From Nitrospirota bacterium (GTDB lineage Bacteria > Nitrospirota > Nitrospiria > Nitrospirales > Nitrospiraceae), in NCBI GenBank assembly GCA_030645475.1, contig JAUSMA010000065.1:62001-126000 (forward strand): a DNA stretch of 64,000 nt. Direction: 5' to 3'. Position 1 is the first letter of the stretch, and every line of letters starts with the position of its first letter. The position numbers and the translations under genes are program-made. The notes beneath the pieces were generated by a model. That model made no database searches. It saw only the letters and a program-made list of their open reading frames with translations, and was not told where the DNA came from. Below are positions 1 through 64,000 of the stretch, piece by piece.

Positions 1-1
1 G

Positions 2-445
2 CCACCGTTGCTGGATTGCGCGACTTGGCCTATGGTCTCCGTCCACCTGGACGATGATCACCCCTCAGATTTCTCCATTGGTGATGTGGTTGGAACCGAT
101 GATGTCACGGGCGATGCCGTCCTGCATCGACGCGGCTATATGTCGGATGCGTCAATCTCTGTCGTGGGATGGACGGATAACCCCGATGTCAGGAAGTCCC
201 TCTATCGCAATCTCAAGGGCTGTCTCATTTCCGTGCGGCAACTCCTTGAACAGCTCGGGTTTATGAATATCGTCGTGTCGGGGCGCTATGCTGAAGATTT
301 CGAGAGCTATGGCCTGCCCCTGTTCTTCGCCTTATTCACGATAAAGGGTAACCTAGTCACAAGTGTGCGTGAGGTGCCGTCAGAAGGCGTCATTGCGACC
401 ATCGATTTGCAGGTGCCTGTCCTGTCGGCCATTCAGACTGAATAA
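2..445 (+). CDS. Phage structural protein, probable tail terminator/completion (5' end outside window)
   Basis: The frame is open to the left edge of the window, so the gene probably begins upstream; the first in-window start-like codon is a TTG at 8 without a ribosome binding site. The visible part has a mixed alpha/beta look: a segment around VVGWTDNPDVRKSLYRNLK, then a hydrophobic stretch FVMN-like beta strands and a DFESYGLPLFFALFTIKG block. It ends directly before a small gene and then the tail sheath gene, the position usually held by tail terminator or head-tail joining proteins in contractile phages. I do not recognise the family from the residues, so the role rests on position only. 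Confidence 0.5.
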   Translation, partial: PPLLDCATWPMVSVHLDDDHPSDFSIGDVVGTDDVTGDAVLHRRGYMSDASISVVGWTDNPDVRKSLYRNLKGCLISVRQLLEQLGFMNIVVSGRYAEDFESYGLPLFFALFTIKGNLVTSVREVPSEGVIATIDLQVPVLSAIQTE

Positions 446-454
446 GGGGGGGGG
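446..454 (+). repeat. Nine-G homopolymer in a ribosome binding site
   Basis: A run of nine G residues follows the TAA stop of the upstream gene and ends 5 bases before the GTG start at 460. It serves as the G-rich ribosome binding site of the next gene and is long enough to vary in length by slippage. Confidence 0.8.
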
Positions 455-459
455 TACCA

Positions 460-687
460 GTGGCAAGGGAACAACCAAAATACTCGGGCGACGATGCCGA
501 CAATTCTGTGCCGGAGAAAGACCGAGCGGACGTGATGACCGTGCGCGATTATGCACGAGAGGCCAAGGTCAGCCCGAGCTTGCTGGCAGGATTCCTGTCA
601 ACACTCACGAGTCAATCCGGACTCCATTGGCGCACGCGAGGCGAGTGGAAGACGGTGCTTGAGACGTTTGCCAACGCTCCCGCGTAG
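460..687 (+). CDS. Small phage protein of unknown function (75 aa)
   Basis: A GTG start follows a G-rich Shine-Dalgarno at close range. The N-terminal third is polar (MAREQPKYSGDD), and the rest could form two or three helices (VRDYAREAKVSPSLLAGFLSTL, then WRTRGEWKTVLETF). The segment VRDYAREAKVSPSLLAGFL has the look of a small helix-turn-helix, but this is only a resemblance. It sits between a probable tail-completion gene and the sheath gene, so a structural or assembly role is as likely as a regulatory one. Product not recognised. Confidence 0.6.
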   Translation: MAREQPKYSGDDADNSVPEKDRADVMTVRDYAREAKVSPSLLAGFLSTLTSQSGLHWRTRGEWKTVLETFANAPA

Positions 688-701
688 TCGTTGGCGTAGG
701 A

Positions 702-719
702 ACTAACTTACCGGTCAGT
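702..719. promoter_or_regulatory. Dyad operator-like site 1 (ACTAAC-N6-GTCAGT)
   Basis: ACTAAC, six bases, then GTCAGT forms an imperfect inverted repeat 30 bases upstream of the sheath gene start. A TATAGT hexamer follows at 721. The same architecture recurs at 2565, 9791, 14476 and 19596, which suggests a phage-specific promoter or operator. Confidence 0.5.
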
Positions 720-749
720 CTATAGTTCGATCTGAAGAAGGAGGCGGCA

Positions 750-2540
750 ATGAGCAAGGGTATTTACTTCGGTGCGCGCAGCATCGTTAAGCCTGGGGCC
801 TACTCAGTGGTGAATGCGTCCGAGATGGTGCCGAATCGTCTTGGGGCAGCCAACACCATCGCGGTAATTGGTCAAGCGACCGGTGGGAAACCGCGCACCT
901 TCACGAAGGTCGGTTCGCCGGCTGATGCCGCGAGCCAGTTGCGGAGCGGGGTGCTGCTCGATGTGATGAACAATATGTACGACCCCTCGAACGAAGTGCC
1001 AGGGGCTGGTGATGTGCTGTATTACCGGCTCAACCTGGCCGTACAAGCGGCACTCAGTGTACTGGATGCTGGAGCGGTGGCCGTGCTCAATCTCACTGCA
1101 AAAGATTACGGTGTGCATACAAACCAGATCCGCACGAAGATTGAGGCAGGATCGATCAGCGGTAAGAAAATCACGATCAACGATGTCTTGGATACCGTCA
1201 ATTACGAGATGGGCGACAACCTGGGCAATGCCTTCAGCCTCCAGTATACGGGTGCCTTGTTCGCCTGCCGTCTCTCGATCACCAAGACGGGTGATGTGGC
1301 CACGGCGCTACTTCTGCAGACTCAGGCCGCAAGCGGGGCTGATCCATGGGTGACCATGGCCTCGGTCGATCTGACCAATTCTTCCTTGGCGACGATGGGC
1401 ATGCTCACGCGCTACCTCGCGGGGCTACAGAGCATGACGGTCACCATTCTCGGTGATTCGAATGAGCCGGTCGGGGATCTCGATGCCGTCTCTAATCAAA
1501 ACGTGAAGTCAGCGGCATATACCGCGACGGCGAACATCGGAGCCATCGTCAATTGGGTCAATCGCAACTCCCAACTGATGACGGCGGCTCGGGTCGCGTC
1601 GGCAGTCAATGTGCCGGCGAACGTGGGCTACACGTTTATGACCGGTGGGAGCGAGGGGGCGGCTCCGTCGAATAGCGATTGGCAGGCTGCGCTCGATGCC
1701 TTGTTGTCAGTCGAATGCAACCTTGTCTTTGTGTGTTCGGAGAGTGCGGCCATTCATGCCATGGCGCTCTCGCACTGCAATACGGCCTCGGACGTGAAGG
1801 CGCGAAAAGAACGTATGTGCTTCGTCGGTGGGGCACGCGGGGAAACCGTGAGCCAAGTGGTAACGAGAGCGCAGGGCCTGGCCGGAGCTCGTTCCGTGCT
1901 CTGTTATCCTGGTGTGAATCAGATCGACCTCCTCTCAGGCAACATCGTGAACCGGTCTTCTCTGTATACCGCGGCCTTGGTATGCGGGATGGCCGGTGGA
2001 ATTCGACCTGAAATCCCGCTGACCTTCAAGACCGTCAACGGCACGGTGCAGGGGTTGGAAACAGACCTGCAATTGGCTGACATCGAGACCTTGCTCACCT
2101 ATGGCGTGCTACCAGTTGAGCATGTCGCTTCTGATGGTATTTTCCGTATCGTGCAGGGCATCACCACGTACCTGGTCGATGACAATGTGATCTGGCGCAA
2201 GGTGGCCGGCGTGCGAATCGCGGACTATCTGAATTCACAGGTTCGCAAGGCTGTGAGCCGCTATATCGGGAGGGTAGCCGATCAGCGCACGGTGACGAGC
2301 ATCCTCAATACGGTCGTGTCGACGCTCTCGCAGTTGACGCGCTCGGCTACGAACCAGACAGGGGTACTGACGGCTGGCAACAAGCCGGACGGATCGCCGG
2401 AGCCGGCATTCAAGAACGTGCAGGCCGTATTCGATGGGTTCGACTTGGTCGCAGTGAGCTACATGGCGCATCCGGTGGGGGAAGTGGGCTATATCACGAT
2501 CACGGCGGGATTGACGCCCACGCAGATCGTGGCCAATTAA
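750..2540 (+). CDS. Contractile tail sheath protein
   Basis: This 596-residue protein is the expected size for a contractile sheath. It starts with an ATG 7 bases after GAAGGAGG. The C-terminal part (about residues 475-530: IVQGITTYLVDDNVIWRKV, then ADYLNSQVRKAVSRYIGR) matches the pattern of the sheath C-terminal domain that wraps around the tube in P2/Mu-type and tailocin sheaths. The middle region holds Rossmann-like stretches such as VECNLVFVCSES and ARSVLCYPG, also typical. The next gene is a tube-sized protein, giving the usual sheath-tube pair. Family assignment is from memory of sheath features, but the whole downstream gene order supports it. Confidence 0.88.
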   Translation: MSKGIYFGARSIVKPGAYSVVNASEMVPNRLGAANTIAVIGQATGGKPRTFTKVGSPADAASQLRSGVLLDVMNNMYDPSNEVPGAGDVLYYRLNLAVQAALSVLDAGAVAVLNLTAKDYGVHTNQIRTKIEAGSISGKKITINDVLDTVNYEMGDNLGNAFSLQYTGALFACRLSITKTGDVATALLLQTQAASGADPWVTMASVDLTNSSLATMGMLTRYLAGLQSMTVTILGDSNEPVGDLDAVSNQNVKSAAYTATANIGAIVNWVNRNSQLMTAARVASAVNVPANVGYTFMTGGSEGAAPSNSDWQAALDALLSVECNLVFVCSESAAIHAMALSHCNTASDVKARKERMCFVGGARGETVSQVVTRAQGLAGARSVLCYPGVNQIDLLSGNIVNRSSLYTAALVCGMAGGIRPEIPLTFKTVNGTVQGLETDLQLADIETLLTYGVLPVEHVASDGIFRIVQGITTYLVDDNVIWRKVAGVRIADYLNSQVRKAVSRYIGRVADQRTVTSILNTVVSTLSQLTRSATNQTGVLTAGNKPDGSPEPAFKNVQAVFDGFDLVAVSYMAHPVGEVGYITITAGLTPTQIVAN

Positions 2541-2564
2541 CCCGCCGATCACAGGCGTGCAACA

Positions 2565-2582
2565 ACTAACTGACCAGTTAGT
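2565..2582. promoter_or_regulatory. Dyad operator-like site 2 (perfect ACTAAC-N6-GTTAGT)
   Basis: The half-sites ACTAAC and GTTAGT are exact reverse complements separated by six bases. The site lies in the 62-base gap between the sheath and tube genes, 21 bases before the tube ATG, and is followed by TATTGA. It is the best copy of the repeated phage motif. Confidence 0.55.
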
Positions 2583-2602
2583 GTATTGAAAGGAGTGGCG
2601 CG

Positions 2603-3085
2603 ATGGCGGACGCAAGCAGTCTGGTAACACAAGCAGGGCATTTGGTGCGGATTTTGGCCGGTGGTCTTGAAGTGGGATGGGCGCGGACAGCCCAGATGAC
2701 GCAAGATTACGGGACGGATGCCGTGTATGCGATTGGCAGCGTCGCGCCGACCGAGCATGCGCCGTTGCGATGGAGCGGACAAATCACCCTCGATCAATTC
2801 GTGATCCATCAGAATCGTCTCGGGCAGGCGGTGCAGGCGATGGACCTCGTGGCGATGGGTCCTGAGGAATTACTCAGACAGGGTGTGATCGATTTTGAAG
2901 TCTTGGACGCACAAGATCTGACGATCATGACCTATGTGCAATGCACGCCTGTCAATCTGTCGTACTCCGTCCAGGCGAATGCGTTTTCAGGACAGAATGT
3001 CACCTTTACGGCAAAGTCCGTGATTCGCGGAGCTGGCAATTTCGATGGTGACGTACAAACCGGCCGCGTTGGGAAACCCAGCTAA
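2603..3085 (+). CDS. Contractile tail tube protein
   Basis: A 160-residue protein directly after the sheath gene, with AAAGGAG 8 to 10 bases before the ATG. Size, position and strand-rich sequence (for example LRWSGQITLDQFVI, LTIMTYVQCTPVNLSYSV, NVTFTAKSV) fit the inner tail tube of contractile phages, which forms stacked hexameric rings inside the sheath. The repeated alternation of hydrophobic and polar residues fits the two orthogonal beta sheets of the tube fold. It is followed by the assembly chaperone gene, as expected in tail modules. Confidence 0.8.
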   Translation: MADASSLVTQAGHLVRILAGGLEVGWARTAQMTQDYGTDAVYAIGSVAPTEHAPLRWSGQITLDQFVIHQNRLGQAVQAMDLVAMGPEELLRQGVIDFEVLDAQDLTIMTYVQCTPVNLSYSVQANAFSGQNVTFTAKSVIRGAGNFDGDVQTGRVGKPS

Positions 3086-3125
3086 TCCTTGGGGAAGGAT
3101 GACGCGCTAGAAAGGTAGGGACACC

Positions 3126-3563
3126 ATGGGATCAACACGCTCGGTGGATGTGCAGGCCGCACAGGTGGTGCTAGGCAGCCAGTACGAAGAAGTCTACGAC
3201 GTGCAGTCGGAATTGAATCCGGCTCATAAAGGGCAAGTGGCGATGAGCCTGCCAACCGGCAGGGATCAGCTAGAAATTGGCGTGATCCAACACCGCTTGC
3301 GCAAGGGCGTTCCATTGGCTGAACTGGATGAAGTTTCCGGGTCCACGGCCATCATGCTTGCCGTCTTGTCCGTGGTCGTGCGGCGAGCACCCGAATGGTG
3401 GTATCGAACCGTGGGAGAGGGGAAGAGTGCTGAGCGTGTGCCGGCCCCCGAAGAGCTGCATGACATGGATATGTTGTGGGATCTCTATGGGAGGTATACG
3501 GCTCTTCGAGCCACCTTTCCCCGACAAACAGGAGATGCTGGCGGTAGTCCGCCGACCGCGTGA
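3126..3563 (+). CDS. Tail assembly chaperone, first part (G-like)
   Basis: A 145-residue protein lying between tube and tape measure, the place reserved for tail assembly chaperones. The sequence is mostly soluble (VIQHRLRKGVPLAELDEVSG, then helical segments to MDMLWDLYGRY). The last residues, after about YGRYTALRATF, are low-quality sequence (GDAGGSPPTA), while the overlapping +1 (or -2) frame carries a better continuation. In many tail modules the two parts are joined by programmed frameshifting; in Mu the shift is reported as -2, the same relative frame as here. I therefore read this as the short product of a two-frame chaperone gene. Confidence 0.6.
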   Translation: MGSTRSVDVQAAQVVLGSQYEEVYDVQSELNPAHKGQVAMSLPTGRDQLEIGVIQHRLRKGVPLAELDEVSGSTAIMLAVLSVVVRRAPEWWYRTVGEGKSAERVPAPEELHDMDMLWDLYGRYTALRATFPRQTGDAGGSPPTA

Positions 3564-3747
3564 ACGCGAACGCTGGCTCCTCTCCAAGTTGCTCCGGGTG
3601 GGACCGTTTGACGAATCGATCCTCTCACTAACTGAGCCACAGGTCAGTTGGATTATGTCGCAGTTCTCGCTGGATAGTCCGGTCGATCCAAAACTGTATC
3701 AGCGACTCGATGATAAGGTCGCGGCCATGATGGCCTCTGAGGGGTAA
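3487..3747 (+). CDS. Tail assembly chaperone, second part (GT-like, other frame)
   Basis: This frame overlaps the end of the previous gene by 77 bases and has good protein character only from about the ATG at 3487: GIRLFEPPFPDKQEMLAVV, a basic stretch RRPRERERWLLSKLL, then DPKLYQRLDDKVAAMMASEG. It ends 3 bases before the tape measure start. Independent initiation is possible at 3487 or 3535, but the first has only a weak GGGA upstream and at the second AGGAG touches the ATG. A shift near TATGGGAGG at about 3485-3494 would join LWDLYG to GIRLFEPP smoothly. The frame is +1 or -2 relative to the first part. No start is certain. Confidence 0.55.
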   Translation: MGGIRLFEPPFPDKQEMLAVVRRPRERERWLLSKLLRVGPFDESILSLTEPQVSWIMSQFSLDSPVDPKLYQRLDDKVAAMMASEG

Positions 3748-3750
3748 CGC

Positions 3751-5814
3751 ATGCCACCCAATGAACGTGTCGGGATCAATGTCCAGGCGACGTTTCGCGC
3801 GGATACCTCACAGGCGAAACAAGCCTTCGATGAGTTCACGCGATCCAGCACCCAAGCGGCCCAACGCATGCAAGGGTCGGTGGGAGACCGTGATTCCGCC
3901 AGCTCGCGCGCCAAGCAACTGCTCAAAGAACAGTTGGGCGACAACTTCTCATTTATCCGCCAGCAAAAAGAAGTCAACTCCATCCTCCATGAGCAACGCC
4001 AGCACTATCGCGAGCTGAGCGACAATCTCTATCGCCAGGAACGGGCGGTCAAGAACCTGGGCGGCGAAGAAGAAAAAGCCGCCATGAAGCGTGTGCGTCG
4101 GATGCGGGACGAGAAGCGCGAAATGGCTGGCTTGGTCCATGCGCTGGAATCGCACAAGGCGGTTGGCATGGCGGCTGAGGGTGGATCCGGTCGAGCAGGC
4201 ATGCTCTCTGGTCTGTCGATGTCAGGGGCCATGAACGGAGGCGTCGTGGGTTCTGCGCTGGGACGGCTCGGGGCTCTCGCCATGTCGAACCCGATATCGG
4301 CATCCGTCATTGCGACTCTTGGAGGCCTTCATTTCCTCGACAAGTTCACTTCTGGCGAATCCAAATATAGTGAAGACATCGACGTGAGTATGGCCAATGT
4401 GGGACGGAGGACCGGAGGCGGGCTCAATCTCCGAAGCATGTTCGAACAGAACCCTGGTCGGATCTCGGACACCTTCAAGAACATGGGCTACACCGGCGAA
4501 CACCTTGCGGGCATGATGCAGGCCTATTCCATGCCGGGTGGCGCGTCGGCGATGGAGTCTCAGGGGCGCTTTGCTCGCAAGTTTGGGTTTGGTGAATCGC
4601 CCGAGATGATCTCGGGCCTCGGACGGCGCGCCACGCAATTAGGAACCGCTGAGCCGGCCCAGCAAGGGCAGTTCTGGGCCCTGATGACGGTCGCTGTCGA
4701 GAAGGGGCTCAAGAACGGGGTCGACGCCAGCGAAACCATGCGCAGCCTGTTGGGCATGACCGAACAGGTCGCCGCCCATACGGGCGTGGTCTCACAGAGC
4801 TATGTCGCGGGTCTCGCTGGGATGCAATCCTCACTCTCGTCCGGGGACAGTCGGTTCTTCAAGGGGGAGATGGGCGCGCACCATATCGGCAAGGTGCTGC
4901 AGGGGTTTCAAAATCCGCAATCCATTGCACAAGAGCGGTTCGTGATGAACTCGATTCGGGAGCACTTTGGCGGCACACCAACCGCTGGTCAGTTGAAACT
5001 GTCTGGCGGGGATGCCGAGGCCTACGGGCAGATGCCAGAGGTGCAGCAGCTCCAGTATGTCATGCAGAAATTGCCGGAGCTGATGAAGTCGAATCCTGGC
5101 CTGATGGCGAGCTTGGTCCGGAGCATGGCCAGCGGGGCAGGACCGGGCATGCAAAGCATGATGGCGGGAGCGGCCTTCAATATGTCAGCCGGAGAAGTCG
5201 CCGCCATGCACTCGTCGCTCTACGGCTCGCTGAAAGGCGGAGGGATGAGCGAGAAGCGGCTCCATGGTATGGGCGCGTTGGATCTCCTGGGTGAAGTCAT
5301 CGGTCGGTCCCCAGGCGAGGCCCAACAGATCCTGAGAGGAGACAGTGCAGGCAGTCCGCTGACTGATGCGGAGCGCGCGCGGACACTCGATAAGATGAAC
5401 CTGGAGACATGGTCGTCGTCGTTTAGCCGTGGGTCGATGGGGCTCCGCTTGGGCGTGAAAGGGGCCAAGTCTGGCATCGCGGAATCGTTCGAGCATGCCG
5501 CGAAGGATGCCTTCGGCACCCCCAGTGAAGAGGTGCAGCAACAGAATCGTATCCGTGAGATGGAACGGGAAATGATGTACGGCAACGGTGGCAGCGTCTA
5601 CAAGCAATCGTATGGCGGTGGGGAAAGCATGAACGTGAATCCAGTCGAGGTGACGGGCTCAATCCAATTGATCGGCGCGGACGGGGTGAGTCTGGGGCAG
5701 GTTCCGGCCGCAGCGATTGGGCTCCTCATCCAGAAGGCCATTCAAGACCAAAGTGGCACGCCGCGGGCAGGATCTCCGAGACGACCGCGACTGCTCGCGC
5801 AGCAGGTCACGTAA
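3751..5814 (+). CDS. Tail tape measure protein
   Basis: At 687 residues this is the longest protein of the tail module and sits just after the chaperone genes, as tape measure proteins do. Residues 1-135 are strongly helical and charged (RADTSQAKQAFDEFTRSSTQ, EVNSILHEQRQHYRELSDNL, EEEKAAMKRVRRMRDEKREM). Residues about 145-200 are Gly/Ser/Ala-rich and hydrophobic (SGAMNGGVVGSALGRLGALA), fitting the membrane-active part of such proteins. The rest is rich in Met, Gly and helices. The tape measure sets tail length; if the usual 1.5 angstrom per residue holds, the tail is about 100 nm long. The gene ends in an ATGG overlap with the next gene. Confidence 0.85.
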   Translation: MPPNERVGINVQATFRADTSQAKQAFDEFTRSSTQAAQRMQGSVGDRDSASSRAKQLLKEQLGDNFSFIRQQKEVNSILHEQRQHYRELSDNLYRQERAVKNLGGEEEKAAMKRVRRMRDEKREMAGLVHALESHKAVGMAAEGGSGRAGMLSGLSMSGAMNGGVVGSALGRLGALAMSNPISASVIATLGGLHFLDKFTSGESKYSEDIDVSMANVGRRTGGGLNLRSMFEQNPGRISDTFKNMGYTGEHLAGMMQAYSMPGGASAMESQGRFARKFGFGESPEMISGLGRRATQLGTAEPAQQGQFWALMTVAVEKGLKNGVDASETMRSLLGMTEQVAAHTGVVSQSYVAGLAGMQSSLSSGDSRFFKGEMGAHHIGKVLQGFQNPQSIAQERFVMNSIREHFGGTPTAGQLKLSGGDAEAYGQMPEVQQLQYVMQKLPELMKSNPGLMASLVRSMASGAGPGMQSMMAGAAFNMSAGEVAAMHSSLYGSLKGGGMSEKRLHGMGALDLLGEVIGRSPGEAQQILRGDSAGSPLTDAERARTLDKMNLETWSSSFSRGSMGLRLGVKGAKSGIAESFEHAAKDAFGTPSEEVQQQNRIREMEREMMYGNGGSVYKQSYGGGESMNVNPVEVTGSIQLIGADGVSLGQVPAAAIGLLIQKAIQDQSGTPRAGSPRRPRLLAQQVT

Positions 5815-7412
5815 TGGGATATCCGATCTGCCTCGTGGAAATCCATGGGCAAGATGAGAGCTTTGAGCTGTCATCAGGCGCACTGCCCTATGGCAATTCA
5901 CTGACCTCTGATCTGCTCGAAGTCAAGACCGATAAAAGCCTCAGTCCTGAACGTCCTGCCGGTGCGTTCGAGATCCGTCTGGCTCGCCGGGAAGACGACG
6001 ATCGAGGGCGTACCTGGATGGACAAGATCCGTCCGCAAAATGTCGTGGTGATTCAGATGATGAATCACCAGGGCACGATTGGGGCCCATGGCGCGGGTGA
6101 GATGCACACCGTCATGATCGGCCTCGTCGATACCATCACGGAATCGATGGGGATTACCTCTCGCGGTCTGCCACAACGGCAAGTGGTCGTCCGTGGGCGC
6201 GACATGGGCAAACTGTTTACGCATGGCATTGTCACCTATTGGACCTTTATGGGGGCCTCCTTCGGGGGTGTGAACCCGCTGGGTCTTGATGCGTCAAAAT
6301 ACAACGCCAAGCCCGATCAGGTGATGGTGCAACTCCTACAAGACATCTATCAGCGGTTCCTCAAGCTCTCCCTCGTCGTCGATGGAGAAGCGGGAGACTT
6401 CTGGGATTATCTCGGGTATCAACTCCGCTCGTATGGCGCGGAGATCCCTGCCGGCCTGGATACCGCGTTTCTTCAGGGTGAGGGGTCATTTTGGAGTTTT
6501 TTCGTGAAATGCGCGAGTCTCCCGTTTCACGAGCTCTATATTGATACGCGCCGGCAGGGAGAGGCGAGCAATGTGTTGGAGACGCAAGAAGGGAGCACCT
6601 TATCCGTCGCGAAGCGGATACTGGGTAAGGATAGGTCTGCTCCGACACTGGTATTGCGACCCACCCCGTTCCCATACCTGACGACTCCTCCTGTCACAGG
6701 GAGAATCCCACCGTTACCTCAGCAAACTGATCCTAACGTGTTAGAGCTGCCAACTGTCGACATCGTGGATCATCAGTTGGTGAATCGCACGGCCTGGGAT
6801 GCGTTGGTCCAGCATGAGGTGGGTGATAACGATATGGCCGGAGAGGCGATCGACGATGGGGTGTCACGGAGCGATGCGGAGCAATACAACGTCTATCTGA
6901 CCTTTCCGCATTACCCCTTTATCCAAGAGCGGCAATTCCTGCTGAATGTCCCGGTGATCATTGATGAGGAGCGGTTCCACAAGTACGGCTACAAGCCGCT
7001 GATGCCGTATACGACGCTCTTGAAAGCGCCAGGCATCAACAACACAGCAGATCCATTGATCGGCTTCTATTCTGCGCTCAACTGGCGGATTGCGAGCTGG
7101 CATGTCTTCAATGACAGATTCATGAGTGGCTATAAGACCTTCAAGCTGCTGCCGCATGTCCATGTCGGGGAAAAGCTCCTGGACCGTTCGACGTGGAAGG
7201 CCAGGGAGGAACTGTATTACGTGGAGTCTGTGTCGCACCACTTTGTTCAGAACGAAAAAGCGACCACTACGGTAGGATTGACCAGAGGACTCGCGAAAAC
7301 TGACTATGACCAGTACACCTCCTCTTTGCTAAGTGCCAACTTGAAGTTGGTCAACTCAGATGCCGTCCGATCGCAGTGGAATGCGCTGACCGCGCCGGAC
7401 GTGCCGAGCTAA
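5814..7412 (+). CDS. Baseplate hub-like tail protein
   Basis: This 532-residue protein starts one base inside the tape measure stop (TAATG), so the two are translationally coupled. The N-terminal half alternates beta strands (CLVEIHGQDESFELSSGALP, VVVIQMMNHQGTIG, MHTVMIGLVDTITESMG, RQVVVRGRDMGKLF), the pattern of hub proteins that sit at the end of the tube and hold the spike (gpD or gp27-like). A later segment about residues 470-515 (ELYYVESVSHHFVQNEKATT, then VGLTRGL) is like the closing strands of hub proteins. It is directly followed by a spike gene. No residue motif is diagnostic, so the call is by pattern and order. Confidence 0.65.
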   Translation: MGYPICLVEIHGQDESFELSSGALPYGNSLTSDLLEVKTDKSLSPERPAGAFEIRLARREDDDRGRTWMDKIRPQNVVVIQMMNHQGTIGAHGAGEMHTVMIGLVDTITESMGITSRGLPQRQVVVRGRDMGKLFTHGIVTYWTFMGASFGGVNPLGLDASKYNAKPDQVMVQLLQDIYQRFLKLSLVVDGEAGDFWDYLGYQLRSYGAEIPAGLDTAFLQGEGSFWSFFVKCASLPFHELYIDTRRQGEASNVLETQEGSTLSVAKRILGKDRSAPTLVLRPTPFPYLTTPPVTGRIPPLPQQTDPNVLELPTVDIVDHQLVNRTAWDALVQHEVGDNDMAGEAIDDGVSRSDAEQYNVYLTFPHYPFIQERQFLLNVPVIIDEERFHKYGYKPLMPYTTLLKAPGINNTADPLIGFYSALNWRIASWHVFNDRFMSGYKTFKLLPHVHVGEKLLDRSTWKAREELYYVESVSHHFVQNEKATTTVGLTRGLAKTDYDQYTSSLLSANLKLVNSDAVRSQWNALTAPDVPS

Positions 7413-7415
7413 CAT

Positions 7416-8249
7416 ATGATGCCTCAAAGCGGATTAGGTGTGACCTACGATGAGTTGCCGGCGCTGCCGCCGCTCAGCGGATTTCATCTGGCACAAGTGG
7501 TGGAAGCCGTACCCATCAATCATGCCTTGCGTGTGCTGCTGCCATCACTGACGGGCATCCTGAATGGTTCTTCGACCGGTGGGATTACGGTCCATGTGAT
7601 GGAGCATCGAGCTGGTGTCTACTCCGGAGACCTCGATCTCCCGCGTAAGGGCGATTGGGGGCTCGTCGTCTTCCCTCACGGGTCAGACCAATATCCAGTG
7701 TGGCTGGGCTCGCTCTACCAGGACTTTAATACGCTGGCCACGGCGAACCCCAATGAAAAAATTAGTCACCATGAGAGCGGAGTCTGGACGAAGACAGACG
7801 CCAATGGCAATGTTGAATGTGCCTATCCCGATGGGTCCTATCTGCGTATCGGCAGTGGTACGGCACTCAGTGCCCGTACACGGCAGCGCCGGCAAGGGTC
7901 CAGTCGTGAAACGATCCCCTATGATGTGCCGGACAAGCCGGTGCCGACCGTCTTCTTTTCGCACAGCTCAGGCACGACATTCACAATTGATCCCAGTGGC
8001 AATCTGACCATCAGCGGGGCTGCTGATGTGACCGTACAAAGCCAACAGGCTGGGCCACATGTGCATCTCGGGGGGACGGCCAGCGAGGACTTTCTCGCAA
8101 AGTTGGGAGGGCTCGCCAAAATTGTCGCCGCATTCAATGCGCATACGCATGGCGGAGTACAGGGAGGCGCAGGCTCAACGGCTCCTCCTGCGACACCCAT
8201 TACCTTGATACCGGTCACGGATTACACACAGCATGCGAAAGCGAGATAA
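7416..8249 (+). CDS. Baseplate spike protein (gpV / gp5-like)
   Basis: A 277-residue protein with features of central spikes: an N-terminal OB-fold-like region (HVMEHRAGVYSGDLDLPRKG, DWGLVVFPHGSDQYPVWLGS), a Gly/Asp-rich beta region, and a C-terminal HTHGGVQGGAGSTAPP tract. The HxH plus Gly-rich tip is typical of gpV-type spikes, where histidines bind metal at the tip that punctures the membrane. The start has two successive ATGs (7416 and 7419). It follows the hub gene by 3 bases and overlaps the next gene by one base. Confidence 0.75.
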   Translation: MMPQSGLGVTYDELPALPPLSGFHLAQVVEAVPINHALRVLLPSLTGILNGSSTGGITVHVMEHRAGVYSGDLDLPRKGDWGLVVFPHGSDQYPVWLGSLYQDFNTLATANPNEKISHHESGVWTKTDANGNVECAYPDGSYLRIGSGTALSARTRQRRQGSSRETIPYDVPDKPVPTVFFSHSSGTTFTIDPSGNLTISGAADVTVQSQQAGPHVHLGGTASEDFLAKLGGLAKIVAAFNAHTHGGVQGGAGSTAPPATPITLIPVTDYTQHAKAR

Positions 8250-9772
8250 TGGATAACGTCTCATCGTTCACAGCTCGTGCGTCTCGCAATAAATCCTTCT
8301 CGTTTTTTCTGTTGGAGCCAGGAGGACGGCCACATCCGTTCGTGGTGGTGCGCAATGGCGAAGCGATTGCCTGTACCGGAGAGCTGGAGCTGTTTGTCAA
8401 TCCGCAAGAATTGTCGAAGGAGTGTCCGTCGCGCAGCACCGTCACGCAGACGCCGCATGCGGCCTGGGTCGATAGTTTCGGCGCGGGCCTGCCCCGTTGG
8501 ACGTTGAGCGGCATCACGGGGTGGCGCGCGCGGGCGGCGTCGCAAGGGGTGCTCTCTGCCGATTCTCGCATGGATGGCTACAGCGCCTTTCATGTGTTCT
8601 CGCAAATGATTCAAGAATATCTGGATGAGAACCGTGAGCGCGTCATTCAGGTCTCACGGACTGGCGCGCCGACTGGCATGCTCTCGTTAGTGTTCTACGA
8701 CCATGCGGATGATGATGCGTGGATCATTGAGCCTGAAGGCCTCCCGACCAAGCGCCGGACGAAGGATCGCCCGTTGTACTACGAATACAGTTTCCGCTTT
8801 ACCGGGATCCACGACCTGCACAAAAAGAACAGACAAGTGGATGACCCTCTGGCCTCTGCGGTCATTGGGGGGATTGATCGGAATAAGGCGATTGCGGCGG
8901 CGATGACGACCTATGCCAACGCACTGGAGACACTGACCAACGACTATCTGATGACCGCGGCAAACGATCAAGCCAGTGCCGAATCGGTAGATGCGATGAC
9001 GCAGAACGTGTCGGACATGGTGGATATGCAAACGCCGGAATCCGTCAATGCGCGCACGCAATTGTTCTCGGTGGTCGATGATGCCAATAGCCAAATGGGT
9101 GATCTCCCGCAAGGGAGTTTGACGGCGGCACAACAGGCCGCGGTGGACAATGCGACGGTGGCTGGCGCGGACCTGCAGCAGGCTATCGCGTCTGGCACAG
9201 CCGCTCAAGTCGAGACGGCCCATGGCGAGTGGGCGACGTGCATGGAGTCGGTGCGCGATTCAGGTGCCATGTTGCCAGGCGACGTGACGCAACGGCTGGC
9301 ACAAGCCTCCGTGTTCTCCAAAGTCAAAGACGGGGCTGCTGAATTACTGCAGGGTGTGAAGAGTACGGCCACACGCCTGGGCAGCATTGTTCAAACTGGA
9401 CAAGCGTTAGCGGGAGATTTCATGAACATGGTCAGCGGTGTGCAGAAGGCGATTATCACCCCGATTGAAAAGGCCGTGGCGTACGCACAGGATATCCGGA
9501 AAACGCTCCAGGGGTTCGCGTGGACGCTGTCGCTGGTGAAGCTCACGGCCAACGTCCAATCGCAACTACGAGGGCTGCGCACGCAACTGCGAGGCATGCT
9601 CTGTGCGGTCCAAAGCCTCCTGGCCTTCCCTCACAACTTTGTGCAGAGCTTGCGGGACAGTCTGCAATCGTTCTTCGATCTATTCAAGCTGTCGGGCTGT
9701 GCGTCGACGTTCCCGCGCATCAAAGGCGTCTCCTGGCATCCGAGCGCACCGCTGACCGTGCCAGGATTGTAA
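8249..9772 (+). CDS. Baseplate/tail protein preceding the LysM gene
   Basis: This 507-residue protein begins with the ATG overlapping the spike stop codon. Residues 20-200 are structured (FLLEPGGRPHPFVVVR, FVNPQELSKECPSRST, SFGAGLPRWTLSGITGW, WIIEPEGLPTKRRTKDRPLY, YEYSFRFTGIHDLHK) and resemble the PBSX-like baseplate proteins that are linked to LysM domains. The pattern of a proline-rich strand pair followed by GxGLPxWTLxGxTGW is recurrent in such proteins. Residues 210-440 are mostly long helices rich in Ala and Gln. The next gene supplies a LysM domain. The exact family is not certain; a wedge or hub-associated role is inferred. Confidence 0.5.
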   Translation: MDNVSSFTARASRNKSFSFFLLEPGGRPHPFVVVRNGEAIACTGELELFVNPQELSKECPSRSTVTQTPHAAWVDSFGAGLPRWTLSGITGWRARAASQGVLSADSRMDGYSAFHVFSQMIQEYLDENRERVIQVSRTGAPTGMLSLVFYDHADDDAWIIEPEGLPTKRRTKDRPLYYEYSFRFTGIHDLHKKNRQVDDPLASAVIGGIDRNKAIAAAMTTYANALETLTNDYLMTAANDQASAESVDAMTQNVSDMVDMQTPESVNARTQLFSVVDDANSQMGDLPQGSLTAAQQAAVDNATVAGADLQQAIASGTAAQVETAHGEWATCMESVRDSGAMLPGDVTQRLAQASVFSKVKDGAAELLQGVKSTATRLGSIVQTGQALAGDFMNMVSGVQKAIITPIEKAVAYAQDIRKTLQGFAWTLSLVKLTANVQSQLRGLRTQLRGMLCAVQSLLAFPHNFVQSLRDSLQSFFDLFKLSGCASTFPRIKGVSWHPSAPLTVPGL

Positions 9773-9790
9773 GACTGTGTCGAGACGATA

Positions 9791-9808
9791 ACTAACAGGT
9801 ACGTTATG
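9791..9808. promoter_or_regulatory. Dyad operator-like site 3 (ACTAAC-N6-GTTATG)
   Basis: The left half-site is exact and the right half-site, GTTATG, overlaps the ATG start of the LysM-gp25 gene. Two mismatches make this the weakest copy of the motif, and its overlap with the start codon would suit control of translation as much as of transcription. Confidence 0.3.
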
Positions 9809-10447
9809 GGACTCACGCGCTACACAATCCAGTCTGGTGACACACTACGGCAGATCGCTCGTCGTCTGGTCGGCAATGCTGATCAATGGTGGGTCTTGGC
9901 GCAGTTCAACCAACTGTCCTGGCCGTTCATCGATACCACCGGCACGAGCTATCCTGCTAGTCAGCGGGTATTGTCGTTGGGGTCCGTCCTGTTAGTGCCG
10001 ATAGGCACAGATGATCCAGCCATTGCGCACGTCGTCATCCCACAGCCGGACCTATACACAGTCCTCCTTGGGGTCGATCTCCTGACCACCTCCATCGGTG
10101 ATCTTCAAGTCAATTATGGGACAGGGGATCTCAGCACGGTCCAAGGTGTGCCCAATCTCCAACAGGCCGTCCAGCACCGACTCATGACGCGCAAAGGTGA
10201 ACTACCGCACCATCCTGAGTATGGTAGCAATCTGCCACTGCACATCGGTCATGTGCTGGATCAGTCGCGGGTGAATGTGATCCGGATGGAAATCCTTCAG
10301 ACGCTCTTAGCTGATCCCAGGATTAAAGAGATCAAGCGCCTCGATGTCAGCACGGATGCGGACGCCGTGCATATTGTCGGGTCGCTGGGCGTGATTGGGC
10401 AACACGATGCCGTCACACTCAATTTAGTCATTCCGTCACACTCATAA
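9806..10447 (+). CDS. LysM domain fused to gp25-like baseplate wedge protein
   Basis: In 213 residues this joins two baseplate parts. Residues about 4-67 are a LysM domain (YTIQSGDTLRQIARRLVGN, with WWVLAQFNQL and the closing VLLVPIG). Residues about 105-210 are gp25/gpW-like: GVPNLQQAVQHRLMTRKGEL, PHHPEYGSNLPLHIG, then RVNVIRMEILQTLLADPRI and a final strand VTLNLVIP. The gp25 part forms the inner wedge contact with the sheath and gpJ in contractile machines; LysM normally binds glycan or links hub and wedge. In many phages these are separate genes. The next gene, 9 bases on, is gpJ-like, fitting the wedge order. Confidence 0.8.
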   Translation: MGLTRYTIQSGDTLRQIARRLVGNADQWWVLAQFNQLSWPFIDTTGTSYPASQRVLSLGSVLLVPIGTDDPAIAHVVIPQPDLYTVLLGVDLLTTSIGDLQVNYGTGDLSTVQGVPNLQQAVQHRLMTRKGELPHHPEYGSNLPLHIGHVLDQSRVNVIRMEILQTLLADPRIKEIKRLDVSTDADAVHIVGSLGVIGQHDAVTLNLVIPSHS

Positions 10448-10456
10448 GGCGCGCAC

Positions 10457-11605
10457 ATGGCTGTCCCGGCACAAGTTCAATTCAATCTCAAGCACTTCGA
10501 ACAAATTACGGCGTCCATGATCAATTGGCTGTCGTCCATGCAAGCCCTCACCACGGATTTCAATATTGGATCTGTGACGCGCACGCTCCTCGAGGCCTCA
10601 GCGATGGAATTGGAGGAATTGTACTATCGATTGTTCGCCGGCATCCAAGCCTCGATTCCAGAGGAATGCTTTATTGCCTTTGGATTTTCTGCGGTGTCGG
10701 CCTCACCAGCTACGGCCACGGTGACGTTTGGACGCACGGTTGCCGATCCATTCAATAGCTACCAGATTCCTGCCGGCACAATGGTGTCGACGGCGGATGG
10801 GGTGTCCTTTCAGACCGTGGCGGCTGTCACGCTCTTGCTCAATACCACCTCGATCACGGCAGCCGCCGTTGCGGTGGTCTCTGGCGTGTCCGGCAATGTG
10901 GCGGCTGGGTCCATTACGGTCATGAATAGCGCCGTGGTTGGAGTCCAGACCGTGACGAATAGTGCCCCTTCGACCGGGGGTGTCGATCAAGAATCTCCCT
11001 CAGCACAACAAGTGCGGTTTACCCAGTATGTGGCGGCACTTGCACGGTCACCGATCAATGGCATCGTCGCCGGAGCCCTCACGGCACAATTGGTCGACGG
11101 CGTCTCGGGTCTTGTGACAGAGCGCGTACTCTTTGCCAGTCTGGTCGAGCCGTACCGTACCGATGCCACACAGCCTGTCGGTGTGTGCAATCTCTACATT
11201 GATAACGGAGGCGGATCCGCATCCGGATCCCTCGTCACGCAGACTCAACAGATCATCGACGGCTATATCGACCCCGTGCTTGGGCCCATCATGGGCTATC
11301 GTGCGGCTGGGGTGACGATCAACGTCTCCACAGTGCAAACCGTCTCTCAGTCCCTCACCGCGACGGTCACACCGAAGTCAGGCGTGTCGTTTAGCACTGT
11401 GCAAGCGGCAGCACAAGCGGCGGCGGGGAGCGCCTTCAACGCCTTGGGTATTGGACAGACCTTGCGCTGGTCACAACTCTTGGCCGCGATCATGTCCGTA
11501 CCTGGGGTGCAGGCCGCGACGATTGCTGTGCCGGCAGGAGATGTGACGTGTTTGGCGTCTCAGCGTCTTCGTCTCGGGGCCGTCACGATCACGCAGGGGA
11601 TCTAA
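10457..11605 (+). CDS. Baseplate J-like protein (gpJ / gp6-like wedge)
   Basis: A 382-residue protein with the marks of the baseplate J family: the N-terminal helical start (DFNIGSVTRTLLEASAMELE, ELYYRLFAGIQASIP), a beta domain with VTFGRTVADPFNSYQIPAGT, then the VVSGVSGNVAAGSITVM and GGVDQESPSAQQVRFTQYVA segments. These last two, a Gly-rich turn followed by GG.DxES...R.R, are characteristic of gpJ. The protein builds the wedge ring of contractile baseplates. It lies between gp25- and gpI-like genes, the conserved order, and its stop overlaps the next ATG (TAATG). Confidence 0.9.
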   Translation: MAVPAQVQFNLKHFEQITASMINWLSSMQALTTDFNIGSVTRTLLEASAMELEELYYRLFAGIQASIPEECFIAFGFSAVSASPATATVTFGRTVADPFNSYQIPAGTMVSTADGVSFQTVAAVTLLLNTTSITAAAVAVVSGVSGNVAAGSITVMNSAVVGVQTVTNSAPSTGGVDQESPSAQQVRFTQYVAALARSPINGIVAGALTAQLVDGVSGLVTERVLFASLVEPYRTDATQPVGVCNLYIDNGGGSASGSLVTQTQQIIDGYIDPVLGPIMGYRAAGVTINVSTVQTVSQSLTATVTPKSGVSFSTVQAAAQAAAGSAFNALGIGQTLRWSQLLAAIMSVPGVQAATIAVPAGDVTCLASQRLRLGAVTITQGI

Positions 11606-12378
11606 TGAGCGTACCAACCGCAACACGGCTGCAGGCGAATATGGGCAGGATCTATGGAGGGCCGTCCAGTGGGGTCCTGCCATCATTGCTGAGCGCGATA
11701 GGCTCGGTGATTGATCGCGCCCATGCAGATGGGCAGGGCGCTCTGGCGCAACTCAATCTGCTGTCGTCCAGTGCGGTATGGCTGGATCAATGGGGTGCGC
11801 TCTTCGGGGTATCTCGTCTCAGTGGCGAGGGCGATGTGCTCTATGCCCCTCGTATTGTCGCGCAAGTGATCCGCCAGAGGCCTCAAGGCATCGCGCTCCA
11901 GGACATTGTCCAGGCGGCGTTCAATCTCACGGTCCAGATTCGAGACCTCTATCCCTATTGCCTCTTGAGCGACCAATGGACCACGCCACCAGGCCGTCCA
12001 CCGCAAGTGAGCGATGGACAGTTGACCGTGGGATTTAACGGGAGTGCGCCGGATAACGCTGTCAGGTGCGATTACCTCACGCCCTATCTGCCTGGACATT
12101 TCGGGGTCTGGATTCAGTTCTCGTCTGATTCGACGCCCTACAGCTTTACGATGGAGGATATTCGGGCGAACTTCCCTCTTGTCTTGTTCAGTGATGATCC
12201 TGTTCTTGCAGGTACGATGGTGTCTGATGGGCAGATCGGTGTGGCAGCGTATGGCCTCAGCTTTGGACCCGTCTCACCACTGCCTCCGTTCTCGGTTTCG
12301 GATGTGTTGGCTCTGATCAACGCGAATCGTGCCGCTGGCACGCAATCCGTTTTTATGCAAATCACGCACGTTGACTGA
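11605..12378 (+). CDS. Tail protein I-like (gpI)
   Basis: I take the ATG at 11605, which overlaps the gpJ stop, over an in-frame ATG at 11548 inside gpJ; this gives 257 residues. The helical stretch with LWLDQWGALFGVSRLSGEGD-type spacing and a following YAPRIVAQVIRQRPQGIALQ resembles gpI proteins that bridge the baseplate and fibres. The C-terminal half (FGVWIQFSSDSTPYSFTMED, then VLALINANRAAGTQSVF) fits the family end. The position right after gpJ and before the fibre gene is the usual one. Confidence 0.7.
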   Translation: MSVPTATRLQANMGRIYGGPSSGVLPSLLSAIGSVIDRAHADGQGALAQLNLLSSSAVWLDQWGALFGVSRLSGEGDVLYAPRIVAQVIRQRPQGIALQDIVQAAFNLTVQIRDLYPYCLLSDQWTTPPGRPPQVSDGQLTVGFNGSAPDNAVRCDYLTPYLPGHFGVWIQFSSDSTPYSFTMEDIRANFPLVLFSDDPVLAGTMVSDGQIGVAAYGLSFGPVSPLPPFSVSDVLALINANRAAGTQSVFMQITHVD

Positions 12379-12398
12379 TCGCGGAAAGGAGTTGGTTC

Positions 12399-14195
12399 AT
12401 GGCTTGGGGAAAAACGAAGAATGTCTGGAGTAGTGATGCGGCTGATGTACTGCAAGAAAAGAACCTGCAGCAAACGAATATGTTGGCATCCACCTGGGGT
12501 CTCTCAACGCCGGCTTCGTCAAAAGAGGATGCCGTCTTCCAGAAGATCCTGGTCGAGCGTGAGCGAGAAATGCTTCGCCGCATGGGGCAGTCCGGATGGA
12601 CTGCAGTAGGCGCGTTCACGTTTGGCGCGGGTGCTGTCGGCACCTTCCAACTGGCCGTCTCGAAAGCCTTCGTGGATGGTCTCTCGATTACCGAGGCCGG
12701 CAGCGGAATGAATTCTGATGTGTTGAGCACGATCACCGCGCTCGCGCCTCCAGGCTCTTCCTCGCGCACTGATCTGTTGTACCTCGAAGCGTTTATTGTC
12801 GAGGTCCCTGGCTCCACGCCATCGGTACCTGTTTCAACCAATAAGCCGTCTGCCAGCACGATTTGGAAATGGGGGAATGTTCTGTATGGTGGCACAAACC
12901 CCGTCGATGACATCAACGAAGTGAACTTCGAGATTCGTCGCCGCGTCCAAGTCCAGTATCGGTTGCGGGTCATCAGCGGTATCAATTTTGTCACCTATCC
13001 GAACGGGCTCGGTGACCCAAACGCCCTCGCGCAAGGCCCGAACGGATCAGCGACGGCCTTGCCATTTGTGTCATCCCCTTCCGATCCTGGACTCTGGATT
13101 GCCGGCAACGGATCCTTCACACATCAGGGCATTTTGAATACGCTGGATGGAGTGGTCTACGCGATTCCCATGGCGAAGATCACACGTATCGCCGGACAAA
13201 CGGTGGTGAACGCCGTCGATGTGCTCGATCTGCGCATGGTCTGGGCCAGCAATCTCGCAGGAGGCGTGCTGCAGGCCGCACAGGCCTATATCAACCAGCA
13301 TGCCGTGCCCACTGGCGGTGAAATCTCCTATCCTGGCCTGACCACACCAAATGGTTTTCTGCCGTCACTGGGTGGGGCCTATAGTCGTGTGACCTATCCC
13401 GATCTATTTGCCGCGTTAACGAGTACGCAGTCTGGCACCACGACCAACGTGTCGCCTGTTATCACTGGCCTCGCAAATACCGCGGCCTTGCGAGTCGGGT
13501 TGAAGATCTTTAGTGCGGCCGGCATCCCTGCCAATGCGGTGATTCAGTCGATTGATTCGATCTCACAGATCACCATGAATCTTAACGCCACACTGACAGG
13601 TTCACGTTCGCTCCTGTTTCATGCCCACGGAGCAGGTGACGGCGTGACCACCTTCAACGTCCCAGACCGCCGAGATAGAGGATTGGTCGGGGCTGGGACT
13701 GGACAGGTGGTTGAAAGCGTCGTGAGCCAGACCGCTGCGGCTAACGCTGTCGCGGTGGCCAGTAATACGGCGAGATGGATCACGGGCATGCCGGTGACAC
13801 TCTCCGGTGTCAGCGGATTCGTCGGTTTGTCCAACGGGGCGCATTGGATTGTCCGTGCGAGCGCCGGGTCGGTTGCCTTCGCCAGCTCACTCGCCAATGC
13901 TCAAAATGGCACGGTCGTGATTGTCACCGGCACCGGCAGCTTGACGATCACCTGCACCTTTGCGACACGGATCTTGGGAGAGGACGGAGGAGAAAATGCA
14001 CACGCAATAAGCTTGCAGGAACTCTTGGCCCATGGCCACCCCTATGAACGATATTCCTCTATTTCAACAGCAGATGGGGGAGGAATTAATAGGTGGAATG
14101 ATGGCACCACTGCTCAGACTGGTTCCACTGGCGGTAACCAAGCCATGAACATTCAGACCCCGTTCGGCGTCACCAATTGGATTATCAAGACGTAG
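12399..14195 (+). CDS. Tail fibre protein with collar domain
   Basis: A 598-residue protein that begins after AAAGGAG. The C-terminal third contains the tail-collar signature (GEISYPGLTTPNGFLPSLGG, AYSRVTYPDLFAALTS, GVTTFNVPDRRDRGLVGAG) and ends in NIQTPFGVTNWIIKT, the usual final strand of collar-type fibres. Between the collar core segments lie Ala/Thr/Val-rich inserts (residues about 345-405 and 445-525), which may be receptor-facing decorations. The N-terminal part (KNLQQTNMLASTWGLSTP) probably attaches to the baseplate. Fibres of this kind choose the host cell. No separate chaperone gene is seen next to it. Confidence 0.8.
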   Translation: MAWGKTKNVWSSDAADVLQEKNLQQTNMLASTWGLSTPASSKEDAVFQKILVEREREMLRRMGQSGWTAVGAFTFGAGAVGTFQLAVSKAFVDGLSITEAGSGMNSDVLSTITALAPPGSSSRTDLLYLEAFIVEVPGSTPSVPVSTNKPSASTIWKWGNVLYGGTNPVDDINEVNFEIRRRVQVQYRLRVISGINFVTYPNGLGDPNALAQGPNGSATALPFVSSPSDPGLWIAGNGSFTHQGILNTLDGVVYAIPMAKITRIAGQTVVNAVDVLDLRMVWASNLAGGVLQAAQAYINQHAVPTGGEISYPGLTTPNGFLPSLGGAYSRVTYPDLFAALTSTQSGTTTNVSPVITGLANTAALRVGLKIFSAAGIPANAVIQSIDSISQITMNLNATLTGSRSLLFHAHGAGDGVTTFNVPDRRDRGLVGAGTGQVVESVVSQTAAANAVAVASNTARWITGMPVTLSGVSGFVGLSNGAHWIVRASAGSVAFASSLANAQNGTVVIVTGTGSLTITCTFATRILGEDGGENAHAISLQELLAHGHPYERYSSISTADGGGINRWNDGTTAQTGSTGGNQAMNIQTPFGVTNWIIKT

Positions 14196-14214
14196 CATAA
14201 GGGAGATACGCAGC

Positions 14215-14457
14215 ATGAACGATGAAGCCGGCGCGTTCGAGCAGGTCACGCGAGAAAAGGTCTTAGCCCTTGAATTGCAAATTGCGAAAGCGATCGAATC
14301 GCTCAGCGAAAATATCAAAGGGCTCTGGCACGCGGTGGAAAGTATGCGCACCGACATGCACAGCCGGTTGCCGTCGTGGTACACGTTTCTGCTGACGGGA
14401 TCCTGGACGATTATTGGGGCCATGGGCATGTTCATCGCGGATCATTTCTTTAAGTAG
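14215..14457 (+). CDS. Small membrane protein, haemolysin XhlA-like / holin accessory
   Basis: An 80-residue protein with an N-terminal amphipathic coiled-coil-like helix (EKVLALELQIAKAIESLSE, IKGLWHAVESM) and a single C-terminal membrane segment (WYTFLLTGSWTIIGAMGMFI) followed by a short basic tail. This layout, with the soluble helix first and one terminal membrane span, is that of XhlA-type proteins that work with holin and endolysin. It lies 20 bases after the fibre gene and before a possible endolysin gene. A second, classical holin is not evident. Confidence 0.6.
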   Translation: MNDEAGAFEQVTREKVLALELQIAKAIESLSENIKGLWHAVESMRTDMHSRLPSWYTFLLTGSWTIIGAMGMFIADHFFK

Positions 14458-14475
14458 ACAGCGGTGTGTCGTTGA

Positions 14476-14493
14476 ACTAACTAACTGGTGTGT
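14476..14493. promoter_or_regulatory. Dyad operator-like site 4 (ACTAAC-N6-GTGTGT)
   Basis: The left half-site ACTAAC is exact and preceded by another GA; the right half has two mismatches to GTTAGT. The site lies between the holin-like gene and the possible endolysin gene, 19 bases before the GTG start at 14512, and is followed by GATACT in a -10-like position. Confidence 0.4.
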
Positions 14494-14511
14494 TGATACT
14501 GGGAGGACGCT

Positions 14512-15045
14512 GTGACGCTGGAGATTGCCGACATGGGGTTGGGGCCATTGGCAGAGCACGGGGCGATGCTCTTACGTTCAGAGCTTGGCCCAGAGGTAAT
14601 CAAATTCCGCCGTGGGTATCGCGATCTCAAGACGCAAGCGCACGATATGGCCGGCAATATCGTGCGCAACAAGGAGTGGATCAAGCAGACATACACGCGC
14701 CAGGACCGGCCCAGCTATGCGGTGGCCTGCAGACTCCAGGATGTGGTGTATCAGCACAGCGAGGTGACCGAGTCGGCAGAGATCGAACGCTATCTCTACG
14801 AGGCCATGCTTCAGATGCCAGATGCACACGAAATTTCATTTCACATCAAAACGCGAAACGGGAAACCGGCTGCTGAGGCGTTCGATCTGACCCCGCTTGA
14901 GGATAGTCGTGGGACCCTGACCGCAACGGGCATCCATGTGAAGAATCGGATCTTGAAACTCCCCTACCTGGATGCGTTTCTGTTGCGCGAAGGCGGTTTA
15001 CGCATTTGGCATCTGCAGTTTTTGCTCAAGAGTGTCACGGCATGA
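14512..15045 (+). CDS. Possible phage endolysin, M15-like peptidase
   Basis: A 177-residue protein from a GTG start after GGGAGGA. It has three segments reminiscent of zinc D,D- or L,D-peptidases: a hydrophobic region, then EISFHIKTRNGKPAAEAFDL, where His and a later Asp could be ligands, and near the end a GLRIWHLQF with a third histidine. In classical M15 enzymes the first two ligands are six residues apart; here the gap is longer, so the match is only suggestive. The position after a holin-like gene supports lysis function. If not an endolysin, it is an uncharacterised phage protein. Confidence 0.4.
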   Translation: MTLEIADMGLGPLAEHGAMLLRSELGPEVIKFRRGYRDLKTQAHDMAGNIVRNKEWIKQTYTRQDRPSYAVACRLQDVVYQHSEVTESAEIERYLYEAMLQMPDAHEISFHIKTRNGKPAAEAFDLTPLEDSRGTLTATGIHVKNRILKLPYLDAFLLREGGLRIWHLQFLLKSVTA

Positions 15046-15071
15046 GCCTGTAAATCCGAAAGGAATCATTG

Positions 15072-15443
15072 ATGGAACCACTCGATCTCCACAAAGGTGC
15101 TCGAACGGACGAAGTGTTTTATCTCCAGCAGGGTGAGCCTGTCCCGAAATCATGGGGGTGGCGCTGGCTCATTCGGCGCACCTCATGGAGCAATATCTTT
15201 TTAGCCGATGGTACGCCGGCCAGATGGACCAACTGGAATGTGTTCTGGGGCGGTCAGTTCTATCATGGGAACGCGAAGTGTGACGCCACTCGCTGCTTTG
15301 CCTACTGGGCCGGTCAATTGGGTGGCACGATGGACAGATCGAAGTACGTCATGACAGCGACCCCCAAGGAAATGCTGGCGTTCCGGTGGCGTTCGAAAGG
15401 GTCAGATAAAACACCAGTGTGGTCGAACATGGGAAATTCGTAG
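15072..15443 (+). CDS. Phage protein of unknown function (123 aa)
   Basis: The ATG at 15072 has AAAGGAA 7 bases upstream; a TTG one codon earlier is less likely. The protein is rich in Trp (at least nine, for example WGWRWLIRRTSW, FWGGQFYHGN), has two Cys in KCDATRCF, and no membrane segment. A dense Trp/Arg pattern may point to binding of sugar or wall material, but I do not recognise the family. It lies in a row of small genes at the right end of the tail module, a common place for accessory or lysis-related genes. Confidence 0.55.
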   Translation: MEPLDLHKGARTDEVFYLQQGEPVPKSWGWRWLIRRTSWSNIFLADGTPARWTNWNVFWGGQFYHGNAKCDATRCFAYWAGQLGGTMDRSKYVMTATPKEMLAFRWRSKGSDKTPVWSNMGNS

Positions 15444-15448
15444 GTCGC

Positions 15449-15673
15449 ATGCGCGCAACAAAATATGATGGAGATTGCCGCCACTTTACCTGCCTGAGAT
15501 GCGGTGGATTGCTGGTGGAAATGGTGGTGCGACGACTGCGAATGTGGCGCTGTGTACAATGTGGTGATCGGTTAGATGATGTGATCTTGAGAAATCGGGA
15601 GCTGTCGAAGTCGGCCCATCAATACAGCAGTTTGCAAGTCGCGGACAAGCTGTTACGTGATCTGATGAAATGA
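15449..15673 (+). CDS. Small zinc-ribbon-like protein
   Basis: From the ATG at 15449, 5 bases after the previous stop, this is 74 residues (a GTG at 15419 would add ten). It has two CxxC pairs, HFTCLRCGG and WRCVQCGDR, separated by 15 residues, the layout of a zinc ribbon. The remainder is helical (LSKSAHQYSSLQVADKLLRDL). Zinc ribbons of this size occur in phage regulators and in small nucleic-acid-binding proteins. No homologue is identified, and it may be an accessory gene of the prophage. Confidence 0.55.
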   Translation: MRATKYDGDCRHFTCLRCGGLLVEMVVRRLRMWRCVQCGDRLDDVILRNRELSKSAHQYSSLQVADKLLRDLMK

Positions 15674-15698
15674 TCCGTTACGGATAAGGAGAATAGGT

Positions 15699-15944
15699 AT
15701 GATCGGACGACGGCTGCCGGACGAAGAGCAAGGACCGGGCAACTTTCAACCTGGTGACTACTGGAAAAATTCGATGGGCTGGCTCTGCGTCACGCCTAAC
15801 GGGCATCTGGGGAACCTGCGAAAGCACAGGGTGGCCGAGCATGAAGACGGCACGATCACCGTCTCCCCATCGATTTTGATCAGCAATGCAAAAGGTGAGC
15901 TCTGGCACGGCTACCTGGAGCGAGGCGTCTGGCGGAGCTGCTGA
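15699..15944 (+). CDS. Small conserved-looking phage protein (81 aa)
   Basis: An ATG after AAGGAGAATAGG starts an 81-residue protein. It is well structured (PGDYWKNSMGWLCVTPNG, HRVAEHEDGTITVSPSILI, ELWHGYLERGVW). I recall similar short phage proteins ending in WHGYLERGVW after a DGTITVSPSIL strand but cannot name the family or the role. It is the last gene before the attachment-like tRNA fragment, so it is an end-of-module gene of the prophage. Confidence 0.65.
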   Translation: MIGRRLPDEEQGPGNFQPGDYWKNSMGWLCVTPNGHLGNLRKHRVAEHEDGTITVSPSILISNAKGELWHGYLERGVWRSC

Positions 15945-16077
15945 TTCCCCCGACACTTTCCCGACACTTCCCCGTATTCCGTGAGCGCAATCATATGCCG
16001 AGCCAACTCTATATATGCCAAATCAGCGGAATATAGATAGTTGAGGGCACGAAGGAATCAATAGGAGGGCTTGTCAT

Positions 16078-16119
16078 CGGCTTATGAGTCCGCTGCTCTA
16101 CCAACTGAGCTACACCGCC
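16078..16119 (-). pseudogene. 5' half of a tRNA-Met-like gene (truncated, probable integration scar)
   Basis: On the minus strand the sequence starting at 16119 matches a tRNA up to the anticodon loop: acceptor strand GGCGGTG, D-arm GCTCAGTTGGTAGAGC, and a CTCATAA loop with anticodon CAT. After GCCG (to 16078) the match stops: the expected T arm and acceptor 3' strand are absent in the following 130 bases. Of the five anticodon stem pairs only three form. It marks the border between the phage module and host genes, so it is probably the remains of an attachment site with a lost or displaced 3' half. A whole tRNA-Met elsewhere is expected. Confidence 0.6.
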
Positions 16120-16146
16120 AGAATCGATGGTACGTAACTGGGCGAT

Positions 16147-16176
16147 ATAATACAGGAGTGATTTGGAGAGTGTCTA
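16147..16176 (-). promoter_or_regulatory. Sigma-70-like promoter for the truncated tRNA
   Basis: On the minus strand TAGACA (16176-16171) and TATTAT (16152-16147) are 18 bases apart, and the tRNA 5' end lies about 28 bases downstream. The promoter of the original tRNA gene seems to have stayed on the host side. Confidence 0.45.
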
Positions 16177-16285
16177 CAGCGTGCAGCAGTATTTTTAGTG
16201 TAATCTGCGATGTTTTATCGCGTTCGATATATTTTGTTTTCACCCGCCTGTTGGTTCCAACCTATCCATTCCGGTAGACTGTCGC

Positions 16286-16936
16286 ATGATCCACCCGCTT
16301 CCTTCCAATTGCGAACATGCGATCCTCGAACAATTCCTAAAAGCAGAGGCGATGGCCTTGTGGGCGGTACGCTCTGCGCAAGCGCAGGACGTTCCTCCTG
16401 GAGTGCTGCAGTTTTTGCGTCGGCATGAGGAAGAGGAGGCCCAACATCTCAAGCAGTTTGAACTGCTGTTGGGAGTGAAGTCACATGGAAAGACCGCGCT
16501 GCCACGTGTGCCTGATCAATGGAGGGTGCTTGCGGTACATCTGTATGGATACGAAACGTTAGGACTTGAGTTTGCACGGCTGTTAGTGGGGTTGCGTCCT
16601 GATCTTACGTCGATTATGGAAGATGAAGAGGTGCATGTCGGATTTTTCGAGCAGGAGGTCCGTGCCATACTCAGTCGTGGAGGGCTTGCGGCTGACGGTG
16701 CGCGACAAGCTGCACAGGCCTGGAGACGGCGGTTGCCTCGCACGGTTGATCGCTATCTTCATGATGAAAGTCTTGCGCCCTTTCGTGATGAATTGCGGCA
16801 GCATATTTTGGGCGTGATCGATGCGCGGTTTCTCGCATCCGGATTATTGGTATGGTCTGAGAAGCAGGAATCGTCTGTGGTGAAGCCGGCAGGGGAGAAG
16901 TCGGGCGCCTATTCTGCCTTCGAATCAAACGGGTGA
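16286..16936 (+). CDS. Ferritin-like diiron protein
   Basis: This 216-residue, mainly helical protein carries the paired metal motif of the ferritin-like superfamily: a Glu in LKAEAMALWAV (about residue 21), ExxH in EEEEAQHLKQ, a Glu in YETLGLEF, and a second ExxH in DEEVHVGFF. Such proteins bind two iron atoms and act as oxidases, hydroxylases or iron-sequestering factors; which applies here cannot be told. The last 30 residues are basic and low-complexity. It is a single gene, convergent with sthA across an 88-base gap in which I see no strong terminator. There is no clear Shine-Dalgarno; ATG 16286 fits the domain start best. Confidence 0.75.
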   Translation: MIHPLPSNCEHAILEQFLKAEAMALWAVRSAQAQDVPPGVLQFLRRHEEEEAQHLKQFELLLGVKSHGKTALPRVPDQWRVLAVHLYGYETLGLEFARLLVGLRPDLTSIMEDEEVHVGFFEQEVRAILSRGGLAADGARQAAQAWRRRLPRTVDRYLHDESLAPFRDELRQHILGVIDARFLASGLLVWSEKQESSVVKPAGEKSGAYSAFESNG

Positions 16937-17024
16937 GCCTGGCTTCTGTGATGCGCGATGTGGAGTTCCAGTTTCGAAGATCCTGACGTCTCGAATCGTC
17001 TCGCACCATGCCGTTCTTGTCGGT

Positions 17025-18437
17025 TCATGCGGCCTGTGAAGTCAGTCGTTTTTGCCGTTGTCCTGCAATGTCAAGCGCTGCGATGCGGTAGCCCTCAGCC
17101 AACGTGGGAAAGTTGAAAATATTCTCCACGAACGAATCAATCGTGGCTGCATGTTGTAGCGCGATCTGGCCCACATGAATCAGCTCTGTCGCCCCTTCTC
17201 CGATGATCTGAACCCCCAATAGGTAAACTCCGGTGGGATCGGCCACCAGCTTCATCAAGCCGTTGGACATGCCTGAGATTTGGCCTCGGGCAATTTCGTC
17301 GAATCGCGCCCGGCCAATCAGGACCTCTCGATAGCGTGCGCGCGCGGCCGCTTCGTCCAGTCCGATACTGGCCATCTCGGGGATCGTATAAATGCCGACT
17401 GGAATGTCGGACGAGCGTCCTTCGGGGAGACCCAAGGCGTGACAGACGGCTCGCCGGCCCTGTTCCATAGCCGTAGAGGCCAGGCCCGGGGGGCCGAGTA
17501 GGTCGCCGACCCCATAGATGTGGGGAAGAGCCGTTTGGCAATGTTCGTTGACGGACAACGTCCCCCTTTCGGTGAGTGGCAACCCTGTGGCGCTCAGATT
17601 GAGGTCCTCAAGATTCGGCTGTCGCCCCATGGCCACAAGCATCTTATCGCTCGTAATGACCTGCCCGTCCTGGAGTGTCGTCACGACCTGAGAGATCCCA
17701 TCCCACCGGACGTCCTTGATGGCTTGCCCTGCGCAATAGCGACCGCCCTGTTGCTCAAAGCTCTGCACAAACATCTTTACGAGTTCTGCGTCCAGAAACT
17801 GAAGCGGACGATCGGCCCGATCGATAATGGTCACCTGTACGCCAAGCGCGGCAAAGATCGATGCATATTCCGATGCCACGACGCCTCCGCCGAGCACGGT
17901 AAGGGAGCGTGGCAAATAGATCATGGAGAGAATCGAGTCACTGTCCAGAATATGTTCGTGGTCGATAGGAATCTCGACCGGTGCACGAGGCCGTGATCCG
18001 GTGGCAATGACGATCGTGTCGGCAGTGAAGAGTTGCTTCACCCCATCGACTGAGAGCATTTCGAGCAGGGTGGCGGAGCAAAACTTGACGCGTCCATGGA
18101 AAAACGAGATACCATTGCGCTTAAGCTGTTTCTCCATATAGACGCCATGTGCCGTGACCACTTCATCCACACGGCGCATCAGTGAGGCGACGAGAATATT
18201 GGGCGGCATACGAACGTCTAAGGTGGTCGATGATCGTTTGGATCGGTCCAATTGCAGGGCGCTCTCACGAAGCGTCTTGCTCGGGATCGTTCCACGGTAG
18301 ACACAGCCACCGCCGACGCCTGGCTCGCGTTCGATCACGGCCACACGTTTGCCTGCTTTAGCGCCCTGGATGGCCGCCTTCTGGCCGGCGGGACCACTTC
18401 CGATTACGACAATGTCAAAATGTGTAGCATCACTCAT
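17025..18437 (-). CDS. sthA: Soluble pyridine nucleotide transhydrogenase
   Basis: A 470-residue flavoprotein disulfide reductase-like enzyme. It has the FAD Rossmann motif VVIGSGPAGQKAA at the start, a second nucleotide-binding motif LGGGVVASEYASIFAALG, and the site GGGCVYRGTIPSK. Redox-active family members have CxxxxC there, whereas SthA proteins keep only the first cysteine followed by RGT, as here. The enzyme passes hydride between NADPH and NAD in the cytoplasm. The ATG overlaps the stop of the HDOD gene (ATGA), so the two are cotranscribed. Assignment is by motif and length. Confidence 0.88.
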   Translation of the reverse strand: MSDATHFDIVVIGSGPAGQKAAIQGAKAGKRVAVIEREPGVGGGCVYRGTIPSKTLRESALQLDRSKRSSTTLDVRMPPNILVASLMRRVDEVVTAHGVYMEKQLKRNGISFFHGRVKFCSATLLEMLSVDGVKQLFTADTIVIATGSRPRAPVEIPIDHEHILDSDSILSMIYLPRSLTVLGGGVVASEYASIFAALGVQVTIIDRADRPLQFLDAELVKMFVQSFEQQGGRYCAGQAIKDVRWDGISQVVTTLQDGQVITSDKMLVAMGRQPNLEDLNLSATGLPLTERGTLSVNEHCQTALPHIYGVGDLLGPPGLASTAMEQGRRAVCHALGLPEGRSSDIPVGIYTIPEMASIGLDEAAARARYREVLIGRARFDEIARGQISGMSNGLMKLVADPTGVYLLGVQIIGEGATELIHVGQIALQHAATIDSFVENIFNFPTLAEGYRIAALDIAGQRQKRLTSQAA

Positions 18438-19303
18438 AGCGTCATGGTGTCCACCAGGCTGAGAACTTTGTCCTTGAGACTGAGTAGCGTGTCTACGTCG
18501 TTGGGATAAAGGTTGAGATCGGCAATTACGCTGTGGTCGCGTAGGGTGCTGTCATCGAAGGAATCGGGTACGAGTATATAGGTGGCTAGCCGGTCGGCTA
18601 GGCAGGTCATCATCGCTTCGTGCTTATGTGTGGGCGCCTGCTCATAGACCGCATAATAGGCGATGGCCTCGGCGACTTGGGAGGGCAGGGCCCATTCAGT
18701 GGCGATCAAAATACCTACGCGGGAATGGTACCCGTCGAGGAAGGCGAGGATTGCGTTGGGCTCGAGCCGCACATGCAGCTCCGTGGCAATCGTCGTGACT
18801 GTCTTGAGGACGACCGATTTCCCGACAGTATGCAAGAGCCCGCAGAGATAGGCGCTTTCCACATTATAGCGGCGGAGGCGTGCGATTTCTTTGGCATAGG
18901 CCCCGCTCGCCAGTGCGTGACGCCAAAGCTGTTTGATATCCGCTTCATAGCCTGGAATCTTAACGGCTGCGCTTTTGAGCGAAATCGTCACGGCGATCTC
19001 CGACAGTTGGTTTACCCCGAGCATTGCGACGGCATGCTGGAGCGACATAATCGGAGTTCTGGGCATATAGGCTGGAGAGTTGGCAATTTTCAGCACATGG
19101 GCCGCCAATGCCTGGTCTTGGTGGATGAGGGTAGAGAGACGAGCCGCGTCTGCCGATGGATCATTGGCCAAGGCCATGACCCGACCCGCGACTTGCGGAA
19201 GCACAGGCAGTTCGATTTTGTCCTTATCGATCCGTTCGATTAAGGCCTGTTCGACCTGCTCCGGCATGTCGATATTCGTCGATCGATCTATTTCAGTCGT
19301 CAT
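18434..19303 (-). CDS. HDOD domain protein
   Basis: A 289-residue protein containing an HDOD domain (about residues 25-230): LPVLPQVAGRVMALANDPSA, the LSTLIHQDQALAAHVLKIAN motif, YMPRTPIMSLQHAVAMLG, and LCGLLHTVGK in place of the HD metal motif. HDOD proteins are related to HD-GYP phosphodiesterases but lack the metal residues and act as signalling scaffolds, often near chemotaxis or stress genes. It is the first gene of a two-gene operon with sthA, overlapping it by four bases. A conserved shape is clear; the output is not. Confidence 0.85.
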   Translation of the reverse strand: MTTEIDRSTNIDMPEQVEQALIERIDKDKIELPVLPQVAGRVMALANDPSADAARLSTLIHQDQALAAHVLKIANSPAYMPRTPIMSLQHAVAMLGVNQLSEIAVTISLKSAAVKIPGYEADIKQLWRHALASGAYAKEIARLRRYNVESAYLCGLLHTVGKSVVLKTVTTIATELHVRLEPNAILAFLDGYHSRVGILIATEWALPSQVAEAIAYYAVYEQAPTHKHEAMMTCLADRLATYILVPDSFDDSTLRDHSVIADLNLYPNDVDTLLSLKDKVLSLVDTMTL

Positions 19304-19414
19304 GCTGTCGGTGGTCCTTGAGAGCGGTTTGTGACCACTGTGTTTTGGTACAGTCTCTTGTCGGCAGAAAGATGTGGAACTTTAATTTCCTGGTCCGCAT
19401 CGCGAGGGGGATTT

Positions 19415-19591
19415 ATGGGCAGTGGGGACCATCCTGTCGTGAACGCTTCTGTCTCTAAGGGGCGTTCGATCTGCAAGAGCCTGATAGCTGTGTCTATTGC
19501 GGCAGGATTCACCGTCGTATCAATGCCGAGCCGAGGACAAGCAATGATACGTAAGTCATCAGATGTCGGTGTATACGAACATAATTGCTAG
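19415..19591 (+). CDS. Possible small secreted or membrane peptide (58 aa)
   Basis: The ATG at 19415 follows GAGGGGGATTT, a fair ribosome site. The protein has a basic start (VSKGRSICK), a hydrophobic stretch SLIAVSIAAGFTVVSM and SRGQA-like end, like a signal peptide with a 13-residue remainder. It lies divergent to the HDOD gene, and its stop codon falls in the left arm of the palindrome at 19588. It could be a real small peptide, a degraded secreted protein or noncoding. No family recognised. Confidence 0.3.
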   Translation: MGSGDHPVVNASVSKGRSICKSLIAVSIAAGFTVVSMPSRGQAMIRKSSDVGVYEHNC

Positions 19592-19621
19592 CTGAACTAA
19601 CATCTATGTCAGTTCAGCTAG
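19588..19621. promoter_or_regulatory. Strong palindrome with ACTAAC-N6-GTCAGT core
   Basis: CTAGCTGAACT and its exact reverse complement AGTTCAGCTAG flank 12 bases in which ACA pairs with TGT, giving a 14-base arm with one mismatch. No T-run follows, so it is better read as an operator for a dimeric protein than as a terminator. Its centre is the same ACTAAC-N6-GTCAGT dyad as in the phage module (19596-19613). It lies about 264 bases before the NarL-type regulator. Confidence 0.5.
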
Positions 19622-19884
19622 AGCCGATTAGCATCATTGCTATAGATGGTAAAGGGATTTATGATTCCTGAGCAATGACGCGGTAGTCGGACTGTGAGGC
19701 TCACCGGTGTATCGGCAACCTTCCTTGATCTCTCCTTCTCAACTAGAGTGTAGTCGCGTCGTTTCCGCTTGCCCCGTTCGAGATATCTCATCGATTTCTC
19801 TGCATGAAACGCTGGACGTAGGGGGAACGGCTGTGGCTGGCGTTGTTCTCCGTATGCTCAATAACCTGTACAAAGGGGGGCGTG

Positions 19885-20589
19885 GTGATTAACTCGACTA
19901 CGATGCCAGTCAAAGTGTTGATCGTGGACGATCACGAAGTCGTTCGAGTGGGGTTGCAGACGGTGCTGAGCCGACAGAGCAGTATTAACGTCGTTGGCGA
20001 AGCCGCTACGGTCGAGGATGCAATTCGTGAAGCCTGCGACCTCAATCCGGACGTGGTGCTCATGGATGTTCGCCTGTCTGGGGGGAGTGGAGTGGATGCC
20101 TGTCGAGCGATTCGCAGTTCTTGCCCCAACACGCGAGTGCTGTTTCTTACGTCTTACCAGGACGATGAAGCGGTGCTCGCCGCAGTCATCGGGGGCGCAC
20201 ATGGTTATCTGTTGAAGCAAGTCAATGTGGATGCGTTACTGCGCGCTATCCATGCCGTCGCCCAGGGCCAGTCGATTCTCGACCCAGCCATTACCCAGCC
20301 TCTCTTGACTCGTATGCGGTCACAACGAGAGGAGGCTCCCGAACCACGGGCGACACTCTCCTCCCAACAGCAGCGTGTCCTCGCGCTTGTGGCAGAGGGA
20401 AAAACGAACAAGGAAATTGGCTCATCGCTTGAGCTGAGCGATAAGACGGTCAAAAACTATATCCGGTTCATTTTCCAGAAACTCAAAGTGACCCGTCGTG
20501 CTCAAGCGGCTGCCTTTTTTATTCGGGATTCTCACCCGGAGAAGCAGGTTGGTTTACATTCACCGTTGATGATGGAGAAAATCCACTGA
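19885..20589 (+). CDS. NarL/FixJ-type response regulator
   Basis: The protein has a receiver domain (about residues 9-125: VLIVDDHEVVRVGL, acceptor Asp61 in VVLMDVRL, Thr89, Lys111) and a LuxR-type helix-turn-helix (about 165-220: LSSQQQRVLALVAEGKTNKE, then LSDKTVKNYIRFIFQKL). It is a cytoplasmic two-component DNA-binding regulator. The GTG at 19885 follows AAAGGGGGG; GTG 19882 or ATG 19903 are also possible. The cognate kinase is not adjacent: the nearest is at 25237. It is 572 bases before the NtrC-type gene. Confidence 0.85.
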   Translation: MINSTTMPVKVLIVDDHEVVRVGLQTVLSRQSSINVVGEAATVEDAIREACDLNPDVVLMDVRLSGGSGVDACRAIRSSCPNTRVLFLTSYQDDEAVLAAVIGGAHGYLLKQVNVDALLRAIHAVAQGQSILDPAITQPLLTRMRSQREEAPEPRATLSSQQQRVLALVAEGKTNKEIGSSLELSDKTVKNYIRFIFQKLKVTRRAQAAAFFIRDSHPEKQVGLHSPLMMEKIH

Positions 20590-21161
20590 CATCGAGGGTA
20601 CGATTCGAGGCAGCTCTGCCTGCACTCCTCATCGTCGTGTCGTTTTGGGATGCCGTCCATCCAGCGATCGACTCCTTCTAGTGATTGATATCCCCTTTCT
20701 CAGCTACCCTCCTTCTTTTAAGCTATAGGCATTTCAATCTCGCTGCACATGAGTCGGAGTCCTCATTCTTGTTGCCGTAGGCTGGCCATATGCCTCGCAG
20801 GTGTCAATTCTGACAATCGGCAGAGTGCGATGCCATTTTTATAGGGCCGAGTAGTATTTGCCTAGCAGTGAATGGCTCTATTGCGATAGGGCTTAGGGTC
20901 GTATGGTCCCATTGTTTGGAATGCATAGCTCTATATAGCTAGGGGCATAATGCGTTCAACGTATGAGCTATTAGGCACTTTCCGTTATAGGAATCTCATC
21001 TACGCTTAGTATCGATGCGCTTCTTGTATGACATGACAACTCAGCTCGGCAAAAATGCCCATGCAGATCCCGCATGCAGCGGTTGTGCGGACATTGTGAG
21101 AGTTCGGTACGAGAACATGCCTTCGCCATCATCTGTCATTATCTTTCATGAGGAGTACGCT
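20590..21161 (+). other. Gap without a gene
   Basis: Nothing confidently coding is seen on either strand. The sequence from 20880 to 21010 is AT-rich, with several TATAG-type hexamers (for example CTCTATATAGCT at 20930-20941), probably part of the control region of the regulator at 21162. No riboswitch core is recognised. Confidence 0.5.
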
Positions 21162-22571
21162 ATGAGTCTGCTGTCTATACTTGTGGTTGAAGACGATGAA
21201 GGGGTGCAGAGCTTGCTTCGCAGGCTCTTGACGCAAGAGGGCCATCAGGTCACGGTGGTCGGGAACGGACAGGATGCGATTCGAGTCGCCCAAGAGATTT
21301 CCGTTCATGTGCTGCTGACGGATCTGAAGCTACCCGATATCGATGGTCTGGCCGTCCTGGAGCGCATTCTGCAGATCGATTCGAAGGTGATCGGTATCGT
21401 GATGACCGGTTATGGCTCGATCGACGGTGCGGTGAAGGCGATGAAGGTCGGCGCATTCGATTTCCTCACAAAGCCATTCGAGAATGAGTCGGTGATTGCC
21501 GTCATCAATAAAGCGTTGGAGGCGCATCGTCGTGGTCTGGATACTCGTGGTTCACGGAAATCTGCGCGCGTTCCTTATCGGGCTGAACAGTTGGTCGGCA
21601 CCAGTGAACCGATCAAGCGCGTCTTGGATTTTGTCTCGAAGGTAGCGGACCATGACAGCACGGTGTTGATTCAGGGCGAGAGCGGGACCGGTAAAGAGTT
21701 GGTCGCGCGGATGTTGCACTTTAACAGTATCCGGAAAGACCGCCCGTTCGTGCCCGTCAATTGTGGTGCCATCCCCGAAAATCTTCTTGAATCCGAGTTA
21801 TTCGGCCATGAGAAGGGAGCCTTTACCGGCGCCGCCCACACGCGGATCGGGCGTTTTGAATTGGCGCATGGCGGGACGATCTTTCTCGACGAAATCGGTG
21901 AGTTGAGCCTCGGGTTACAAGTGAAGCTGCTTCGCGTCTTGCAAGAACGTTCCTTTGAGCGGGTGGGGGGCACGAAAACCATCGACGTGGATGTTCGTGT
22001 CGTCGCTGCCACAAATCAAGATTTGGAACAGGCCGTCGAGCACAAGCGTTTCCGGCAGGACCTGTATTACCGTCTGAATGTGATTCCCATCACGACGCCT
22101 TCCCTGAAGGAGCGACGGAGCGACATCCCGCAGTTGGTCAATCATTTCATGGAGCGGTTGAATCGTACCAAGCAGACAGCCATTACAGGTTGTTCCCCGG
22201 AGGCGATGACCTGTCTGATGGGACATCACTGGCCGGGAAATATCCGTGAGTTGGAAAACATGATTGAGCGTCTGGTGGTACTGAAACAATCGGGAACCAT
22301 CGAGGTCTCCGATCTTCCCGAGCGTGTCTTTCCGCGACCGGCGCCGTCGGATCAGGTTGAGGAGCAGTTCATTGGATTTACCGACCAGGGGGTGAGTCTG
22401 TCACGAGAACTCGAGCAGCTCGAGCATCGTCTCATCGTCGGAGCGCTTCGCCGAGCCAACGGGATTACCAGTAAAGCCGCCCAGCTGCTTCAGGTCAACC
22501 GCACGACGCTTGTCGAGAAATTGAAGCGAAAAGGGCTTGCTACGAAAGCACAGAGCTGCCTTGCCTTTTAG
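21162..22571 (+). CDS. NtrC-family sigma-54 response regulator (solitary)
   Basis: The ATG at 21162 has AGGAG 7 to 10 bases upstream, and the receiver begins at once, so I prefer it to an in-frame ATG at 21015. The product is 469 residues: receiver (1-125, Asp11, Asp12, acceptor Asp54, Thr82, Lys104), AAA+ domain (GESGTGKE Walker A, GAFTGA sigma-54 contact loop, FLDEIGEL Walker B) and a Fis-type helix-turn-helix (ANGITSKAAQLLQVNRTTLV). It activates sigma-54 promoters once phosphorylated. No kinase is next to it, but it lies upstream of the flagellar locus, fitting a regulator of flagellar genes. Its receiver is close to that of the FliH fusion at 31992. Confidence 0.9.
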   Translation: MSLLSILVVEDDEGVQSLLRRLLTQEGHQVTVVGNGQDAIRVAQEISVHVLLTDLKLPDIDGLAVLERILQIDSKVIGIVMTGYGSIDGAVKAMKVGAFDFLTKPFENESVIAVINKALEAHRRGLDTRGSRKSARVPYRAEQLVGTSEPIKRVLDFVSKVADHDSTVLIQGESGTGKELVARMLHFNSIRKDRPFVPVNCGAIPENLLESELFGHEKGAFTGAAHTRIGRFELAHGGTIFLDEIGELSLGLQVKLLRVLQERSFERVGGTKTIDVDVRVVAATNQDLEQAVEHKRFRQDLYYRLNVIPITTPSLKERRSDIPQLVNHFMERLNRTKQTAITGCSPEAMTCLMGHHWPGNIRELENMIERLVVLKQSGTIEVSDLPERVFPRPAPSDQVEEQFIGFTDQGVSLSRELEQLEHRLIVGALRRANGITSKAAQLLQVNRTTLVEKLKRKGLATKAQSCLAF

Positions 22572-23048
22572 CAACGGGCCTGACAAGCATGATGTTGCGC
22601 GCGTCTGCCAGGACTGTGCCTGCATCGCGCAGTGAGTCCATCTGCCGTAAAGGTCCGTTTCCTCTTTATATTCCTTATCGCCATGCTGGATGGCTAGTCT
22701 GTGGTCATCTCGACACTTCCACTTTCCATGATCCACTGATACCACCGTACTATTTCCCGCCCTGCTAGATCTGACCAATGGATTATCAGTGTGCCGCATC
22801 GTCTCCCAGCGGGAATCGAATGTGGTACGGCAGATGTCCCGGCGTGAGAGAGACTAGTGTGCTGCACCGTTGTTACAACGTGACTGGATCACTCCTGTCG
22901 AATTCCTCTTCTTCTTTCTGATTGTGTCCGTCAATCATTTGACCCATCTCACGGCCGACGCGTTGACGATTTGACGAACGTCGCGATGGCGCAGCAGCTA
23001 CCGCCATCATTTCCCACGCAGAATGGATATTTGCGCACCAATTGCAAA
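22572..23048 (+). other. Gap without a gene
   Basis: I see no convincing coding frame, RNA gene or repeat here. The longest frames on the minus strand run into the preceding regulator gene and have poor protein character. The stretch probably holds the promoter region of the TPR operon. Confidence 0.5.
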
Positions 23049-23064
23049 GGGCACAGAAATTGCT
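23049..23064 (+). promoter_or_regulatory. Candidate sigma-54 promoter before TPR operon
   Basis: GGGCACAGAAATTGCT matches TGGCAC-N5-TTGCW except for the first base. Transcription would begin about 23075, only a few bases before the ATG at 23082, so the leader would be nearly absent. That short distance lowers confidence. Confidence 0.4.
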
Positions 23065-23081
23065 GAACCCGTCATGTGTCT

Positions 23082-25232
23082 ATGAAAATCACGACATCTT
23101 GCCATTGGTTGCTCGCCTGTCTGCTTACGCAGGGTTTCCCGTTGGATGCCGCTGCGGCAACGGAGAGTCAATCCTCTTCTGCTGCAGCATTGCCTCTTCA
23201 GGCGGGAGAGGTTCAGGCGACTGCTCCAGCAGCGATCTCACGGCTCACGTTACCCGATGAAGGGCCCCGCTACGACTATCTTGCAGAAGGATCGAACTCG
23301 CTGCAGTTTCAAGAGGCGATTGCCTCATTTAAACATGGGGAATATGCCCTGGCCCGCGAAGGATTCTCCGCACTCGTCAAGCAGGATACTGATAGCCGAC
23401 TGATCCCATCGATCAAGGCATTTTTGGCAGAGATCGCGTTGCGTGAAGATCCGACGACTCGCGGGCGGTCCGAAGCCATTCTCCAATATCGAGCTCAGGT
23501 TCGTCAGTATCCGAAAGATCCGAATACCTCCCGTGCGCTCTGGAGGATCGGAGATCTGTATGTCGAAATGGGATGGTTGCAGGAGGCCATTATCGCTTAT
23601 GAATATGCCACATCGCATGTACAGCTTCGAGCCGATGCAGACCGATCCCTGTTGAGTTTGGGCGTCATTCTTGAATCACGAGAACGTTGGGTGGAGGCGG
23701 AACGGGCGTTCGAGTCGGTCCGGAAGCGCACGAGCGACGATCGAGTCCTCAGACGTTCGACATTGGGATTGGCCAACGCCCTGTACGCGCTCCAGCGCAA
23801 GCGAGAGGCCCAACCCCTCTACGACATGCTCTACCAACGCTGGCCAGATCTCCTTAAAAATGAACCGCAGTATTTACAGCAGTATGGCGATGTGCTCGTC
23901 GGCACGAACGAGCGGCAGCGCGCCCGTGCCATCGACATCCTGCTGTATAACCTGTATCCGTCGCACCAGTATGCCGGCGCGGCCCTCGTGCGCCTCGGCG
24001 ACAGTCACCGCCAGCAGAATCAGTCAACCCATGCGGAGCTGTTCTACCACGTCGCGCAGGAGCGGTACGTGGGCATGCCGGCCGCCGTGCTTGCTCGTAT
24101 GCGCCTGGCGCAGATGGCGGAGCAGCCTGTTCAGTCCGAGAAGGGCTCCGTGCCGAACAGCGACAAGGGGACGGTAAGCCAGAGCGACGAGTCCGTGAAC
24201 GCATCCAATGGCGTGAAGGTTTACCAGGAGATTGCCAAGACCTATCAGGGAGATGTCCTCGGGAGTGAAGCGCTGTTCCATCTGGCGGAACATTACGAGT
24301 TGCGAGGCGATCCGTTACGTGCCATCCAGATCTATCAAGACGTCGCGAGACGGGCTGGTACCATTCAAGACGATCCATGGCCTCAGATGGCGGGACGTCA
24401 TCTGACCGGCATCTTGAAGCCCCAATTGGAAGCCGCACTCAAAGCCGGGAAAGATGTTCTGGCGGTGGCTCTGTTCCACAACCACGGACATGCGCCGGAG
24501 CATCAATATGCCGGGACGAAGACCTTGTTGGCCGTCGCGGACACCCATCGCCGTCTGGGCTTCTCCATCCAAGCATCGCGCCTCTATCAATTGCTGGTGC
24601 GGGATCGAAAGGCAGCCGCGCTGCACGAGGCGGCGCTTATCGGTCTTGGCGAGAGTTATGTGGATCAGCGGATGTATGCCGCCGCTCGGAACGTGTTCGA
24701 GAATTTTCGCCTGCAATACCCGCAGAGTCCACAGACGATGCCGGTGCTGCGGCAATTGACCACGGCTATGCTTGAGCAAGGCGACCGTCCCGGCGCGATT
24801 AGACTGATGCGGCAATGGCTCCGGACACATCCCAAGGCGCAGGAGCGGGGGTGGATGCAACTGACCTTGGCGAGAACGCTGGCCGCCGATCATCAACCGG
24901 CCGAGGCCGTGGCGGCATTCGAAGAGGCGGCACGCAACAAATTTATGCAGTCGCAAGGGGATCGACTCCTGTTAGCGGACCTCTTGACCTCCCTGAGAAA
25001 ACATCAGCAGGCCGTCGATCTGTATCAGAAAATTCTGGCGTCGAACCCGGCACCTGATCAGGCCGAATGGGCGCGCTTGCAGATCGTCAGAAATCTCGCC
25101 ACGCAGAAGTTGCATGGTCCGGTGCGCGCGGTCTTGACGCCAGGCGCCGGGACTGGCGATCCGTTCTTGTATCGGGCAGCGGAAGCGATACAGGCCAGTA
25201 TCCGCGTCTCCACCGACAAAGAAGGAGGATGA
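23082..25232 (+). CDS. Exported tetratricopeptide repeat protein
   Basis: A 716-residue protein starting at ATG 23082, one in-frame codon pair after a GTG. A signal peptide (MKITTSCHWLLACLLTQGFPL, ending near DAAAA) suggests export to the periplasm. It then has tetratricopeptide repeats almost throughout, for example around FKHGEYALAREGFSALVKQ, LWRIGDLYVEMGWLQEAIIA, QRMYAAARNVFENFRLQYPQ and YQKILASNPAPDQAEW. The family role is protein-protein contact. Being the first gene before a kinase and regulator, with 4 bases to the kinase, it may sense assembly or bind a periplasmic partner. The function is not established. Confidence 0.8.
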   Translation: MKITTSCHWLLACLLTQGFPLDAAAATESQSSSAAALPLQAGEVQATAPAAISRLTLPDEGPRYDYLAEGSNSLQFQEAIASFKHGEYALAREGFSALVKQDTDSRLIPSIKAFLAEIALREDPTTRGRSEAILQYRAQVRQYPKDPNTSRALWRIGDLYVEMGWLQEAIIAYEYATSHVQLRADADRSLLSLGVILESRERWVEAERAFESVRKRTSDDRVLRRSTLGLANALYALQRKREAQPLYDMLYQRWPDLLKNEPQYLQQYGDVLVGTNERQRARAIDILLYNLYPSHQYAGAALVRLGDSHRQQNQSTHAELFYHVAQERYVGMPAAVLARMRLAQMAEQPVQSEKGSVPNSDKGTVSQSDESVNASNGVKVYQEIAKTYQGDVLGSEALFHLAEHYELRGDPLRAIQIYQDVARRAGTIQDDPWPQMAGRHLTGILKPQLEAALKAGKDVLAVALFHNHGHAPEHQYAGTKTLLAVADTHRRLGFSIQASRLYQLLVRDRKAAALHEAALIGLGESYVDQRMYAAARNVFENFRLQYPQSPQTMPVLRQLTTAMLEQGDRPGAIRLMRQWLRTHPKAQERGWMQLTLARTLAADHQPAEAVAAFEEAARNKFMQSQGDRLLLADLLTSLRKHQQAVDLYQKILASNPAPDQAEWARLQIVRNLATQKLHGPVRAVLTPGAGTGDPFLYRAAEAIQASIRVSTDKEGG

Positions 25233-25236
25233 TGTG

Positions 25237-26541
25237 ATGAATGGACATCCGGTTTCGGCACAGATGGATAGCGATTTGCTGCACGAAGCCTTTCGAAGCT
25301 TCGACGATGCGGCGGCGACGCTCCAACAGTCCTATCAGACGTTGACGTCCCGGTTGGAGCAGCTCGACGTCGAACTCGCCGACCGCAACGAGGCGCTGCG
25401 AAAGAATTTACGTGTCAATGAAGAGTTGCGCGAGCATTTGACGGCGATCGTGGAGTCTCTGTCGACCGGTCTGCTCGTCATGGATGAAGCCGGCACTATT
25501 ACGCGCTGTAACCAAGCCGGCACACAATTGCTCGGATTGGCGCACGAACAAATCATCGGACGTTCCTTGGCCACCTGCCTCAAAGACGCGCATTTGGACG
25601 GTGATGTCTATCCCCTGACCACGCAACAGGGTGCCGCGGTGTCTCTCTCGCAACGTGCCTTGCAGACGAGCGACGGACGCCAGGCGGGGAGCTTGGCTTT
25701 GATTCAGGATGTGACGGCCATGCGAGAGCTAGAGGATCGGCTGCAACGCCGTAATCGCCTCGCGGCCATGGGCGAAATGGTTGGACGGATCGCCCACGAA
25801 ATTCGGAATCCGCTCGGCAGCATCGAACTGTTCGCGTCGATGCTGCGCCGCGATTTACACGATGCGCCGGCAATGCGCGGCTATGCCGAACACATCTCGT
25901 CGTCGGTCCACATGATGAATCGTCTCCTCACGAACCTGCTGCTCTATACCAAGCCCGACTGTTCCCATGGAGAACGCCATGAGACGGAAGCCCTGATGTT
26001 GAATGCCTTGACCCTGGCCGCCCATGCCGTCGCCGGCGCCAGAGTGGATATTCGTCTGGATGTCAATCCATTAGCATCACACATGTGGTGCGATGCCGGG
26101 CAGATGAAGCAAGTGCTCCTCAACTTGATCCTGAACAGCATCCACGCCATGCCGAACGGTGGAACCTTGACGTTGTCGGCGAGACCGGCTGCGGAGGCGA
26201 CATCCGGCGGAGCAGGTATCTGTCTTTCGGTGTCGGATACGGGTATCGGCATCCCGGCGGCGCAGCGTTCAAGGATCTTCGATCCCTTCTTCACCACCAG
26301 GGATGAAGGCACCGGGTTAGGTCTGGCTATCGTCCACGCGATTGTCGAAGGGCATCGTGGCCGAATCGACGTCGAGAGTGAGGAAGGACGCGGCACCACA
26401 TTTACCATCGTACTCCCGAATCATCATGCGACGAGCCCTCTGCCGATACAGAAATCACCTGTTCTCTCGTTCTCGGAAGGGTACCCTGCGTCGGAGTTGA
26501 TCGCTGAACGACTGCTTGTTGGAGAGGAGACATCGGCATGA
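25237..26541 (+). CDS. Flagellar-type sensor histidine kinase (FlrB/FleS-like)
   Basis: A 434-residue soluble kinase. It has an N-terminal coiled coil (residues 20-70), a PAS domain (about 70-165: LSTGLLVMDEAGTITRCNQ), a HisKA region with the acceptor His (about 187) in GRIAHEIRNPLGSIELF, and a HATPase domain with N-box (NLILNSIHAMPNGG), G1 (SDTGIGI) and G2 (GTGLGLAIVHAIVEGH). No membrane segment is visible, as in FlrB/FleS. The start is ATG 25237, after GAAGGAGG; GTG 25234 is an alternative. Its stop overlaps the regulator start, so kinase and regulator are translationally coupled. It probably phosphorylates the downstream NtrC-type regulator; other receivers in the region are possible targets. 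Confidence 0.85.
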   Translation: MNGHPVSAQMDSDLLHEAFRSFDDAAATLQQSYQTLTSRLEQLDVELADRNEALRKNLRVNEELREHLTAIVESLSTGLLVMDEAGTITRCNQAGTQLLGLAHEQIIGRSLATCLKDAHLDGDVYPLTTQQGAAVSLSQRALQTSDGRQAGSLALIQDVTAMRELEDRLQRRNRLAAMGEMVGRIAHEIRNPLGSIELFASMLRRDLHDAPAMRGYAEHISSSVHMMNRLLTNLLLYTKPDCSHGERHETEALMLNALTLAAHAVAGARVDIRLDVNPLASHMWCDAGQMKQVLLNLILNSIHAMPNGGTLTLSARPAAEATSGGAGICLSVSDTGIGIPAAQRSRIFDPFFTTRDEGTGLGLAIVHAIVEGHRGRIDVESEEGRGTTFTIVLPNHHATSPLPIQKSPVLSFSEGYPASELIAERLLVGEETSA

Positions 26542-27944
26542 CCGACCATAATACAGAATCTCCGGTGGCGGATGTTCCTGCACAAGCTGAACGAATTTTA
26601 ATCGTCGACGATGATCCTTCCATGCGGATGGCCTTAATGGAGTCTGTTCGCCGGCTGGGTTACGACGTACAGGGTGCGATGGATGGCGCCGATGCCGTCG
26701 AGCTGGTTGGCCGTTATAAACCCTGGTTAGTGGTCACCGATTTAAAAATGCCACGGCTCGGTGGACTCGACTTGATCAAGGAGATCAAAAGCCGTTCGCC
26801 GCAGACATTGATGGTGCTGATGACCGCCTATGGGACCGTGGAAACTGCCGTGGAGGCGATGAAGTACGGAGCGAGCGATTACATTCTCAAGCCGTTCTCG
26901 ACCGACTTACTGGAGCGGGTCATTGCCAATCTCAAAGCCTGTGGCGCGGATGCCTCGATGTCCCCGGCTGTGCCGATCGATCAGCGGTCGATCCTGACAC
27001 AAGATCCCGGCATGGCAAGGCTCCTCAGTACCGTTGAAGGAGTCGCGGCAAGCCAAGCCACTGTCCTCATCCATGGAGAGAGCGGTACGGGAAAAGAGTT
27101 GCTGGCGCGCTTTATTCACAGCCGAAGCCCACGTGCCCATCGTCCCTTTATCGCCGTGAATTGCGCGGCATTACCGGATGGGCTTCTGGAGAGCGAATTA
27201 TTCGGCCATGAGCGAGGCGCCTTTACCGGGGCGATCATGAAGAAACTCGGTAAGTTCGAGATGGCACATACCGGCACCCTGTTGCTGGATGAAATCAGCG
27301 AAATGAACATGAGCTTGCAAGCGAAGTTACTGCGGGTGATTCAGGAGCGAGAGGTGGATCGAGTCGGAGGGCGCGAGCCGGTGTCTGTGAACATCCGTCT
27401 CATTGCGACGACCAACCGTTCGCTCTATCACGAAGTCGAGCAGGGGCGGTTTCGAGAGGACTTGTATTACCGGCTGAATGTCTTCCCCATCACTGTGCCG
27501 CCACTACGGGAAAGGCCTGCGGACATTCCGTTGCTCGTGAGGCATTTCGTGGCCGTTTCATCGGCACGTAACGGCCTTCCGCAACCGGCGGTGTCGGCGG
27601 CCGCCTATGCCGTGCTTCAGGAGAGGCGATGGAAAGGGAATGTGCGCGAGTTGGAGAATGTCATGGAGCGCGCCGTGTTGTTAGCCGGGAACGAGCCGAT
27701 TCTCCCGAGCCATTTATTGCTGGAGGCCGGCGCCCAACCAGCCGCCTCTGTGCCAGTCCCGTCCGTACCGCAGTCTTCTGTGAATGGATCGTTGTGGGAA
27801 ATGGAGCGCGAGCTGATTTTTCAAACCTTGGCTCGTGTGCATGAGAATCGGACTCATGCAGCGAAAGAACTGGGCATCAGTATTCGAACCTTGCGGAACA
27901 AGCTTCGCGAGTACCGGGGGGAAACGTGCCCAGTCTCGGCTTGA
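26538..27944 (+). CDS. NtrC-family sigma-54 response regulator (FlrC/FleR-like)
   Basis: A 468-residue regulator whose ATG overlaps the kinase stop. It has a receiver (17-130: Asp24, Asp25, acceptor Asp68, Thr96, Lys118), an AAA+ domain (GESGTGKE, GAFTGA, LLDEISEM) and a C-terminal Fis-type helix (HAAKELGISIRTLRNKLREY). The combination with the PAS kinase and the position before flgB, with a sigma-54-type promoter in between, fits the FlrC/FleR role of switching on class III flagellar genes. Species-specific gene naming is not attempted. Confidence 0.87.
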   Translation: MTDHNTESPVADVPAQAERILIVDDDPSMRMALMESVRRLGYDVQGAMDGADAVELVGRYKPWLVVTDLKMPRLGGLDLIKEIKSRSPQTLMVLMTAYGTVETAVEAMKYGASDYILKPFSTDLLERVIANLKACGADASMSPAVPIDQRSILTQDPGMARLLSTVEGVAASQATVLIHGESGTGKELLARFIHSRSPRAHRPFIAVNCAALPDGLLESELFGHERGAFTGAIMKKLGKFEMAHTGTLLLDEISEMNMSLQAKLLRVIQEREVDRVGGREPVSVNIRLIATTNRSLYHEVEQGRFREDLYYRLNVFPITVPPLRERPADIPLLVRHFVAVSSARNGLPQPAVSAAAYAVLQERRWKGNVRELENVMERAVLLAGNEPILPSHLLLEAGAQPAASVPVPSVPQSSVNGSLWEMERELIFQTLARVHENRTHAAKELGISIRTLRNKLREYRGETCPVSA

Positions 27945-28067
27945 CCTATTGGTATTGGCCGGAGTGGACCGTTCCCGCTGGGCAACTCCTGCCGATCGGC
28001 AGGAAGCGTATTGGACGAAACGATCCGGCAGACTCTGTCGTTGCAGTCAGATTCTGCCGATTGAAGA

Positions 28068-28083
28068 TGGCATCGCGATTGCA
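28068..28083 (+). promoter_or_regulatory. Sigma-54-like promoter before flgB
   Basis: TGGCATCGCGATTGCA matches TGGCAC-N5-TTGCA with one change (C to T). Transcription would begin near 28095, leaving a leader with AGGAG before the flgB ATG at 28124. The neighbouring NtrC-type regulator fits it. Confidence 0.7.
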
Positions 28084-28123
28084 ATGATGACATCTGTGGG
28101 ACGGAGCCAAGAGGAGACGCATC

Positions 28124-28531
28124 ATGATGATCTTTGATCGCACCATGCAATTGGTTCATCGCACCTTGGATTTGCGGCAAGCGAGGCAGCGCGTCATCGC
28201 CTCGAATATTGCGAACGAAGAAACCCCCGGTTACCGTGCCACCGACTTCAATTTCCGAGACTCGCTCCAAGCGGCGCAGCGTGGTCAAGGACCGGTGACG
28301 CTGGCGGTGACGCAGGGCAAACACTTCGGTCCGCAGGGGGATGGATTTCAGCGGGTCGTCGGAACGCTCAGTGATGTGCCGGCAGGCGACCTTCCCTTGG
28401 ATGCCAACTCGGTGAACATGGAGCTGGAAATGGCCAAGATGTCCGACAACGCCATGCAATACAACGGGGCTGCCGCGATCATGGCGATCCGCTTGCGTCA
28501 ATTGATGGGAGCGGTACGGGATGCGCGATAA
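28124..28531 (+). CDS. flgB: Flagellar proximal rod protein FlgB
   Basis: A 135-residue rod protein with the hallmark ASNIANEETPGYRATDF near the N-terminus (residues 26-42) and the C-terminal helix typical of rod proteins. FlgB is part of the proximal rod of the basal body, built in the periplasm after export. It has two ATGs in a row (28124 and 28127); AGGAG precedes. It heads a run of rod, hook-basal body and motor genes. Length is normal for the family. Confidence 0.93.
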   Translation: MMIFDRTMQLVHRTLDLRQARQRVIASNIANEETPGYRATDFNFRDSLQAAQRGQGPVTLAVTQGKHFGPQGDGFQRVVGTLSDVPAGDLPLDANSVNMELEMAKMSDNAMQYNGAAAIMAIRLRQLMGAVRDAR

Positions 28532-28535
28532 CAAA

Positions 28536-28620
28536 AACGGCGAGAGGCATGCGGCTAGGGGCAAGGGGCGACAAGCCTGTGACCCCCTCGCCCCTTACCT
28601 TTCGCCTCTAGCCTTCAGCC
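28536..28620. repeat. Intergenic imperfect palindrome (flagellar spacer type A)
   Basis: Between flgB and flgC the sequence GGCGAGAGGCATGCGGCTAGGGGCAAGGGGCGA is followed by a near complement TCGCCCCTTACCTTTCGCCTCTAGCC. The right arm contains GCCTCTAGCC, also found at 43552-43561. It does not look coding and resembles REP-like intergenic elements. Confidence 0.6.
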
Positions 28621-28633
28621 TGGAGGAACGACC

Positions 28634-29083
28634 ATGGAAATGACCGATAGCATGGCAGTGTCCGTTACGGCTTTAGACGCACAACGCCGTCGACTGAATG
28701 TGATCTCCAGTAATCTGGCGAATGCCCAGTCTACCCATACGCCTGGTGGAGGGCCCTATAAACGCCGGGATGTGGTCTTTCAGTCCACGCCCGTCACCAG
28801 CCCGTTTCAGCGCACATTCCGGCAAGTGGCAACTGGGCCTGGAGCCCATGCGCTCGACGGCGTGAAGGTGCTGCGTGTGCATGAAGATTCAAAACCCGGT
28901 CAAGCGATTTATGATCCGCGCCATCCTGACGCCGATAAAAAAGGTTTCGTGAAGATGCCGAACGTCAATGTCATGGAAGAAATGGTGAACATGATCGGTG
29001 CATCGCGTTCGTATGAAGCGAACGTGCAAGCGATTAATGCCACTCGCGCCATGATGAATAAGGCTCTGGAGATCGGGAGGTAG
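28634..29083 (+). CDS. flgC: Flagellar proximal rod protein FlgC
   Basis: A 149-residue rod protein carrying LNVISSNLANAQSTHTPGGG near the N-terminus and the closing helix NMIGASRSYEANVQAINATR, both standard for FlgC. It forms the proximal rod with FlgB and FlgF. The ATG follows GGAGGAACGACC. It is separated from flgB by the intergenic palindrome and is 2 bases from fliE. Confidence 0.95.
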   Translation: MEMTDSMAVSVTALDAQRRRLNVISSNLANAQSTHTPGGGPYKRRDVVFQSTPVTSPFQRTFRQVATGPGAHALDGVKVLRVHEDSKPGQAIYDPRHPDADKKGFVKMPNVNVMEEMVNMIGASRSYEANVQAINATRAMMNKALEIGR

Positions 29084-29085
29084 TC

Positions 29086-29391
29086 ATGGATCAGATCAAG
29101 CCGATTGCGATTCCGACACCGTCATTTGGGGAACTGGGCACGGCGTCTCAGGGTTCAGGTGGCACCCCAGCCACTGGATTTATGGATACGTTGCAGCATG
29201 CGATCAGTAAGGCCAACGATATTCAGCTGCAAGCCAGCCAGGCCACAGATGCGCTGATGACCGGCCAGTCGCAGAACGTGCATGGGACGATGGTCGCGTT
29301 ACAGGAGGCGGATATCTCCTTCCAGCTGATGATGCAGATCCGGAACAAGCTGGTGTCGGCCTATGAAGAAATTCAACGGATGCAGATGTAA
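29086..29391 (+). CDS. fliE: Flagellar hook-basal body complex protein FliE
   Basis: A 101-residue small protein located between flgC and fliF, its usual place. It has the helix QHAISKANDIQLQASQATDA and the conserved end VALQEADISFQLMMQIRNKLV with a YEEIQRMQM tail, typical of FliE. FliE joins the MS ring to the rod and is among the first exported subunits. The start codon is ATG 29086. Confidence 0.92.
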   Translation: MDQIKPIAIPTPSFGELGTASQGSGGTPATGFMDTLQHAISKANDIQLQASQATDALMTGQSQNVHGTMVALQEADISFQLMMQIRNKLVSAYEEIQRMQM

Positions 29392-29423
29392 CCCAGCTGT
29401 CGCGTAGCGAGGAGTAGGGCTCT

Positions 29424-30983
29424 ATGTTGTCAAAGTTTTCCATCAATCAACGCTTGATCATTCTGGTTGCGCTCGCCGGCTCGATTGCTGGATTGATTGC
29501 CGTGACCCTCTGGACGCAACAACCAGACATGCAGGTGTTATTTACCAACCTCAACCCTGAGGATGCATCCGGGATTGTGGATAAACTAAAAGAAACGAAG
29601 GTGCCGTACGAGACGACCGGCGGTGGCACGACCATCTTGGTTCCTAGTGCGCAAGTGCATGAATTGAGATTGCAGTTGGCCTCCCAGGGGCTCCCGCATG
29701 GTGGCGGTGTAGGATTTGAGATTTTCGATCGTTCGTCGATCGGGATGTCTGATTTCGTGCAGAAACTCAATTATCGTCGCGCCCTGCAAGGCGAACTGGC
29801 TCGAACTATTGCCCAAATGCCGGAGATCGAACGAGCCCGCGTGCATCTCGCGACCCCGGAACGGCGGCTTTTCGGGACCGAAGAAAATCGGGCGCGCGCT
29901 TCGATCGTGGTGTCGTTGCGGAACGGACAGGCTCTCGCCAAGACTCAAGTCAACGGCATCGTTCACCTTGTGGCGAGCAGCGTTGAGGGGCTCCAAGTGA
30001 AAGATGTCACCGTGGTGGATGGCCATGGACGGCTCCTTTCGTCGGCCGCCGGGAGCGATGACGCGGCAGGGCTCACCGGGTCGCAATTGGAATACCAGCG
30101 GACGGTGGAGAAGGACATTGAAACCCGTATCCAATCCATGTTGGAGCGGATCGTCGGACAGAATAAAGCGGTCGTGCGCGTCTCGAGTATCCTCGACTTC
30201 CGCAAAATTGAAACGACGGAAGAGCGGTACGATCCGAACGGCCAAGTCGTGCGGAGCGAACAGCGAGGACAGGAGAAATCGAATGGCGTGAATGGCGTAT
30301 CCGGTGGCGTCCCAGGTGTCCAATCGAATGTGCCGCCCGGAACCGACCAAGAGCCGCCTCAGACCAGCTCGACCAGTAATCAGACCAAGAACGAGACGGT
30401 GAACTACGAAATCAGCCGGACCGTGTCCCGCATCGTGGAATCAAGCGGCAACATTAAGCAGCTCTCTGTAGCGGTGCTCGTGGACGGCATCTACGAAGGA
30501 GCGAAGGCCTCTGCAGACGGAAAGCCGGCAGCCGATCAGGTCAAGAAGTATGTCGCACGGTCTGAAGAAGACATGAAGCGCATCGAGGAAATCGTGAAAA
30601 AAGCGATGGGCTATTCGGCTGAGCGCCAGGATCAAGTCCAGGTGACGAATGTGCAATTCGACATCGCGACTGAAGAGCCGTCCACCCAGGGTGTCGAGGC
30701 TGCGGCCGATGCGACGAATCCCTTCTTGCCCTATCTTCGGTATGGGGTCGGCGGGCTGCTCTTTCTCCTGATCCTGTTCATGGTCGTGCGCCCGCTGCTG
30801 GGCATGTTGGGATCGACGGGGACTGCATTAGAACAGAGTGCCACCGCGTCATTGCCTGCTTCGGTCAGTCAGGTCGAAGCGGCTCTGGACGGGAAACCGC
30901 GCTCACAACTCATCGATATGGCACGCAGCAATCCTGAAGCGACGGCTGTCATCGTTAAACAATGGTTGAAGACCGATCAGTAA
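29424..30983 (+). CDS. fliF: Flagellar MS-ring protein FliF
   Basis: A 519-residue protein with two membrane segments, near residues 10-30 (LIILVALAGSIAGLIAVTLW) and near 435-460 (YGVGGLLFLLILFMVVRPLL). Between them lie the ring-building motifs, for example LRLQLASQGLPHGGGVGFEI and LARTIAQMPEIERARVHLA. The C-terminal tail (QLIDMARSNPEATAVIVKQW) binds FliG. FliF makes the MS ring in the inner membrane, the base on which the rest is built. It lies between fliE and fliG as usual. Confidence 0.95.
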   Translation: MLSKFSINQRLIILVALAGSIAGLIAVTLWTQQPDMQVLFTNLNPEDASGIVDKLKETKVPYETTGGGTTILVPSAQVHELRLQLASQGLPHGGGVGFEIFDRSSIGMSDFVQKLNYRRALQGELARTIAQMPEIERARVHLATPERRLFGTEENRARASIVVSLRNGQALAKTQVNGIVHLVASSVEGLQVKDVTVVDGHGRLLSSAAGSDDAAGLTGSQLEYQRTVEKDIETRIQSMLERIVGQNKAVVRVSSILDFRKIETTEERYDPNGQVVRSEQRGQEKSNGVNGVSGGVPGVQSNVPPGTDQEPPQTSSTSNQTKNETVNYEISRTVSRIVESSGNIKQLSVAVLVDGIYEGAKASADGKPAADQVKKYVARSEEDMKRIEEIVKKAMGYSAERQDQVQVTNVQFDIATEEPSTQGVEAAADATNPFLPYLRYGVGGLLFLLILFMVVRPLLGMLGSTGTALEQSATASLPASVSQVEAALDGKPRSQLIDMARSNPEATAVIVKQWLKTDQ

Positions 30984-30998
30984 AGAGGACTTGCTGCA

Positions 30999-31991
30999 AT
31001 GGCTACGCAATTAACCGGTGAAAAGAAAGCGGCGATTCTCCTGCGAGCGATCGGTGAAGATGCGGCGGCGTTGGTGATGAAGAGCCTCGACCCCAAGGAA
31101 ATCAGAAAATTGGGCACGTTCATGAACGATACTGCCAATATCTCGAAGGAAGAAGAGCAGAGTGTGATGGGGGATTTTGAAAAAGCCAGCGCGACCGGCG
31201 AAGTCTCATTTCAGGGGAAAGATTACATCAAAACCATTCTCACAAAAGCACTCGGTCCTGAGAAAGCGGCCCGTTTGCTTGAATCCATGAATAGCCGAGT
31301 CTATCCGGGGCTCGATGCGTTGAAGTGGGTGGATGCCAAGGCCGTGTCGCAAATGCTCAAGATTGAGCACCCTCAAACTATTTCTCTCATCATGGCTCAT
31401 ATGGAGCCAGAGCAGGCAGGGCAGGTGCTCACGGGCTTACCAGCAGAGCTGCGGGCGGATGTGGCCCATCGGTTGGCGACGATGGAGGAAGTTCAGCCGG
31501 ACGTGCTCGAGGAACTGAGCGGTGCGCTCCAAGACATTTTGATTGCCAACTCCGGCGCCCAATCCCTGACAGTGGGTGGCTCCCAGGTGATCGCGGATAT
31601 TCTCACTCGGGTGGATAAAGCGACCGAGGGCGGCATTATGGCCAAGATTGCCGAGCGAAATCAGGCTCTGGCCGATGCCATCCGTGCTTTGATGTTCGTG
31701 TTCGACGATCTGATCAAACTCGACGATCGCGGGATGCAAGAGCTGATGAAGGAAGTCAGCAAGGAAGATTTACCTGTCGCGCTTCGTGGGGCCAGTCCGG
31801 ACGTGAAGGAGAAGTTCCTGAAGAACATGTCGAGTCGCGCTTCCGAAATGTTGAAAGAGGATATGGAGGCTCGAGGACCGGCGAAGGTGGCGGATGTGGA
31901 GAAGGCTCAACAGAATATCTTGAAGGTCTGCCGGAAGTTGGAAGAAGAGGGCCGCATTGTGATCTCAGGCGCTGGGGAGGCGCTGGTGTAA
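30999..31991 (+). CDS. fliG: Flagellar motor switch protein FliG
   Basis: A 330-residue switch protein with the EHPQ motif (about residue 125, IEHPQTISLIMAHMEPEQA) and the C-terminal torque helix region FVFDDLIKLDDRGMQELM, including charged residues that face the stator. The final part ends in GRIVISGAGEALV. FliG connects the MS ring to FliM/FliN and takes part in torque. Start ATG 30999 with GAGGA upstream. The stop is directly followed by the start of the FliH fusion. Confidence 0.96.
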   Translation: MATQLTGEKKAAILLRAIGEDAAALVMKSLDPKEIRKLGTFMNDTANISKEEEQSVMGDFEKASATGEVSFQGKDYIKTILTKALGPEKAARLLESMNSRVYPGLDALKWVDAKAVSQMLKIEHPQTISLIMAHMEPEQAGQVLTGLPAELRADVAHRLATMEEVQPDVLEELSGALQDILIANSGAQSLTVGGSQVIADILTRVDKATEGGIMAKIAERNQALADAIRALMFVFDDLIKLDDRGMQELMKEVSKEDLPVALRGASPDVKEKFLKNMSSRASEMLKEDMEARGPAKVADVEKAQQNILKVCRKLEEEGRIVISGAGEALV

Positions 31992-33041
31992 ATGGGGAGT
32001 CCCCTGAGTATGGAATCCACCCTGTCGCAGCCTGCACCACGTGCCACCTGGCAGCGTGACACGTCAATCTTGATCGTCGACGATGAGCTGTCGATCCAGA
32101 AGTTACTGACCGTATTACTCCAGTCAGATGGGTATCGCATCCGTGCGGTTGGGTCGGCGCGGGAAGCTCTCGCAGCGCTCAAGATCGCACCGGCTTCGTT
32201 GATGATCACCGACATTAAATTGCCTGACCAGGATGGCCTGTCCTTGCTCCAGCAGGCCGTGAAGATCGATCCGCGTATGATCGGAGTGGTGATGACGGGA
32301 TATGCCACGGTCGATCTCGCCGTTCAAGCAATGAAGGCCGGTGCGACTGAATTTCTGATGAAACCCTTCGAGTGCGACATGGTGCTCCTGACGGTCAAAC
32401 GACTCCTCGAGCTCTATCGCCTGCGGGTAGAAAATGCCGTGTTGAAACAGGCGGTGGTGCGTGAGGGCGGCGTGCGGTTGGAGAATCCGTCATTGATCGA
32501 TTTTGGGACAGGCCATCAGTTCGTCACGACCAGCGGCCCGTCCGACTACGACCGGGGGATTGCTGAAGGCGAACGCCGAGCCGCGGTGCGTGACGACGCC
32601 TCGCACCGGCATGAACAGACGCTGTTCGCCAATGCCGTGCAGCAGTTGGAGGAAGTCTGGAGATCGTTCAGTACCACGATGGAGGATGATGTGGCTGCCT
32701 TGGCCTTCAGTCTGGCTGCGCGCATCTTACGAGGCACGATCGCCGAGCATCAGGATGTTGTGACGGCGCAGTTGAAAGCCGCCTTGGCGACAATTCGTGA
32801 ATCAGGCGTGGTGACGGTCCGCACCCACCCCTCCGATGTGTCGGTCCTTGAAGCGGCGAGGCCTGAGCTGAGTCGCGATCGAGAGACGGCGTTGGTGCTG
32901 CACATTGAAGGCGATGCCTCACTCTCGCGTGGCAGTTGTGTGGTCGCGACAACGAATCGATTAGTCGACGCCTCTCTAGACGCGCAGTTGCTGCGGCTCG
33001 GAGAGGTGTTACAGAAACGGGGGCGCGGTGGATCTCGCTGA
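31992..33041 (+). CDS. fliH: Receiver-FliH fusion (flagellar export ATPase regulator with phospho-acceptor domain)
   Basis: A 349-residue protein. Residues 24-140 are an NtrC-type receiver: acid pair Asp30/Asp31 in LIVDDELSI, acceptor Asp74 in MITDIKLPDQDG, Thr102 in VVMTGYA, Lys124 in MKPFECD. A helical linker (about 138-160, RLLELYRLRVENAVLKQAV) leads to a normal FliH C-terminal part (about 185-349: IAEGERRAAV, then ALAFSLAARILRGTIAEHQD, and the end SRGSCVVATTNRLVDASLDA). FliH binds the export ATPase FliI and brings it to the gate. The gene sits between fliG and fliI, and overlaps fliI by 14 bases. Ordinary FliH is about 220-260 residues with no receiver. The start could also be ATG 32010. 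Confidence 0.85.
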   Translation: MGSPLSMESTLSQPAPRATWQRDTSILIVDDELSIQKLLTVLLQSDGYRIRAVGSAREALAALKIAPASLMITDIKLPDQDGLSLLQQAVKIDPRMIGVVMTGYATVDLAVQAMKAGATEFLMKPFECDMVLLTVKRLLELYRLRVENAVLKQAVVREGGVRLENPSLIDFGTGHQFVTTSGPSDYDRGIAEGERRAAVRDDASHRHEQTLFANAVQQLEEVWRSFSTTMEDDVAALAFSLAARILRGTIAEHQDVVTAQLKAALATIRESGVVTVRTHPSDVSVLEAARPELSRDRETALVLHIEGDASLSRGSCVVATTNRLVDASLDAQLLRLGEVLQKRGRGGSR

Positions 33042-34335
33042 ACTGATTGACCGGACAGATCCTCTTGCCGTTTCCGGCCGTGTGGCCCAGGCGGTTGGGA
33101 TTGTGATCGAGGGTTATGGCCCCATGACTTCTGTGGGAGAGCTCTGCGAGGTTACTCGCGAGGACGGAGAAGGGGCCGTGCTCGCAGAGGTCGTCGGATT
33201 TCGCGGTGATCGTGTCCTCTTGATGCCGCTCGGGGAGATGCGAGGGATCGGCCCTGGAAGCCGACTCTTGATGAAAGGGCATTGTGCGTCGGTACCGGTA
33301 GGTCCGCAACTGCTCGGTCGGGTGCTGGATGGGCTTGGCGAACCACTCGATGGAAAGGGTCCGCTGGTGACGGAGCGTCAATATCCGCTCCATGCGGCCC
33401 CGCTCAACCCGCTCCAGCGTGCACGCATTACAAAACCGCTCGACCTCGGTGTCCGGGCGATCAATGCCTGTCTTACCTGTGGTCTGGGGCAAAAGATCGG
33501 GATCTTTGCCAGTGCAGGCGTGGGCAAGAGCGTTTTGCTCGGCATGATGAGCCGCTACACCAGAGCCGACGTGAATGTGATTGCTCTGATCGGTGAACGA
33601 GGCAGAGAAGTGAACGAATTCCTCGAACGGGACCTCACGCCGGCTGCACTCCAACGGTCGGTCGTCATTGTGGCCACGTCGGATCAGCCTCCGCTGGTAC
33701 GGTTGCGGGGCGCATTGATCGCGACGGCGATTGCGGAATATTTTCGCGATTGCGGAAAGCAGGTCCTCTTAATGATGGACTCGCTGACCCGCTTGGCCCA
33801 TAGCCAGCGTGAAGTGGGGCTCGCCATCGGCGAACCGCCGACCACAAAGGGATATACGCCGTCGGTCTTTACGTTCCTTCCAAAGCTCCTGGAGCGAGTC
33901 GGGACCGGGCCAGGATCCGGCACGATCACCGGACTCTACACGGTGCTGATGGACGGCGACGAGGTGTCCGATCCTATTGCCGAAACCGTGCGATCGATTC
34001 TCGATGGACATATTGTGCTTTCACGGCAGATGGCCGCGCGCAACCATTTTCCTGCGATCGATCTGTTGAACAGTACGAGCCGGGTGATGAAAGACATCGT
34101 GGGGCGCGAGCATTATTCGGCGGCCCGGGCCATGGTCGAGCTCATGGCCCGCTATCAACAATCGGAAGATCTCATTCTGTTGGGTGCCTATAAGGCGGGG
34201 ACGAACAAGGCGCTGGACCGGGCCGTATCCGCACAAGATGGGATCGATGCCTTTCTTCGTCAGGAGATCGAACAACCGGCCGATCTTGGGGCATCGGTTC
34301 AGGATTTACTCGCGCTGATGAAGAGCACCGCATGA
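33028..34335 (+). CDS. fliI: Flagellar export ATPase FliI
   Basis: A 435-residue P-loop ATPase with GTG start. It has the Walker A motif ASAGVGKSVLLG near residue 163, a Walker B-like LLMMDSLTRLAHSQREVGLA, and the family signature LAIGEPPTTKGYTPSVF. It is a hexameric ATPase of the flagellar export apparatus, related to the F1 beta subunit. It starts inside the end of the FliH fusion gene and overlaps fliJ by 4 bases, so the three are coupled. Length is typical. Confidence 0.95.
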   Translation: MDLAELIDRTDPLAVSGRVAQAVGIVIEGYGPMTSVGELCEVTREDGEGAVLAEVVGFRGDRVLLMPLGEMRGIGPGSRLLMKGHCASVPVGPQLLGRVLDGLGEPLDGKGPLVTERQYPLHAAPLNPLQRARITKPLDLGVRAINACLTCGLGQKIGIFASAGVGKSVLLGMMSRYTRADVNVIALIGERGREVNEFLERDLTPAALQRSVVIVATSDQPPLVRLRGALIATAIAEYFRDCGKQVLLMMDSLTRLAHSQREVGLAIGEPPTTKGYTPSVFTFLPKLLERVGTGPGSGTITGLYTVLMDGDEVSDPIAETVRSILDGHIVLSRQMAARNHFPAIDLLNSTSRVMKDIVGREHYSAARAMVELMARYQQSEDLILLGAYKAGTNKALDRAVSAQDGIDAFLRQEIEQPADLGASVQDLLALMKSTA

Positions 34336-34772
34336 AACTCGATGCGGTACGACGCTATCGTGCACAAGTGGAAGATCTGTTGCGTATGGATCTGCTTCAC
34401 GCTCGCCAGAATCTTCAAGATGCTGAATCCGCCTGTCAGGCCCTCGACGCACAGGCGCGGATGACGGCTGAGCGTTATGTGGCCAAGGCCAGCAGAGGAA
34501 TCGCGTTGGAAGAGTTTCTTGAATGGCAAGTCACCTGTGATGCGGAAGCCGCCTTACTTACGCAAGCCTGGCAGGCTGAATGCCGGTGCCGTGAAGAATG
34601 GCATCAGAAGCAGCAAGAGTTGCAGATTGCGATGCAGGAGCGTCGGACTCTCGACCGTCTCGCTGAACGGCTCCGCCAGCAGCAGCGAGTGATTCAGTAT
34701 CGTGCAGAGCAACTGCAAATGGATGAGTCCGCGCGCCGTACGAGTGGAATGCCTAGCACGCATCAATCATGA
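34332..34772 (+). CDS. fliJ: Flagellar export protein FliJ
   Basis: A 146-residue protein that is almost entirely helical coiled coil (for example RAQVEDLLRMDLLHARQNLQ, then QKQQELQIAMQERRTLDRLA). FliJ acts in the centre of the FliI ring and helps chaperone release. The ATG overlaps the fliI stop (ATGA) and its stop overlaps the motE start. Sequence identity in this family is low, so the call rests on size, coiled coil and location. Confidence 0.85.
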   Translation: MKLDAVRRYRAQVEDLLRMDLLHARQNLQDAESACQALDAQARMTAERYVAKASRGIALEEFLEWQVTCDAEAALLTQAWQAECRCREEWHQKQQELQIAMQERRTLDRLAERLRQQQRVIQYRAEQLQMDESARRTSGMPSTHQS

Positions 34773-35539
34773 TGAGCAAATATCGGATAGACCAACAACG
34801 AGACCGGATTACCCTCTCACGCACTCATGCGGAAGGACCTCGTCGTCCTTGCAGGGGGTGGGGGAGGCAGATCTGGTCTGTCTCAATCATGCTGGGTGTG
34901 ATCATGGTGTTGTGCTGGACGGTCGTGCAGCTCAACGATGCCTCGTCCGCTCCTGCGACTGCTCCTACTGCCACCCGCAAGGCCCTCCCCAAGGCAGGCA
35001 TCTCCAAGGACTTGCCCGCCGAGTTGATGCCACCGGGAGAGACCAAGGCCGTATCGGCTGAGTCCTCACCGGCAGAGGCGCCACAAACGCAAGGCCCCGC
35101 GATCAATCTGCCGGAGGAAGTGGTGGCGATGTTCCAACAGCGGCAAGATGATTTGGAGCGCCGTGAGAAAACGGTCCGGACATCGGAAGATCGACTGACG
35201 AATCTCAGGGCTGAAATTGAGCAGATTTTGAGCAAAGTCGAGGCGGCAGAACAGCGCCGCCTCCGTGCGAAGGAACAGCAGGAGAAGGCGGCTGCAGGGC
35301 AGAGCGCGGCGCAGAAGAAACAAGCGGCCGATGAGCATAGTCAACGATACGCACAGTTGACGAAGATCTATGAAAGCATGCCTGCCGAGGAGGCCGCCGC
35401 ACGTCTTGAAAAGATGCCGGATCGAAAGGCCCTGGAGATTCTCCGATTGGTGAAAGGCAAGACTGCCGGATCGATCCTCGCGCAGGTTAAAGTGGACCGC
35501 GCCGCAAAACTCACCGAACAATTGCTCTCCAACCCCTGA
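34769..35539 (+). CDS. motE: MotE-like flagellar protein (MgtE N-terminal-type domain)
   Basis: A 256-residue protein with one membrane span near residues 35-55 (WSVSIMLGVIMVLCWTVVQL), a long coiled coil (about 115-190, rich in RREKTVRTSEDRLTNLR), and a C-terminal domain LTKIYESMPAEEAAARLEKM then ALEILRLVKGKTAGSILAQV. The last part is the MgtE N-terminal-type fold that MotE uses at the end of a coiled coil to help the stator protein MotC. The position after fliJ is usual for MotE. The start could be ATG 34769 or 34772. MotA/MotB/MotC are not in this window. Confidence 0.8.
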   Translation: MMSKYRIDQQRDRITLSRTHAEGPRRPCRGWGRQIWSVSIMLGVIMVLCWTVVQLNDASSAPATAPTATRKALPKAGISKDLPAELMPPGETKAVSAESSPAEAPQTQGPAINLPEEVVAMFQQRQDDLERREKTVRTSEDRLTNLRAEIEQILSKVEAAEQRRLRAKEQQEKAAAGQSAAQKKQAADEHSQRYAQLTKIYESMPAEEAAARLEKMPDRKALEILRLVKGKTAGSILAQVKVDRAAKLTEQLLSNP

Positions 35540-35671
35540 CCGGTTTCTGTCTTCTGGTTGCTCCCGGTATTTTTTACCCCATCATCCGGTATCTTTTTCC
35601 GCAGTCGTGTTTCTTGCCGCATCGATTTCATCAAAGTGCACGCCAATCGCGAGATGTCTCGCCATTTGGTC

Positions 35672-35687
35672 TGGCATGAGCCTTGAA
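35672..35687 (+). promoter_or_regulatory. Possible sigma-54 promoter before fliK
   Basis: TGGCATGAGCCTTGAA matches TGGCAC-N5-TTGCA at the -24 part but has GA instead of GC at -12. The start of transcription would be near 35699 and the fliK ATG is at 35739. It is the weakest of the flagellar set. Confidence 0.4.
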
Positions 35688-35738
35688 AGATCCACAATGA
35701 CAATGTGCCCCTATTACCCATAAGGACAACGAGGACCT

Positions 35739-37571
35739 ATGGACTTTCAACAACTCAGCCCACAGATCGGCACCGCACCGGCGAGCGGAGACCTCCAGCC
35801 ATTCGCCGCTGGAAACTCGGTTGGCGCGGCTTCTCAGGAGAGGGGATTCTCATCGGTCTTGCAGGCCGCCTCGCAGCGGGTCGAAGCCAGGAGGGACGTG
35901 AAGTCGCGCGCCTCTCAGGGTGAGCGAGAAAGTCGGTCATCCAGCACCACGCAGTCTACGCACCGTGGTCTGTCATCCAAGACCGATGGCAGTCGAGGGT
36001 CCAAACCACGTGCCTCGCAGTCAGAGCGTGAGAATCGATCTTCCAGTACGACCCCGTCGGCTCACCGCAGCCAGATGCAGAAGGCGACAGACACCGCGGA
36101 CAACATGGATACAGAATCTCGTCTTCCTCAGACTGAGACCGACGATCACTCCTCCGCAGGGATGTCCGATCTGTCGATGACCCCACAACAGGAGACGGCT
36201 TCTCGTACGGACACCGAGTCTCAGACCTCGCAGTCTGAGACCGATGACAGTTCGTCCTCGACCATGTCTAGCTCTGATCCCCTGTTGACCTCGTTGGTCG
36301 GGGCTACGCTGGTGGCTCCACCCTCCCAGGTCGATCAGACGCAGGTCGTCGTTGGGTCGGATCTGCCAACGGCCGACGTTGATGGGCGCTCAGTCGTATC
36401 CGAATCGTTGATGAGCCAACCGGCCACTCAGCCGGCTGAGGAGGGCTTGGGACTGGTTTCTTCAGACAACTGGACCGAGGTTCCTGTCGTTCAGCCTAAG
36501 ACTTCTGCTAAGAGTGACATCATTGCCAAGGTGTCTCCGTCGGCGTCAGAGGCGACACCGAGCCGTGAGAAAACCGATACCTCTGCAACATCTGTTCAGC
36601 CATCCGACATAGGTACGCCGCTCACCACTGAGCAGAGCCAGAAAGCCGAGAGCCCTACTCTCGATCAGGCTTTTCCCATCAAGGAACAGCAAGAGAGAGA
36701 AGCTTCTCAGACTCCTGTTCCATCAAAGCCAATAGCTTCGCAAGGTCAGGAGTTCGTCCAGCAGGCCTCGACGATGACGACGCTGCAGCCTGGTCAGAAG
36801 GGTGAGGACGTTGCGGCAGAGTCCGACTGGTCACCGGAACAACAGATTGCTGGGAAGGGTGAGTTGTCCCTCCGTCAACAACATCGTGAGGCCACCTCTT
36901 CGGTGGCGCAAGCAGCCGCAGCTGAGCGCATGCCGGCTGAGAAACAGGGCTTCAATCCAGGAGCAGGCGGACAGAATAAGGATGAGGGGCTGAAGTGGTT
37001 GTCTCATATCGACCTTCAATCGACGGAGGTCTCGTCTCCTGTCCCACAGCCAAGGACGAGTGAACCAGTCGAAGGGGGAACGCAATATTCGTCGTATCAG
37101 CAGGGGCAAGGAGGTACTCCGCCGAATATCAGGTCTGCCCCGGCATCCTCCGTTGTCGTGCCACAGCCGACCAACCCGTTAAGCCCCGATGCTGAGCCGA
37201 CGCCTGTTCCACGGACACAGTCCGTGCAGTTCGATCTGTCTCCTGCCGACTTCGGTCAGCTTCGTGTCCGTGTCGTTTTGTCCGACCACACGATTCATAC
37301 ACACATGTCGACTGATCGTGCCGAACTCGGTCAGATGCTTACCGGTCAGCAGGAACAATTGAGCACCCAGTTATCGACTGCCGGTTTGGATTTAGGGCGT
37401 TTTCAGGTGCATGTCGATCAGGATCGCACGAATCAGTCAGGGCTGAACGGGCAGTCGCAGGCCCATCAAGGCCCATCCCAGCAGCGGCGAGAGTCCCGGT
37501 CGCAGGATACTCCTCACGATGCGCCGGTTCCCTCGGCGCCGCGAACCGGCATCCTCAGCTATTTTGCATAA
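35739..37571 (+). CDS. fliK: Flagellar hook-length control protein FliK
   Basis: A 610-residue protein, long and Gln/Ser/Thr-rich, with a structured C-terminal domain (about 495-575: VQFDLSPADFGQLRVRVVL, then ELGQMLTGQQEQLSTQLST) that is the FliK export-switch domain. The N-terminal part carries four imperfect repeats aligned on xSQxExxxxSSx, at 35910, 36012, 36123 and 36225 (34, 37 and 34 codons apart). FliK acts as a molecular ruler and switches export from hook to filament. It is placed before flgD and flgE, its usual partners. Confidence 0.85.
   Translation: MDFQQLSPQIGTAPASGDLQPFAAGNSVGAASQERGFSSVLQAASQRVEARRDVKSRASQGERESRSSSTTQSTHRGLSSKTDGSRGSKPRASQSERENRSSSTTPSAHRSQMQKATDTADNMDTESRLPQTETDDHSSAGMSDLSMTPQQETASRTDTESQTSQSETDDSSSSTMSSSDPLLTSLVGATLVAPPSQVDQTQVVVGSDLPTADVDGRSVVSESLMSQPATQPAEEGLGLVSSDNWTEVPVVQPKTSAKSDIIAKVSPSASEATPSREKTDTSATSVQPSDIGTPLTTEQSQKAESPTLDQAFPIKEQQEREASQTPVPSKPIASQGQEFVQQASTMTTLQPGQKGEDVAAESDWSPEQQIAGKGELSLRQQHREATSSVAQAAAAERMPAEKQGFNPGAGGQNKDEGLKWLSHIDLQSTEVSSPVPQPRTSEPVEGGTQYSSYQQGQGGTPPNIRSAPASSVVVPQPTNPLSPDAEPTPVPRTQSVQFDLSPADFGQLRVRVVLSDHTIHTHMSTDRAELGQMLTGQQEQLSTQLSTAGLDLGRFQVHVDQDRTNQSGLNGQSQAHQGPSQQRRESRSQDTPHDAPVPSAPRTGILSYFA
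35910..36326 (+). repeat. Four imperfect ~34-codon repeats in fliK
   Basis: Units begin at 35910, 36012, 36123 and 36225 with the spaced pattern xSQxExxxxSSx in each (ASQGERES, ASQSEREN, LPQTETDD, TSQSETDD). The first two and last two are most alike to each other. Their number could affect ruler length. Confidence 0.6.
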
Positions 37572-37594
37572 CGAGAGAACGAAGGAGACGTATC

Positions 37595-38260
37595 ATGGCC
37601 ACTATTAATGGAGCTACATCATCGACGATCGCATCCGCGGCCAATCCGACGCCGGCATCGTTGAAACAGGCCGAACTTGGGAAGAACGATTTTCTCAATC
37701 TGCTTGTGACGCAGCTGAAGAACCAGGACCCATTGAAGCCGATGGACAGCTCGTCGTTTGTGGCGGAATTAGCGCAGTTCAGCCAACTGGAACAGAGCTC
37801 CAATCAATCGACCCTGCTGGGAAAGGTTCTCGATGCACAGAACTCGAGTCTGCAGTATTCCTTGTTGCCGCTGATTGGCAGGGATGTGCGTGTCGAGGGT
37901 GCGATTATCCCATTGGGTTCGGGGCCCGCGCCGCTCGACTACAATCTGAACGAGGATGCGGTGTCCGTCAGGGCGTCTATTCTGAATGCGAGTAATCAGA
38001 CAATCCGGACGCTCGATCTCGGAGCGCAGAGCGCTGGAGAGCAGCATGTCGTGTGGGACGGGCGAGATGGGAACGGCACGCTGATGCCGCCAGGGACCTA
38101 TACCTATTCGGTGGCGGCCAGGAATAGCCAGAATCAACCGGTGCCGATTACGGCGACCTCGCGTCTGACCGTTTCCGGCATCCGGGTGGTCGAAGGTCAG
38201 CCCAGACTGGCTGCGGGCGAGAATACGATCGATCCAAGCGCCGTCATTGAGTTTCGTTAA
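37595..38260 (+). CDS. flgD: Flagellar hook assembly cap protein FlgD
   Basis: A 221-residue protein with the FlgD N-terminal signature (DFLNLLVTQLKNQDPLKPM, then SSFVAELAQFSQLEQ) and a C-terminal Ig-like/FnIII-like region around VVWDGRDGNGTLMPPGTYTY. FlgD forms a cap for hook assembly. The ATG at 37595 follows AAGGAGACGTATC. It lies between fliK and flgE, the conserved order. Confidence 0.95.
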   Translation: MATINGATSSTIASAANPTPASLKQAELGKNDFLNLLVTQLKNQDPLKPMDSSSFVAELAQFSQLEQSSNQSTLLGKVLDAQNSSLQYSLLPLIGRDVRVEGAIIPLGSGPAPLDYNLNEDAVSVRASILNASNQTIRTLDLGAQSAGEQHVVWDGRDGNGTLMPPGTYTYSVAARNSQNQPVPITATSRLTVSGIRVVEGQPRLAAGENTIDPSAVIEFR

Positions 38261-38320
38261 GAAGTCTGAAATAGGCTGTTGTCATTCATTGTCATAGAAC
38301 TCAGAAGGAGGGAGTAAACC

Positions 38321-40057
38321 ATGGGTCTTTTGTCCTCATTGTTTGCCGGTGTCAGCGGACTTAATGCGAACGGTACCGCTTTGTCGGTGATCGGCAACAA
38401 CATCGCCAATATGCAAACGGTCGGATTCAAATCGAGCAAAGCGACCTTTGCCGATTTGATCAGTTCATCGATATCGGGCGGATCCGGTTCCGTCCAGACC
38501 GGCATCGGCGTCGCGCTGACGTCGGTGCAAGGCAACTTCTCACAGGGGTCGTTGGCCACGTCGGCCAACGTCCTCGATATGGCGATCGACGGCAACGGAT
38601 TCTTCATTGTGCAGGATGCCCAGGGCGGCACCTTCTACAGTCGAGCGGGGACGTTCCGGTTGGATAAGGATAACAATGTCGTCGATCCGAGCGGTTTTAA
38701 ATTACGGGGCTTTCTCGCCGACACGACCGGGACGATTACCGGGTCGATCGGCGATGTGTCGCTTCCCTCTACCACCGCTTCGCCGAATGACACAAATTTA
38801 GCGTTCCTGGCTGCGAACTTGAATTCAGCCGCACCGATTACGGGCGTGGAAGGGAATGTCGTCGGCTCCGCGGCATCTGCCACGACGAGTGCCGTCGGCA
38901 ACCTTTCATTTAATATCAATTTGAACGGCGACGGGGCCCAGGTCGTAACAGTGGCTGCCGGCTTGACGGGCGCGGCCTTAGCCACCGCCATTCAGAACGG
39001 TGTGCGTGCGTTGACGCCCGCCGACCCGTTTCGAACCGCCGCCTATACAGGCTTCACCGCTTCGGTCAATGCGGCGGGGTTTTTCACCTTTGCGTCAGGG
39101 CTCGCTGGGGTGACTAATAACACGACCACCGGCACAGGAGCGGTCGTCGTCACGGCCAATGGCGCCGACACCTTGGGCGCGAACCTCAATATGCTGGCCG
39201 GGACATCCACGACAGGCACGAACTTCAGTATTGCCGATCCGACAGGGACCTCGAATTTTTCGACGTCGATGACCGTCTACGATTCTCTTGGAAATAGTCA
39301 CCTCCTCACGACCTATTTCACCAAGGCCGGAAGTAATACCTGGAACTACAATGTAACGGCCAACAGCAATGACGTGGTGACGGCCAACTATGCCTCGGCG
39401 AATATCGATGCCACACTCGGCATCACCAGGGTCGGGGCCGGGACCCTCACATTTGGCACGGACGGTACGCTCGACCGCGAGAGTGTGGCCATCCGGTTTG
39501 ATACAGGGACGGCAGCCGGGACAGCCGGGACAGTGCCGGGGCAAATGCAAATCGATTTCAACGGGGCGACGCCCGATCAGCTGCTCACCTATAACTATGG
39601 CACCAGTGTCACGACGGAGGGTGGTAACGGATTGGACGGCACGACTCAGTTCGGCTCGCAATCCGCGGTGGTTCAACTGACGCAAGACGGGTATGCGGCC
39701 GGTTCACTCCAGGCCTTTTCGGTCGACGGGAACGGGGTCATCAATGGACGGTTCTCCAACGGTCAGTTGCGGGCGCTGGCTCAAGTGGTTTTGGCACGTT
39801 TTCCCGACCCCCTTGGTTTGACTCGAACCGGGAACAATACCTTTGCGGAGTCCGGCAACTCAGGGCAACCGGTGACGGGAGTTCCGGAGAGCGCGGGATT
39901 GGGCAAATTGAAGTCCAATACGCTGGAACTGTCGAATGTCGATTTGGGTGAAAGTTTTATCGACATGATCGCCGCCCAACGTGGTTTCCAAGCCAACTCT
40001 CGCGTCATCACGACATCCGATGAGATTCTCCAAGAACTCGTCAATCTCAAGCGGTAG
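38321..40057 (+). CDS. flgE: Flagellar hook protein FlgE
   Basis: A 578-residue hook protein starting MGLLSSLFAGVSGLNANGTA with SVIGNNIANMQTVGFK shortly after, and ending DMIAAQRGFQANSRVITTSD, DEILQELVNLKR, the typical hook protein ends. It is longer than many (about 400-500) and holds Thr/Gly-rich inserts, including a module around residues 190-270 with the pattern TVAAGLTGAALATAIQNG that also occurs in FlgK and FlgL. The hook is the universal joint of the flagellum. Start follows GGAGGGAGTAAACC. Confidence 0.93.
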   Translation: MGLLSSLFAGVSGLNANGTALSVIGNNIANMQTVGFKSSKATFADLISSSISGGSGSVQTGIGVALTSVQGNFSQGSLATSANVLDMAIDGNGFFIVQDAQGGTFYSRAGTFRLDKDNNVVDPSGFKLRGFLADTTGTITGSIGDVSLPSTTASPNDTNLAFLAANLNSAAPITGVEGNVVGSAASATTSAVGNLSFNINLNGDGAQVVTVAAGLTGAALATAIQNGVRALTPADPFRTAAYTGFTASVNAAGFFTFASGLAGVTNNTTTGTGAVVVTANGADTLGANLNMLAGTSTTGTNFSIADPTGTSNFSTSMTVYDSLGNSHLLTTYFTKAGSNTWNYNVTANSNDVVTANYASANIDATLGITRVGAGTLTFGTDGTLDRESVAIRFDTGTAAGTAGTVPGQMQIDFNGATPDQLLTYNYGTSVTTEGGNGLDGTTQFGSQSAVVQLTQDGYAAGSLQAFSVDGNGVINGRFSNGQLRALAQVVLARFPDPLGLTRTGNNTFAESGNSGQPVTGVPESAGLGKLKSNTLELSNVDLGESFIDMIAAQRGFQANSRVITTSDEILQELVNLKR

Positions 40058-40069
40058 TCCGCTGTGATG

Positions 40070-40103
40070 GGTGGGTCATGCGCCGCCGCGCGCGTGACCC
40101 ACC
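40070..40103. terminator. Hairpin after flgE
   Basis: GGTGGGTCATGCGC and GCGCGTGACCCACC form a 14-base stem with one G-U-type mismatch and a 6-base loop. No clear U-run follows. It ends the fliK-flgD-flgE unit. Confidence 0.5.
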
Positions 40104-40310
40104 TCACGGGAGCCATTCTTTCTCCCAGGAGCCGATACCCTCGTCATCGATCTGTTGTCCGACTGGCGTTCCCTGTCAGGATTTTGACATCGTCAATCGA
40201 CTGGCGTCCCGTCCTCTCATCCTCTGTGTTTCCTCTCCTCCGTTACGACGAATCTACTCATTTGGCGTGGGTTCCTCGCTTGAGGCGCGTCGAACTGAAC
40301 GAATTTCTTG

Positions 40311-40326
40311 TGGCATACGCATTGCA
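40311..40326 (+). promoter_or_regulatory. Sigma-54-like promoter before fliL
   Basis: TGGCATACGCATTGCA matches TGGCAC-N5-TTGCA with one change, the same change as before flgB. The start of transcription would be near 40338 and the fliL ATG is at 40368 with GGAGGATC upstream. Confidence 0.7.
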
Positions 40327-40367
40327 AACTCCCTGTTCCTGACACCGTTGGACTAGAGGAGGATCTT

Positions 40368-40931
40368 ATGTCAGATGCAGCAGCTGCTGAAGATGGGAAG
40401 GCCCCGGTCGCAGTCTCCGCCGGGATCCCCATGAAAATGGTCATCATCATTGTTGTCGGGACTCTCTTGCTGGGCATCGGAGCGGCCTTCGCAATTTTCA
40501 AGATGACCTCTGGAGGGCATGGAGGCGACGAGGCGAAAACAGAGGCCAGCGAACCGAAAGCCAGCGAGTCGAAAGCCGAGAGTCACGGCGAGAGCGGGCA
40601 TAAAGGAGAGGGGAAAGCCGTCGTGGCTAAGGGCGTCATGTTCGATGTGGACCCCTTCATCGTCAACTTGGCCGATGCCCAAGATGTGAAGTATTTGAAG
40701 CTGACGGTGAAGCTGGAGATGGACAATCAGGAGGGGGCGGATGCCTTGACCGAACGCATCCCGCAGGTACGCGATACGATTCTTGTGCTGTTAACCAGCA
40801 AAGAATCTTCGTCGATTCGTACGACCCAGGGGAAATTCCAGCTGCGCGACGAAATTACGCAGCGGGTCAACAGTCTGCTCCCCAAACCGGCCGTCCATAC
40901 GGTGTATTTCACTGACTTCGTCGTGCAGTAG
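40368..40931 (+). CDS. fliL: Flagellar basal body-associated protein FliL
   Basis: A 187-residue single-pass membrane protein. Starting from the ATG at 40368, it has an Ala-rich short head, a membrane segment (MVIIIVVGTLLLGIGAAFAI), a charged Lys/Glu-rich linker with repeated ASExKA units, and a periplasmic domain ending VHTVYFTDFVVQ. FliL sits beside stators and supports torque. An in-frame GTG at 40308 lies before the promoter and is less likely. It begins the fliL-fliM-fliN operon. Confidence 0.9.
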   Translation: MSDAAAAEDGKAPVAVSAGIPMKMVIIIVVGTLLLGIGAAFAIFKMTSGGHGGDEAKTEASEPKASESKAESHGESGHKGEGKAVVAKGVMFDVDPFIVNLADAQDVKYLKLTVKLEMDNQEGADALTERIPQVRDTILVLLTSKESSSIRTTQGKFQLRDEITQRVNSLLPKPAVHTVYFTDFVVQ

Positions 40932-40952
40932 CCACAAGGACGATCCGGACCT

Positions 40953-41927
40953 ATGGAAAAAATCCTCTCCCAAGACGAAATCGATGCTCTCTTAAAGGGA
41001 GTTGATTCCGGTGCCGTCGAATCCAAACCGGCAGAGGAGCCGGCTGCTGCATCGGGGGCTAAGCAGTTCGATCTGTTCAATCAAGAGCGGATCATTCGCG
41101 GACGGATGCCGACGCTCGAGTTGATCAACGATCGTTTCATTCGCCGGCAAACGATTTCGTGGGGGGCGGCGCTCCATGACACGATTGAATTCGCCGTCGT
41201 CGGCACACAGATCACCAAGTTCGGCGAATTCCTCAAGAAGGTGCCGATGCCGTCCTCGATGAACGTCTTTCATATGGAGCCGCTTCGGAGTAACGGGCTC
41301 TTTGTCATGGACGCGTTCCTGGTCTATCTGATTGTCGATTACTTTTTCGGCGGCAAAGGGCAGACACACGTCAAACCGGAAGGCCGCGACTTTACGCCGA
41401 TCCAATTGCGCGTCATCAAAAAACTGGTCCAGCAGGCCTTCCTCGATCTCGAGAAAGCCTGGGAAGCGCTGATGACGGTCAAGATCCAGCATGTGCGCTC
41501 GGAAAGTAACCCCCAGTTTGCCATGGTGGTCTCCGCCTCCGAGATCGTGGCTGTGGTGACGCTGCAAGTGGTGATCGGTGAAACCGCCCGCGATATGTTC
41601 ATCGTCTATCCCTATTCCATGCTCGAACCTATCAAAGAAAAGCTCTATTCGGGACTGGTGTCCGATCATGTCGAGCAAGACGGCGGGTGGGCCGGCCGGT
41701 TTCGGGAGAGATTGCAAGAATGCGAACTCAATGTCGCCGTCAGGCTCGGGACCGCCTCCGTCAAGGTGCAAGACGTGCTCAACTTTACGGCGGGAGATGT
41801 CATCGTCTTGGATCAACGGCCGGGCGATCCCCTGGATTGTTTTGTCGAGGGATATTTGAAGTTTCAAGGAAGCCCCGGTGTCTTCAAGGGGAACCATGCC
41901 TGTCGTGTATCGAAGGTGATTGCGTAA
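40953..41927 (+). CDS. fliM: Flagellar motor switch protein FliM
   Basis: A 324-residue switch protein starting MEKILSQDEIDALLKGV, the N-terminal CheY-P binding segment, followed by a hinge, a middle CheC-like domain and a SpoA domain at the end (NFTAGDVIVLDQRPGDPLDC). FliM is the site where phospho-CheY acts to reverse rotation. It is 21 bases after fliL and before fliN, the conserved order. Confidence 0.96.
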   Translation: MEKILSQDEIDALLKGVDSGAVESKPAEEPAAASGAKQFDLFNQERIIRGRMPTLELINDRFIRRQTISWGAALHDTIEFAVVGTQITKFGEFLKKVPMPSSMNVFHMEPLRSNGLFVMDAFLVYLIVDYFFGGKGQTHVKPEGRDFTPIQLRVIKKLVQQAFLDLEKAWEALMTVKIQHVRSESNPQFAMVVSASEIVAVVTLQVVIGETARDMFIVYPYSMLEPIKEKLYSGLVSDHVEQDGGWAGRFRERLQECELNVAVRLGTASVKVQDVLNFTAGDVIVLDQRPGDPLDCFVEGYLKFQGSPGVFKGNHACRVSKVIA

Positions 41928-41956
41928 GCGAGCCCTGTTGTTGAGGAGAACGATCT

Positions 41957-42313
41957 ATGGCTGATACCGACGTCACAAAACCTGAATCCGGTACATCGTC
42001 CCCTCCGGTGGCTTCGTTTCCGCAGGTCGACAATGGTGGAGCTGTGCCGGCGCAGAAGAATTTGGATTTTATCCTCGATATTCCCATGCAGGTGACCGTG
42101 CAGGTGGGGTCGACCAAGATGGCAATTCGAGAATTACTGCAGCTCGGGCAGGGGTCTGTGGTCGAACTCGAAAAACTTGCGGGCGAAGCCATGGAAGTGC
42201 TGGTCAATAATAAGCTGATAGCGCGCGGTGAAGTGGTGGTGGTGAACGAGAAATACGGCATCCGGTTGACCGATGTCATCAGCACGGTCGAACGGGTTCA
42301 GCAACTCGGCTAG
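41957..42313 (+). CDS. fliN: Flagellar motor switch protein FliN
   Basis: A 118-residue protein with a Pro/Ala-rich N-terminus and a SpoA domain (about 38-115: DIPMQVTVQVGSTKMAIREL, then VNNKLIARGEVVVVNEKYGI). FliN forms the C-ring with FliM and binds FliH, bringing the export ATPase to the ring. Since FliH is here a receiver fusion, FliN would be its docking partner. Start ATG 41957 with GAGGAGAAC. Confidence 0.94.
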   Translation: MADTDVTKPESGTSSPPVASFPQVDNGGAVPAQKNLDFILDIPMQVTVQVGSTKMAIRELLQLGQGSVVELEKLAGEAMEVLVNNKLIARGEVVVVNEKYGIRLTDVISTVERVQQLG

Positions 42314-42335
42314 GACTAGGGGAGACGGAGACGGC

Positions 42336-42722
42336 ATGGTCGACTTCTGGGACAGCTTCTTACGTATGGCGGCGGCCCTTGCGCTGGTCCTAGCTCTTAT
42401 CGCCGGGCTGGTTGCGCTGGTTCGGCGGTTTGGCGGCGCGCGACTGTTCACGCCTGTGACTGCGCCGATCGTGCAGGTGCTGGGAAGCGGTTACCTCGGT
42501 CCCCGCAAGACGATTTCGCTCGTATCGGTGGCAGGAGAGTTCCTGATCGTCGGCGTCACCCCCACAGATCTGGTGTCTTTTGGGCGGATTACGGATCAGG
42601 AGCAGGTTCGACAATTGCTGGCCAAGGCGGCGGCCGCTCCGTCGCAGGTTTCTTCTGTACCCTCATCGGGCCTATCAGCGCAGATAGAGACAGAGATGAA
42701 AGGCGGCCATGCTATTGCTTAA
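42336..42722 (+). CDS. fliO: Flagellar biosynthetic protein FliO
   Basis: A 128-residue protein from the ATG at 42336, the first in-frame start after the fliN stop with GGGAGACGGAG upstream. A membrane segment (MAAALALVLALIAGLVALVR) precedes a small soluble domain with the FliO pattern LGPRKTISLVSVAGEFLIVGV and TPTDLVSFGRI. FliO helps assemble FliP of the export gate. Its end overlaps the fliP start. Confidence 0.88.
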   Translation: MVDFWDSFLRMAAALALVLALIAGLVALVRRFGGARLFTPVTAPIVQVLGSGYLGPRKTISLVSVAGEFLIVGVTPTDLVSFGRITDQEQVRQLLAKAAAAPSQVSSVPSSGLSAQIETEMKGGHAIA

Positions 42723-43491
42723 CCGCCGGCTGGCGTTACCGGCTCCTTCGGCCTGTCTCTTCTTGATCGCACTAACTTGCGGGCTCTCATTCGGTCTTGT
42801 GCAGGATGCCGTAGGAGGGACCAACCCTTCCGTCACCATCGATTTGGGGCAGACCGGTCCGAAGCAAACCGCCGTCGTTTTTCAAATCCTCGCGTTGTTG
42901 ACGGTGCTCTCGCTCGCGCCGGCTTTCTTTATCATGGTCACGTCCTTCACCAGAATCGTCATCGTGCTCTCATTCCTCCGTCAGGCGTTGGGCACACAGC
43001 AAGTGCCCCCGAACCAGGTCCTGATCAGCCTGGCTCTGTTTCTGACCGTCTTTGTCATGGCACCGGTGGGGCAGACGGTATACAGCCAGGCGGTCGAGCC
43101 GTTGCTGGCTGAAAAGATTTCGTATGAGGAAGCCTGGACGAAAGGTATTCAACCGATTCGCGCCTTCATGCTGAGACAGATCCGAGATAAGGATCTGGAG
43201 CTCTTCATCGACCTCGGCAAGATTCCAAAGCCGGAAACGGTGGATCAGGTTCCTCTTCATGTGGTGATTCCGGCCTTTATTCTCAGCGAATTGAGAGTCT
43301 CGTTTCAGATCGGGTTCTTGATCTACATCCCCTTTCTGATTATCGACATGGTGGTGGCCAGCATTTTGATGGCCATGGGTATGATGATGTTGCCGCCGGT
43401 GATGATTTCTCTTCCATTCAAACTGATTCTGTTTGTGTTGGCAGACGGCTGGTATCTCATCGTGGGATCGTTAGTCAAAAGTTTCCAGTGA
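42709..43491 (+). CDS. fliP: Flagellar biosynthetic protein FliP
   Basis: A 260-residue inner membrane protein with a signal-like N-terminus, four membrane segments and the signature FTRIVIVLSFLRQALGTQQV, PPNQVLISLALFLTVFVMAP, and the end MLPPVMISLPFKLILFVLAD. FliP makes the core of the export gate with FliQ and FliR. The start ATG at 42709 lies inside the end of fliO. It is followed by an intergenic palindrome before fliQ. Confidence 0.95.
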   Translation: MLLLNRRLALPAPSACLFLIALTCGLSFGLVQDAVGGTNPSVTIDLGQTGPKQTAVVFQILALLTVLSLAPAFFIMVTSFTRIVIVLSFLRQALGTQQVPPNQVLISLALFLTVFVMAPVGQTVYSQAVEPLLAEKISYEEAWTKGIQPIRAFMLRQIRDKDLELFIDLGKIPKPETVDQVPLHVVIPAFILSELRVSFQIGFLIYIPFLIIDMVVASILMAMGMMMLPPVMISLPFKLILFVLADGWYLIVGSLVKSFQ

Positions 43492-43495
43492 ACAG

Positions 43496-43561
43496 GCTAG
43501 AGGCGAGAGGCCAGTCAGTCGCAGTCCGAGAATTTTCCCATTGCCTCTAGCCACGAGCCTC
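43496..43561. repeat. Intergenic palindrome (flagellar spacer type A)
   Basis: Between fliP and fliQ, GGCTAGAGGC (43496-43505) and its perfect complement GCCTCTAGCC (43552-43561) flank 46 bases. The same GCCTCTAGCC is the right arm of the element in the flgB-flgC gap, so the two belong to one family. Confidence 0.6.
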
Positions 43562-43595
43562 GTGCCGTGAGCGAGATTCGAAAGGAGCGAGCGAG

Positions 43596-43865
43596 ATGAC
43601 ACCTGAGATGGTGACAGAGTTAGGGCGTCAGGCCTTAGAGACCACGTTGCTCGTGTCCGCGCCCTTTCTGGGGCTCAGCCTCGTCGTCGGGTTGGCGGTC
43701 AGTGCCTTGCAAGCCATGACACAGTTGAATGAAGCCACATTAACGTTTGTGCCGAAGGTCTTGACCATATTCGGCGCCATCGTCGTTTTTATGCCATGGG
43801 TGTTGGGTGTGATGACGACATTTATGACGGAGCTCTTCACCAACATTCCGAATTACGTGCATTGA
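43596..43865 (+). CDS. fliQ: Flagellar biosynthetic protein FliQ
   Basis: An 89-residue protein with two membrane segments (TTLLVSAPFLGLSLVVGLAV; LTIFGAIVVFMPWVLGVMTT) and the typical SALQAMTQLNEATLTFVPK between them. FliQ surrounds FliP/FliR in the export gate. It has AAAGGAG before its ATG and is 19 bases before fliR. Confidence 0.94.
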   Translation: MTPEMVTELGRQALETTLLVSAPFLGLSLVVGLAVSALQAMTQLNEATLTFVPKVLTIFGAIVVFMPWVLGVMTTFMTELFTNIPNYVH

Positions 43866-43884
43866 CATCGGTTGGCGAACGAAT

Positions 43885-44673
43885 ATGAACGTGACACAGC
43901 CACTCCATCTTCTGCTGCCTGAATTTCAGTCCTTTCTCGTCGTGGCCTCCCGCATCGGGGGCATCGTGACGGCGATGCCGATGTTGAGCGGACGGACCGT
44001 CCCGCCTCGAATCAAATTGGCGCTTGTGCTGATGTTGTCCCTGGCATTGGCGCCGGCCATGCATCTTCCGCCGGTTCCTCCGGACGCCCTCGCCATGACG
44101 GCAGGTCTTGTGAGTGAACTGATGATCGGTTTCGTGATCGGCATGGCTGTGAGATTGCTCTTTTCCGCGCTTGAGGTGGCCGGAGAAATTGTCGGAAGCC
44201 AGATGGGGTTCAGTATCGCGCAGCTCCTGGATCCGATGACCTCGCATTCCACCCCGATGGTCGGGCAACTGTTTAGCGTCGTCGCCTCCTTGGTTTTTCT
44301 CTCGCTGAATGCCCACATGATGGTCGTGGCGGCCATCGTCTCCAGTTATGAGTCGATTCCACCGTTCGGCGCACACCTCTCGCCCGCTGTCGGCGAGGAA
44401 GTGCTGCACCTGTCGCAGCATATGTTTCAAGTGGCCGTGCAGCTGGCTGGACCGGTTCTCGTGGCGGTCGTCCTCATTAATATCCTGCTGGCCATGTTGG
44501 GGCGAGCCGTGACACAGATCAACATTTTCGTGCTGAGTTTTCCCCTGACCATCGCCGCGGGGCTCGTGGTCTTGGGTTTGTCGTTACCCTTTATGGTTTC
44601 GATGCTCGAACGGGAATTCATCGGATTGCACGAGACCATCAATGGTCTCTTGAGGATCATGGGACATGGCTGA
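43885..44673 (+). CDS. fliR: Flagellar biosynthetic protein FliR
   Basis: A 262-residue polytopic membrane protein. It has about six membrane segments, with the conserved ISNIGGIVTAMPMLSG-like SRIGGIVTAMPMLSGRTVPP and the GxxPRIKLALVLMLSLALAP pattern. FliR forms the core export gate with FliP and FliQ. Its end overlaps flhB by 8 bases. Confidence 0.93.
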   Translation: MNVTQPLHLLLPEFQSFLVVASRIGGIVTAMPMLSGRTVPPRIKLALVLMLSLALAPAMHLPPVPPDALAMTAGLVSELMIGFVIGMAVRLLFSALEVAGEIVGSQMGFSIAQLLDPMTSHSTPMVGQLFSVVASLVFLSLNAHMMVVAAIVSSYESIPPFGAHLSPAVGEEVLHLSQHMFQVAVQLAGPVLVAVVLINILLAMLGRAVTQINIFVLSFPLTIAAGLVVLGLSLPFMVSMLEREFIGLHETINGLLRIMGHG

Positions 44674-45754
44674 CGATAAAGATAATAAAACAGAACCGGG
44701 GAGTGAGAAACGGAAAGCGGATGCCCGACTGGAGGGGAACATCCCGATGAGCCGTGATGTGACCACGGCGGCCATGCAGCTCGCAGGAGTTGGACTGCTG
44801 TTTTTTTTGATTCGTCCCGGTGTGCAACAGCTCACCGACGTCATTCGTCTGGGGTTGTCCAATTCATTCGATCGCGGAGTTCAGGCGAGTCTCACCATCG
44901 ATCATATTCACTCCTTGGTCGTGCAAGTCTGTATGTCGACCATCCTGTTGCTCCTTCCGGTCTTGGGCGGCCTTGCGGTCGCAGGAGCCGGCGCCTCGCT
45001 TGCGCAGACGGGATTCATGTGGAAAACCTCATTTCCGTTCGACGCCTCGCGTTTGAATCCCATGTCGGGGTTTTCCCGACTGGTGTCGTTCCGTTCGCTC
45101 TCTGAGTTGATCAAAGCGCTGCTCAAAATTTCGGTCATTGCCGCCATCGGTATGTTCGTCCTCCGAGGGGAAATGGGCCGGCTCCCGGAACTCGTGGAAT
45201 ATGACATCTGGGGTCTGCTGACCGTCATGGGATGGCTGACCCTGAAAGTCTCCGCCTCGGTGACCGGCGCGTTCGTCGTCGTCGCAGGCGCCGACTATTT
45301 CTATCAACGGTTCGAGTGGGAACGTTCGTTGCGCATGTCCCATGCCGAAGTGAAGGAAGAACATCGCAGTTCGGAAGGCGACCCGCAGATCAAGAGCCGC
45401 GTGCGGAGTATGCAGCGGGAGATGATGAAGAAACGGATGATGGCTGCAGTCCCGACCGCGGACGTCGTCGTGACTAACCCGACGCACTTGGCCGTCGCGC
45501 TGAAATACGATACCGCGCGGCCAGGCGCTCCCATCGTCGTGGCCAAAGGAGCGGGCTTTCTCGCTGAGCGGATTCGAGAAGTGGCCAGGCAACATGGCGT
45601 ATCGGTGATCGAGAATAAGTTTGTGGCCCGGACGCTCTACAAACTCGTAGAGGTCGGTAAGGAGATACCCTCCAATCTTTATCTGGCGGTCGCAGAAATT
45701 CTGGCATTTGTCTATCGCACCCGCGGTTTCACGCCAAAACAGGCGCCTAGGTAA
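44666..45754 (+). CDS. flhB: Flagellar export switch protein FlhB
   Basis: A 362-residue protein with four membrane segments in the first 210 residues and a cytoplasmic domain with the autocleavage motif NPTH (about residue 270, VVTNPTHLAVAL). Cleavage between N and P changes export specificity with FliK. It starts MADDKDNKTEPGSEKRKADA, the usual charged N-terminus. A run of eight T (44801-44808) lies in the codons for FFL near residue 46. The start overlaps the fliR end by 8 bases. Confidence 0.95.
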   Translation: MADDKDNKTEPGSEKRKADARLEGNIPMSRDVTTAAMQLAGVGLLFFLIRPGVQQLTDVIRLGLSNSFDRGVQASLTIDHIHSLVVQVCMSTILLLLPVLGGLAVAGAGASLAQTGFMWKTSFPFDASRLNPMSGFSRLVSFRSLSELIKALLKISVIAAIGMFVLRGEMGRLPELVEYDIWGLLTVMGWLTLKVSASVTGAFVVVAGADYFYQRFEWERSLRMSHAEVKEEHRSSEGDPQIKSRVRSMQREMMKKRMMAAVPTADVVVTNPTHLAVALKYDTARPGAPIVVAKGAGFLAERIREVARQHGVSVIENKFVARTLYKLVEVGKEIPSNLYLAVAEILAFVYRTRGFTPKQAPR

Positions 45755-45766
45755 GGTGTAAATTAT

Positions 45767-47893
45767 ATGGCTGCTCAAACCTCGATTCAGGCAACGCCTC
45801 CGATCCTCTCACCGCAGTCGATCATCAAACACCCGGACATTATGTTGTCTTTGGGTGTGGTGTCGGTGATCATGGTCATGCTGTTGCCGCTGCCGAGATT
45901 TCTTCTCGACCTCCTCCTGGCTTTCAACATTACCGTGTCGGTCATCATCCTGCTTGTGGGCTTGCAAGTGCGGAGGCCGATCGAATTCTCGGCGTTTCCG
46001 TCCGTGCTGCTGATGGTCACGCTCCTTCGTCTCGCGCTGAATATCGCCTCGACCCGTCTCATTCTGCTCCATGGCAACGAAGGAGCCGGAGCGGCGGGAG
46101 AGGTGATTCGGGCGTTCGGAAACTTCGTGGTCGGCGGAAACTACACGGTCGGCCTCGTAATCTTCGCGATTTTGGTCATCATCAATTTTGTCGTCGTGAC
46201 GAAAGGCGCCGGACGCGTGGCCGAAGTGGCCGCGCGGTTCACGTTGGACGCTATGCCCGGGAAGCAGATGAGTATCGATGCGGACTTGAATGCCGGGTTG
46301 ATCAACGAGACGGAAGCGAGACGTCGACGCCGTGAAATTGCCGAAGAGGCCGATTTCTACGGATCGATGGACGGCGCCAGTAAGTTCGTGCGTGGCGATG
46401 CCACGGCGGCGGTCATCATCGTGTTCGTGAACATTTTGGGCGGATTGACGATCGGCGTCTTGCAGCAGGGCATGAGTCCCGGTCTGGCCGCGCAGACCTA
46501 TACGTTGTTGACGGTGGGTGAGGGGCTGGTCGCACAGATCCCGGCGCTGATTGTGTCGACTGCAGCCGGCATCATTGTGACGCGCGCCGCGTCCGACGGC
46601 GACCTCGGCACCGATATTATGGGGCAAGTCCTGGTGTCGCCCAAAGCAGTGGGGACCGCCGCCGGGATTTTGCTGGCCCTCGGCCTGATTCCCGGCCTGC
46701 CCCACCTAGCATTTCTTGGCTTGGGTGGAGCCGCCGCCTATTTAGCCTACCGGCTCTCTCAACAGGGAGAGCAAGCGACGCAGTCAACGCCGGCCCCGGC
46801 TGCGGCTGCGGCTGCGGCTGCGAAATCTGAAGAGGCGGCATCTCACGTCGCTCCCCTCGACTTGATGGAAGTCCAGGTGGGCTATGGCCTTATCGGTATG
46901 GTTGAAGGCACGCATGGGACTGCCCTGCTGGAACGTATCAAAGGTCTGCGGAAACAGTTTGCCGAGACGATGGGCTTTCTCCTGCCGCCGATCCATATTC
47001 GCGACAATCTGCAACTCCGTCCCAACGAGTATGCCGTCATGCTAAAGGGGGTGGAATTGTCGAAATCCGAGGTGCTGCCGTCGCACGTCCTGGCGATCGA
47101 TCCAGGGACAGCTCAGCGAGGCGCCATCCAGGGTGTGGCGACCAAGGAGCCAGCGTTCGGGTTGCCCGCATTATGGGTGCCGGAGTCGATGCGTGAACAA
47201 GCGCAATTGGCCGGTTATACCGTTGTCGATGCCAGCTCGGCCATCGCGACCCATCTGTCTGAAATCATCAAACGTCATGGACATGAACTATTGGGCCGTC
47301 AAGAGGTACAGGCGTTGCTGGACGAGACGGCCAAGGCGCATCCCAGACTCGTCGAAGAATTGATTCCCACGTTACTGCCCTTGGGCTCGGTGGTGCGCAT
47401 TCTGGGGAACTTGCTGCGTGAAGGGATTCCAATCCGCGATCTGCGTTCCGTCCTTGAAGCGATTGCCGATCATGCAAGCTCGACAAAAGATCCTGAATTA
47501 CTCACAGAAATTGCGCGGCAGGCGTTGTCACGAACCATTACGCGCCAGCATCAAGCTCCGGACGGCACGTTGCCTGTCATCACATTGGATCCGCGTTTAG
47601 ATCGGTCGCTCAGTGAACAGGTCGCGGCGCTTCCGCAGGGGGGCGTGCTGAATCTGGATCCTGGTACCTCCCAGAAGTTATTGACGGCGTTGAAACAGGC
47701 GGCGGAACGGGTCGCGGCGCGTGGCCAGCAGCCGGTAGTGCTCTGCTCCCCGGCGTTGCGGCGCCATATCCGCCGCTTGACCGATCGGATTCTGCGCACG
47801 GTGCCGGTGCTGGGTCTCAATGAAATCGATGCAATGGTCCAGCTTCAATCGCTGGATACGATCAGGTTGGATGTCGAACTCCCACGATTGTGA
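45767..47893 (+). CDS. flhA: Flagellar export gate protein FlhA
   Basis: A 708-residue protein with about eight membrane segments in the first 330 residues and a large cytoplasmic ring domain. The family signature LRLALNIASTRLIL and the FHIPEP-like region ARFTLDAMPGKQMSIDADLN are present. A Pro/Ala-rich linker of repeated A (about 340-355) separates the two halves. FlhA forms the nonameric ring that receives chaperone-substrate complexes. It follows flhB by 12 bases. Confidence 0.95.
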   Translation: MAAQTSIQATPPILSPQSIIKHPDIMLSLGVVSVIMVMLLPLPRFLLDLLLAFNITVSVIILLVGLQVRRPIEFSAFPSVLLMVTLLRLALNIASTRLILLHGNEGAGAAGEVIRAFGNFVVGGNYTVGLVIFAILVIINFVVVTKGAGRVAEVAARFTLDAMPGKQMSIDADLNAGLINETEARRRRREIAEEADFYGSMDGASKFVRGDATAAVIIVFVNILGGLTIGVLQQGMSPGLAAQTYTLLTVGEGLVAQIPALIVSTAAGIIVTRAASDGDLGTDIMGQVLVSPKAVGTAAGILLALGLIPGLPHLAFLGLGGAAAYLAYRLSQQGEQATQSTPAPAAAAAAAAKSEEAASHVAPLDLMEVQVGYGLIGMVEGTHGTALLERIKGLRKQFAETMGFLLPPIHIRDNLQLRPNEYAVMLKGVELSKSEVLPSHVLAIDPGTAQRGAIQGVATKEPAFGLPALWVPESMREQAQLAGYTVVDASSAIATHLSEIIKRHGHELLGRQEVQALLDETAKAHPRLVEELIPTLLPLGSVVRILGNLLREGIPIRDLRSVLEAIADHASSTKDPELLTEIARQALSRTITRQHQAPDGTLPVITLDPRLDRSLSEQVAALPQGGVLNLDPGTSQKLLTALKQAAERVAARGQQPVVLCSPALRRHIRRLTDRILRTVPVLGLNEIDAMVQLQSLDTIRLDVELPRL

Positions 47894-47901
47894 GGTGAGC
47901 C

Positions 47902-49260
47902 ATGAAAGTGAAGTTGTTTCATGCTGAAACCATGCACGAGGCCATCCGCGACATTAAGGCAGAGCTGGGGCCTGATGCCATTATCTTGTCGACGAAACGC
48001 GTACGCCAGGGGAGCTTGCCCTTTGGATTATTTGGTAAACCGTTGCTGGAGGTAACCGCGGCGACCGATCGCGACGCGAAGGAATTCGCGCCGATCCCTC
48101 AGCCGACTGTCCCGGTACAACGGCAGGAAGCGCGGCCGGTGACGCCTACCCCTCCTGCGGCACCGGAGCCCGCTCCTCTGTTTCAGGATACCCTGAGCGC
48201 CTTACTCCGTCGTTCCGCCACGACCCAACCCAGTGTCCAGTCGGCCCCTGTGCCGTCACCGGTTGTGTCTCCGCGCGTTAAGTCGACGGAACGAGTATAT
48301 CGGTTGAAGCAGGATCTCCAAGAGCTGCATCAGCGCCTGACGACGTCGTTGCCCGATGCCGCGCCGACTGGTGGCGCAGGATTTCCCGTTCCCATTGCCC
48401 GGGCCTGCCGTCAGTTGATCGCCCAAGGCCTGCGCCCGGCCAGCGCCGAGAATCTCTGTCTTGCGCTTCGCCGACGGCTTGCGTCGGAGACGACCCTGAC
48501 AGATGGCGATATTCAGGAGACGCTGCATCGGCTCCTTGAGGAGGCCATTCGGGTCAGCGGGCCGCTCTTGAGCCCGGGGGACAATTACAATGTCGCCATG
48601 TTTGTCGGCCCGAGCGGAGTCGGCAAGACCACGGCGATCGTGAAGCTCGCGACACATTACCGTCTGGAGGAGCACAAATCAGTTGTATTGATCACCTTGG
48701 ATACCTGCCGTACGGCGGCGGTCGAACATCTTCGCATGTATGCCGATGTATTAGGCGTGACGCTTGAGACCGCGCAGACTACGGCTGACGTGATGGATGG
48801 CATCCGCCGTCATCGCGAGGCCAATCTTATTCTTATCGATACCCCGGGGTTTGGCGCGAATGAGACGGCGCGGTTGGCTCATCTTGGCGGGCTGAAAGAC
48901 TCGTACGGCCCGATCGAGACACATCTCGTCCTCTCCGCCTGCACCAGGATGCAGGATCTCCGTCGCACGGTGGCACGGTATGACGTCTGTGCGCCGACCC
49001 GTCTACTCTTTACCAAGCTAGACGAGACAGCTGAATACGGAAATCTCTTCGAACTGGCCTACCAGACGACCTTGCCCCTCTCGTATTGGGGGATTGGTCA
49101 ACAAGTGCCGGAAGATCTCGAGCTGGCGCAACCGGGACGGTTGGCCGATCTGTTGCTCGAACGTGGTTCTGTTCACGTCACATCACCAGGCCTCTCGTCA
49201 CCCCGTGGATGCGACATGCTCGCTTCCGTCGGCGGCACGACGCCACAACACGCGCAGTAG
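47902..49260 (+). CDS. flhF: Flagellar GTPase FlhF
   Basis: A 452-residue SRP-type GTPase. The N-terminal 50 residues have the FlhF head (MKVKLFHAETMHEAIRDIKA), followed by a Pro-rich variable region (60-130), then NG domains with G1 VGPSGVGKTTAIVKLA, LDTCRTAAVEHLRMYADVLG and G3-like IDTPGFG. FlhF places flagella at the pole and sets their number together with FlhG. It is between flhA and flhG as in polar flagellates, implying a polar flagellum. Confidence 0.92.
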   Translation: MKVKLFHAETMHEAIRDIKAELGPDAIILSTKRVRQGSLPFGLFGKPLLEVTAATDRDAKEFAPIPQPTVPVQRQEARPVTPTPPAAPEPAPLFQDTLSALLRRSATTQPSVQSAPVPSPVVSPRVKSTERVYRLKQDLQELHQRLTTSLPDAAPTGGAGFPVPIARACRQLIAQGLRPASAENLCLALRRRLASETTLTDGDIQETLHRLLEEAIRVSGPLLSPGDNYNVAMFVGPSGVGKTTAIVKLATHYRLEEHKSVVLITLDTCRTAAVEHLRMYADVLGVTLETAQTTADVMDGIRRHREANLILIDTPGFGANETARLAHLGGLKDSYGPIETHLVLSACTRMQDLRRTVARYDVCAPTRLLFTKLDETAEYGNLFELAYQTTLPLSYWGIGQQVPEDLELAQPGRLADLLLERGSVHVTSPGLSSPRGCDMLASVGGTTPQHAQ

Positions 49261-49272
49261 GGAGGCTCCCGC

Positions 49273-50133
49273 ATGAAGTATCTGCTGAGTACAAAGGACA
49301 CCGCGAAACCGATGGTCGGTCGTGAAAGTTCATACACCCATGTGATTACGGTTACGAGCGGAAAGGGCGGGGTTGGGAAGACCAATGTCGTGGCCAATCT
49401 TGCCGTGGCATTGTCGCGAGCCGGCAAAGAAGTACTAGTGCTTGATGCTGATTTGGGATTGGGCAATATCGATGTGCTCTTGGGGCTGGTGCCCCGGTAT
49501 ACGTTGGAGCATGTGCTGGCCGGTTCCCACCACTTGTCCGATATCGTCATTCCCGGTCCCGCCGGCATCCAGGTGCTGCCGGCAAGCTCCGGCCTGCCAC
49601 AACTCACATCCTTAAGCGACGCGCAGCAACTGCTGCTGCAAAGCGAGCTGGAAGAGGTGGCGAAAACGGTGGACGTGCTGTTGATCGATACCGGAGCAGG
49701 GATTTCTCCCAATGTGACCTATTTTGCCTCTGCGGCGCAGGAAACGGTCGTCGTGATTTCGCCGGAACCGACGTCCCTGACTGACGCCTATGCGCTCATC
49801 AAAGTCCTGTGCCGGCAGCATCGGGAACGCCGATTTAAAGTGTTGGTCAACATGGTGAAGAGTCAGCGCGACGCGACGCAGACCTTCCGGAAGCTTGATG
49901 CGGCCGCGGATCGTTTCCTGCATATCAATTTGGAGTACATGGGGTATATCCCGTTCGATGATTACCTGCCGATGGCGGTTCTTCAGCAGAAGGCGGTGAC
50001 AGAGTGTTTTCCTCATTCGCCCGCCAGTCGAGCGTTCGTCCAGCTTGCGGGGCAGATCGCAGAATGGCCAGTTCCTCAACTTCCGAAGAGTACCGTGCAG
50101 TTCTTGTGGCGCCAATTGATCCACACGGCCTAG
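49273..50133 (+). CDS. flhG: MinD-like flagellar number regulator FlhG
   Basis: A 286-residue MinD/ParA-type ATPase with the deviant Walker A SGKGGVGKTNVVANLA (about residue 30), and LVLDADLGLGNIDVLLGL. FlhG (FleN, YlxH) limits flagellar number and acts with FlhF; it can also affect FlrA/FleQ-type regulators. The C-terminal tail ends NLVRQLIHTA-like hydrophobic. It is 12 bases after flhF. Start has GGAGGCTCCCGC. Confidence 0.93.
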   Translation: MKYLLSTKDTAKPMVGRESSYTHVITVTSGKGGVGKTNVVANLAVALSRAGKEVLVLDADLGLGNIDVLLGLVPRYTLEHVLAGSHHLSDIVIPGPAGIQVLPASSGLPQLTSLSDAQQLLLQSELEEVAKTVDVLLIDTGAGISPNVTYFASAAQETVVVISPEPTSLTDAYALIKVLCRQHRERRFKVLVNMVKSQRDATQTFRKLDAAADRFLHINLEYMGYIPFDDYLPMAVLQQKAVTECFPHSPASRAFVQLAGQIAEWPVPQLPKSTVQFLWRQLIHTA

Positions 50134-50172
50134 AGGTAGGTCCATGGTGATACGAACACAGAAAGCATACTG

Positions 50173-50925
50173 ATGATGAACAATATTGCGACACAACCAA
50201 GCCCAGCGGTCGGCCCCGCGCTCGAAGCGCAACGCGAACGGATCATTAAAGAGTTCGCGCATATCGTGAAAGCGATGGCCCATCGTCTGGCCTTCCGACT
50301 GCCTGCCTATATGGATGCGGAAGACCTCGTGTCGGTCGGCGTCATTGGATTGATGGATGCGATGGACAAGTATGACCCCACTCGGGAGGCCAAGTTTAAA
50401 ACCTATGCCGAGTTTCGCATTCGGGGGGCCATGCTGGATGAAATTCGCTCCATGGACTGGATCCCTCGTTCGGTGCATGAGCGGGTTTCGTTGTTACAGC
50501 GCACGCATACCGAGTTGATGAACAGGCTCGGCCGGCCTCCGACGGATGAGGAAGTGGCGACAGAATTAAAGATGACGCAAGCCGAACTCGACGAGTTTCT
50601 GTCGCGCGCCCGTGGCGCTGTCCTGGTGAGCCTGGACGATATTCAGGTCAACGAGCCGAACGGACAGAAGATTCTCACGATGCTCGCCGACACGCACCAA
50701 CCCGATGCACTCGCGACGATTCTCGGTGAGCGGGAACGGACGGCGGTGACGAATGCGATTCAGCAATTGCCGGAGAAGGAACGTCTCGTGCTCACGCTGT
50801 ACTACTACGAAGAATTGACGATGAAGGAAATCGGCCGCGTGTTGAAAGTCACGGAATCTCGCGTCTGTCAGATCCATACCAAAGCGGTTTTGCACCTCAA
50901 GGGAAGCCTGCACGTGCTGCAATGA
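50173..50925 (+). CDS. fliA: Flagellar RNA polymerase sigma factor sigma-28 (FliA)
   Basis: A 250-residue sigma factor of the FliA family: region 2 (AHRLAFRLPAYMDAEDLVSV, GLMDAMDKYDP, FKTYAEFRIRGAMLDEIRS), region 3 (VHERVSLLQRTHTELMNRLG) and region 4 (LPEKERLVLTLYYYEELTMK, then RVLKVTESRVCQIHTKAVLH). It drives late flagellar genes and is held back by FlgM, encoded at 57335. The two ATGs at 50173 and 50176 are preceded by a poor ribosome site. Confidence 0.95.
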   Translation: MMNNIATQPSPAVGPALEAQRERIIKEFAHIVKAMAHRLAFRLPAYMDAEDLVSVGVIGLMDAMDKYDPTREAKFKTYAEFRIRGAMLDEIRSMDWIPRSVHERVSLLQRTHTELMNRLGRPPTDEEVATELKMTQAELDEFLSRARGAVLVSLDDIQVNEPNGQKILTMLADTHQPDALATILGERERTAVTNAIQQLPEKERLVLTLYYYEELTMKEIGRVLKVTESRVCQIHTKAVLHLKGSLHVLQ

Positions 50926-50939
50926 GTGCGCGGGATTCC

Positions 50940-50989
50940 GCTCCCCTGAGCCCGACCACAGGGATGTTCCTGCCGTGGCGGGGGGGAGC
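50940..50989. terminator. Long imperfect hairpin after fliA
   Basis: GCTCCCC (50940-50946) pairs with GGGGAGC (50983-50989), with CCAC/GTGG and AGG/CCT pairs inside. It follows the fliA stop codon by 14 bases and may end the fliL-fliA unit. No U-run is clear. Confidence 0.35.
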
Positions 50990-51111
50990 CGTGGAGCTCG
51001 TTTGACGCTGCTGCTGCTCGTTGTTCTGTGTCCCTCCATCCTCAAGTCTTTCCTGCCACCAACCGAAACAGTCAGTGGTAAATCTCTCACATTGACTGGT
51101 TCCGGAAATCC

Positions 51112-51891
51112 GTGACGACCCTCATGGTACATGAGCGTGCATACATTGGATTCTTCTCTATGGCCTTGAATGCCATGATGTCAGGCGCGGGAGACGCCAC
51201 AATGGCGCTGTCTCTTCTTCCGAGTCTCATCGGACTCTGCCTGCTCGGTCTCCTGATCGTTGGGGGCCTGTGGTTCAGGAGGCTTCGTCCGCATGGATTC
51301 CGCCGGAACGCGTCTAGGGACAGTGGCTCTGAGGTGGCGGCCTATGATTACGTGACAGGGTTACCCACCAGGCGATTATTTGAAACCTTACTCGATCAAG
51401 CGGTCGGTCGCGCGGCTAAAACCGGTCGCCCACTCACGGTGCTCGTGGTGGAGCTGGAACATTTCCGGATGGTGGCAGAGAGTCAAGGTCAGGCTAATAG
51501 TAATGCACTCGTACGTGTACAGGCTGCGAGGGTAAAGGGTGTTCTGCGTTCGATGGACACGGTCGCGCGGCTGACGCCGGAGCAATTCGCCGTGATTGCC
51601 GACAATTTCACGTCCCATCAAGAGGTGTCGGCGATTGTGGAAAAACTCCAGGCCACGGTCGGGCTGCCTCTTACCTTGGACGGCCATGAGTTCTTCCTGA
51701 CGTGCCGCATCGGCATCGCACGGTATCCGGATGATGCGACGGAACAGGAGGGCTTGATCTCACAGGCTCTGCAGGCCGTGAAACATGCAAAATCCCATGG
51801 GCAGGCCGTACGGTTTTCCTCACCAGAGACCCATGCAAAGGCTCATGAGCCTGCGCAGCCAGCGACCTCGTTCGCCGATCTTCTTCCGTAA
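51112..51891 (+). CDS. Membrane protein with degenerate GGDEF domain
   Basis: A 259-residue protein from GTG 51112 (ATGs at 51124 and 51160 are alternatives). A membrane span (SLIGLCLLGLLIVGGLWF) precedes a GGDEF-fold domain (about residues 80-235: DYVTGLPTRRLFETLLDQAV, VLVVELEHFRMVAES, RIGIARYPDDATEQEGLI). The active loop that should read GGDEF is LTPEQF, and the metal-binding Asp in the first strand is changed to Glu, so it is probably unable to make c-di-GMP. It may act as a receptor or scaffold. It lies between fliA and flgF, a hint that it has a role in motility. Confidence 0.7.
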   Translation: MTTLMVHERAYIGFFSMALNAMMSGAGDATMALSLLPSLIGLCLLGLLIVGGLWFRRLRPHGFRRNASRDSGSEVAAYDYVTGLPTRRLFETLLDQAVGRAAKTGRPLTVLVVELEHFRMVAESQGQANSNALVRVQAARVKGVLRSMDTVARLTPEQFAVIADNFTSHQEVSAIVEKLQATVGLPLTLDGHEFFLTCRIGIARYPDDATEQEGLISQALQAVKHAKSHGQAVRFSSPETHAKAHEPAQPATSFADLLP

Positions 51892-52129
51892 TCTTCCGAA
51901 TCTCAGAGCGCCTTCCAACCTCAGTACTCGAATATCCCGGCACCTCATTCTTGCCCTGTTCGACCAGCGATATTTTTCCTACTCCGGCAGCTTCTTCCTA
52001 GTCCGTTGTGCCCCTGCTCATTTCCCCCACTCGATCACCGATCGATAGAGATTACCGGTGCGGCTCAGTTGCCTGCTGATTTCAGCATTTTCACATGGAC
52101 GGTCCGGCTCTTATTCGTGGTGTCAGCCT

Positions 52130-52145
52130 TGGCATGCATGTTGCG
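52130..52145 (+). promoter_or_regulatory. Sigma-54-like promoter before flgF
   Basis: TGGCATGCATGTTGCG matches TGGCAC-N5-TTGCA at -24 with the T change and at -12 with GC intact. The start of transcription would be near 52157, and the flgF ATG at 52185 follows AAGGAGCAACAGCG. Confidence 0.65.
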
Positions 52146-52184
52146 ATATGACCTGGCGTCAACGCCACGCAAGGAGCAACAGCG

Positions 52185-52955
52185 ATGAATCGAGCGATCT
52201 ATCCCATTCTTTCCGGCGCAGTAGCACAAGAACGTCAGATGCAGGTGTTCGCCAATAATATGGCGAACGTCAATACGTCGGGATTCAAACAGGACGATCA
52301 GGGCTTTACCTCCGTCATGGGCCGTGCGCAGGTGTCTGGGTCGGCGTTGGCCAATCCAGCCGGGTTCGGCCAGCAAGTTGGTGTGCGGCCGGCTGGTTCA
52401 GCCGAGCGGGTATTTGTGAAGACCAATGCCGTGCATACCTCGTTCGAGCCAGGTCGTATCAGGATCACCGGCAATCCATTGGACATGGCGATTACAGGAA
52501 AAGGATTTTTCGAGGTGAAGACGCCTCAAGGGCTTCGCTATACCAGGGACGGCATGCTCTCTCTTGATGGGCAGGGACGGCTGGTGACCAATCTCGGGCA
52601 TCCTGTGATGGGCACGAGAGGAGAAATTAAAGTTCCCTCGGGCAGCATTCAAGTCACGAAAGAGGGGGCGATCCATGTCGATGGCAAACCGGTCGCGACG
52701 ATCAAGGTCATGGAGTTTCCGGAGGACCGTATGCCGGAGAAACATCTCGATGGGTTTATGGACGCGGGAAACGGGAAAGTGATGAAGAACCCGGACATTC
52801 AAGGCGGGCATATCGAAGAGTCGAACGTCAGTTCGATCGGTGAGATGGTCAAGATGATCCAGGGGATGCGGAATTATGAATCCAGTCAAAAACTGATTCA
52901 GACCATCGATCGCATGGCGGAAATCGCCATTCAGGACGTCGGGAAAGTGCTGTAA
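52185..52955 (+). CDS. flgF: Flagellar proximal rod protein FlgF
   Basis: A 256-residue rod protein starting MNRAIYPILSGAVAQERQMQ with the VFANNMANVNTSGFKQ motif and ending MIQGMRNYESSQKLIQTIDR. It shares the common rod/hook body with FlgG but lacks the FlgG-type opening, so FlgF is preferred. It forms the proximal rod. It is followed by an intergenic palindrome and then flgG. Confidence 0.88.
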   Translation: MNRAIYPILSGAVAQERQMQVFANNMANVNTSGFKQDDQGFTSVMGRAQVSGSALANPAGFGQQVGVRPAGSAERVFVKTNAVHTSFEPGRIRITGNPLDMAITGKGFFEVKTPQGLRYTRDGMLSLDGQGRLVTNLGHPVMGTRGEIKVPSGSIQVTKEGAIHVDGKPVATIKVMEFPEDRMPEKHLDGFMDAGNGKVMKNPDIQGGHIEESNVSSIGEMVKMIQGMRNYESSQKLIQTIDRMAEIAIQDVGKVL

Positions 52956-52961
52956 AACGAA

Positions 52962-53056
52962 GAGCTAATAGCCAATGGCGTATAGCTGATGGCAAGAGGG
53001 AAGATTCACCGGATGATGTGACGTATCGTGCCATTCGCGATTAGCTATCAGCTCTT
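52962..53056. repeat. Intergenic imperfect palindrome (flagellar spacer type B)
   Basis: Between flgF and flgG, AGAGCTAATAGCCAATGGCG is matched by a reverse complement AGAGCTGATAGCTAATCGCG at the right end (17 of the first 20 bases pair). It resembles the other spacer palindromes in layout but differs in sequence. Nothing in it looks coding. Confidence 0.55.
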
Positions 53057-53071
53057 AGCAGGGAGGATTTT

Positions 53072-53863
53072 ATGATTCGAGCCATGTGGACGGCGGCGAC
53101 GGGAATGACCGCTCAGCAACTCAACGTGGATACGATTGCGCACAACCTGGCGAACGTCAATACCAATGCGTTCAAGCGCAGCCGGGCGGAGTTTTCAGAT
53201 TTGATGTATCAAGCCACCCGGCTTCCTGGAACGAATGCCTCGAACATCGGCGTCTTCCCGGTCGGTATCCAGGTCGGCGGAGGCGTTCGTCCCGTCACCG
53301 TGGCCAAAGAATGGGTGCAGGGCAACATGCGTCAGACCGGCAACGAGTTGGACCTTGCCATCGATGGAGCAGGGTTTTTCCAGGTGCAGCGCTCCGACGG
53401 CACGATCATGTATACCCGCAACGGTTCGTTCAAACGGGACAACGTCGGAAACTTAGTGACGGGTGACGGAGATCTGCTCAATCCGGTCATCACCATTCCC
53501 TCCGGTGTCCTCAAGCTCGACATCGGCCAGGACGGGACCGTGTCGGTGCAGTTGCCCGGTGTGACGCAGGCCTCGCAGATCGGTCAGATCCAGCTCACCA
53601 AGTTCGACAATCCGTCTGGCCTCGTGGCGATGGGAAACAATCTGTTCCTAGACAGCTTCGCGTCCGGTCCTCCACTCCAGGGAACAGGCGGATTCTCTAC
53701 GGGATTCGGCACCGTGCAGCAGGGGTTCCTGGAAAGTTCGAACGTCAATTTGGCGGAAGAAATGGTCAACATGATCATCGCGCAACGGAGCTATGAGATC
53801 AACTCGAAGACCATTCAGGCGTCGGACGAAATGATGTCCATTGCGAACAACCTTAGACGGTAA
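53072..53863 (+). CDS. flgG: Flagellar distal rod protein FlgG
   Basis: A 263-residue distal rod protein starting MIRAMWTAATGMTAQQLNVD, followed by IAHNLANVNTNAFKRSRAEF, and ending MVNMIIAQRSYEINSKTIQA. FlgG makes the distal rod that crosses the periplasm. Start ATG 53072 with GGGAGGATTTT upstream. Length is normal. Confidence 0.95.
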   Translation: MIRAMWTAATGMTAQQLNVDTIAHNLANVNTNAFKRSRAEFSDLMYQATRLPGTNASNIGVFPVGIQVGGGVRPVTVAKEWVQGNMRQTGNELDLAIDGAGFFQVQRSDGTIMYTRNGSFKRDNVGNLVTGDGDLLNPVITIPSGVLKLDIGQDGTVSVQLPGVTQASQIGQIQLTKFDNPSGLVAMGNNLFLDSFASGPPLQGTGGFSTGFGTVQQGFLESSNVNLAEEMVNMIIAQRSYEINSKTIQASDEMMSIANNLRR

Positions 53864-53898
53864 GCCGGTTCGCCTGTAACGGACAAAGGAGTGTTCAT

Positions 53899-54705
53899 AT
53901 GACACAACGAAATCTGTATATGCCCTTCGTGCTGCTGACCGGTATCCTCGTCGGGCCCTGTCCCGCGAGTGCGGCCTCTGCCGATCGTGCTCCCGTGGCA
54001 GTGCGGGTGGCGCAAGGGCCTGAACTCCGCGCGATCAAGCTGGTTCCTGCTCTCGTCCCGGCGATGCACCAGCTGCATCCCCACGATATTCAGCGAAGCA
54101 TTCTGCGTTTCCTCGAACAGGAGATGGCGGGACAGGTGCGTGCGGTCCATGCCACGATGGTGGACCCGCAGGAATCGATCGATGTGCCGCCCGGCAGCAT
54201 GGGCCTGATGATTACTCCGCATGGATTGGACGAAGGCCTCGGGCGCCGAACCTTTCATGTCCAGATCAATGCGAACGGTCGGCCTTGGCAGACTATCGAT
54301 GCCACGGCCGACATCGGCGCCTCCGTCGATGCCGTCGTACCGGTCAGAGTGATCAAGGCCGAGGATCTGATCGAAGCGGAAGACCTCACGATCCAGCGCA
54401 TCAAACTGCGGGAGTTGAACCATCAGTTGGCGACCAACATCAATGATGTTATCGGGAAGAGCGCAGCACGCGCGCTGCAGGCCAACATGCCGATTCGCCT
54501 CACGATGATTAAGAAACCCTATGCCGTTCACAAAGGGGATCGTGTGGCGATCGAGGCCAAACATGGGGGGCTCTCGATTCAAGCGTCCGGCGTGACGAAA
54601 TCGAGTGGAGAGCTCGGCCAATCCATTACGGTTGCGAACCTCGATTCAGGCAAAGAGTTGCGCGCAAAGATCGTGGCACCGGGAGTCGTACGCGTTGAGT
54701 ACTAA
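53899..54705 (+). CDS. flgA: Flagellar P-ring assembly chaperone FlgA
   Basis: A 268-residue periplasmic protein with a signal peptide (MTQRNLYMPFVLLTGILVG, ending near SAASA). The C-terminal SAF-like domain includes RVIKAEDLIEAEDLTIQRIK and ANMPIRLTMIKKPYAVHKGD. FlgA helps FlgI form the P ring around the rod. Start follows AAAGGAGTG. Its stop overlaps the flgH start. Confidence 0.93.
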   Translation: MTQRNLYMPFVLLTGILVGPCPASAASADRAPVAVRVAQGPELRAIKLVPALVPAMHQLHPHDIQRSILRFLEQEMAGQVRAVHATMVDPQESIDVPPGSMGLMITPHGLDEGLGRRTFHVQINANGRPWQTIDATADIGASVDAVVPVRVIKAEDLIEAEDLTIQRIKLRELNHQLATNINDVIGKSAARALQANMPIRLTMIKKPYAVHKGDRVAIEAKHGGLSIQASGVTKSSGELGQSITVANLDSGKELRAKIVAPGVVRVEY

Positions 54706-55402
54706 TCGCTGTCATACGTCGATCCGGCTGATGCTCGCGCTGAGCGTTGCGCTCGTCAACGTCGGGTGCTACTGGCACAATTCTCCCAACGTCGCCAAGA
54801 AACTGACGGTGCCTGCATTGCCTCCGCCCAAAACCGTCGGCTCGCTCTGGCAGGAGGAGAATGGGCGCGCGTACCTGTACGAAGACCTGCGGGCCATGAG
54901 GGTTGGCGATATTCTGACAATCAAGATTGTGGAAAAACATGCGGGGTCCAAGTCGGCCGACACGAAGGCGGAACGGGAATCGACCTTGAATAATTCGTTA
55001 AGCGGGACCGGTATCGGTTACATCGGTATCCCCGGAGTCCGGCTCGGCGCTGAGACGATGCGGGGACTGGGGGTCGATGCCAGCGCCAAGAGCAAGTTCG
55101 GAGGGAAGGGTGCGACCAGCCGTGCCGATACCTTGACCGGGACGATTTCCACGATTGTGACCGAGGTCCTGCCGAACGGGGATCTCCGCATCGAAGGCAA
55201 GCGGGAAGTGACCGTCAACAGCGAGACGCAGCTGATGTCGATCAGCGGCATCGTCCGGCGCGTGGACGTCGATACGAAGAACACGGTTCTGTCGAGTGCC
55301 ATTGCCGACGCGAAGATCGAATATTCCGGCTTAGGTGTCGTGGACGACGTGCAGCGGCCCGGCTGGCTGGTTCGGGTGCTTGATTGGGTCTATCCATTCT
55401 GA
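54695..55402 (+). CDS. flgH: Flagellar L-ring protein FlgH
   Basis: From the TTG at 54695, which overlaps the end of flgA with GGGAG upstream, this is 235 residues, close to the usual FlgH length. A lipoprotein signal (RLMLALSVALVNVGC) precedes Cys24 or so. The C-terminal part has SGIVRRVDVDTKNTVLSSAI and ends QRPGWLVRVLDWVYPF, the FlgH ending. FlgH forms the outer membrane L ring. An ATG at 54731 is another possible start. The -3 residue of the lipobox is Asn, which is unusual. Confidence 0.92.
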   Translation: MSTNRCHTSIRLMLALSVALVNVGCYWHNSPNVAKKLTVPALPPPKTVGSLWQEENGRAYLYEDLRAMRVGDILTIKIVEKHAGSKSADTKAERESTLNNSLSGTGIGYIGIPGVRLGAETMRGLGVDASAKSKFGGKGATSRADTLTGTISTIVTEVLPNGDLRIEGKREVTVNSETQLMSISGIVRRVDVDTKNTVLSSAIADAKIEYSGLGVVDDVQRPGWLVRVLDWVYPF

Positions 55403-55420
55403 GTCACGGAGGTGAGGATC

Positions 55421-55684
55421 ATGGGACGCACCGTAAGGCGGACGGCGGGCATTTCTTGGGAACAGCGGCATCGCCAGGCCGTGACGGACTATCTCAAGAT
55501 GATGGTCCTCAGCGGGGTCGTTCGCCGGGCCGATCTCGACCCTCCGGTGCTTCATCAGCATTCGGCGAAGATCGGCATCGATCCCTATGGAGGGGCGCTG
55601 GACCTCGATAACGAAATCGAGGAACCAGGCTGGTTGGCGAGAATATTTTTGAGCCGGGAGTACCTGTTGCGTCGGTACCATTGA
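55421..55684 (+). CDS. Small FlgH C-terminus-like protein
   Basis: An 87-residue protein from ATG 55421 after GGAGGTGA (GTG 55412 would add three). The middle and end resemble the FlgH tail: MVLSGVVRRADLD against MSISGIVRRVDVD in FlgH, and EEPGWLARIF against QRPGWLVRVL. There is no signal peptide and the N-terminus (GRTVRRTAGISWEQRHRQ) is basic. It lies between flgH and flgI, both outer ring genes. It may be a partial FlgH duplicate that has gained a new use, or a decaying copy. The similarity was seen by eye. Confidence 0.6.
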   Translation: MGRTVRRTAGISWEQRHRQAVTDYLKMMVLSGVVRRADLDPPVLHQHSAKIGIDPYGGALDLDNEIEEPGWLARIFLSREYLLRRYH

Positions 55685-55704
55685 CGGTGAACATTGTACA
55701 GGAC

Positions 55705-56844
55705 ATGACCATGATGATGACGAAACGCTCTATCGGTGCCTCATTGCTCGCTGCGCTGCTTGTCGCGACGCCGGCTTGGGCCGTCAGGATTAAAGACGTC
55801 GGCTCGTTTGAAGGTGTCCGTGAAAACCAGTTGATCGGCTACGGGCTCGTGGTCGGACTGGATCGTACCGGCGATCAGGTCATCGGCGGTCAGTTCACGA
55901 TCCAGGCCATGATGTCGATGTTGAATAAGATGGGTGTGAACCTCGTGATCGATCCGATCCAATTACTGACGCGCAACATCGCGTCGGTCATGGTGACGGC
56001 CAAGCTGCCGCCCTTTGCCAAGCCGGGCTTGACGATCGACGTGCTGGTGTCCTCGATGGCCAATGCGAAGAGTCTGCAAGGCGGCACGCTGTTGCTCACG
56101 CCGTTGAAAGCGGCGAACCAGCAAGTCTATGCCGTGGCGCAAGGGGCGGTGTCGATCGGAGGGTTTTTGGGAGGGACGGGCGGCGGCGGCGGTTCGACCG
56201 TGACCAAGAATCATCAATCTGCCGGGGTGGTGCCCGGTGGAGCCATCATCGAAAAGGAAGCGGTGGTCGACGTGGAATCGTGGGAAACCGTGTCGGTGCT
56301 CCTGCGTCAGCCTGATTTTACGACAGCGATAAGGACGACCGAGGCCATCGACGGCGTCTTCGGCAAGGGGAGTGCGACCGCCGTCAATGCCGGCCTGGTC
56401 CGGGCGACTATCCCGGCGAATTTTCGAGGCCGAGTCGTGGAGTATATCGCCACAATCGAAGGGTTGGACGTGGCGGTCGATTTGTCGGCCAGAGTGGTGG
56501 TGAACGAACGAACCGGCACGGTGGTTCTCGGCGAGCATGTGCGGATCTCCACCTGTGCCATCTCGCATGGCAATCTCACGATCTCAGTGAAGAATACGCT
56601 CAATGTGTCGCAGCCTCCCGCTCCGTTGATTGGGTCCACGACTGGTCAGACGACTGTGACCCCCGATGTTCAGACGGAAGTGAAGGAACAGGAGTCTCGG
56701 TTGGTGGTGGTTGATGAGACGGTGACACTCGGGGAGGTCGTGCGGGCGTTGAACGCAGTCGGAGTGACTCCCAGGGACCTGGTAGCCATTTTGTCGGCAC
56801 TTCGTTCGGCAGGAGCTCTTCAGGCTAACCTTGATATAATTTAG
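55705..56844 (+). CDS. flgI: Flagellar P-ring protein FlgI
   Basis: A protein of about 379 residues from the ATG at 55705 (others at 55711-55717). The signal peptide is MMTKRSIGASLLAALLVATP, cleaved near AWA. The mature protein has FlgI's RENQLIGYGLVVGLDRTGDQ near the start and ends VVRALNAVGVTPRDLVAILS with a QANLDII tail. It forms the P ring in the periplasm. It lies after flgH and the small FlgH-like gene. Confidence 0.93.
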   Translation: MTMMMTKRSIGASLLAALLVATPAWAVRIKDVGSFEGVRENQLIGYGLVVGLDRTGDQVIGGQFTIQAMMSMLNKMGVNLVIDPIQLLTRNIASVMVTAKLPPFAKPGLTIDVLVSSMANAKSLQGGTLLLTPLKAANQQVYAVAQGAVSIGGFLGGTGGGGGSTVTKNHQSAGVVPGGAIIEKEAVVDVESWETVSVLLRQPDFTTAIRTTEAIDGVFGKGSATAVNAGLVRATIPANFRGRVVEYIATIEGLDVAVDLSARVVVNERTGTVVLGEHVRISTCAISHGNLTISVKNTLNVSQPPAPLIGSTTGQTTVTPDVQTEVKEQESRLVVVDETVTLGEVVRALNAVGVTPRDLVAILSALRSAGALQANLDII

Positions 56845-56893
56845 TTAATCTATTGATTGTAATAATTATTTAAATCTCACAAAGGATTGTATT
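56845..56893 (+). other. AT-rich gap before flgJ
   Basis: This 49-base gap is far richer in A and T than its surroundings (TAGTTAATCTATTGATTGTA, then ATAATTATTTAAATCTC). It may hold a promoter for flgJ; no clear -35/-10 pair is fixed. Confidence 0.4.
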
Positions 56894-57313
56894 TTGAACC
56901 ACGACCTTACTGGAATCAGCTCCATCAGACATACGGCTGACGCCCAGTTGAGCCTGACGAAGCCTCCTTCGCTCATGGGGGAAGATCGGCAGGCAGGGTT
57001 GGCAGCCCTGAAGGGCGCCGCACATGAGTTTGAAAGCTACTTTATCTCTAACCTCTTGAAAGTCATGAGAGAAACTGTTCCGAAAGGAGCATTGGAGAAT
57101 AAAGGCGGTGCCTATTTCTACTCGTTTTATGACCAGGAAATCGGCAGGCTGGCTGCAGAATCTGGCGGGCTTGGGTTGGCTAAGATGATTCATGAATATA
57201 CCGAAAAAAATACACCACTCCCCTCAAGTTCTCCGGCTCATCAACCGATAGAGGAGCCGATAGGTATTAAAGCCCCGATTCCAGTACCGCGCACTCAGTG
57301 GATTCAGGGCTAA
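56894..57313 (+). CDS. flgJ: Flagellar rod-binding protein FlgJ N-terminal type
   Basis: A 139-residue protein from a TTG start with AAAGGA 7 bases upstream. It holds the FlgJ rod-binding domain (FESYFISNLLKVMRETVPKG, then YDQEIGRLAAESGGLGLAKM) but not the muramidase half, as in many bacteria where the two are separate. It caps rod growth. Its base composition is AT-richer than its neighbours, and a candidate sigma-28 promoter lies in its last codons. Confidence 0.85.
   Translation: MNHDLTGISSIRHTADAQLSLTKPPSLMGEDRQAGLAALKGAAHEFESYFISNLLKVMRETVPKGALENKGGAYFYSFYDQEIGRLAAESGGLGLAKMIHEYTEKNTPLPSSSPAHQPIEEPIGIKAPIPVPRTQWIQG
57224..57251 (+). promoter_or_regulatory. Candidate sigma-28 promoter before flgM
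   Basis: TCAAGTTC-N12-ACCGATAG resembles TAAAGTTT-N11-GCCGATAA, with one extra spacer base. It lies inside the end of flgJ, and transcription would start near 57260, upstream of flgM. Confidence 0.35.
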
Positions 57314-57334
57314 CTTAGGGAGAGGAGCAAGGTT

Positions 57335-57637
57335 ATGCAGATCTCAGGTCACGGCAGAGCCGATCATCTTGCCACGTTGCTTCTGGGGACCCAGGAGGGC
57401 GCTCCGGTCGGGGCAAATCGTCGCCCGTCCAGCGACGGTCGCCAGGATCGCGTGCAGATTTCGCAGCAGGCGAAGGAAATTCAACGGATTAAGGCTCTGG
57501 CTGACCAGCCGGATCCCGCCCGTGAAGCACGCATAGAGCAGATCAGCCGGGCGGTGGATGCCGGCACGTACAACGTCACAGGGCGCAAGGTCGGGGATGC
57601 GATCATTCGTCACGCATTGACCGAGGCCGCGCTCTAA
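57335..57637 (+). CDS. flgM: Anti-sigma-28 factor FlgM
   Basis: A 100-residue protein with a flexible N-terminal half (SGHGRADHLATLLL, then RRPSSDGRQDRVQISQQAKE) and a C-terminal helical part (ARIEQISRAVDAGTYNVTGR, then VGDAIIRHALTEAAL). FlgM binds FliA and keeps late genes off until it is exported through the finished hook. The exposed C-terminal helices are the sigma-binding part. It lies next to flgN and flgK. Confidence 0.9.
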   Translation: MQISGHGRADHLATLLLGTQEGAPVGANRRPSSDGRQDRVQISQQAKEIQRIKALADQPDPAREARIEQISRAVDAGTYNVTGRKVGDAIIRHALTEAAL

Positions 57638-57725
57638 TCCGTCCTCTCTCTGTCGGGAAACCGATCTGAGCAGAAGACGGCTGGGGCCTTCACTGACTTA
57701 GACGAAACTCGACAGAAAGAGGCAT

Positions 57726-58235
57726 ATGTTTAATACTGCGACGACCACTGCAGCCATTCTCGATATCCTCACCCGCGAAGTCGCCCACTGCGACCTGCTG
57801 AATCACACGCTGCAACAAGAACGGAACGCCCTCCGCCAGCTGTCCCTGGCAGAGTTCCCTTCGCTCAATGCGCAACGTCTCAAAGATCTCCAAGGGCTCC
57901 AAGCCCTGGAGGCGGAACGCGAGGCGGTGGTCCATCGCTGCGCCGATGCCTGGGGTCTTCCCCGTACAACGCTGTCCCTGCAGGCCGTGATCGATCGCCT
58001 GGCCCTTCCTGACAAACGAGAGGTCGAGCGATGCCATGAGCGGCTCACCGCCAAAGTTCGTGCCTTGCGCCAGGAGACCGCCGTGAATGAGTTACTTGTG
58101 GCGGGGATTCAAACTTTGTGCCGTAAGGCGATGCATCTCACAAGCGAAGCCCTCCCGAAACGGGACACCTATTCAGCCTCCGGGGAATCTCAACGCGCCG
58201 GGATCGGCGGCACGATGCTCAGACAGAGAGGATAG
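57726..58235 (+). CDS. flgN: Flagellar chaperone FlgN
   Basis: A 169-residue, largely helical protein (AAILDILTREVAHCDLLNHT, LQGLQALEAEREAVVHRCAD) of the FlgN type, chaperone for the hook-filament junction proteins FlgK and FlgL, which follow. Low sequence conservation means position is part of the evidence. Start ATG 57726 follows AAAGAGGCAT. Confidence 0.82.
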   Translation: MFNTATTTAAILDILTREVAHCDLLNHTLQQERNALRQLSLAEFPSLNAQRLKDLQGLQALEAEREAVVHRCADAWGLPRTTLSLQAVIDRLALPDKREVERCHERLTAKVRALRQETAVNELLVAGIQTLCRKAMHLTSEALPKRDTYSASGESQRAGIGGTMLRQRG

Positions 58236-58244
58236 AGGGATATT

Positions 58245-60269
58245 ATGGGACTCGATGGACTGCTCGATATCGGGAAGAGCGCACTCAGCGTCGCGCAACA
58301 GGCGCTCACGGTCACCGGTCACAACGTCGCCAACGTCAACACCCCCGGCTATTCCCGCCAGATGGCGGTGGTCACTGAACGGTCTCCGATCAATGGAGGG
58401 CCCGGCCAGGTCGGGACCGGTGTCCAGGTCGTCGAGATTCGGCGTATCGTCGATAAATTTATCAACGCGGAGTTGACGGACTCGCATGAACTGCTGGGAG
58501 AGTTATCCATCACGCGGGACCAGTTATTCCAAATTCAGAATATTTTTACCGATTCCAACAATCAGGGGATCGGTGCCCAGTTGAACGAGTTTTTCAGCAG
58601 TCTCCAGGATGTCGCGGCAAGCCCCTCCGATGTCACTCCGCGTTCAGTGCTGCTGGCGAAATCGGCCCTGCTCACCAATAGCATCAATCAGGCGGCCGGT
58701 GAGCTGTCCGCTCGCCGTACCTCGGTGAACGATCAAGTGAAGCAGACGATCTCGGAAATCAACAGTTTGACGACACGGATTGCCGATCTGAACAATAAAA
58801 TCGTGTCGGCCGAAATTACGGGGCAGAATGCCAACGATGTGCGGGACCAGCGGGATCAGGCGGTCAACGAGCTGGCTCAGCGCATCGATATCTCGGTGCT
58901 CGACGGGGCGAACGGCGCTGTGTCGGTCTTTGTCGGGCGCGGCCAGGTGGTCGTCGAAAGCAACGTGTCGCGCAATTTGGTCGCCGTGGAATCGCTCGAC
59001 AATGGGGGCCTGGTCAACGTCCAATACGATACGGGGAGTACCAGATCTGCAGATATTACCTCGTCTATTTCTGGCGGACGGATCGGGGGACTGCTGGCGA
59101 TCCGTGACACGATCATTCCGGGGCTGCAATCGTCCTTCGACAAACTCTCGGCTGGTTTGGTGAACGAGGTCAATCAACTTCATCGCCAGGGCTATGGGCT
59201 CGATGGGTCTACGGGACTCGATTTTTTTTCGCCTCTCACCGTGACGACACATGAGCAGTCTACGAATGAAGGCACGGCCATTCTCACGGCCGGACCGATT
59301 ACCGCCAACAGCCTCCTGACCCTGCAGGATTATGAAATCAGATTTTCGTCCTCGACGGCCTACTCCATCGTCAATGCGACGACCGGGGCGACCATCAAGG
59401 GGAATTTTACAGGGATTGCGGTGACGGCGCCGACGGTGGATGTGCCGGTCAATATTGTGACCGGAACGAACGATACCTTGACGGTTAGCGTCGATGGCAC
59501 CACATCCGGAACGATCACGCTGGCTGGCGCTGCCACGCCCGGACAAGCCTATACCAGTGGCGCCGCGCTGGCGACCGAGTTGCAAACGAAGATTAATGCC
59601 GATGCGACCCTGCAGGCGGCAGGACGTAGCGTAGTGGTGACGTACGATACGACGGCGAACCGATTCACGATTACGTCGAACGCCACGACTGCGACTTCGG
59701 CCGTCAACGTGACCGGAGGGACTGCGCGTACGGCCCTGGGTTTGCTCAGTGGAACCAGCACCGCCGCGTCAGGAGTCTATACCGATCCTCAAACATTTAC
59801 GCTCGATGGAATACAGATCGTCTTGAGCGGGACCGTCGTGGCCGGGGACGAGTTCTCGGTCAATTCTTATACCGGTATGGCCACGTCGATCAGCACGTCG
59901 CTGACGAATGGCAGCAGGGTGGCTGCCTCCTCGACGCGTGCCGGTGTTCCCGGCAATAACACCAACGCGATTGCGCTGGTCGCCCTGCAGACGAAATCCA
60001 TTGCTGTGATCGGCAACACCACGTTCGGCGATGCCTATCGTGTCGCGGCCACGAGTGTGGGCGTGGCGGCGCAGTCTGCAGATACCAGCCTCGATGCGCA
60101 AACGATCTTGCACGAGCAATTAGAGTCGTTCAGGGCCCAGTCGTCCGGCGTGTCGATCGACGAAGAACTGGTCGATATGCTCAAGTATCAACGGCTCTTC
60201 GATGCAGCATCTCGGTTGATCATCATCACGAATGAAATGTTGCAAACGCTGCTGGACTTGAAACGCTAA
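58245..60269 (+). CDS. flgK: Hook-filament junction protein FlgK (HAP1)
   Basis: A 674-residue protein starting LLDIGKSALSVAQQALTVTG with HNVANVNTPGYSRQMAVV after it, and ending VDMLKYQRLFDAASRLIIIT, NEMLQTLLDLKR, the normal ends of FlgK. Residues about 392-505 (nucleotides 59419-59763) are an inserted module with pattern LTVSVDGTTSGTITLAG, then GAALATELQTKIN, which occurs again in FlgL. A run of eight T (59222-59229) lies in the codons for DFFS. FlgK joins hook and filament. Confidence 0.92.
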   Translation: MGLDGLLDIGKSALSVAQQALTVTGHNVANVNTPGYSRQMAVVTERSPINGGPGQVGTGVQVVEIRRIVDKFINAELTDSHELLGELSITRDQLFQIQNIFTDSNNQGIGAQLNEFFSSLQDVAASPSDVTPRSVLLAKSALLTNSINQAAGELSARRTSVNDQVKQTISEINSLTTRIADLNNKIVSAEITGQNANDVRDQRDQAVNELAQRIDISVLDGANGAVSVFVGRGQVVVESNVSRNLVAVESLDNGGLVNVQYDTGSTRSADITSSISGGRIGGLLAIRDTIIPGLQSSFDKLSAGLVNEVNQLHRQGYGLDGSTGLDFFSPLTVTTHEQSTNEGTAILTAGPITANSLLTLQDYEIRFSSSTAYSIVNATTGATIKGNFTGIAVTAPTVDVPVNIVTGTNDTLTVSVDGTTSGTITLAGAATPGQAYTSGAALATELQTKINADATLQAAGRSVVVTYDTTANRFTITSNATTATSAVNVTGGTARTALGLLSGTSTAASGVYTDPQTFTLDGIQIVLSGTVVAGDEFSVNSYTGMATSISTSLTNGSRVAASSTRAGVPGNNTNAIALVALQTKSIAVIGNTTFGDAYRVAATSVGVAAQSADTSLDAQTILHEQLESFRAQSSGVSIDEELVDMLKYQRLFDAASRLIIITNEMLQTLLDLKR

Positions 60270-60286
60270 CGCGGAGAGACAAGCCT

Positions 60287-62746
60287 ATGAGAGTTACCGA
60301 ACAACAGGCCTATGGCACATTGGTCAGTAATATTCAGCGGGCCCGCGCCAAGGCCCTGGCCACGCAGGAGCAAATTTCGACCGGCAAGAAGGTAGTGAAA
60401 CCGTCGGATAATGCTAATGGGTTTGACCGCATCGTGGCGACCAAGTTTTCGATGGCGAAGGCGAACCAACATTTGCGCAACCTCGGCGTGGCTACGACTC
60501 GTCTCGACCTGACCGACAGCGCTTTGAGCAGCGTCACGAACGCCCTCGCCAGGGTCAAAGAACTTGCCGTGCAGTTCGCCAACAGCACCAACGGCGCTGC
60601 CGAACGAGCGATTGGCGCACGTGAAGTCAAGCAGTTGCTCCTTCAGCTTCAAGAACAGGGAAATGCCGAACATGCCGGGGGGCAATCGATTTTTGCCGGC
60701 ACCGGCCGCCATGGGCGTGCGACGGGTGTCGCCATTACCGCGCCCATCGCGCTGACCGGTGGGACCAACGATTCGCTGGTGGTGAACGTCGACGGGACCA
60801 CGTCTGGCACGATCGCGCTTGGAACCGCTTCCGTGACCGGTTCCGAATTGGCCGCACTCGTGCAACGCAAGGTCAACACCGATCCGACGCTTCTGGCGGC
60901 AGGGAAAAGTGTGACGGTGACGTTCGACACCAACCATCTCGTCCTCACCTCGTCCGATAACGGCCTGCCGTCCTCGGTCGAAGTCACCGGCGGTACCAGC
61001 CTGACGGCTCTCGGCTTTAACGGAGGCAGCACGACCAACGGCGCCTCCGCCTTTGCCCTCCGTGCGGCGACTGGAGTCGGCACGAGGAATACCGGAAGCG
61101 CCGTGATCTCACAAGGTACGGTATTCAACCCGAACGCTGCGACGCTCAACGATTACCTGGTGAAGTTCAGTTCAGCGACCACCTTCGATCTCTACAACGT
61201 CACCACGTCCGTGGGGGTATTGCCGAATACCACTAATACCGGAGGAGTGGTGAGGAGCGACAGCGGCGTGCTCGATTCGAGCCTGGTGACATTGGACAAT
61301 TATGAAGTTCGTGTGAAAAATATTTATACGGTGACGGCGGGGGTGAACGACGGGATTCGTTTCGATCCAGGATCCGGAGCGGTCACGGCAACATTGGCCG
61401 CCGGGTCCTATACCGGAGCCGAGTTGGCGACTCAGATCAAGACCGCTCTCGAGGCGGCGAGTGGGCCCGAAACCTACACGGTCGGTTTTGACGAGACGAC
61501 CGCCAAGTTCAGCATCACAAACGACGTGGCGAACGGGACGGCGCTGAGTTTGCTCTATTCGAACGCAGCGACGACGGCCGGATCGCTTCTCGGCTCATCG
61601 GGGCGCGATTTGAGCCCCATCGCGGCGGGAGCGACGGTCATCAGCGATGTGGACACGACCGGCCTGGCCGGGGTGTCCAAGCAACAGAACGTGTACAACA
61701 CGACCCTTGCGACCAACATCTTCAACATCACCTCGGCGAACAATACGCTGATCGTCAACGACGACGGAGGGACCACCGATACGACGATTACCCTGGCGAC
61801 CGGAAGTTATACAGGTGCGCAGCTGGCGACCGAACTGGCGTCTAAGCTGAACGCAAGCCGCAATGCCGCCAATACGACTCCTTATACCGTGGCGTACGGA
61901 TCTGTGACCGCCGGCCGGATTACGATCAACAATCCCGCAGGCAATGCCAATTCACTCATTCTGAGATTCGGTAATGCCGGCTCTACCGCGGCGCAGATTC
62001 TAGGCTCTGGGTCGGCGACTGTGACGGAGACCGTGGGGGCGTCGGCTTCCACGCTGAACAACGATGCCGGTTATACGAACTACCTCTCCGGTGCGAACAT
62101 CGACTTCGACGGCCTTCGGGTCGTCCTGCAGGATGGGACCGCGGGACCCCGGAATGGAGACGTATTCGCGGTTTCACAAACGCGGAGCGTCGTGCTCCCG
62201 AATCAGACCTATGTGTCCGGACGCACGATCGAGGCAGAGGGGGTGCGGTTTTCACTCAGGGACGGAGCGGCGGCTCCGGCAAGCGGCGATCGTTTCAGTA
62301 TCCAGACCGGAGTGCAGTACCAGGGCGACGACGGGCTGCAAACCATTGAAGTCGGCGATGGGCAAACGGTCAAGACGAACCAGCCTGGCAATCAGACCTT
62401 TAGCGGCCCCACGATCGACCTGTTCGCATCGGTGAAAAGTTTGAATGCCGCGTTGAACGGCAATTACGTCGGCGGCATTCAGCGAGGCTTAGCAGGTGTC
62501 GATGTGGCGTTGGATCAGGTGTCGTCCATTCAGGGCGAGCTGGGCGCGTTGTCCAATCGTCTCGCATCGAGCAAGGGCAGCCTCGATGAGACGAAGGTCT
62601 TTCTGGCGAACATTTTGTCCACCAATGAAGACGTGGATCTGGTGGAAGCGATTTCAAGCTTGACGCTCCAGCAGCAAGCCATTCAAGCTGCAGGGGCCAC
62701 GCTCAACCGTCTGTTCGAAAGCTCCCTGCTGAATTTCTTGAAATAA
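60287..62746 (+). CDS. flgL: Hook-filament junction protein FlgL (HAP3), expanded
   Basis: An 819-residue protein, against about 300-400 for most FlgL. The first 140 residues (RVTEQQAYGTLVSNIQRARA, STGKKVVKPSDNANGFDRIV, GRHGRATGV) and the last 120 (SLNAALNGNYVGGIQRGLAG, then LTLQQQAIQAAGATLNRLFE) are the normal FlgL ends. In between are at least three modules with the pattern VNVDGTTSGTIALG... GSYTGAELATQIKT (about residues 148-250, 345-440, 478-580), the first like the FlgK insert. Such modules in axial proteins may thicken or decorate the filament base. It follows flgK by 17 bases. Confidence 0.88.
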   Translation: MRVTEQQAYGTLVSNIQRARAKALATQEQISTGKKVVKPSDNANGFDRIVATKFSMAKANQHLRNLGVATTRLDLTDSALSSVTNALARVKELAVQFANSTNGAAERAIGAREVKQLLLQLQEQGNAEHAGGQSIFAGTGRHGRATGVAITAPIALTGGTNDSLVVNVDGTTSGTIALGTASVTGSELAALVQRKVNTDPTLLAAGKSVTVTFDTNHLVLTSSDNGLPSSVEVTGGTSLTALGFNGGSTTNGASAFALRAATGVGTRNTGSAVISQGTVFNPNAATLNDYLVKFSSATTFDLYNVTTSVGVLPNTTNTGGVVRSDSGVLDSSLVTLDNYEVRVKNIYTVTAGVNDGIRFDPGSGAVTATLAAGSYTGAELATQIKTALEAASGPETYTVGFDETTAKFSITNDVANGTALSLLYSNAATTAGSLLGSSGRDLSPIAAGATVISDVDTTGLAGVSKQQNVYNTTLATNIFNITSANNTLIVNDDGGTTDTTITLATGSYTGAQLATELASKLNASRNAANTTPYTVAYGSVTAGRITINNPAGNANSLILRFGNAGSTAAQILGSGSATVTETVGASASTLNNDAGYTNYLSGANIDFDGLRVVLQDGTAGPRNGDVFAVSQTRSVVLPNQTYVSGRTIEAEGVRFSLRDGAAAPASGDRFSIQTGVQYQGDDGLQTIEVGDGQTVKTNQPGNQTFSGPTIDLFASVKSLNAALNGNYVGGIQRGLAGVDVALDQVSSIQGELGALSNRLASSKGSLDETKVFLANILSTNEDVDLVEAISSLTLQQQAIQAAGATLNRLFESSLLNFLK

Positions 62747-62767
62747 GAGGCCGTACGCGTTGTTGGC

Positions 62768-62794
62768 TCAAGAATTGTGGCGAGCGACCGATAC
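62768..62794 (+). promoter_or_regulatory. Candidate sigma-28 promoter before csrA
   Basis: TCAAGAAT-N11-ACCGATAC fits TAAAGTTT-N11-GCCGATAA in spacing and in the CCGATA core. Transcription would start near 62803, 33 bases before the csrA ATG. Confidence 0.45.
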
Positions 62795-62835
62795 TAGGGG
62801 TAATCAAGTTGTGGCATCAGCCAAGGAAGGCATCA

Positions 62836-63066
62836 ATGTTGGTCTTGACGCGCAGGCGTGGAGAAGCGATCACAATTGGCCCCAATATTCGGGTGGTCGT
62901 CCTCGACATTAAAGGTGGCCAGATTCGCTTAGGAATCGAGGCGCCGTCGACGGTCGAGATCCATCGGGATGAAATCTGTGTGAGAATTCAAGAAGAAAAC
63001 CAATCGGCAGCCTGTACCGGGGTGGTCCCTCTGGCTGCGTTCCGGCGTCTCCTGCCGACAGGGTGA
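62836..63066 (+). CDS. csrA: RNA-binding translational regulator CsrA
   Basis: A 76-residue protein starting at ATG 62836, which begins the family motif MLVLTRRRGEAITIGPNIRV; a GTG at 62809 is upstream. The end of the conserved part is APSTVEIHRDEI, with the conserved Arg. CsrA binds GGA motifs in mRNAs such as flagellin and blocks translation; FliW, encoded next, counters it. Length and motif are normal. Confidence 0.95.
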   Translation: MLVLTRRRGEAITIGPNIRVVVLDIKGGQIRLGIEAPSTVEIHRDEICVRIQEENQSAACTGVVPLAAFRRLLPTG

Positions 63067-63090
63067 CGCTCAATTGCGTGAGGCTCGATT

Positions 63091-63570
63091 ATGAAGTTTT
63101 CGTCGACTCGCTTCGGGGCCTTAGAGGTTTCCGATAGTTCGATCCTGACCTTCCCCTCCGGCATCCTGGGGTTTCCGGATTGGACGCGGTACGTCATTCT
63201 CGACCATGGGACCGACGCACCGTTCAAGTGGCTACATTGTATTGAGGAGTCCAGTCTGGCATTCGTCGTACTCGATCCCGCGCTGTTCCATGCTAATTAT
63301 CGGGTCGAGATCCCGGATGAAGTGTTAGCGGAAGTGAAGGGAACGGCTGCGGACGGGTTGACCCTGGCCGTCATTCTCACCATTCCGTCCGAAGATCCTG
63401 GCCGTATCACGGCCAACCTGCGCGGGCCGCTTCTCATGAATCCCTCCACCAGGCTCTGTAAGCAGATGGTGCTCTCTGACGACTATCCCACCCGCTATCC
63501 GATTTTTACCATGCCCGCTGCCTGCCAGCCTTCACAGACCGAGTCGCGCTCCGAAGCCATCCCCGCATAG
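63091..63570 (+). CDS. fliW: Flagellar assembly factor FliW
   Basis: A 159-residue protein with the FliW pattern: VSDSSILTFPSGILGFPDWT, WLHCIEESSLAFVVLDPALF, and TANLRGPLLMNPSTRLCKQM near the end. FliW binds CsrA or flagellin and links flagellin level to its translation. It lies 24 bases after csrA, the standard pair. Confidence 0.94.
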   Translation: MKFSSTRFGALEVSDSSILTFPSGILGFPDWTRYVILDHGTDAPFKWLHCIEESSLAFVVLDPALFHANYRVEIPDEVLAEVKGTAADGLTLAVILTIPSEDPGRITANLRGPLLMNPSTRLCKQMVLSDDYPTRYPIFTMPAACQPSQTESRSEAIPA

Positions 63571-63578
63571 CAATTTAT

Positions 63579-63632
63579 CGTGAAGCGTGGCTCGCAAGCC
63601 AGGACTACATGGCTTGCGAGCCACGCTTCACG
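63579..63632. terminator. Perfect 23-bp inverted repeat between convergent genes
   Basis: The 23-base arms 63579-63601 and 63610-63632 are exact reverse complements with an 8-base loop. It lies between fliW and the convergent Hpt gene, whose stop codon it overlaps. The lack of a strong U-run is noted, but the hairpin is the likely bidirectional end of both units. Confidence 0.6.
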
Positions 63633-64000
63633 GGGTTACTTCTGCCACCGAAATTTTCTTGTCCGGTTGCGACGTGGTTCGTGTTTCCATGACTTTAACA
63701 AGGCGAATCACTGCAATCTCAATCTGGGTATAGATGATGGGGGCATCGAGTAGCGTGCCGAGCCGTCCGAGCGCTTCCAATCGACCGGCAGCCAAGACAA
63801 CCTCCGGTGCACAGAGGTTCCCGGCCGTGCCTTTCAAGAGGTGTGCAGCCTGTTCGACGGCCCGTTGGTCCTGGCCGGCCAAGGCGATGCGGATGTTCTC
63901 CAGCATGGATTGGTAGCGTTGAAGAAATAAGACGATCAGCTGGTCCAATAATTCACGATCGCCGCCGATGTTGCGTAACATCGTGGTGGTATCGAAAATC
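63628..64000 (-). CDS. Hpt domain protein (5' end outside window)
   Basis: The reading frame stays open to the right edge of the window, so the gene begins outside. The visible part has the phosphotransfer pattern FDTTTMLRNIGGDRELLDQL, then QAAHLLKGTAGNLCA, where the His is the phospho-acceptor. Hpt proteins pass phosphate between receivers in a phosphorelay. The C-terminal 30 residues are polar. It is convergent with fliW. A link to the receiver-bearing FliH is only a possibility. The full length and any further domains are not visible. Confidence 0.75.
   Translation of the reverse strand, partial: IFDTTTMLRNIGGDRELLDQLIVLFLQRYQSMLENIRIALAGQDQRAVEQAAHLLKGTAGNLCAPEVVLAAGRLEALGRLGTLLDAPIIYTQIEIAVIRLVKVMETRTTSQPDKKISVAEVTP

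Follow-up and report, generated by a model that had tools for sequence, protein, structure and literature searches.

The flagellar genes flgH and flgI, which encode the L-ring lipoprotein and the P-ring protein, are commonly regarded as a fixed pair. The window that we analyzed, a stretch of 64,000 nucleotides from a Nitrospirota bacterium of the family Nitrospiraceae, carries a conserved extra small gene, termed X1, between the two. Among described proteins, X1 compares with the C-terminal segment of FlgH (PF02107, PRK12696), in which the same two stretches, SG[IV]VRR.D.D (motif A) and PGWLxR (motif B), stand in identical order and at identical spacing, and whose gene is its direct neighbor. 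In contrast to FlgH, X1 has neither a hydrophobic segment nor a lipobox, falls below the Pfam cut-off, covers just positions 115-169 of the 172 in the FlgH profile, and is predicted, at low confidence, as two helices (mean pLDDT 59), the L-ring fold being beta-rich.

The FlgI precursor of genus g3 likewise carries an X1-like stretch, placed ahead of its signal peptide (22/22 genomes); there the stretch belongs to the FlgI frame, whereas X1 of the window has an ORF of its own. X2, which is encoded at a second locus, shares with X1 motif A, a basic N-terminus and two predicted helices, but lacks GWLxR and occurs also in genomes without FlgH; neither of two X2 sequences tested had a Pfam family. 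Arrest peptides of the RAPP type resemble X1 in that they, too, are small ORFs immediately preceding the gene of an exported protein. X1 differs from them in having no RAPP-like motif and in having a protected motif further downstream as well. Searches of the literature on Nitrospira flgH/flgI, on N-terminal extensions of FlgI and on small flagellar proteins of Nitrospira found nothing, and for the region between flgH and flgI only PMC8298488 (background) matched. Within the literature searched, a small gene between flgH and flgI is undescribed.

Results

X1 is a separate small ORF between flgH and flgI

X1 begins 18 nt beyond the flgH stop at 55402, and its TGA ends 20 nt ahead of the first in-frame flgI ATG (Table 1). 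The flgI gene of the window was named through its similarity to that of a relative (L055), on which the Pfam FlgI search was run.

Table 1. Coordinates of X1, its motifs and its neighboring genes in the window, and loci of genus g3 with an in-frame stretch.
Feature	Position (window) or loci	Strand	Remarks
flgH (L-ring lipoprotein), likely TTG start	54695..55402	+	Pfam FlgH E=5.9e-58; start and lipobox by eye
Likely ribosome binding site of X1 (cacggaggtgagg, with GGAGG)	55405..55417	+	sequence
X1	55421..55684	+	87 aa, ATG start, TGA stop, without signal peptide; conserved in relatives, purifying selection
Motif A of X1 (LKMMVLSGVVRRADLDPP)	55493..55546	+	matches FlgH LMSISGIVRRVDVD and X2; pN/pS 0.10
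Motif B of X1 (EPGWLARIF)	55622..55648	+	matches FlgH RPGWLVRVL; pN/pS 0.11
flgI (P-ring protein)	55705..56844	+	frame from first of several in-frame ATGs
g3 loci with in-frame stretch ahead of FlgI signal peptide	L055, L056, L066, L126-L138, L181-L186		

The mean hydropathy of X1 over 19-aa windows reached a maximum of 0.56, meaning that there is no hydrophobic segment, and a lipobox-like pattern was found in none of the 60 X1 sequences of relatives. The view of the sequence-only reading that the small protein lacks a signal peptide is thereby supported, as judged by hydropathy and a lipobox pattern search. The structure model of X1, a poor one (mean pLDDT 59.1), has helices at residues 13-31 and 71-85 and no strands. 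At motif B, moments of just 0.15-0.28 in five members gave no support to a membrane helix of strongly amphipathic character. No Pfam or NCBIfam family claimed X1 at its cut-off, a search of solved structures returned nothing relevant (best E=0.21), and a search of plasmids gave no match. Among 32 aligned X1 sequences, the residues after SGVVRRAD are an almost invariant PP pair.

X1 resembles the C-terminus of FlgH

Examination of the sequence by itself had suggested that the small ORF resembles the C-terminus of FlgH, and that two motifs recur in both proteins in the same order and at similar spacing. Both suggestions were upheld. In a single-pair BLASTP comparison, X1 and its own FlgH were identical at 22/65 positions (36.6 bits, E=1e-8), the FlgH segment concerned being its C-terminal 65 aa, and 0/2000 FlgH shuffles reached the real score (best shuffle 23.5 bits compared to 35.4 bits in the shuffle set-up). 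The motif A region reads MVLSGVVRRADLD in X1 and MSISGIVRRVDVD in FlgH, the motif B region EEPGWLAR and QRPGWLVR, respectively, and the distance from the S of SGVVR to the G of GWL, counted by hand, is 40 positions in each. When the own genome (3.75 Mb) was searched with the X1 sequence or with the X1 family profile A1, FlgH was the sole other match (E=1.8e-4 and E=1.1e-5, respectively); with a profile built without the window's clade, FlgH came second after X1 among the 714 ORFs of the window (E=2e-5). On X1 itself, Pfam FlgH (PF02107) stayed below threshold (E=0.085, 12.9 bits compared to a cut-off of 27), and NCBIfam PRK12696 was far under its cut-off (E=0.0029). The resemblance of X1 to FlgH is well above chance.

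We extracted 60 X1 with coordinates from the flgH-flgI junctions of relatives. Both motifs were present at a spacing of 38-42 in 54 of these (own FlgH, 40). Alignment to own FlgH was strongest in the window's clade (4 loci, 36.6-39.7 bits). For the other 50 X1 of genera g1 and g2, 44 scored 20.0-28.1 bits, at FlgH residues 144-158, and the remaining six scored lower, with two aligning elsewhere. Six X1 represent genera g3, g7, g11 and g14: three gave no alignment, one aligned elsewhere, and L056 and L068 scored 18-19 bits. Among the 12 loci put through the shuffle test, none of 2000 shuffles was as good in L001, L005, L006, L009, L018 and L045, while the number as good was 1 for L036, 4 for L008, 8 for L010, 37 for L068, 113 for L055 and 248 for L067.

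Profile-profile comparison of X1 sets with FlgH gave P values of 5.8e-8, 1.5e-8 and 1.3e-7 (the last without the window's clade), with 2.8e-9 for the window's clade alone and 0.003 for g3 alone. The X1 profile matched FlgH in 70/84 entries, the other 14 being truncated because they came from short loci; the FlgH profile matched just 4/60 X1, all of the window's clade. By motif, motif A of X1 scored up to 21.0 bits with FlgH and 13.2 with own FlgH, where 3000 shuffles reached 7.0 at best, and a motif A profile of the window's clade scored 13.9 bits against own FlgH, compared to 11.3 for the best shuffle. For motif B, the window's clade reached 12.1 bits against own FlgH (best of 3000 shuffles 8.3), and without that clade the FlgH match was no better than shuffles. 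L065 and early-branching members were omitted from some of these profiles.

X1 is conserved and under purifying selection

The objection that X1 might lack conservation in close relatives fails, since it is kept in relatives and evolves under constraint. When 395 genomes of the phylum were scanned, 84 had matches, or 101 with a broader profile, counts that include FlgH-only and second-site matches; about 80 rows of the broader-profile scan at E<=4.5e-10 were junction copies by hand count. When named loci were scanned with a short motif A pattern, X1 lay beside flgH and/or flgI in 54/54, with both flanking in 53 and flgI only in one, and the titles of all 54 name Nitrospira, Nitrospiraceae, Nitrospirae or Nitrospirota. 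The start of X1 lies 11-20 nt past the flgH stop in 48 of the 60 extracted sequences, starts having been picked by hand in 20 of the 60. In one genome (G195, locus L006), the flgH-X1 spacer is 261 nt long.

The dN/dS of X1 was below 1 in all 25 computable pairs (26 tried), ranging from 0.05 to 0.57. It exceeded that of FlgH in 25/25 pairs and that of FlgI in all but one of them (24); the one deviating pair includes L003, for which FlgI values are unreliable owing to a wrong start and a stop in the early FlgI frame. Pooled over 16 pairs, some of which have sequences in common, pN/pS stood at 0.10 for motif A and 0.11 for motif B, compared to values of 0.46 for the N-terminus, 0.49 for the linker and 0.32 for the tail. 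Because pN/pS was lowest in motifs A and B, these results indicate that selection acts mainly on the two FlgH-like stretches. X1 is thus a real gene, one that encodes a small protein within the flagellar operon of Nitrospira.

On a FlgH+FlgI tree of 48 loci, in which the L003 row is short, X1 carriers fall within one clade of 41. X1 is absent from five loci of the neighboring f2 family and from one locus each in genera g4 and g6. Inside the clade, the one g5 genome read (L178) lacks it; it is deleted in L062, L064 and L179, interrupted by a stop codon in L048, and shortened with loss of motif B in L065; in G222, FlgH sits at a contig edge and gives no X1 status. This distribution is most simply read as a single gain followed by several losses, with X1 having probably arisen once within the family. 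The repeated losses show X1 to be dispensable. Since the complete genome of N. moscoviensis NSP M-1 carries X1 as a separate ORF (L081), X1 is open to tests in a named strain.

X1 is in frame with FlgI in part of the family

No stop codon separates X1 from FlgI in 10/60 extracted X1. In genus g3 an X1-like stretch opens the FlgI frame in 22/22 sampled genomes (L139, of another family, is excluded from this count), and the 57 extracted X1 from outside g3 include 7 with the in-frame arrangement. The g3 stretch follows the rough pattern M..PRKQQRAMI.QCFRLM.SSGV.R...DP....W..P, from which L131 departs most, and then W[FL]RR, which immediately precedes the hydrophobic core of the FlgI signal peptide. 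In the long form of L055 the Pfam FlgI domain starts at residue 85, and one g3 genome (G094) has an early break in its FlgI frame, with 341 aa open. Two pairs gave dN/dS values of 0.11 and 0.26 for the g3 stretch.

Late start codons are available in g3 (ATG in most genomes, GTG in L056). Since their use would drop the arginines that precede the hydrophobic core, the sequences suggest that X1 is likely fused to FlgI in g3; an in-frame TTG before the signal peptide in the L008 group leaves a separate FlgI start possible there. On the FlgH+FlgI tree, the in-frame loci are found in g3, in L069, and in L040 together with L036-L008-L014, with the separate-form L045 among them. Because these positions are scattered, in-frame joining appears to have taken place in at least three events, and it may merely reflect tight packing. 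One genome (G394) has two flgH-X1-flgI junctions, X1 being separate in one and in frame with FlgI in the other (L020, L040); a mixed assembly is possible.

A related small protein, X2, is encoded at a second locus

An X1-only profile (A2) matched second-site ORFs at distant loci, down to E=8.5e-8. With a motif-A profile (A3), which includes X2 sequences from other genera, an X2-type locus was present in many genomes of the family, among the matches listed. In the own genome, A3 placed X2 at G000:C32:4758-4847 (L159, match at 4001-4090; E=5.7e-7), beside tRNA-Ser(GCU); the X1-only profile A1 did not reach this X2, even at E<=10. We read 36 second-site ORFs, leaving out the matches of G382 and the second matches of G149 and G153. 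A tRNA scan of 32 second-site loci identified tRNA-Ser(GCU) in 25 and tRNA-Phe in 17. By pattern search, 18/36 loci have, directly upstream of X2, an ORF of some 66 aa that is zinc-ribbon-like (CPFCGG...CSQC; for example L151 3738-3938), and none was found upstream of the own-genome X2; the one member tested had no Pfam family above cut-off. X2 is under purifying selection as well (0.10-0.76 in 10 pairs). Five genomes without a FlgH match, G077, G372, G165, G324 and G193 (99% completeness), were read and carry X2 with tRNA-Ser(GCU), indicating that X2 is not a flagellar protein.

The X2 profile, from which the g7 ORFs, L174 and L157 were left out, matched 55/60 X1 and 0/84 FlgH entries, of which 14 are truncated, and the X1 profile matched 20/36 second-site ORFs at E<=0.01 (Z=4000). 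In motif A, X1 and its best X2 scored 30.9 bits. The X2 structure model (mean pLDDT 64.7) has helices at residues 7-31 and 73-100; residues 11-30 reach block means of 90 and 88. In both models, that of X1 and that of X2 (pLDDT 59.1 and 64.7), one helix extends through the N-terminal part as far as motif A and a second lies at the C-terminus. With low confidence, this predicted common layout would support kinship of X1 and X2 and argue against a retained FlgH fold. To the idea that X1 might be assigned to a different family the answer is divided: X2 is nearer than FlgH in motif A, and no named family claims X1.

Two variants were seen besides. Genus g7 has a third kind of small motif-A ORF elsewhere, 67-70 aa long with a proline-rich tail (L143, L145, L146). 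In L174 (3887-5608), the X2 frame continues into a long ORF that appears transposase-like by eye, an apparent insertion behind X2.

Discussion

Descent of X1 from flgH is plausible, a grading that we do not raise because X2 fits motif A better and because X1 is predicted, at low confidence, as strandless helices. We give an even chance to an origin in a tandem duplication of the 3' end of flgH, whereby X1 would be a C-terminal FlgH fragment without signal peptide in a new role and X2 a later copy cut down to motif A; this concerns origin only and is compatible with our best explanation of what X1 is (below). The position of X1 next to flgH, the order and spacing of the two motifs, the profile-profile P values of four X1 sets (1.3e-7 to 2.8e-9), FlgH as the sole other own-genome match of X1 and profile A1, and the motif B score of the window's clade, which no shuffle reached, all argue for duplication. 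Against this stand the better fit of motif A to X2 (30.9 bits) than to any FlgH (21.0), the window clade's motif A score against own FlgH (13.9 bits) next to that of the best shuffle (11.3), the failure of the X2 profile to match any FlgH entry, the reach of the FlgH profile to the window's clade only, motif B at shuffle level without that clade, weak or absent pairwise likeness in g3, g7, g11 and g14 (g3 alone, P=0.003), and the prediction of helices without strands. A convergent origin, in which X1 is an X2-type small protein that landed between flgH and flgI and its likeness to FlgH reflects short common motifs, by chance or through mimicry of a FlgH surface, strikes us as possible and somewhat less probable than duplication. 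The occurrence of X2 in genomes without FlgH, the stronger X1-X2 match in motif A at best, and the slight likeness of other genera to FlgH fit convergence. It sits poorly with a window-clade match that covers both motifs, beats 2000/2000 shuffles and has flgH as its direct neighbor, and with a profile (A1) that reaches FlgH yet misses its own X2.

With regard to function, our best explanation as a whole, to which we assign somewhat less than an even chance, is that X1 is a small flagellar-operon gene kept by selection on two short motifs, that X1 and X2 form a small lineage-specific family of Nitrospiraceae with at least two loci, and that X1 has a role on the FlgI precursor. In the proposed architecture, a basic helix at the N-terminus ends in SGV[VI]R and is joined through a variable linker to a helical segment at the C-terminus, which in X1 carries GWLxR. 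The absence of a hydrophobic segment, the place at the start of FlgI and the frames that run ahead of the FlgI signal peptide suggest that X1 acts in the cytosol, where FlgI is made or exported. Staying in the cytosol, X1 may use motif A as a docking part for a cytosolic partner that X2 also uses, with motif B as the flagellar-specific part; it would then act on the nascent FlgI precursor, in trans or in cis as an N-terminal extension, and might time or guide FlgI synthesis or Sec export. A narrower proposal, that X1 is a cytosolic export pilot for FlgI that Nitrospira evolved from the tail of FlgH, that works in trans in the majority of species and is welded to the FlgI precursor in others, and that had its docking motif reused in a non-flagellar protein, appears unlikely to us. 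The surroundings of X2, with tRNA genes and, at half of the loci, the zinc-ribbon-like ORF, give no hint of protein export.

The readings of X1 as a regulatory leader, an RNA element or a remnant are weaker than a cytosolic role on FlgI. A leader, whose translation or stalling sets flgI translation and the FlgH:FlgI ratio, is improbable: the close packing of X1 immediately before flgI and the near-invariant PP would suit it, but the protected motif downstream of PP, the in-frame forms that would put the peptide into FlgI, and the mostly tRNA genes downstream of X2 would not. An arrest peptide in particular was rejected, with RAPP, RAPG, RAGP and RGPP absent from 60 X1 and 36 second-site ORFs. 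The mRNA stretch showed no folding advantage over shuffles (z -1.12), which counts against a leader and likewise against an RNA element; pooled synonymous change was 0.29-0.36 in every part of X1, and low synonymous change in some pairs was not upheld in others. That X1 is a functionless, decaying remnant is very improbable. The stop, the deletions, the loss of motif B and the absence from the g5 genome read, together with a fast-evolving N-terminus and linker and a dN/dS above that of FlgH in every pair, are what a remnant would leave, but dN/dS below 1 in 25/25 computable pairs and motif pN/pS of about 0.1 are not. We take the remnant reading as refuted for the lineage overall by the selection data, and true of single genomes.

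The sequence-only reading had proposed a partial duplication turned into a new component, or else a decaying copy of flgH. The likeness behind this proposal is real and the gene is kept. Decay is not its general state, given dN/dS below 1 in all 25 pairs and FlgH-like motifs that are the most protected, and a new ring component or secreted factor is not supported, because nothing indicates secretion and the in-frame X1 precedes the FlgI signal peptide.

A conserved gene inserted between flgH and flgI, in some relatives in frame before the FlgI signal peptide, would amount to a lineage-specific change in the making of the P ring. X1 further makes it possible to trace how a new small-protein family may have been seeded by the end of a structural gene.

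Elsewhere in the window, the ORFs at 58245-60269 (674 aa) and 60287-62746 (819 aa), which we take to be FlgK-like and FlgL-like, respectively, and which presumably are long for their kind, both contain a repeat-like stretch, NDxLxVxVDGTTSGTIxL.
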